A program made the position numbers and the translations under genes. 18,273 nt of DNA, from positions 12,093 to 30,365 of the forward strand of contig PALY01000031.1 in assembly GCA_002707085.1 (NCBI GenBank). Direction: 5' to 3'. The stretch is from Deltaproteobacteria bacterium. GTDB lineage: Bacteria > Myxococcota_A > UBA796. The notes below the pieces were generated by a model that was given only the letters and a program-made list of their open reading frames with translations, made no database searches and was not told where the DNA came from. The stretch's first letter is position 1. Each line of letters starts with the position of its first letter. This document shows positions 1 through 18,273 of the stretch, piece by piece.

Positions 1-1
1 G

Positions 2-796
2 TTGAGTGTGTGTACAAGACCTTTGAGTTCTGCTCAGCGGGCAGTTGTGATCAAGGATGTGAAGTCTTTTGTTCGTGATCCAGGTCAATGGAGCCAATTG
101 TTGTTGGTTGGAAGCATTGTTGTGATTTCCCTGGTTAGCGTGGCTGCGTTGCCAGTGGACGTGGTCCGGGGACCCTGGATGGGTACGTTCAGGAACGTAC
201 TTGCCTTCCTGGTTTTGGGCTTGATCGGTTTTGTGATGGCCGCTTTGGCTGCACGATTCCAATTTACGGCCGTCAGTATGGAAGGACGGGCCTGGTGGAT
301 TGTACGGTCCAGCCCCATCACAGCCCGCGAATACTTGTGGTCGAAAATCCTGCCCGGTCTGATTCCGATGATTTTTGTCGGTGAAGTTCTGGCTGTTGCT
401 TCGACCTGGATTTTGGGTGCAGGACCCTTTTTGATGGGGGTCGCTACTGGAACCGCCTTTTTCCTTTCATTGGGCATCGCCGGCGTGGCTGTCGGTATGG
501 GAGCCACTTTTCCTGATTTCAAGGTGGATAATGCTGCTCGAGCGGCGGCGGGACCGGCTGGCGTTCTGTTTATGGTGTCGAGTCTCTGCCTTGTATTTGG
601 CGTGATCGCACTTGAGACCTACCCAGTCTATTTGGTGCTTGCAGCGGATGTGAAAGAGACGGCTTTGACAACGCCACAATGGGTCACGGTGGTGGCGTTG
701 TTTATCTCTGCGATCACTTTATGCCTTCATGCGTTTACTTGGCCCATGAGGCTGGGTGCAAAACGTCTGTGGGGTCGAGAACTGACCAATGGTTAA
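2..796 (+). CDS. ABC-2 type exporter permease, C-terminal part (5' partial)
   Basis: This is the C-terminal part of a multi-spanning inner-membrane permease. Several hydrophobic segments are visible at roughly residues 33-55, 65-85, 118-140, 145-168, 185-207 and 226-245, with a final basic tail. The opening stretch KDVKSFVRDPGQWSQLL is typical of large two-halved ABC exporter permeases (putative ABC exporter family), where it starts the second half of a protein of about 500-600 residues. The reading frame is open to the window edge and the first in-frame TTG is probably not the true start, so the gene very likely begins upstream. The partner ATPase would be expected just upstream, outside the window. 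It overlaps the TPR lipoprotein gene by 8 bases, which indicates one operon. The transported substrate cannot be told from the sequence. Confidence 0.75.
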   Translation: MSVCTRPLSSAQRAVVIKDVKSFVRDPGQWSQLLLVGSIVVISLVSVAALPVDVVRGPWMGTFRNVLAFLVLGLIGFVMAALAARFQFTAVSMEGRAWWIVRSSPITAREYLWSKILPGLIPMIFVGEVLAVASTWILGAGPFLMGVATGTAFFLSLGIAGVAVGMGATFPDFKVDNAARAAAGPAGVLFMVSSLCLVFGVIALETYPVYLVLAADVKETALTTPQWVTVVALFISAITLCLHAFTWPMRLGAKRLWGRELTNG

Positions 797-2159
797 GTGG
801 TGTTTGCTTGGATGTGTACTGCTCGGAGGTTGCTCTCCGACGAGTCGAATTCCTGTTCACGACGCGGTTCAATCAGAACACCCTCCATTTCAAGCCCGGT
901 CCCATTACCTGAAAGGGCAGGTTTTGGCTGCGAACGGTAATATAGAGGCTGCGCAATCGGCCTTTGCACAAGCCCGTATTTTTGATCCCACCGAGCCTCG
1001 CATTTTGATTGCTATGGGCAATGCTTCCATGAATGCAGGGGATGTAGATGCTGCACGTGGATACATGAAGAGTGCCGCGCTTTTGGCTCAACAAGATGCA
1101 GAACCATGGCTCGCTCACGGCCGTCTAGAGATGGCTTTTGGAGATAAGGCTGCGGGACGTAAAGCATTAGAACAGGCAGTTCTTCTGGGCGATGCTTGGG
1201 TGGCCCGTGCGACCTTGATTGAAGATGAGTTGAGAGAAAATGGCAGTGTTGCTGATTTGAGTCTGTTGGAGCAATGGATTTCAGCCACGAGCAGTGATGC
1301 TGTAGAACTGCGCCGACGTGCCTCCATTCGTATTCTTGTTGGAGACTCTGTTGGAGGGATGGATGATTATCTGGATGCCATGCGGTTGGCGCAGCGTGAC
1401 TTGTCCATCGTAGGGCCATTCTTACAGGCAGCCATTCAGGGTGGCGCTGTCGCCTATGGGTTGATCATTATGGAGCCTTGGCTGGCGAATGCGCCCACGG
1501 CTACGGCCGGCTGGCTGGCGTATGGTCTGCTTTGTGATGTAGTTGGAGACCATCATGAAACAGTTCGGGCGTTGGAGAAGATAGAAAGTGTTGGAATCGA
1601 ATTGGGTGAAGCTTCTGCACAAGCTTTAGCCAATGCACGCAAACATCTTGAACACCCACCTCCGTCATCGTCATTTCGACCACCACCGCTCTCAGATCCG
1701 ATCAGCCGCTCGTTGAGTTTGATGCAGGATAAGCGTTGGGATGAAGCACAGGTTGTGGTCCAACAGCAACTAAAAACACACCCCAAAGATGCTCGTTTGC
1801 TGTACATCTTGGCCCAGATCGTATTGGAGCGTGAGGGGCCTGAGGCCGCCCGGCCTTGGGTAGAAGATGTTTTGGCTGTGCAGCCCAACTATGCTCCAGC
1901 CTTGAACCTGTGGGCATGGGTTCATAGTGAGCAGGGTGAGTTCCTTGGGACAGCAGAAGAAAGGGTGCTGCAGGCTTTGAGTCTTCAGCCTCGGGTCGGT
2001 GGGTATTGGGACACACTGGGGTGGATTTATCACCACCAAGATCGGCATATCGAGTCTCAGATGGTTTTAGAGCGCGCGGTTCGGTTGGCTACTGATGATG
2101 TGGGGATTCAGGAACATTTGAGTCAGGTTAGTGCTGTGGTCAAAGGGGGCGCACCATGA
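789..2159 (+). CDS. TPR-repeat lipoprotein
   Basis: This is a 456-residue lipoprotein. A short signal peptide ends in a lipobox LLGGC with the lipidated Cys15. The mature protein is alpha-helical and rich in tetratricopeptide-like repeats, clearest at residues about 38-135 and again at about 335-450 (for example DTLGWIYHHQDRHIESQMVL). The two blocks are joined by a linker near residues 285-305 that is rich in proline and serine. TPR lipoproteins usually act as scaffolds for envelope protein complexes, and nothing here shows a catalytic function. The start ATG lies inside the 3' end of the permease gene (8-base overlap), and its stop overlaps the next gene by 4 bases (ATGA). The three genes are therefore probably translationally coupled and work in the same envelope process. 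The position of Cys15 supports the chosen start. Confidence 0.85.
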   Translation: MVKWCLLGCVLLGGCSPTSRIPVHDAVQSEHPPFQARSHYLKGQVLAANGNIEAAQSAFAQARIFDPTEPRILIAMGNASMNAGDVDAARGYMKSAALLAQQDAEPWLAHGRLEMAFGDKAAGRKALEQAVLLGDAWVARATLIEDELRENGSVADLSLLEQWISATSSDAVELRRRASIRILVGDSVGGMDDYLDAMRLAQRDLSIVGPFLQAAIQGGAVAYGLIIMEPWLANAPTATAGWLAYGLLCDVVGDHHETVRALEKIESVGIELGEASAQALANARKHLEHPPPSSSFRPPPLSDPISRSLSLMQDKRWDEAQVVVQQQLKTHPKDARLLYILAQIVLEREGPEAARPWVEDVLAVQPNYAPALNLWAWVHSEQGEFLGTAEERVLQALSLQPRVGGYWDTLGWIYHHQDRHIESQMVLERAVRLATDDVGIQEHLSQVSAVVKGGAP

Positions 2160-2977
2160 ACCGATGGCTTCTCGCTGTTGTTTGTTGTGTGATGGCTTGT
2201 GCAAAGCCAAGGACGACGCTCCGTCCGATGCCAGCGGGTCACCCTGAAATATTGGTTGCCCATGCGAGAAGTCAGCACATCAGCGGCGCACTTCATGGAA
2301 AATTTTCGATGCGACTGAATACGGGAAGTCGAAATGTGACCTTGCCCGCATCCGTACTTATCGATCATCCAGATCGTTTTCGCGTAGAGTTGTTGACTCC
2401 CCTGGGAACGCCTCTTTTGTATCTGACCAGTGATGGTGATTCGCTGCATGCGTGGTCACAACGAGACAAGGTTTTTTACCGTGGAGATGAAGCAACAGAT
2501 GTGTTGCAGCGGATCACGGGTGGCTCCATCGGGTTGAGTGATTTTCTCGCATTGTTTACCGCTCGCTTGCCCATGGTAGATGCTGAAATTCTTCATATTG
2601 GCCGTACTATTTTTGATGATGAGGGTGTGGTTCTCATCATGCTGGGACCTGAGGACATTCGGGTTCGTGCAGTGGTTGACCCGCAGACGGGTATGGTCCG
2701 CTCGCTTCGAGTCGATCCGCCCGATGAGAAGTCTGGCTTTGAAGAACCCGAGGGTGAAGCGTTGATGCTGGTCACCTATGAAGGGTTGGAGCGGATAAAC
2801 AAGCTGGTTTTACCAAGGCATGTCCATGTTTCGTTGCCAAAATTAGGATGGACAGTGGAGATGGAAGCCAAGAAATGGAAAACCATCGACCAGGTTCCGA
2901 ATGCATTTAGTTTGTCGCCGCCAAAGGGTTCGACGATCAAGGACCTAACGGAGGCTCTGCGTCAGCTTGAGGAGTAG
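2156..2977 (+). CDS. LolB/DUF4292-like outer-membrane lipoprotein
   Basis: This is a 273-residue lipoprotein with a short signal peptide ending in VMAC, lipidated at Cys15. The mature part has the pattern of the LolA/LolB fold: a strand-rich LHGKFSMRL segment, a DHPDRFRVELLTPLGTPLLYL segment split over residues about 62-82, then SDGDSLHAW and a helix near GSIGLSDFLALFTARLP, with further strands behind. Proteins of this family bind lipid acyl chains or receive lipoproteins at the outer membrane. True LolB is shorter, so this is better described as LolB-like or DUF4292-like than named lolB. It overlaps the preceding TPR lipoprotein by 4 bases. Its last 41 bases run opposite to the 3' end of recJ. 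An envelope lipid or lipoprotein export role with the upstream ABC permease is an inference. Confidence 0.7.
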   Translation: MNRWLLAVVCCVMACAKPRTTLRPMPAGHPEILVAHARSQHISGALHGKFSMRLNTGSRNVTLPASVLIDHPDRFRVELLTPLGTPLLYLTSDGDSLHAWSQRDKVFYRGDEATDVLQRITGGSIGLSDFLALFTARLPMVDAEILHIGRTIFDDEGVVLIMLGPEDIRVRAVVDPQTGMVRSLRVDPPDEKSGFEEPEGEALMLVTYEGLERINKLVLPRHVHVSLPKLGWTVEMEAKKWKTIDQVPNAFSLSPPKGSTIKDLTEALRQLEE

Positions 2978-4691
2978 CGGGTCGTGCGTCTTCGATGGTG
3001 AATCGAACGGTCCTTCTGCCTCGCCACACGTTGTACCCTAAACTGCCCACGAGAGAGACCGGACCTTGCGTCAACGTGTGGGAGTGGATTCGCCCATTCC
3101 ACCAAATCGCTTCGATACCTTCGATGCGCATTTTGATGTGTTTTTCACCCATTGGACGAAGATCGGAGACTTGGACATTATCGATCTGAATGACCGGTGA
3201 TGGGTTGCCTTTCCCGTGTGGTTCTAAGTCCGATAGGGATTGAGCCAACAGATCGGCATCTGGCATGCGCATGAAAGCGCTGTCACAGAGGGCGTCAACA
3301 TCAATTGTGGGAATCCAAGCCTCACCATCCGCGAGTTGTTCAGCGTGGTCGTTCAATTTTTTCCGAAGAGTTTCGATATCGACTGTGTCCACTGAAAACC
3401 CGGCTGCTGCTGGGTGTCCACCGTGTGCAAGGAGGACGTCTTGTGCCGAATCCAGTGCATGTACAGCGTGGACGGTTGGTATGGACCGAACACTGCCTCG
3501 GGCTTCTTTGCCTGAAATCGAAATGATTGCGGTGGGGCGATGAACTGCATCCCGGACTTTTGCCGCAACAATGCCCACAACCCCACGGTGCCAACCATCG
3601 GACTCATCACCCCACAACGTCACAAAGTGTGGGACGGGGTCTGGAATTTGCGCAAGACATTTCTTGACCAGTTCACGCTGGATTTGTTGTCGTTTGGCAT
3701 TCAGTTCATCCAATGCTTGTGCGTGGGCTCTGGCCTTGTGTGGGTCCCGTTCATCGAACAGTTCGATAATGGCTGTGGCTTTGGATAAACGGCCCGCTGC
3801 ATTGATGCGTGGTCCCAATCGAAAACCGAGATCTTGTGAAGTCATCTGATCATGCAAACCAGAGACATCCAACAGCGCACGTAAGCCTGGAATGTGAGGA
3901 CCGTGACGAAGCCCTTGAAGCCCATGGGCGACAATGGTTCGATTTTCGGTTGTAGAAAGGTCGACCACATCCGCCACGGTACCGATGGCTGCGATTTTCA
4001 GCATGGATCGGATGATTGGGAGTCGCTGTTGGTGGTCTTCAAGAAGTGCTTGTGCCAGCTTTAACGACACACCGCAGGCAGCCAGTGCTTTGTTTGGGTA
4101 CTTACAGCCCTCCTGAGGCGGACATAAAACGGCCGTGGCATTGGCCGGGACGGAGGCACCAGATGGGAGATGATGGTCGCAAATAATGACGTCTACACCA
4201 TGTGTTTTTGCTTCATCTACGGCTGCATGGTCGCGCACACCTATGTCTGCTGTGATGATCAGCTTAATGCCGTCTTTGGCCGCCTGTTGAGCCGCAGTAA
4301 CGGAGAACCCGTACCCTTCATTGAAGCGATCAGGGATGTGGTAGTCCACTCGATGTCCAGCACCGAGCAGCCTCAGTAGTCCTTGCAGAATCAAGCTCGA
4401 TGTTGTCCCATCGACATCGTAGTCAGTCACGATCCGGATGCGTTCATCGTCTTCAATTGCCCGACGGATACGTTCGATCGCGATGTCCATTCCTAGAATT
4501 TGATGTGGATCGTGTAGGTGGTCGAGACTGGGACGCATCCAGGTGCGAGCCAGTTCAGGATCTGTCACGCGTCCGGCTAGACATCGTGCAGCCACAGGAT
4601 GCAATTGCAGGGTGTTTGCAAGTCGATCAGTGTCGGTTGAAGGCACATCGCGAAGAGTCCAGACTCGGCCTGATAGAGAGAGAGAGGTCAT
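2937..4691 (-). CDS. recJ: Single-stranded-DNA-specific exonuclease RecJ
   Basis: RecJ degrades single-stranded DNA 5' to 3' in recombination and mismatch repair. With the ATG at 4691 it has 584 residues, normal for the family. The DHH-domain motifs are present: DYDVDG (about 90-95), the EGYGF segment (about 125), TADIG (147-151), ICDHHLPSG (about 170-178) and GTVADVV (about 237). They are followed by NAAGRL (about 297), the DHHA1 segment with WHRGVVGIVA, GSVRS and HGGHPAAAGF (about 367-432), and a C-terminal OB-like part starting near EPHGKGNPSPVI. The frame stays open upstream to a TTG at 4763, but the added residues do not resemble RecJ, so ATG 4691 is preferred. It stands alone on its strand, divergent from a histidine kinase gene and overlapping the upstream-side lipoprotein gene tail to tail. 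Confidence 0.95.
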   Translation of the reverse strand: MTSLSLSGRVWTLRDVPSTDTDRLANTLQLHPVAARCLAGRVTDPELARTWMRPSLDHLHDPHQILGMDIAIERIRRAIEDDERIRIVTDYDVDGTTSSLILQGLLRLLGAGHRVDYHIPDRFNEGYGFSVTAAQQAAKDGIKLIITADIGVRDHAAVDEAKTHGVDVIICDHHLPSGASVPANATAVLCPPQEGCKYPNKALAACGVSLKLAQALLEDHQQRLPIIRSMLKIAAIGTVADVVDLSTTENRTIVAHGLQGLRHGPHIPGLRALLDVSGLHDQMTSQDLGFRLGPRINAAGRLSKATAIIELFDERDPHKARAHAQALDELNAKRQQIQRELVKKCLAQIPDPVPHFVTLWGDESDGWHRGVVGIVAAKVRDAVHRPTAIISISGKEARGSVRSIPTVHAVHALDSAQDVLLAHGGHPAAAGFSVDTVDIETLRKKLNDHAEQLADGEAWIPTIDVDALCDSAFMRMPDADLLAQSLSDLEPHGKGNPSPVIQIDNVQVSDLRPMGEKHIKMRIEGIEAIWWNGRIHSHTLTQGPVSLVGSLGYNVWRGRRTVRFTIEDARPATPQADAEPPLGP

Positions 4692-4784
4692 CAACCATTG
4701 GTATCGCGATGGATTTTTGCTACAACCCCTGGACGGGACAGCTTTTGACCGGAATGGCAACAAAGAGCATTTTGGAGAACACCA
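4692..4784. promoter_or_regulatory. Divergent intergenic region between recJ and histidine kinase
   Basis: These 93 bases must carry the start signals for both genes unless promoters lie within coding sequence. For the kinase, TTGACC at 4745-4750 is a good -35-like hexamer, but the matching position 17 bases on (4768-4773, CATTTT) is a poor -10. A Shine-Dalgarno GGAG at 4774-4777 stands 7 bases before the kinase ATG. No clear ribosome site precedes the recJ ATG. No operator-like palindrome was seen. Confidence 0.3.
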
Positions 4785-5819
4785 ATGAACGATGAAACGG
4801 CGATTTTCTCCTCCATCGCAGACTTGGTTCGGGATGTGACCTTCGCCGTGGATGAGAATGATTGTATTTCATACATGAACGGTAGCGCCAAGAACCTATT
4901 TGGTGAAGGCATAGGGCAGCGGTTCGACGAGGTGTTGGGAGCGTCCTTGCCTTCGGAAATTCCGGCAGAGGCATTGTTTGAGTATTCCTTTGCGTTGTCG
5001 GAAAGTGAGGATGGGAAGGTGCTCGGAAAGTGGGTGGCGGTGTCTGATCAGCGTGGTCAGCGTTTCGCTCGCGTGTACGTTGGCAGAGACGTGACCCCGG
5101 AACGAAAGCTTCAGCAGGATTTGGTTCGTTCTGCAGCATTGGCGGAGTTGGGATTGATGGCCGCTGAGGTGGCTCATGAGGTCAACAACCCTGCGACTTA
5201 TTTGATGACCAATTTATCGATTTTGAGAGACGATTTGGGGTCTGGAAACATCGATCCGGACTCTTCCATGGAGCTAATAGAAGAGTGTTTGGATGGTATC
5301 TCTCGCATCACGGACATTGTGAAACGGATGCGTTCGTTGGCAACATCGAGCGGTGAAGCTTTTGGTGATGAAAGGGTTGATTTGTCGACCATTGTACGAG
5401 ATGCATGCCGCATTGCTGGCTTGCGGGTCAAGTACAAGGCAGATTTGCACATTCACGACACCCTCTCGCTACACGTGGTTGGGTCGCCAAAACGTTTGGG
5501 ACAGGTCGTATTGAACCTTGTGGTCAATGCAGCAGATGCTTTGTCTGGACAATCGGATCCGATGCCTCGAATTGATGTTGAAGTGCAACAATCAGGTGCT
5601 TGGGCTGAGGTGGTTGTACGGGACAATGGCCCAGGGATTCCAGAGTCTATGCGAGAAAAGTTGTTCCAACCATTTGTTTCAAGCAAGGTAGATAAAGGCG
5701 GAACGGGGTTGGGGCTTGCGGTCAGCAGAACCATTGCTGAAGAACATCGAGGTACGCTTGAAATTCTTGAACACGATGGTGTGGGTGCTTGGTTCGTACT
5801 GCGACTTCCGCTCGCCTAA
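4785..5819 (+). CDS. Soluble PAS-domain sensor histidine kinase
   Basis: This is a 344-residue cytoplasmic histidine kinase with no membrane segment. Residues about 10-105 form a PAS-like sensor (ending in VYVGRDVTPERKLQ). A HisKA helix follows with the H box AEVAHEVNNPATYL, where His131 is the phosphoacceptor. The HATPase_c domain shows an N box (LNLVVNAADAL, 243-253), a G1 box (DNGPGIP, 280-286), an F box (FQPF, 294-297) and a G2 box (GGTGLGLAVS, 305-314). All are intact, so it should be active. HEVNNP is the NtrB-type variant of the H box. No response regulator gene or receiver domain is next to it, so its partner is unknown. The start has a GGAG site 7 bases upstream. The lgt gene follows after 39 bases, but a shared function is not evident. 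Confidence 0.92.
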   Translation: MNDETAIFSSIADLVRDVTFAVDENDCISYMNGSAKNLFGEGIGQRFDEVLGASLPSEIPAEALFEYSFALSESEDGKVLGKWVAVSDQRGQRFARVYVGRDVTPERKLQQDLVRSAALAELGLMAAEVAHEVNNPATYLMTNLSILRDDLGSGNIDPDSSMELIEECLDGISRITDIVKRMRSLATSSGEAFGDERVDLSTIVRDACRIAGLRVKYKADLHIHDTLSLHVVGSPKRLGQVVLNLVVNAADALSGQSDPMPRIDVEVQQSGAWAEVVVRDNGPGIPESMREKLFQPFVSSKVDKGGTGLGLAVSRTIAEEHRGTLEILEHDGVGAWFVLRLPLA

Positions 5820-5858
5820 AGCCAGCGGGTTATCTGCCTCGCCTGACAGGGGCGTAAA

Positions 5859-6764
5859 ATGCAACCATTGATTCCGTATTGGGACATTATCGCAATTCCA
5901 ATTGGTCCAGTAACCGTTCATGGATTCGGTATATTGGTCGCTTTGGGTTTTGTTTTTGGCACTCGTGTAGCTTGCAATAAGGCTGCACGAGACGGGTTCG
6001 ATCCTGAAATAGTCAACAGTTTGGTGCATTGGATCGTTCTTGGAGTGTTTCTTGGTGGTCACCTGGGACACTTGTTGTTTTACTTCCCAGAGCAGATGGC
6101 AGATGACCCTGAAAAGTTCGGGATGATGTTCAACGCTTTGAGTGCAGGACGTTTGCCTTCGGTGGATGAACTGCCGGAAGTGTTGAAGGTGTGGCAGGGC
6201 TTGTCGAGTTTTGGCGGTTTCTTGGCCACCACTCTTCTGCTGCTTTGGTTCTTCCGGAGGAGAGGAATTTCATTCTGGGATTATGGGGATACGCTCGCCT
6301 ACGGAATGATGACAGGATGGATGCTTGGACGGCTTGGCTGCTTTGTTGCCCATGACCATGTGGGCGTTCCCACCGAGTTTTTCCTCGGAGTGCAGGGAAT
6401 TTGTCCAGTTCCCGATGGAATGTTTCCTCCTGACAGACACAATTGGGATTTGGCTTGTCATGATCTGGGACTGTATGAGGCCATCTGGTCTGGAGCGATG
6501 GCGTTGTGGTTTCGGACAAGAGATAAGGTGGCCAGGCATAGCGGCTACTTTGTTGGTTGGATGTGTCTTTCTTACGGGCCAATTCGGTTCATGATGGACT
6601 TTTACCGTCATACTGGAGATGGAGCGGACACTCGGTATATGGGGCTCACACCGGCTCAATATGGGTCCATCGCCGTCGCATTGTTGGGTGCCTGGTTGTT
6701 GTACTCAAGGAGAAACAAGCCTGCTCCTCGCGGAGATTGGAAGCCGGCAGAAGCCAAAGCGTGA
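5859..6764 (+). CDS. lgt: Prolipoprotein diacylglyceryl transferase, divergent active site
   Basis: Lgt transfers the diacylglyceryl group of phosphatidylglycerol to the lipobox cysteine of preprolipoproteins in the inner membrane. The 301 residues form a multi-spanning protein with the family's order of blocks: HGFGILVALGFVFG (21-34), FLGGHLGHLLFY (64-75), GLSSFGGFLAT (114-124), MLGRLGCFVAHDH (155-167), LYE (205-207) and YGPIRFMMDFYR (239-250). Aligned by eye with E. coli Lgt, Arg143 and Arg239 are kept as R158 and R243 and Gly154 as G169. Tyr26 becomes F23, His103 becomes F118, Asn146 becomes C161, and Glu151 and Glu243 become D166 and D247. It may be a lineage-specific working variant, or a paralogue. 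An AGGGG site lies before the ATG, and the gene ends 28 bases from a convergent operon. Confidence 0.85.
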   Translation: MQPLIPYWDIIAIPIGPVTVHGFGILVALGFVFGTRVACNKAARDGFDPEIVNSLVHWIVLGVFLGGHLGHLLFYFPEQMADDPEKFGMMFNALSAGRLPSVDELPEVLKVWQGLSSFGGFLATTLLLLWFFRRRGISFWDYGDTLAYGMMTGWMLGRLGCFVAHDHVGVPTEFFLGVQGICPVPDGMFPPDRHNWDLACHDLGLYEAIWSGAMALWFRTRDKVARHSGYFVGWMCLSYGPIRFMMDFYRHTGDGADTRYMGLTPAQYGSIAVALLGAWLLYSRRNKPAPRGDWKPAEAKA

Positions 6765-6775
6765 AAAGGTAGAGT

Positions 6776-6787
6776 GCCCTTTTGGGC
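6776..6787. terminator. Short symmetrical hairpin between convergent genes
   Basis: GCCC-TTTT-GGGC forms a perfect 4-base stem with a 4-base loop in the 28-base gap between the lgt stop and the stop of the convergent polyketide operon. Being symmetrical, it could end transcription from both sides. No strong T run follows on either strand, so it is a weak candidate. Confidence 0.3.
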
Positions 6788-6792
6788 GAGCG

Positions 6793-7881
6793 TCAGCGTT
6801 GAGTTCGAGTTTCCGGAACCAAATCGACCATAATGGGCGCTCGTTGTTGGCCTGCAGCGTCGAGGATGCGTGTGGCTTGGGCATGCCAGTCGCGCCCAAT
6901 CCATATGTGGTCAAGCGCATGTTGGGGTAGAAAGGGGATGCCCATGTAGTGGTGTGGCCAGTTCGGGTTGGTGCGGACGTCTGACAAGCCGGATGAAACC
7001 AGTGGCAGAGCCACGGCTTGTGCTTGTGCAGGAACTTGAAGGTTTCCCACCAAGATCAGTCGCCGAGTTCCCAAGCTTTGTGCGATGGCTCCGGTCTGAC
7101 TCGCACCAACGGCCACTCTATCTGCCCATGGAAGGAGATCCGCGGGGCCTTCCATTGCATCAAGTCGTACCATCATCAGAGGTACAACCCCGATGTCTGT
7201 GATGTGTGGAAAGCCCAATAGGACCTGAGAACTTCCACCCTGTAAGGCGGGTAGATTGATTTCCCATGTGTCTTCCGAACCACCACAATACTGGAAACTA
7301 CCCCGCACAATGGCCATGATTCCGCCCACGTCTTGGTTCCCTCGAAAGAATTTGGCTTCTCCGTCTAAGGCCGCACTGATTTTATCTCCCAGTTTTGGCG
7401 AGTCTGTTCCGTAGATGACGACAATGTCGGGGCTGTAGGTGAGCAGTGTGTCGATATCGGTGTCGATAGGTTTCTGGGGGTCGATACTCCATGTGAGGAT
7501 GCGGACGGGTCCCGTGACGGGTTTGGGTAAAATCGTACATCCGCGGAGTTCGCGAACCCATTCGGGACTTCCCCCCAATGCTGTATATCGGGTCGTCGGT
7601 TCGTGGATTGCATACCCACCAATGGCCACGGCAAAACCGAAAGCGGTGGCCATGAAGAAGTTTCTGTTCCATACACTCAAGACGACCAGATACAAACCAC
7701 CCGCCAATAGAAGCGGTTCGCCGAGTACGAGTAAAATGCCCAGTGGTTTATCGGCGAACAGCGCGCCAAATGTCAAAACAACCGCGGGCAGACCCGCAAG
7801 AATTAAGGTTTGAGCAAATCGGTGTGTCCACTTGCCGGTTTGCTGGATGTCAGCGCCGTTTTGTTCACCTGTTCTATGCAT
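6793..7881 (-). CDS. Membrane protein with degenerate endonuclease/exonuclease/phosphatase (EEP) domain
   Basis: This is a 362-residue protein with three hydrophobic helices near the N-terminus (about 24-42, 46-70 and 75-93) and a C-terminal domain (about 125-355) that follows the EEP fold order. RILTWSID (127-134) stands for the first strand, PDIVVIYG (151-158) for the second, LVGNLQVP (277-284) where active enzymes have a GDFN-type motif, and LDHIWI (323-328) for the DH motif. The last strand, GQQRAPIMVDL (344-354), stands where SDHxP is normal. Most metal-binding and catalytic residues are replaced: the Asn of strand one by Ser, the Glu of strand two by Gly, Asp-Asn of GDFN by Asn-Gln, and SDH is lost. 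Only the DH pair remains, so it is probably not a working nuclease or phosphatase. It is the last gene of the polyketide operon, overlapping the flavoprotein gene by 8 bases. Confidence 0.65.
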   Translation of the reverse strand: MHRTGEQNGADIQQTGKWTHRFAQTLILAGLPAVVLTFGALFADKPLGILLVLGEPLLLAGGLYLVVLSVWNRNFFMATAFGFAVAIGGYAIHEPTTRYTALGGSPEWVRELRGCTILPKPVTGPVRILTWSIDPQKPIDTDIDTLLTYSPDIVVIYGTDSPKLGDKISAALDGEAKFFRGNQDVGGIMAIVRGSFQYCGGSEDTWEINLPALQGGSSQVLLGFPHITDIGVVPLMMVRLDAMEGPADLLPWADRVAVGASQTGAIAQSLGTRRLILVGNLQVPAQAQAVALPLVSSGLSDVRTNPNWPHHYMGIPFLPQHALDHIWIGRDWHAQATRILDAAGQQRAPIMVDLVPETRTQR

Positions 7882-8914
7882 GGTTCAAGCTGTTGAGAGC
7901 GAAATTGAACAGACTGGGGAATGTTTTCAATGTGGGTACCAGGCGAGAGCGTGTGAAGGGTCGCTCCCGCAGTGTCAGAAGGCCTGAAGTGAGCCACCAG
8001 TAACGGCGTGCAATTCTGCGCCAAGCTTGTTCATATTGGTTCACGTTGTCTGAGGCGATGCATTCTATGGCCGCTTGTGCGGTTTCAAATCCAAGCCGAA
8101 TTCCCTCTCCCGTGATGGGGTCTAAATATCCGGCTGCATCCCCGATGAGGAGAATTCGACCCACGGTTCTTTGGGTGACTCGTTGCTCAAACGGGCCGGC
8201 ACCCATGGGGGCTGTACAGGGCTGACCGAGTCGCTCATATAGCTTGGGGAACGCTTGTATCCAACGGTCCCAAGGGTCCCCTTGTTCAGGAGGATCCGCA
8301 TTTTTGTAATAGAGAATCGCCACGCCAATGGTGTCTTCAGAAATGGGGGTGACGTATGCCTCTGCAGTCGGACTCCAGTGTATTTCCACATATGGACTCC
8401 ATGGCGCGGTTTTGAAGTGACGGCGGATTCCCAGGCGCGGAGGTCGTGTGGGGGTTGCCGTTACGGATAGTTGCCTGCGAACGGATGACTGAAGGCCATC
8501 GGCCGCGATCATCCATTGGCTGCGGACTCCATTGACGGTGACACCATTCTCATCTTGGTTCCAGGATTGAACCCGTTCCTCTCGAATCTCGATACCCAGA
8601 TTTTCCACTCGATGGCGTAAGGCCTGTTGTAGTGTCGTTCGCCGCACCCCAAGGCCAGGCCCCATCGAGAACTGACCTTCAGCCACCGTGTTTCCGTCTA
8701 CATAGCGAATGCCTACGAATGGATAGCCTTCCGGGCGTGGCACATTCATGGTGTCCAGCGCCCGGAGTGTGGGTGGCATCAACCCTTCGCCGCATGCTTT
8801 GTCGATGGGGTTGTTCTTGGGTTCGAAAATGATGGACTGCAGTCCTGCCTGGGCTGCATGAATTGCTGCAGCCAGCCCTGCCGGGCCACCACCAACGATC
8901 ACCACATCAGTCAT
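7874..8914 (-). CDS. FAD-dependent oxidoreductase of the geranylgeranyl reductase/monooxygenase type
   Basis: This is a 346-residue flavoprotein. VVIVGGGPAGLAAAIHAAQ (4-22) is the N-terminal ADP-binding fold, KACGEGLMP (39-47) is typical of the geranylgeranyl reductase-like branch, ADGLQSSVRRQL (138-149) is the DG motif, and IGDAAGYLDPITGEGI (257-272) binds the FAD ribityl chain. No NAD(P) domain is evident beyond the shared fold. In the Streptomyces srsABC operon a flavoprotein hydroxylates the methylated alkylresorcinol. By position, this enzyme would do a similar hydroxylation of the polyketide ring or reduce a double bond (inference). ATG 8914 is chosen over an ATG at 8965 because the FAD motif begins at once after it and it overlaps the ligase stop by only 8 bases. 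Its own stop overlaps the next gene by 8 bases. Confidence 0.85.
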   Translation of the reverse strand: MTDVVIVGGGPAGLAAAIHAAQAGLQSIIFEPKNNPIDKACGEGLMPPTLRALDTMNVPRPEGYPFVGIRYVDGNTVAEGQFSMGPGLGVRRTTLQQALRHRVENLGIEIREERVQSWNQDENGVTVNGVRSQWMIAADGLQSSVRRQLSVTATPTRPPRLGIRRHFKTAPWSPYVEIHWSPTAEAYVTPISEDTIGVAILYYKNADPPEQGDPWDRWIQAFPKLYERLGQPCTAPMGAGPFEQRVTQRTVGRILLIGDAAGYLDPITGEGIRLGFETAQAAIECIASDNVNQYEQAWRRIARRYWWLTSGLLTLRERPFTRSRLVPTLKTFPSLFNFALNSLNHA

Positions 8915-10634
8915 GGTTTGACAGCCTGTGCTGAACTTCTGTCCATGCACTGCGAGCCAACGCACCGGCCAAAAACCAAGGAGTCACACTGTTGGGTGCA
9001 TCCAGTTCGCCCTTGTTCCATTGGCGGAGGGCAAGCCCACGCCGCATTTTTCCGGAGGAGGTTCTCGGCAGTGTCCCTGGCTCCAACGTGATCAGAAGGT
9101 CGGGACTGATTCCTGTGGCAGCACGGATGGCTTGTTGGCACCGTTCCGCAAGATCCTCGGATGGTTGGCCTCTGTATTCTGTGAAGACGATCAACCGTTC
9201 CCCATCAACGGTTGGTTCTCCTACTGCAATGCTGCATCCGGTTCGGATGCCTTCTACCGAATCTAATGGTTGTTCAAACTCGCCCGGGGTGTGGTTGCGC
9301 CCACGAATCACGATGATTTCTTTTGCACGACCAGAAATGTACAACTGGTCATCAAAGATAAAGCCAAGGTCTCCTGTGTCGAGCCATTCACCATCACGAG
9401 GTGGTGGGGTTCCATCGAGGTATTGGTCCATCACTGACGGCCCTTTGACCCAGATTCGTCCAATCTTGTCGGGGGCGGAAAGTTGGCCTTCGTCTGTTCG
9501 GATTTGAACCCCAAATCCGTGTAGTGGTTTTCCTACGCTGGCCAACTCAATTCCATCAGGGCATGGCTTCACTTGATCGGACCTAAGGTCATCACGAGAA
9601 AACTTGGTGGTTGTAAATACATTGGGTAGCGATCCAAAGGTCACTGCCAACGCGGCTTCTGATAGGCCGTAAACAGGAGTCATCGCTTCTTGGCGTAGAC
9701 CCCATTTCTTGAAACGGTTGTAAAAGGAGCGCATGGTTTTGGGTGATGTGGTCTCTGCGCCATTGAGGGCGAACTGCCATGAAGACAGATCACACCCATC
9801 CAGTTCCTCATCCTTTATTCGTTCCACGCACAGATCGTATGCAAAGTTGGGTGCTGGAGCGATCATCCCTTTGTATTTGCTCAATGCCCGCAACCAGATC
9901 GATGGTCTTGCGAGAAATGCTTCGGGGGGGATGAGAACGATAGAAGCTGGAGAAAGAAGGGCAGGAAACACGCATCCGATCAGTCCCATGTCGTGGTACA
10001 GGGGCAGCCAAGAGACCCCACATCGTTCATGGATGTTTTCCTGAGGCAAGCAACTGAGGATGACTTCTGCATTGGCGATGACCTGTTGATGAGTCAAAGC
10101 GACAGGTTTTGGTTGTCCCGTTGTGCCAGATGAAAATTGAACGAGTGCGATGTCGTCGGGTGTGGGTGTATGGGCATCCATCGGGGTGTCTGCCAGAAGT
10201 TTCTCAACGCGATGGATTCCATTTCTTGGGGTGTATCTTTGTAGTACAGCACCCATCAGTTTTCCTGCACGATCATCTGTGACCAAGACGGATGCTTCGA
10301 CCTTCTTCAGCATCAGTGCGGTTTGGTCATAGTACTCTTCTAGGCGTCCAAGACGCACGGGTGGGTACAATGGAACGGGAATAGCATTCATCCAACTACA
10401 GGCGAAGAAAATGTCGGTGAAGTGGGGAGAGGTCGGTAGGACAATCGCTACGGTGTCGCCCGGTCGCACCCCACGATTCCATAGCCCTTGTGCAATTTTT
10501 GCAGCCCGTTCGGCCAGGTCAGGAAAACGGCGAACGGTCTCGGTTTCCCGTCGATCTAGATAGCGGATTCCGGATGTAGAGAGGCCCAAGTCTGCCGCAT
10601 TTTGAAGCGCGTGAAACAGAGTGGAGTTCTTCAT
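8907..10634 (-). CDS. Fatty-acyl-AMP ligase (FAAL-like), carrier-protein loading
   Basis: This is a 575-residue adenylating enzyme of the ANL superfamily. It has the phosphate loop FSSGTTGQPKP (167-177), the WLPLYHDMGLIG segment (209-220) typical of fatty-acyl-AMP ligases, the YGLSEAALA adenine motif (322-330), GDLGF (421-425), GRNHTPGEFE (445-454) and TSSGKMRR (525-532) with the catalytic Lys529. GRNH at the hinge resembles the GRNHYPQDIE signature of fatty-acyl-AMP ligases rather than acyl-CoA ligases, although the second half differs. The gene for an acyl carrier protein lies directly upstream with a 4-base overlap, so the acyl-AMP is probably passed to that carrier's phosphopantetheine. 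It would supply the starter acyl chain for the type III polyketide synthase of the same operon. The chain length accepted cannot be read from the sequence. Confidence 0.9.
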   Translation of the reverse strand: MKNSTLFHALQNAADLGLSTSGIRYLDRRETETVRRFPDLAERAAKIAQGLWNRGVRPGDTVAIVLPTSPHFTDIFFACSWMNAIPVPLYPPVRLGRLEEYYDQTALMLKKVEASVLVTDDRAGKLMGAVLQRYTPRNGIHRVEKLLADTPMDAHTPTPDDIALVQFSSGTTGQPKPVALTHQQVIANAEVILSCLPQENIHERCGVSWLPLYHDMGLIGCVFPALLSPASIVLIPPEAFLARPSIWLRALSKYKGMIAPAPNFAYDLCVERIKDEELDGCDLSSWQFALNGAETTSPKTMRSFYNRFKKWGLRQEAMTPVYGLSEAALAVTFGSLPNVFTTTKFSRDDLRSDQVKPCPDGIELASVGKPLHGFGVQIRTDEGQLSAPDKIGRIWVKGPSVMDQYLDGTPPPRDGEWLDTGDLGFIFDDQLYISGRAKEIIVIRGRNHTPGEFEQPLDSVEGIRTGCSIAVGEPTVDGERLIVFTEYRGQPSEDLAERCQQAIRAATGISPDLLITLEPGTLPRTSSGKMRRGLALRQWNKGELDAPNSVTPWFLAGALARSAWTEVQHRLSNHD

Positions 10635-10867
10635 TGTGAAGCCAGTTTTCCGTGAATCAAACGCACCACATCATTGAGGGTTTCGACTTGTTCTTCATCT
10701 TCTGGATCGAAGCAAATCTCAAAATGGTCTTCTATGGCCACAACAAGTGTGAGCCTCTGTACGCTATCTAAGTTTGCAGCAAGGTCTCCGGTCGGTATGT
10801 CTTCTGCGTGTAGACATTCTTTTTGAATGAGTTCAGAAACTTTGCTTCGGATGCTTTCCTCGGTCAC
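10631..10867 (-). CDS. Acyl carrier protein
   Basis: This is a 78-residue acidic, helical protein with the usual carrier-protein size. The sequence ANLDSVQRLTLVVAIEDHF (31-49) contains the DS motif, so Ser35 is the expected phosphopantetheine site, followed by the acidic recognition helix and a third helix near ETLNDVVRLI. The gene overlaps both neighbours by 4 bases (ATGA): the methyltransferase upstream and the fatty-acyl-AMP ligase downstream. It is thus a dedicated carrier and not the housekeeping AcpP, which normally lies in a fatty-acid synthesis cluster. It probably carries the fatty acyl starter from the ligase to the type III polyketide synthase. A phosphopantetheinyl transferase is not encoded in this window. 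Confidence 0.92.
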   Translation of the reverse strand: MTEESIRSKVSELIQKECLHAEDIPTGDLAANLDSVQRLTLVVAIEDHFEICFDPEDEEQVETLNDVVRLIHGKLASQ

Positions 10868-11388
10868 TTCGACTCCAAAGACTGTAGGGCCTTGTTTTCA
10901 CATCGTATCCGGACTGTGAGCAGAATGGTGTTCAGTATGGTGAAGCCGAGTGCGGTACGCCACGCACCGTGAATCATGGGAAGTGCAATGCCTTCCAGGG
11001 CCACAGCGACGTAGTTTGGATGAGAAAAGAAGCGGTATGGACCACTTCGGACGGCAGCTAAGCCTGGGATCACGATCACCCGTGGGTTCCACCGCCTTCC
11101 CAAGGTTTGAATACACCACCAGCGTAAGCCTTGGCACCCAACCGCCAAAACGAGCATGCTGGTTCCGATGACTGGCATGAAGTCAGGTGAGAACCAGAGG
11201 ACTTCGCCCACGCATGCAAACAGAAAAGCCGTATGGAGTGTCACCATCCATGGCCAATGGCCTTGGCCATGTTCTACGCCACCTTGGGCCAAACTCCATG
11301 CAGTGTTGCGTTTGCCTACAACAAGTTCAACAATGCGTTCGATGGCGGTCAGGCCGATAAAGCCGAAATAGAGCGCTACAGTTCCCAT
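10864..11388 (-). CDS. Isoprenylcysteine-carboxyl-methyltransferase-like O-methyltransferase
   Basis: This is a 174-residue integral membrane methyltransferase with about four hydrophobic segments. The hallmark SGPYRFFSHPNYVAV (115-129), a following LEGIALPMIHGAW and the late RIRCENKAL (160-168) are the S-adenosylmethionine-binding elements of the ICMT family. Small members next to type III polyketide synthases, such as BpsB of Bacillus and SrsB of Streptomyces, methylate the hydroxyl of alkylpyrones or alkylresorcinols; that role fits here. The chosen ATG at 11388 has an AGAAGGG-like ribosome site and begins 5 bases after the synthase stop. The frame is open further upstream to 11553, but that part is basic and merely shadows the synthase gene. 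It overlaps the carrier protein gene by 4 bases. Confidence 0.88.
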   Translation of the reverse strand: MGTVALYFGFIGLTAIERIVELVVGKRNTAWSLAQGGVEHGQGHWPWMVTLHTAFLFACVGEVLWFSPDFMPVIGTSMLVLAVGCQGLRWWCIQTLGRRWNPRVIVIPGLAAVRSGPYRFFSHPNYVAVALEGIALPMIHGAWRTALGFTILNTILLTVRIRCENKALQSLESK

Positions 11389-11393
11389 CGTTT

Positions 11394-12452
11394 CTACCCT
11401 TCTAAGAGAACCAATTCTGAACAGAAACCAGGCCCTAAGGCGAGCAGTAGACCTTTCTCTCCTGGCTTTAGGGCGCAATCGGCCAGTGTTTGTTGAAGCA
11501 CGAACAAGACGCTTGCACTGGATAGATTGCCCACGTTCTTCAAGGAGTCCCAAGTCCGTTTTAGAGCGTTGGGCGGTAACTCCAGGCTTTCTTCAAATGC
11601 CGTCAGAACTTTGGGGCCACCGGGGTGACACACCCATGTCGAAATGTCAGAAATGGTCAGACCGTGGATTTCCAGAAAAGCATCCACATCTGACCGGATG
11701 TGTTGTTTGACGACCTGAGGTACGGACGCGGAGAGAACGATTTTGAAACCAGTATCTTCGATATCCCAGCCCATTACGCGCTCAGTGTCCGGGTAAAATC
11801 GACTTCGGGTTTGGGTGACTTTTGGACCCGTTAGACCCATTGTTTTTGCTTTCGCTTCTCCAATGCCAATCAGGGCTGCAGCCCCGTCTCCAAAGAGTCC
11901 ACTGGCGATCAAGTTTGGAACACTAAGGTCATTTCGCTGGAGAGTGAGCGAACAAAGCTCAACGCTCAATAGGACTGCGATTTGATTGGGGTAGGCCTGT
12001 AAATAATCGTATAGGCGCGCTATCCCTGCTGCACCAGCGACACATCCTAAACCGAACATGGGTGTGCGTTTGATGTCATTTCGAAACCCGACCTTGTTCA
12101 CAAGACGTGCGTCGAGTGATGGTGTAGCGATGCCCGTCACCGTTGTTGTGAATATGGCATCTACGTCGGTGGGTTCAAGTTCGAGTTGGCTGAGCGCACC
12201 AATGATGGCTTTTGCTCCTATTTCCGTACCCACGGAAATAAATGCATTGTTGGCGTCTCCAAGACCTAGGCCTTGGTACTCATCCAGAGGTAAAGCCAAA
12301 TGTCGGCCGCCAACCTGAACTGCTTCATGGAGTCTTTTTAGCCGGTCTGGATTGTGATGCTGATTCGACCAGTGGTGAATAAATTCTGCAATCAACTCGT
12401 CTTGGCTGTAGTGGTGATTTGGTAACGAGCCATGAACGGAAGCGATAATCAT
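11394..12452 (-). CDS. Type III polyketide synthase (alkylresorcinol/alkylpyrone synthase type)
   Basis: This is a 352-residue chalcone/stilbene-synthase-superfamily enzyme, which extends an acyl starter with malonyl units and cyclises the product. The catalytic triad is visible: Cys137 in MFGLGCVAGAAGIAR, His276 in WVCHPGGPKVL and Asn309 in VGNLSSASVLFVL. MGWDIEDTGFKIVLSASVP (228-246) and the C-terminal ALGPGFCSE (near 338-346) also match. The closest named types by pattern are BpsA- and SrsA-like synthases that use long fatty acyl starters. The downstream carrier and ligase genes suggest that the starter is carrier-bound. The ATG at 12452 is preferred to the one at 12485 because MIIASVHGSLP fits the usual N-terminus of the family and no ribosome site precedes 12485. 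It is the first gene of a six-gene operon running to 6793. Confidence 0.93.
   Translation of the reverse strand: MIIASVHGSLPNHHYSQDELIAEFIHHWSNQHHNPDRLKRLHEAVQVGGRHLALPLDEYQGLGLGDANNAFISVGTEIGAKAIIGALSQLELEPTDVDAIFTTTVTGIATPSLDARLVNKVGFRNDIKRTPMFGLGCVAGAAGIARLYDYLQAYPNQIAVLLSVELCSLTLQRNDLSVPNLIASGLFGDGAAALIGIGEAKAKTMGLTGPKVTQTRSRFYPDTERVMGWDIEDTGFKIVLSASVPQVVKQHIRSDVDAFLEIHGLTISDISTWVCHPGGPKVLTAFEESLELPPNALKRTWDSLKNVGNLSSASVLFVLQQTLADCALKPGEKGLLLALGPGFCSELVLLEG
12419..12449 (+). promoter_or_regulatory. Possible promoter for the yceI-like gene
   Basis: TTGGTA at 12419-12424 and GATAAT at 12444-12449 resemble sigma-70 -35 and -10 hexamers (4 and 5 of 6 matches), with a long 19-base spacer. They lie within the first codons of the divergent polyketide synthase gene, so transcription start sites of the two genes would be close together. 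No similarly good promoter for the synthase operon was found in the 57-base gap. This is a weak prediction. Confidence 0.25.
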
Positions 12453-12509
12453 AACGTCTCTGTGATACCCTTTGGATTCATCCATTACGAAGAAATTGGA
12501 GTGATTTTT

Positions 12510-13076
12510 ATGATACGGGTTTTATCAACTCTTTTGTGTTGTGTTGGACTCAGCTTAGGGCAACAGGCAGAAGCTGCGAAGTATACATTTGATCAAAGTG
12601 AAAGCACTCTTACTTTCCATAATTCTGCTTCTCTTCATGAAATCGACGGTGTGGTAAAAAAATTCTCTGGTACTTTTGATTCAGACGCAGGAACGGGCGA
12701 ATTGAAGGTTCAGGCAGCATCACTCACCACGAATCTAGGGCCTCGGGATTCAAAAATGCATTCCTTTTGTTTGGAATCAAGCAACTTTCCAAGCATTACC
12801 TTCAAAGTCACCGGTATTGAGGGGGGCGAAGTCTTAAATTCGGGAGCCAAGAAAGGTCGAGTCAAGCTTACGGGTGCCTTAACGATTCGCGATGTGACCA
12901 AGAATGTGACCCTTTCATCCACATTCACTCGTGTGGGTGACAACCTGCACCTCAACGGGAAGTATGCGTTTAAATGGGGTGACTACAACGTTGCGGATCC
13001 CAGCATCATTATTTCGACGCTCTACCCGGACATGAGCGTGGCTTTCAAAATCGCTCTCAAGCCGGCAGCACAGTAG
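12510..13076 (+). CDS. YceI-family periplasmic lipid-binding protein
   Basis: This is a 188-residue secreted protein of the YceI (lipocalin-like) family, whose members bind polyisoprenoid or other long-chain lipids in a beta-barrel. The signal peptide MIRVLSTLLCCVGLSLGQQAEA is short and hydrophobic, with likely cleavage after AEA near residue 22. The mature part shows the usual pattern: YTFDQSESTLTF, an AASLTTN strand, KMHSFCLESSNFPSITFKVT (usual D-x-LxsxxFFDxxxxP motif in altered form), GALTIRDVTKNVTL and a final VAFKIALKP. ATG 12510 has GGAG at 12498-12501, 8 bases before it; an earlier in-frame ATG at 12432 lies inside the neighbouring gene and would spoil the signal peptide. It is divergent from the polyketide operon with a 57-base gap, so a shared control is possible. 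Confidence 0.9.
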   Translation: MIRVLSTLLCCVGLSLGQQAEAAKYTFDQSESTLTFHNSASLHEIDGVVKKFSGTFDSDAGTGELKVQAASLTTNLGPRDSKMHSFCLESSNFPSITFKVTGIEGGEVLNSGAKKGRVKLTGALTIRDVTKNVTLSSTFTRVGDNLHLNGKYAFKWGDYNVADPSIIISTLYPDMSVAFKIALKPAAQ

Positions 13077-13104
13077 TCCATTCAGTGCAGTGATTGATAC
13101 ATAA

Positions 13105-13140
13105 AACCCATGGTCGTAGCGACAGCGGTTGCCAGGGGTT
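13105..13140 (-). terminator. Candidate hairpin terminator between yceI-like and enoyl-CoA hydratase genes
   Basis: AACCCATGG at 13105-13113 can pair with CCAGGGGTT at 13132-13140, giving 8 of 9 base pairs around an 18-base loop. Read on the minus strand it lies 3 bases past the hydratase stop and is followed by TTATGTAT, so with the two T's of the stem a run of four T's is formed. Read on the plus strand, CATTATAATTTCTT follows. It may serve both convergent genes. The large loop makes it a moderate candidate only. Confidence 0.35.
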
Positions 13141-13142
13141 CA

Positions 13143-13970
13143 TTATAATTTCTTCCGTGGACCCCATTGGACGTCTTCACCGGAAGTGATCGCCTTGAAA
13201 TTGGCTCGGCCAATGGCTGCTTCACCACTATCAACACACAATTCGTATGCCTGCGCTTCCAGTTCTTGTCGGGCGGATTCGTCCATGGTTTGGCTGGATA
13301 GAACGCCTTGTTTGAAAGCTGCCACGGCTGTGGGGGAGCGTCGGGCTGCCAGCTTGGCCAACTCCATGGCTCTGGCCTTCGCGGTGGCCGCATCGGAAGC
13401 CACTTCATCAACCAGTCCTATCCGCAGCGCTTCGTCTGCATCAATTTGTTCGCCGGTCATTCCCAATCTGAGGGCTTGATTGATTCCGACGATCCGTGAG
13501 AGTTCGCTTGTGCCACCGGCTCCGGGAAGGATTCCAATGCCCGTCTCAGGAAGACTGAATCGAGCGTTGGGTGTGGCGATTCGGTAATCCGCAGTAATCA
13601 AAAATTCTGTTCCCCATCCAAGCGCCAGTCCATCGACCAGCGCAATGTGAAATACAGGCGCCTTGCGAAGGGCGGCCAAAGTTCTCCTTTGCCACCGAAC
13701 ATGTTTTTTTACTTCGTCGTCGGTCCAGTCCACTCTTTCGGTCACATCCGCCCCTGCGATGAAGATGGGCGTACCCCGTGAAGTTTGTTTGGTACTCTCT
13801 GTGATGAGGGCGCAAACAGGGCTTGTGTGTAGCGATTGGGTCAGATTCTCCCAGTCGCGCAGTTGTGTTGAACCCATCTCATTCACACGTCCGTGGTTGA
13901 GTGTGAGTTCTAAAATGGAACCGTCAGACGACAGGACAGGGTGGAGAGATTCTAATTCTACAGCAGACAT
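13143..13970 (-). CDS. Enoyl-CoA hydratase/isomerase family protein
   Basis: This 275-residue crotonase-family protein probably acts on enoyl-CoA thioesters in the cytoplasm. The oxyanion-hole segment IFIAGADV (69-76) and the second one DGLALGWGTEFLITADYRIA (113-132) are present, followed by FSLPETGIGILPGAGGTSEL (138-157). By alignment to rat mitochondrial enoyl-CoA hydratase both catalytic glutamates are kept, Glu122 and Glu142, so true hydratase activity is plausible. The middle GGG is GWG here, a minor change. The C-terminal helices match the family length. It stands alone on its strand, convergent with the yceI-like gene and divergent from a small lipoprotein gene. A near-palindrome lies 11 bases upstream of its start. 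The exact substrate is not shown. Confidence 0.9.
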   Translation of the reverse strand: MSAVELESLHPVLSSDGSILELTLNHGRVNEMGSTQLRDWENLTQSLHTSPVCALITESTKQTSRGTPIFIAGADVTERVDWTDDEVKKHVRWQRRTLAALRKAPVFHIALVDGLALGWGTEFLITADYRIATPNARFSLPETGIGILPGAGGTSELSRIVGINQALRLGMTGEQIDADEALRIGLVDEVASDAATAKARAMELAKLAARRSPTAVAAFKQGVLSSQTMDESARQELEAQAYELCVDSGEAAIGRANFKAITSGEDVQWGPRKKL

Positions 13971-13980
13971 GTCCGCGCTC

Positions 13981-13998
13981 TAACCGGCATGCAGGTTA
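13981..13998. promoter_or_regulatory. Near-perfect 18-base palindrome, candidate operator
   Basis: TAACC-G-GCATGC-A-GGTTA matches its reverse complement at 16 of 18 positions, with a central perfect GCATGC. It sits in the 58-base gap between the divergent enoyl-CoA hydratase and cysteine-rich lipoprotein genes, where a dimeric repressor could control one or both. TetR-type regulators of fatty-acid degradation genes use operators of similar form, but no such regulator is encoded in this window. Confidence 0.4.
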
Positions 13999-14028
13999 TG
14001 GGGAAACACCGAAAGTGCGGAGGGTTCA

Positions 14029-14484
14029 ATGCGCTTCTTAGTTTTGATGGTTTCTATGGCTTGTTTTACTGGCTGCGCGTCTCTAGATGGGGACTGGAGC
14101 GGCGAGATGGAATGTAGAAGTACAGATGGTGAAATTGAAGCTTGGAAATCTGAATTTGTTGTTGAAAAAAATGAGTACGAAGAGACTGTTTTTACGGGAA
14201 CGGTCATAGAAGCGCTTGAATGTACAGCAGATGGAGACCAAGAGATTAGCTGCGACTTTGTGATGGAAGGCTACTTGCATCCCAGAAAACCATCAGGGAA
14301 ACAGCGCGTCGATGTGGATGTGGACCGTTGTATCGCTGATGGCGGAATGAGTGGTTCCACAGGTTTTGGTTGTGAAGATCCCACTTGGGCTGAATGGGAT
14401 GGCCGCAATGAATTCAAGATTGGCAGCGCGGAAATTCCGCTTAGCGTTGGTGATGATTCCTGCATGATCGTTTTAGGCCGGTAA
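14029..14484 (+). CDS. Small cysteine-rich lipoprotein of unknown function
   Basis: This is a 151-residue protein that I do not recognise. A signal peptide ends in CFTGC, with Cys16 as the probable lipidated residue. The mature part is acidic and looks beta-rich. It has six further cysteines (29, 65, 75, 101, 115 and 145), enough for three disulfides in the periplasm or on the cell surface. GDWSGEMEC at its start recalls small beta-barrel domains with a GxWxG opening, but no family can be named. GGAGG at 14019-14023 stands 5 bases before the ATG. The glpD gene follows after 18 bases, so the two are probably co-transcribed, but no link to glycerol metabolism is visible. Confidence 0.75.
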   Translation: MRFLVLMVSMACFTGCASLDGDWSGEMECRSTDGEIEAWKSEFVVEKNEYEETVFTGTVIEALECTADGDQEISCDFVMEGYLHPRKPSGKQRVDVDVDRCIADGGMSGSTGFGCEDPTWAEWDGRNEFKIGSAEIPLSVGDDSCMIVLGR

Positions 14485-14502
14485 CTGTAGACGGAGCGCG
14501 CG

Positions 14503-16158
14503 ATGGAGCGTCGAGACAATACAGCGTTGCAGGATACTCACTTTGACCTACTGATCATTGGTGGTGGTATTACCGGTGCAGGTGCGGCTCGCGATGCGGC
14601 ACGTCGGGGACTTAGTGTGCTGGTTGTCGACCAAGGCGATGTTGCGAGCGGTACATCATCACGTTCATCAAAGCTGGTTCATGGTGGGTTGCGGTACTTG
14701 GAGCAGGGCGAAGTTGCTTTGGTGTTTGAGGCCGTTGCGGAACGCTGGGTCCTTCAAACCATAGCGCCCCACCTTGTGCAGCCCATGCCCTTTTTGTTTC
14801 CCATTTATGATGACTACAGGATGGGGCTGTTTACGATTAATATCGGGATGTGGATTTACGATGCGTTGAGCTTGTTTCGCTCCCCTAAGATCCACAAGAA
14901 ATTGTCTCAGAAAAAGGTCGCGATTGTAGAGCCTGGATTGTTGTCAGAGGGTCTTCAAGGCGCCCCCTTGTACTACGATTGTGCGACCGACGATGCTCGG
15001 CTGACACTGGAAACCATTTTGGATGCGGAGTGTTCTGGGGCGCAAATTCGAACCCATACCCGCGTGACGAAACTTCTTCGCAAAGACGGAAGAGTCTCTG
15101 GTGCTAAGCTGGAAGATCAGTTGACGGGCGAAGCGGCTGAAGTTTCGGCCAGTGTTGTGATCAATGCGACGGGTCCTTGGACTGATTGGACCCGAAGATT
15201 GTCAGGTGAGGAAGTTCGGCCAAGTCTACGTCCGACCAAGGGGATTCACATCGTGGTGAATGCCTCTCGTTTTTCGGTCAATCATGCCGTGGTTTGCTTG
15301 CATCCTGATGATGGTCGCGTTCTTTTCGCTGTGCCGTGGGGAGAGCAAACCTATGTTGGCACCACAGACACCGACTTTGAGGGTGACCCCAATGAGGTTT
15401 GTGCCGACCATTCGGATGTCAAGTACATCATTGAAGCTACCAATACGTTCTTTCCTGATGCAGGATTATCGCTGGATGATGTCGTTTCGACCTGGGCGGG
15501 TGTTCGACCATTGATCAGTGAAGATGGTGCTGAAGATGAGTCCAGTGTCTCTCGTGAACATGAGATTTACCTTTCCGATGATGGGATGATCACAATCGCG
15601 GGTGGCAAGTTGACCACCTACCGAAGAATGGGTGCAGAGGTAGTCCGGAAAGCCGTGGCCGTTCTCAAAGAACTTGAGTTGCTGCCAGACACCTTGCGGT
15701 CTTCCGATACGCAGAAAAACCCTCTTCCGGGGGCTGTGAGTTGGCCCGCTTCAGGTGGCTTGGACACGCTCGTTCAGCAGGTGGTCGAGATCGGAGAAGG
15801 TCAGATTGATGAGCGGACTGCAAAGTTACTGAGCGACACTTATGGAACACGCAGCCTGCATATAGCAGAGCAAGTGAGCGCAGCTCATGCGTTGGGTGAG
15901 CCATTAATTGAAGGTCGTCCTGAGATCGCTGGTCAAGTCGAATTTGCGGTGAATTCCGAACTCGCTCGGACGGTGAGCGATGTCATGATTCGCCGTACAC
16001 AGTTGTTCTATCGTGATGCCGATCAGGGGCTTGGTGCAGTCGATAAAGTCGCTGCACAGATGGCCGGTATGTTGAATTGGACTCCAGAACAAACCCAGAA
16101 AAATGTATCGGAATACCGGGCTGAAGTAGAAAGGAGTCGCTGTTGGCGAACCGGTTGA
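14503..16158 (+). CDS. glpD: FAD-dependent glycerol-3-phosphate dehydrogenase
   Basis: GlpD oxidises sn-glycerol 3-phosphate to dihydroxyacetone phosphate at the inner membrane and passes electrons to quinones. The 551 residues have the full family pattern: FAD-binding LLIIGGGITGAGAARDAARR (16-35), the signature SGTSSRSSKLVHGGLRYLE (49-67), INATGPWTDW (220-229), RPTKGIHIV (243-251), WAGVRPL (331-337) and AGGKLTTYRR (366-375), with a C-terminal helical domain containing an RRTQLFYRD-type segment. Its length is normal. GGAG at 14493-14496 precedes the ATG by 6 bases. No glpF or glpK is adjacent. Its last 16 bases overlap the start of the next gene, so the downstream genes are probably in the same transcript. 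Confidence 0.95.
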   Translation: MERRDNTALQDTHFDLLIIGGGITGAGAARDAARRGLSVLVVDQGDVASGTSSRSSKLVHGGLRYLEQGEVALVFEAVAERWVLQTIAPHLVQPMPFLFPIYDDYRMGLFTINIGMWIYDALSLFRSPKIHKKLSQKKVAIVEPGLLSEGLQGAPLYYDCATDDARLTLETILDAECSGAQIRTHTRVTKLLRKDGRVSGAKLEDQLTGEAAEVSASVVINATGPWTDWTRRLSGEEVRPSLRPTKGIHIVVNASRFSVNHAVVCLHPDDGRVLFAVPWGEQTYVGTTDTDFEGDPNEVCADHSDVKYIIEATNTFFPDAGLSLDDVVSTWAGVRPLISEDGAEDESSVSREHEIYLSDDGMITIAGGKLTTYRRMGAEVVRKAVAVLKELELLPDTLRSSDTQKNPLPGAVSWPASGGLDTLVQQVVEIGEGQIDERTAKLLSDTYGTRSLHIAEQVSAAHALGEPLIEGRPEIAGQVEFAVNSELARTVSDVMIRRTQLFYRDADQGLGAVDKVAAQMAGMLNWTPEQTQKNVSEYRAEVERSRCWRTG

Positions 16159-18194
16159 ACCGGCTGCGCCAGCGTCTTCTGGCTCCCAAAGTGGAGCAGA
16201 CGGCAGCCTGCGCACGCGCACTGACGGGGCTGTTGGGGCGCATGCCAGCAATTGAAGTGTTGCCGGCGCAGCAGATGACGCGAGCGACTCTTACGGGTGA
16301 AGTGTTGCGGTCTCAAAACCCAGTGCCTTGGCCTGCTGGAATGATGAGACAGCTTGATCCGGCCGATCCAGCCTTTTTACCACCCATGGGACTCCATCCA
16401 GTGTTGGCGGGTAGGGATCGCACATTGGTGGGAATTCCAGGCCGAAAGGGTGTGGCTTGGGTCGATCCGCTTGGTTGGTGTGGCGTGGGTTTGGGACCCA
16501 CGGTGTCGGTGTGGTTCGGCGAGGGGCGCGATGGCTGCGTTGTCGGTCGAGTCCCCGGTCAGCCTGGTGATTTGACGGACGTGGTTCATCAGCGTCGTGG
16601 CGATGATGGGCTAAGCGTTGTGACCAGCTTTACGCGCGGAGTACTCACGCTCACGATGCATCACTGGCCGGTGGTTTTACAAGGCCAAGTGGCTTGGGTG
16701 TTGTACGCGAAGCTGGAGTTGGGTGGGCCTGCACCTCGTCCAGTGCGGCTGGCGTTTGCTATTCGTCCCGCATGCAATGAAGGTGCAACTCCAGTATTTG
16801 AACTCAACCGTGATAAGGAAGGTCTATGGACCGCGGATGGGACGCCGATCTTGGCCGTATCCAGGCATGGAGATGAAATTCTACAGGGCGCTCATGGTCG
16901 TGCAGATCCATTTCATCGATTCTCCGGCCTGGTTCATTCGGGGGCGCCCACCATGTCGGGCAACGTTCACATCCGGTGTCCTGCGGGTCAAGCGACGGCT
17001 GCAGAGGTGTATCGCACCACGATGACCCCAGGTGAACCATTCAGCCGGTTCGTTGTGTTGCAGCCTCCACCGAACACGCCGTCGACGTTGATGCGCACTA
17101 CGGGCCAAAGCTTATGGTCAGGCGCGTTGGCCGACAGGCGTGGAGTATTGGCATCGGGCGCCAAGTTTCAACTTGAACGACATGATGATCTCTTTGTTGC
17201 ATGTAGACAGCGAATCCTGTTGGATACTGGAGAAACCGGTGTGGCCGGTTTGCTTGCAGCAGTGGCCTTGGCTCGAATGGGTTTCGTTCGGCGCGCAGGA
17301 ACACGTCTGTCCGGGTGGATGAATCGAGTGCGTCGGGATGGGACATTGCCGGCTGAAGACCCAGCAGACGCAGCAATGTTGGCCTGGGCTGCATCTGAAT
17401 TTGTTCGATGGACACAAGATGCGGGTTGGCGGGATGAAAACCTTGGTGCTTGGAGACGCTTATTAAATCGTTTGGTCGATGATCCTGGAGAGCCGGGAGG
17501 CCGCTTGTTTTTTGGTGCTGATGGCTCCGGTCGGTGGACCGCGCTTTGGCGTACGGCGGCACTGTTGGGTTCTTCTGTTCAATTGCGAAGTGTGGACCCT
17601 TCTCACAATCAGTGGGCGTTGGCGGGTGGGCAGGCTCGGGAGGCACTCAGCAGTTTATTGGGTGACGCACCTTGGTCTGCTGCGCCGGGAAGAGTTCCCA
17701 ATGGTGCAGCAGCGGCCATGTTGGCGGTCGCTTGGGTTGGCATCATCGATGTGCGAAACCCGGACGTGCTGGAAACCATGGCACATGTCAAAGACAAACA
17801 CTGCCATGGTGGTGGAGTCTTTCTTCATGGTGGCGCTCATCCCGCTGCAACGGCACTCCTATCGGTTGTGGCTGAACGTGCGGAGCCGACAATGGCGGAC
17901 CCCATCGATGTTTTGGCGGCACTCGCTTCGCCGACGGGAGCAATTCCAACCGCTGTTCATCCTACGCGCGGAGCGCTTGTAGAGGGGGATGATCTTCTTT
18001 CAGCATCTATGTTTGCCTTGATGGCTTTAGACCGGGTTCGCGCGTCACGAGACAGCATCACCATACTTCCTGATCTTGTTTCCGCCCGGGAACTTCCAAC
18101 CCCATTTGGGCGAATCGATGTAGTGGATGGTCAGGTAATGGGTAAGTGGATCGGAAAGAAACCTCGGGTCATTATTGCTGGAGAGGAGGAGTAA
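16143..18194 (+). CDS. Large protein with six-hairpin (alpha/alpha toroid) glycosidase-like architecture, function unknown
   Basis: This is a 683-residue protein without signal peptide or clear membrane segment. It begins at a TTG with a strong AAGGAG site 6 bases upstream, inside the 3' end of glpD (16-base overlap). Residues about 40-320 look strand-rich, as in the N-terminal beta-sandwich of alpha/alpha-toroid glycoside hydrolases. Residues about 360-635 are helical repeats with phrases such as ETGVAGLLAAVALARMGF and MLAWAASEFVRWTQDAGW, which recall the hairpins of amylo-1,6-glucosidase or rhamnosidase-like enzymes. A short C-terminal strand block (about 638-679) with LPTPFGRIDVVDGQV also fits that layout. 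No catalytic acid pair can be assigned with confidence. The assignment is by pattern only and could be wrong. The GMC-type gene follows with a 1-base overlap. Confidence 0.6.
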   Translation: MANRLNRLRQRLLAPKVEQTAACARALTGLLGRMPAIEVLPAQQMTRATLTGEVLRSQNPVPWPAGMMRQLDPADPAFLPPMGLHPVLAGRDRTLVGIPGRKGVAWVDPLGWCGVGLGPTVSVWFGEGRDGCVVGRVPGQPGDLTDVVHQRRGDDGLSVVTSFTRGVLTLTMHHWPVVLQGQVAWVLYAKLELGGPAPRPVRLAFAIRPACNEGATPVFELNRDKEGLWTADGTPILAVSRHGDEILQGAHGRADPFHRFSGLVHSGAPTMSGNVHIRCPAGQATAAEVYRTTMTPGEPFSRFVVLQPPPNTPSTLMRTTGQSLWSGALADRRGVLASGAKFQLERHDDLFVACRQRILLDTGETGVAGLLAAVALARMGFVRRAGTRLSGWMNRVRRDGTLPAEDPADAAMLAWAASEFVRWTQDAGWRDENLGAWRRLLNRLVDDPGEPGGRLFFGADGSGRWTALWRTAALLGSSVQLRSVDPSHNQWALAGGQAREALSSLLGDAPWSAAPGRVPNGAAAAMLAVAWVGIIDVRNPDVLETMAHVKDKHCHGGGVFLHGGAHPAATALLSVVAERAEPTMADPIDVLAALASPTGAIPTAVHPTRGALVEGDDLLSASMFALMALDRVRASRDSITILPDLVSARELPTPFGRIDVVDGQVMGKWIGKKPRVIIAGEEE

Positions 18195-18273
18195 TGGCTG
18201 ACTTTGACTTTGATTTTGTGATCGTCGGTTCGGGCTTTGGTGGCTCTGTCTCTGCTTTGAGGTTGGCTGAAAA
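18194..18273 (+). CDS. GMC-type/cholesterol-oxidase-like flavin oxidoreductase, N-terminus (3' partial)
   Basis: Only the first 26 codons are in the window. They read as a classical N-terminal FAD-binding fold: acidic lead FDFDF, then VIVGSGFGGSVSALRLAE with the GxGxxG motif. GSGFGGSVSALRLAE is characteristic of the cholesterol-oxidase-like GMC oxidoreductases, which oxidise alcohols with FAD. A strong AGGAGGAG ribosome site lies just upstream, and the ATG shares one base with the stop of the preceding gene (TAATG), so the gene continues the glpD operon. The rest of the gene and its substrate are outside the window. Confidence 0.75.
   Translation, partial: MADFDFDFVIVGSGFGGSVSALRLAE

Follow-up and report, generated by a model that had tools for sequence, protein, structure and literature searches.

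The srsABC operon of Streptomyces griseus and the pkqABC operon of M. smegmatis use acyl-CoA starters. BpsAB of Bacillus combines a type III polyketide synthase (PKS) with an ICMT-type methyltransferase, as does the present locus, and has no fatty-acyl-AMP ligase (FAAL), acyl carrier protein (ACP) or oxidoreductase. Priming by FAAL and ACP before a type III PKS, as proposed here, can also be seen in the cylindrocyclophane (cyl) pathway, although a halogenase and type I PKSs intervene there. The alkylresorcylic-acid pathway of Myxococcus xanthus (FtpA; Hayashi et al. 2011) is a closer precedent than srsABC, BpsAB and cylindrocyclophane, which the first-pass annotation had named; its cluster likewise carries a type III PKS, a methyltransferase, an AMP-dependent synthetase (FAAL) and a monooxygenase. 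The FAAL step is listed in a review of these ligases with alkylresorcylic acid, C18:0 and "in vitro data", citing Hayashi 2011 (PMC11837247). According to secondary statements, FtpA works with both malonyl- and methylmalonyl-CoA, and oxidation of the FtpA product yields alkylquinones; the enzyme has also been described with acyl-CoA starters. A cluster of Acidobacteria bacterium Mor1 was matched to that of M. xanthus in a published passage that names no ACP, and its product was not found by the authors (PMC5006271).

The window, the whole 18,273-nucleotide stretch of DNA analysed here, was examined using ORF calls and the sequence itself. Six genes, all on the minus strand, were packed across 6793–12452, next to a divergent gene on the plus strand:

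11394..12452, minus strand: type III polyketide synthase (PKS), 352 aa; Pfam Chal_sti_synt_C, 8e-21
10864..11388, minus strand: ICMT-type membrane methyltransferase, 174 aa; Pfam ICMT, 6e-25
10631..10867, minus strand: acyl carrier protein (ACP), 78 aa, GTG start; Pfam PP-binding, 1.5e-4, just above the model cut-off
8907..10634, minus strand: fatty-acyl-AMP ligase (FAAL), 575 aa; Pfam AMP-binding, 1e-59
7874..8914, minus strand: FAD-dependent oxidoreductase, 346 aa; Pfam FAD_binding_3, 1e-20
6793..7881, minus strand: membrane-anchored pseudo-EEP protein, 362 aa; relatives with PF03372 and predicted fold
12510..13076, plus strand: YceI-family protein, apparently with a signal peptide; divergent neighbour of the operon, possible accessory gene

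The layout described in the first-pass annotation was confirmed: a 5-base gap separates PKS and ICMT, the ICMT/ACP and ACP/FAAL junctions overlap by 4 bases each, and the FAAL/FAD and FAD/EEP junctions by 8 bases each. The gene identities given there also agreed with the evidence. Pfam backs five of the six genes; the sixth protein had no significant Pfam match itself and is called EEP-like because its relatives carry PF03372 and its predicted fold agrees. Neither promoter-like sites (2 versus a shuffle mean of 4.3) nor terminator-like sites (8 versus a shuffle mean of 6.2, sd 3.0) were clearly above shuffles; it is the gene spacing that suggests a single transcript.

The type III PKS cluster of Mor1 (CP011806.1; locus L097) had the same order, PKS-ICMT-ACP-FAAL-FAD, with identities to the window proteins of 58, 49, 42, 48 and 42%, respectively, and no EEP gene was seen in the 8 kb read after its PKS. 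The window operon differs from the M. xanthus cluster, which was compared via its description and Mor1, in its sixth, pseudo-EEP gene. A search for a Myxococcus-like genome revealed a PKS in three of ten genomes of one family (that of G203; 49–50% identity), whose loci (L195–L197) showed only PKS-ICMT. For this search, hits from the phylum but from other orders numbered 23, and all of them except G185, G270 and G280 were fetched. Of the 124 distinct PKS loci read, 43 had the five-gene order, counted within 9 kb with genes not always contiguous, in a sample biased by its selection on PKS similarity. This recurrence indicates that the five-gene run is not a chance arrangement. The genes, their order, the conserved catalytic residues and the wide conservation were all observed directly. 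The earlier suggestion of a possibly undescribed lipid pathway was thus rejected for the five-gene core, given the M. xanthus/Mor1 precedent and the 43 loci with the same order; the core is a fresh copy of a known gene set leading from fatty acid to phenolic or quinone lipid. The whole operon is best read, at a probability of about 0.77, as a type III PKS cassette that is primed with fatty acid and is of the same kind as the one for alkylresorcylic acid in M. xanthus, in which the sixth gene is not a conserved pathway part.

A second arrangement, PKS-ICMT-FAD without FAAL or ACP (the srsABC-like order), was present in 30 of the 124 loci. Homologues of the three genes were clustered in two Streptomyces loci (L129 and L146) and one Mycobacterium locus (L130), where the ICMT-type gene adjoins the PKS (identities to the window: PKS 52–55%, ICMT 55–57%, FAD 42–44%). 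Unlike the window, these loci have no FAAL or ACP; the window does not share the three-gene arrangement of srsABC/pkqABC, as ACP and FAAL sit between its methyltransferase and oxidoreductase. On a FastTree phylogeny of 125 synthases, which carries local support values only and includes one very long branch (L066), the FAAL label required 10 changes among rows of known state. A single origin of the FAAL cassette was therefore rejected, and repeated gain or loss is indicated. The FAAL-primed five-gene cassette appears to be widespread among uncultured lineages, delta-proteobacterial and acidobacterial ones among them, and to alternate with the FAAL-less polyketide-quinone operon, so direct fatty-acid activation may recur as an alternative to acyl-CoA priming of type III phenolic lipids.

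The synthase carries the catalytic triad Cys137, His276 and Asn309, and its Trp229 occupies the position tied to resorcinol formation (ArsB-type Trp). Among the 111 synthases of known FAAL status, the Cys-His-Asn triad was kept in all and the resorcinol-linked Trp in 110. The solved structure nearest to the synthase was Pks11 (1.1e-110), CylI being more remote (3.8e-54). As Pks11 is named an alpha-pyrone synthase, and as many Myxococcota genera are reported to share a conserved alkylpyrone cluster with a type III PKS (PMC12766979), the main product could be an alkylpyrone or its methyl ether instead of a resorcinol or quinone. This is unlikely, since Trp229 corresponds to the Trp reported for the resorcinol-forming ArsB, FtpA, SrsA, PKS10 and PKS11, and the co-conserved FAD oxidoreductase suits resorcinol oxidation; however, PKS11 carries the Trp too, and thus the residue alone cannot exclude pyrones.

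The ligase had the fatty acyl-adenylate ligase 3PBK as its top solved match (1.9e-80) and matched the NCBIfam fatty acyl-AMP ligase subfamily at 1.1e-117, below the model cut-off; with FAALs as its best solved and curated matches, it is predicted to be a FAAL and not an acyl-CoA ligase. In the ACP, Ser35 (D-S-V) is the probable phosphopantetheine site. A sequence search for a solved relative of the ICMT-type methyltransferase found none. The FAD oxidoreductase carries GGGPAG and GDAAG motifs; its top curated match was geranylgeranyl-reductase-like, below cut-off, and its solved matches were weak and mixed (halogenases and monooxygenases), which makes its step uncertain. Its reaction cannot be predicted by sequence alone.

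In a cassette of the M. xanthus kind, the FAAL would adenylate a free long-chain fatty acid and load it onto the dedicated ACP. The synthase would accept the acyl chain from the ACP, and perhaps acyl-CoA too, elongate it with malonyl- or methylmalonyl-CoA and cyclise the extended chain, giving an alkylresorcinol or alkylresorcylic acid. The ring would be O-methylated by the ICMT-type enzyme, and the FAD enzyme may oxidise it towards a methoxy-alkylbenzoquinone or hydroquinone. This route from FAAL through ACP to the type III PKS, followed by methylation and oxidation, had been proposed in the first-pass annotation and agrees with the evidence; we infer every chemical step from characterised relatives. 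Given the loci lacking FAAL and ACP, together with the acyl-CoA starters described for FtpA, ACP priming may not be obligatory.

The sixth protein was modelled with N-terminal membrane helices followed by an EEP-fold domain (approximately 123–361). VanJ-type membrane EEP proteins likewise have N-terminal membrane helices and an EEP-fold domain; the window protein is predicted to share both, but most catalytic residues are replaced throughout its family. At the catalytic positions of the window protein, Asn is replaced by Ser132, Glu by Gly158, GDxN by GNLQ and SDH by QQR. Across 41 family rows, the catalytic Glu was absent from all (Gly in 37), the GDxN Asn was lost in all, the motif-1 Asn was lost in 40 and the catalytic His was Arg in 39, with loci L180 and L181 as the single-row exceptions; Cys115 and Cys199 were conserved in 41/41. 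When the family alignment was compared by hhalign with two EEPs of the same genome, the matches were only short and weak (E 0.12 and 0.068), so the motifs were mapped from MAFFT alignments. In these, a single control EEP out of four (L216) failed to align correctly at motifs 1 and 2 and lends no support at those two motifs. Searching the family profile against sequences of solved structures brought up no EEP. The protein resembles a phosphate-cutting enzyme, but most of the catalytic residues appear to have been lost from it. It is predicted to be periplasmic, and our best guess is a non-catalytic binding or envelope role.

The first-pass annotation had proposed a search for conserved co-occurrence of the six families in this order; five of them recur in it, and the EEP gene showed no association with the PKS. 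In 58 genomes of the window's order, a close PKS was present in 15 of 26 genomes with the EEP versus 17 of 32 without it (Fisher P 0.79), so the EEP is probably not a required enzyme. Eleven of the 26 EEP-bearing genomes had no close PKS, and 17 of the 32 PKS-bearing genomes, including G002 of the same genus and G003 of the same family, had no EEP hit; as at most five candidates were scored per genome and many assemblies are incomplete, these absences are soft. Pseudo-EEP relatives were found only in the window's order, among the sampled genomes, and mostly away from the cassette, with no cassette gene above 40 bits near 18 other EEP loci. The gene also adjoins the cassette in three further genomes (G001, G036 and G007), which together with its overlap with the FAD gene makes a real link possible, and in the window lineage it is probably co-transcribed. 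Among five scanned neighbours of EEP homologues, in a survey crowded with spurious antisense ORFs, three were protein kinases, one was a transglycosylase and one had no hit.

It is doubtful that the pseudo-EEP is a true pathway part, that is, a periplasmic, non-catalytic protein that binds the phenolic lipid or helps export it and was recruited in the window lineage; the overlap, the three adjoining cases, the membrane helices, the two invariant cysteines and the divergent YceI gene speak for it, whereas the missing association and the 18 other loci with no cassette gene nearby speak against it. Less probable still is a fuller version, in which a periplasmic family, found in this survey only in one order of the window's phylum, gave up its enzymatic role to bind lipids or act as a scaffold without catalysis, was built into the fatty-acid-primed phenolic-lipid operon in the window lineage and, with YceI, helps to carry the product to the outer envelope. 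The family offers a small, testable case of an enzyme fold losing catalysis, and it adjoins a lipid pathway in a few genomes. An active, VanJ-like phosphodiesterase on a lipid-phosphate substrate is very improbable, given the residue losses, on which a hydrolytic pathway step was rejected, and the motif-intact EEPs present elsewhere in the same genome. It is also highly unlikely that a quinone made by the operon serves the organism as its main respiratory quinone. Electron-carrier roles have been reported for polyketide quinones in Mycobacterium and Streptomyces, and futalosine-route genes (PF02621) were found in none of four genomes of the organism's family, but menD was above cut-off in the genome with an adjoining UbiA-family gene (G000:C133), and a close PKS occurred at a similar rate in genomes with PF02621 (24 of 45) and without it (8 of 13).

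The first-pass annotation had described a run of six genes at 6793-12452 on the minus strand, and its coordinates and junctions were borne out by ORF calls and translations. The type III polyketide synthase (PKS), ICMT-type methyltransferase, acyl carrier protein (ACP), fatty-acyl-AMP ligase (FAAL) and FAD oxidoreductase were recognised with Pfam and NCBIfam, while a family-profile search of the sixth, EEP-like protein itself returned no significant match. The fatty-acid-primed mechanism proposed for the operon is plausible and largely precedented; its five-gene core, PKS-ICMT-ACP-FAAL-FAD, belongs to an already known kind of cassette.

The spread of the cassette was assessed from 133 loci (33 from relatives and the own genome, the best 80 of 140 in a named collection, and 20 of 23 phylum matches outside the order); these represented 124 distinct PKS. 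Gene order was counted over the 9 kb following each PKS, taking genes of its own strand whether or not they were contiguous. ICMT-ACP-FAAL-FAD followed the PKS in 43 of the 124 distinct loci, and the EEP-like gene came next in three of these. ICMT-ACP-FAAL occurred in 15 loci (10 on short contigs), ACP-FAAL without ICMT, with or without FAD, in four, and ICMT-FAD without FAAL in 30; the remaining 32 showed other or truncated arrangements. By record title, FAAL loci were found in Deltaproteobacteria, Acidobacteriota/Thermoanaerobaculia, a Pseudomonadales MAG, Acidimicrobiia and Chloroflexi. Among 26 FAAL-less ICMT-FAD loci in the named collection, 21 were actinobacterial by title, and the others comprised two from Labilithrix and one each from Spirochaetaceae, Acidobacteria and an unnamed bacterium. 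Within the order sample, a close PKS (E ≤ 1e-120) was present in 32 of 58 genomes.

One locus with the five-gene order is that of Acidobacteria bacterium Mor1 (CP011806.1). According to a passage of PMC5006271, the type III PKS cluster of Mor1 matches, in identity and gene organisation, the route to alkylresorcylic acid in M. xanthus DZF1, which is credited to Hayashi et al. 2011 (identities of 58% for the synthase, 54% for both the methyltransferase and the AMP-dependent synthetase, and 47% for the monooxygenase); the authors of PMC5006271 found no alkylresorcylic acid in the consortium extract. Alkylresorcylic acid is entered with C18:0 and in vitro data in part of PMC11837247. The M. xanthus synthase FtpA is described as taking long-chain acyl-CoA starters and using both malonyl-CoA and methylmalonyl-CoA (passage in PMC5916927), and its products as being oxidised to alkylquinones (passage in PMC10896814). 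A FAAL-ACP pair of M. xanthus has been tested, in a passage that does not equate it with the alkylresorcylic-acid pair (PMC8460268).

The closest solved chain to the window synthase was Pks11 (1.1e-110). Cys137, His276 and Asn309 were present in all 111 synthases of known FAAL status, the window included (63 with FAAL, 48 without; 14 of undetermined status excluded). Trp229, position 230 in the numbering of a passage in PMC5916927, was retained in 110, but it is only suggestive of a resorcinol because PKS11, also named a pyrone enzyme, has the same Trp. The sole exception, a locus in G017 (L058), carries Leu at this resorcinol-linked position, and its product might differ.

The best NCBIfam match of the FAD protein was the geranylgeranyl-reductase superfamily, under the cut-off, and solved structures gave weak, mixed matches (best 5.8e-13). 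By analogy with homologous operons of three genes in Streptomyces and Mycobacterium (passage in PMC9927152), it may be a hydroxylase or oxidase. A sequence search of solved structures found no relative of the methyltransferase.

Contig C31, which holds the window, belongs to a 3.87 Mb assembly (165 contigs, 72% complete). A second complete cassette was found on C51 of this genome (about 9436-14400 within G000:C51:23500-43400), with identities to the window of 48% (PKS), 40% (ICMT), 28% (ACP), 44% (FAAL) and 34% (FAD). C10 carries a third type III PKS, which is a distant one. Since the genome also carries menD over the cut-off with an adjoining UbiA-family gene (G000:C133:1124-3615), any quinone that the operon might make is probably not the organism's only one. 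None of the four genomes in the window's family matched the PF02621 (MqnA/MqnD) profile, and G001 gave just a weak menD-like match. Neither PF02621 nor menD was found in G005 (97% complete), G014 or G038.

The sixth gene encodes a pseudo-EEP, with a predicted EEP fold and most catalytic residues lost. Of the 377 genomes in the phylum sample, with up to five candidates scored in each, 27 had a homologue, and every one of these belongs to the window's order. A close PKS was present in 15 of 26 EEP-bearing versus 17 of 32 EEP-lacking genomes (order sample, n = 58; Fisher P 0.79). The gene adjoins the cassette in the window, G001, G036 (where the match is interrupted by one in-frame TAG) and G007. 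No homologue was found in same-genus G002 or same-family G003, the latter including 3.2 kb past the FAD gene, and 18 other fetched EEP loci had no nearby cassette gene above 40 bits. In 15 of 21 loci, the EEP gene had homologues of a protein-kinase ORF close by, and three of the five neighbours scanned (L038, L183, L185) are kinases. The pseudo-EEP is a genuine oddity, though a modest one, and its relevance is uncertain. Pseudo-EEP genes elsewhere in the order (L038, L053, L175-L192) have recurring neighbours, the protein-kinase ORF among these. The own genome also encodes, on C110 (L217), an EEP protein whose catalytic motifs are intact and whose N-terminal part has hydrophobic stretches; it is a natural control for the pseudo-EEP.

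Upstream of the operon, the window carries the following genes.
12510-13076, plus strand: YceI-family gene, divergent from the operon, with an apparent signal peptide
13143-18194: enoyl-CoA hydratase, DAO-family FAD protein and a 683-amino-acid protein without a Pfam match

With the starts chosen here, 57 bases separate the YceI and PKS starts. YceI was found around the PKS in 15 of the 124 distinct loci (one weak), being immediately divergent in five, on the same strand in six, some of these after the FAD gene, and elsewhere in four. One type III PKS operon of planctomycetal origin is described as including a gene for a lipid/isoprenoid-binding protein (passage in PMC10896814). As a candidate envelope partner, the YceI protein is at least as good as the EEP protein. 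G001, G002, G003 and G007 keep homologues of the 13143-18194 genes on the same flank of the cassette, as does G036, minus the DAO gene.
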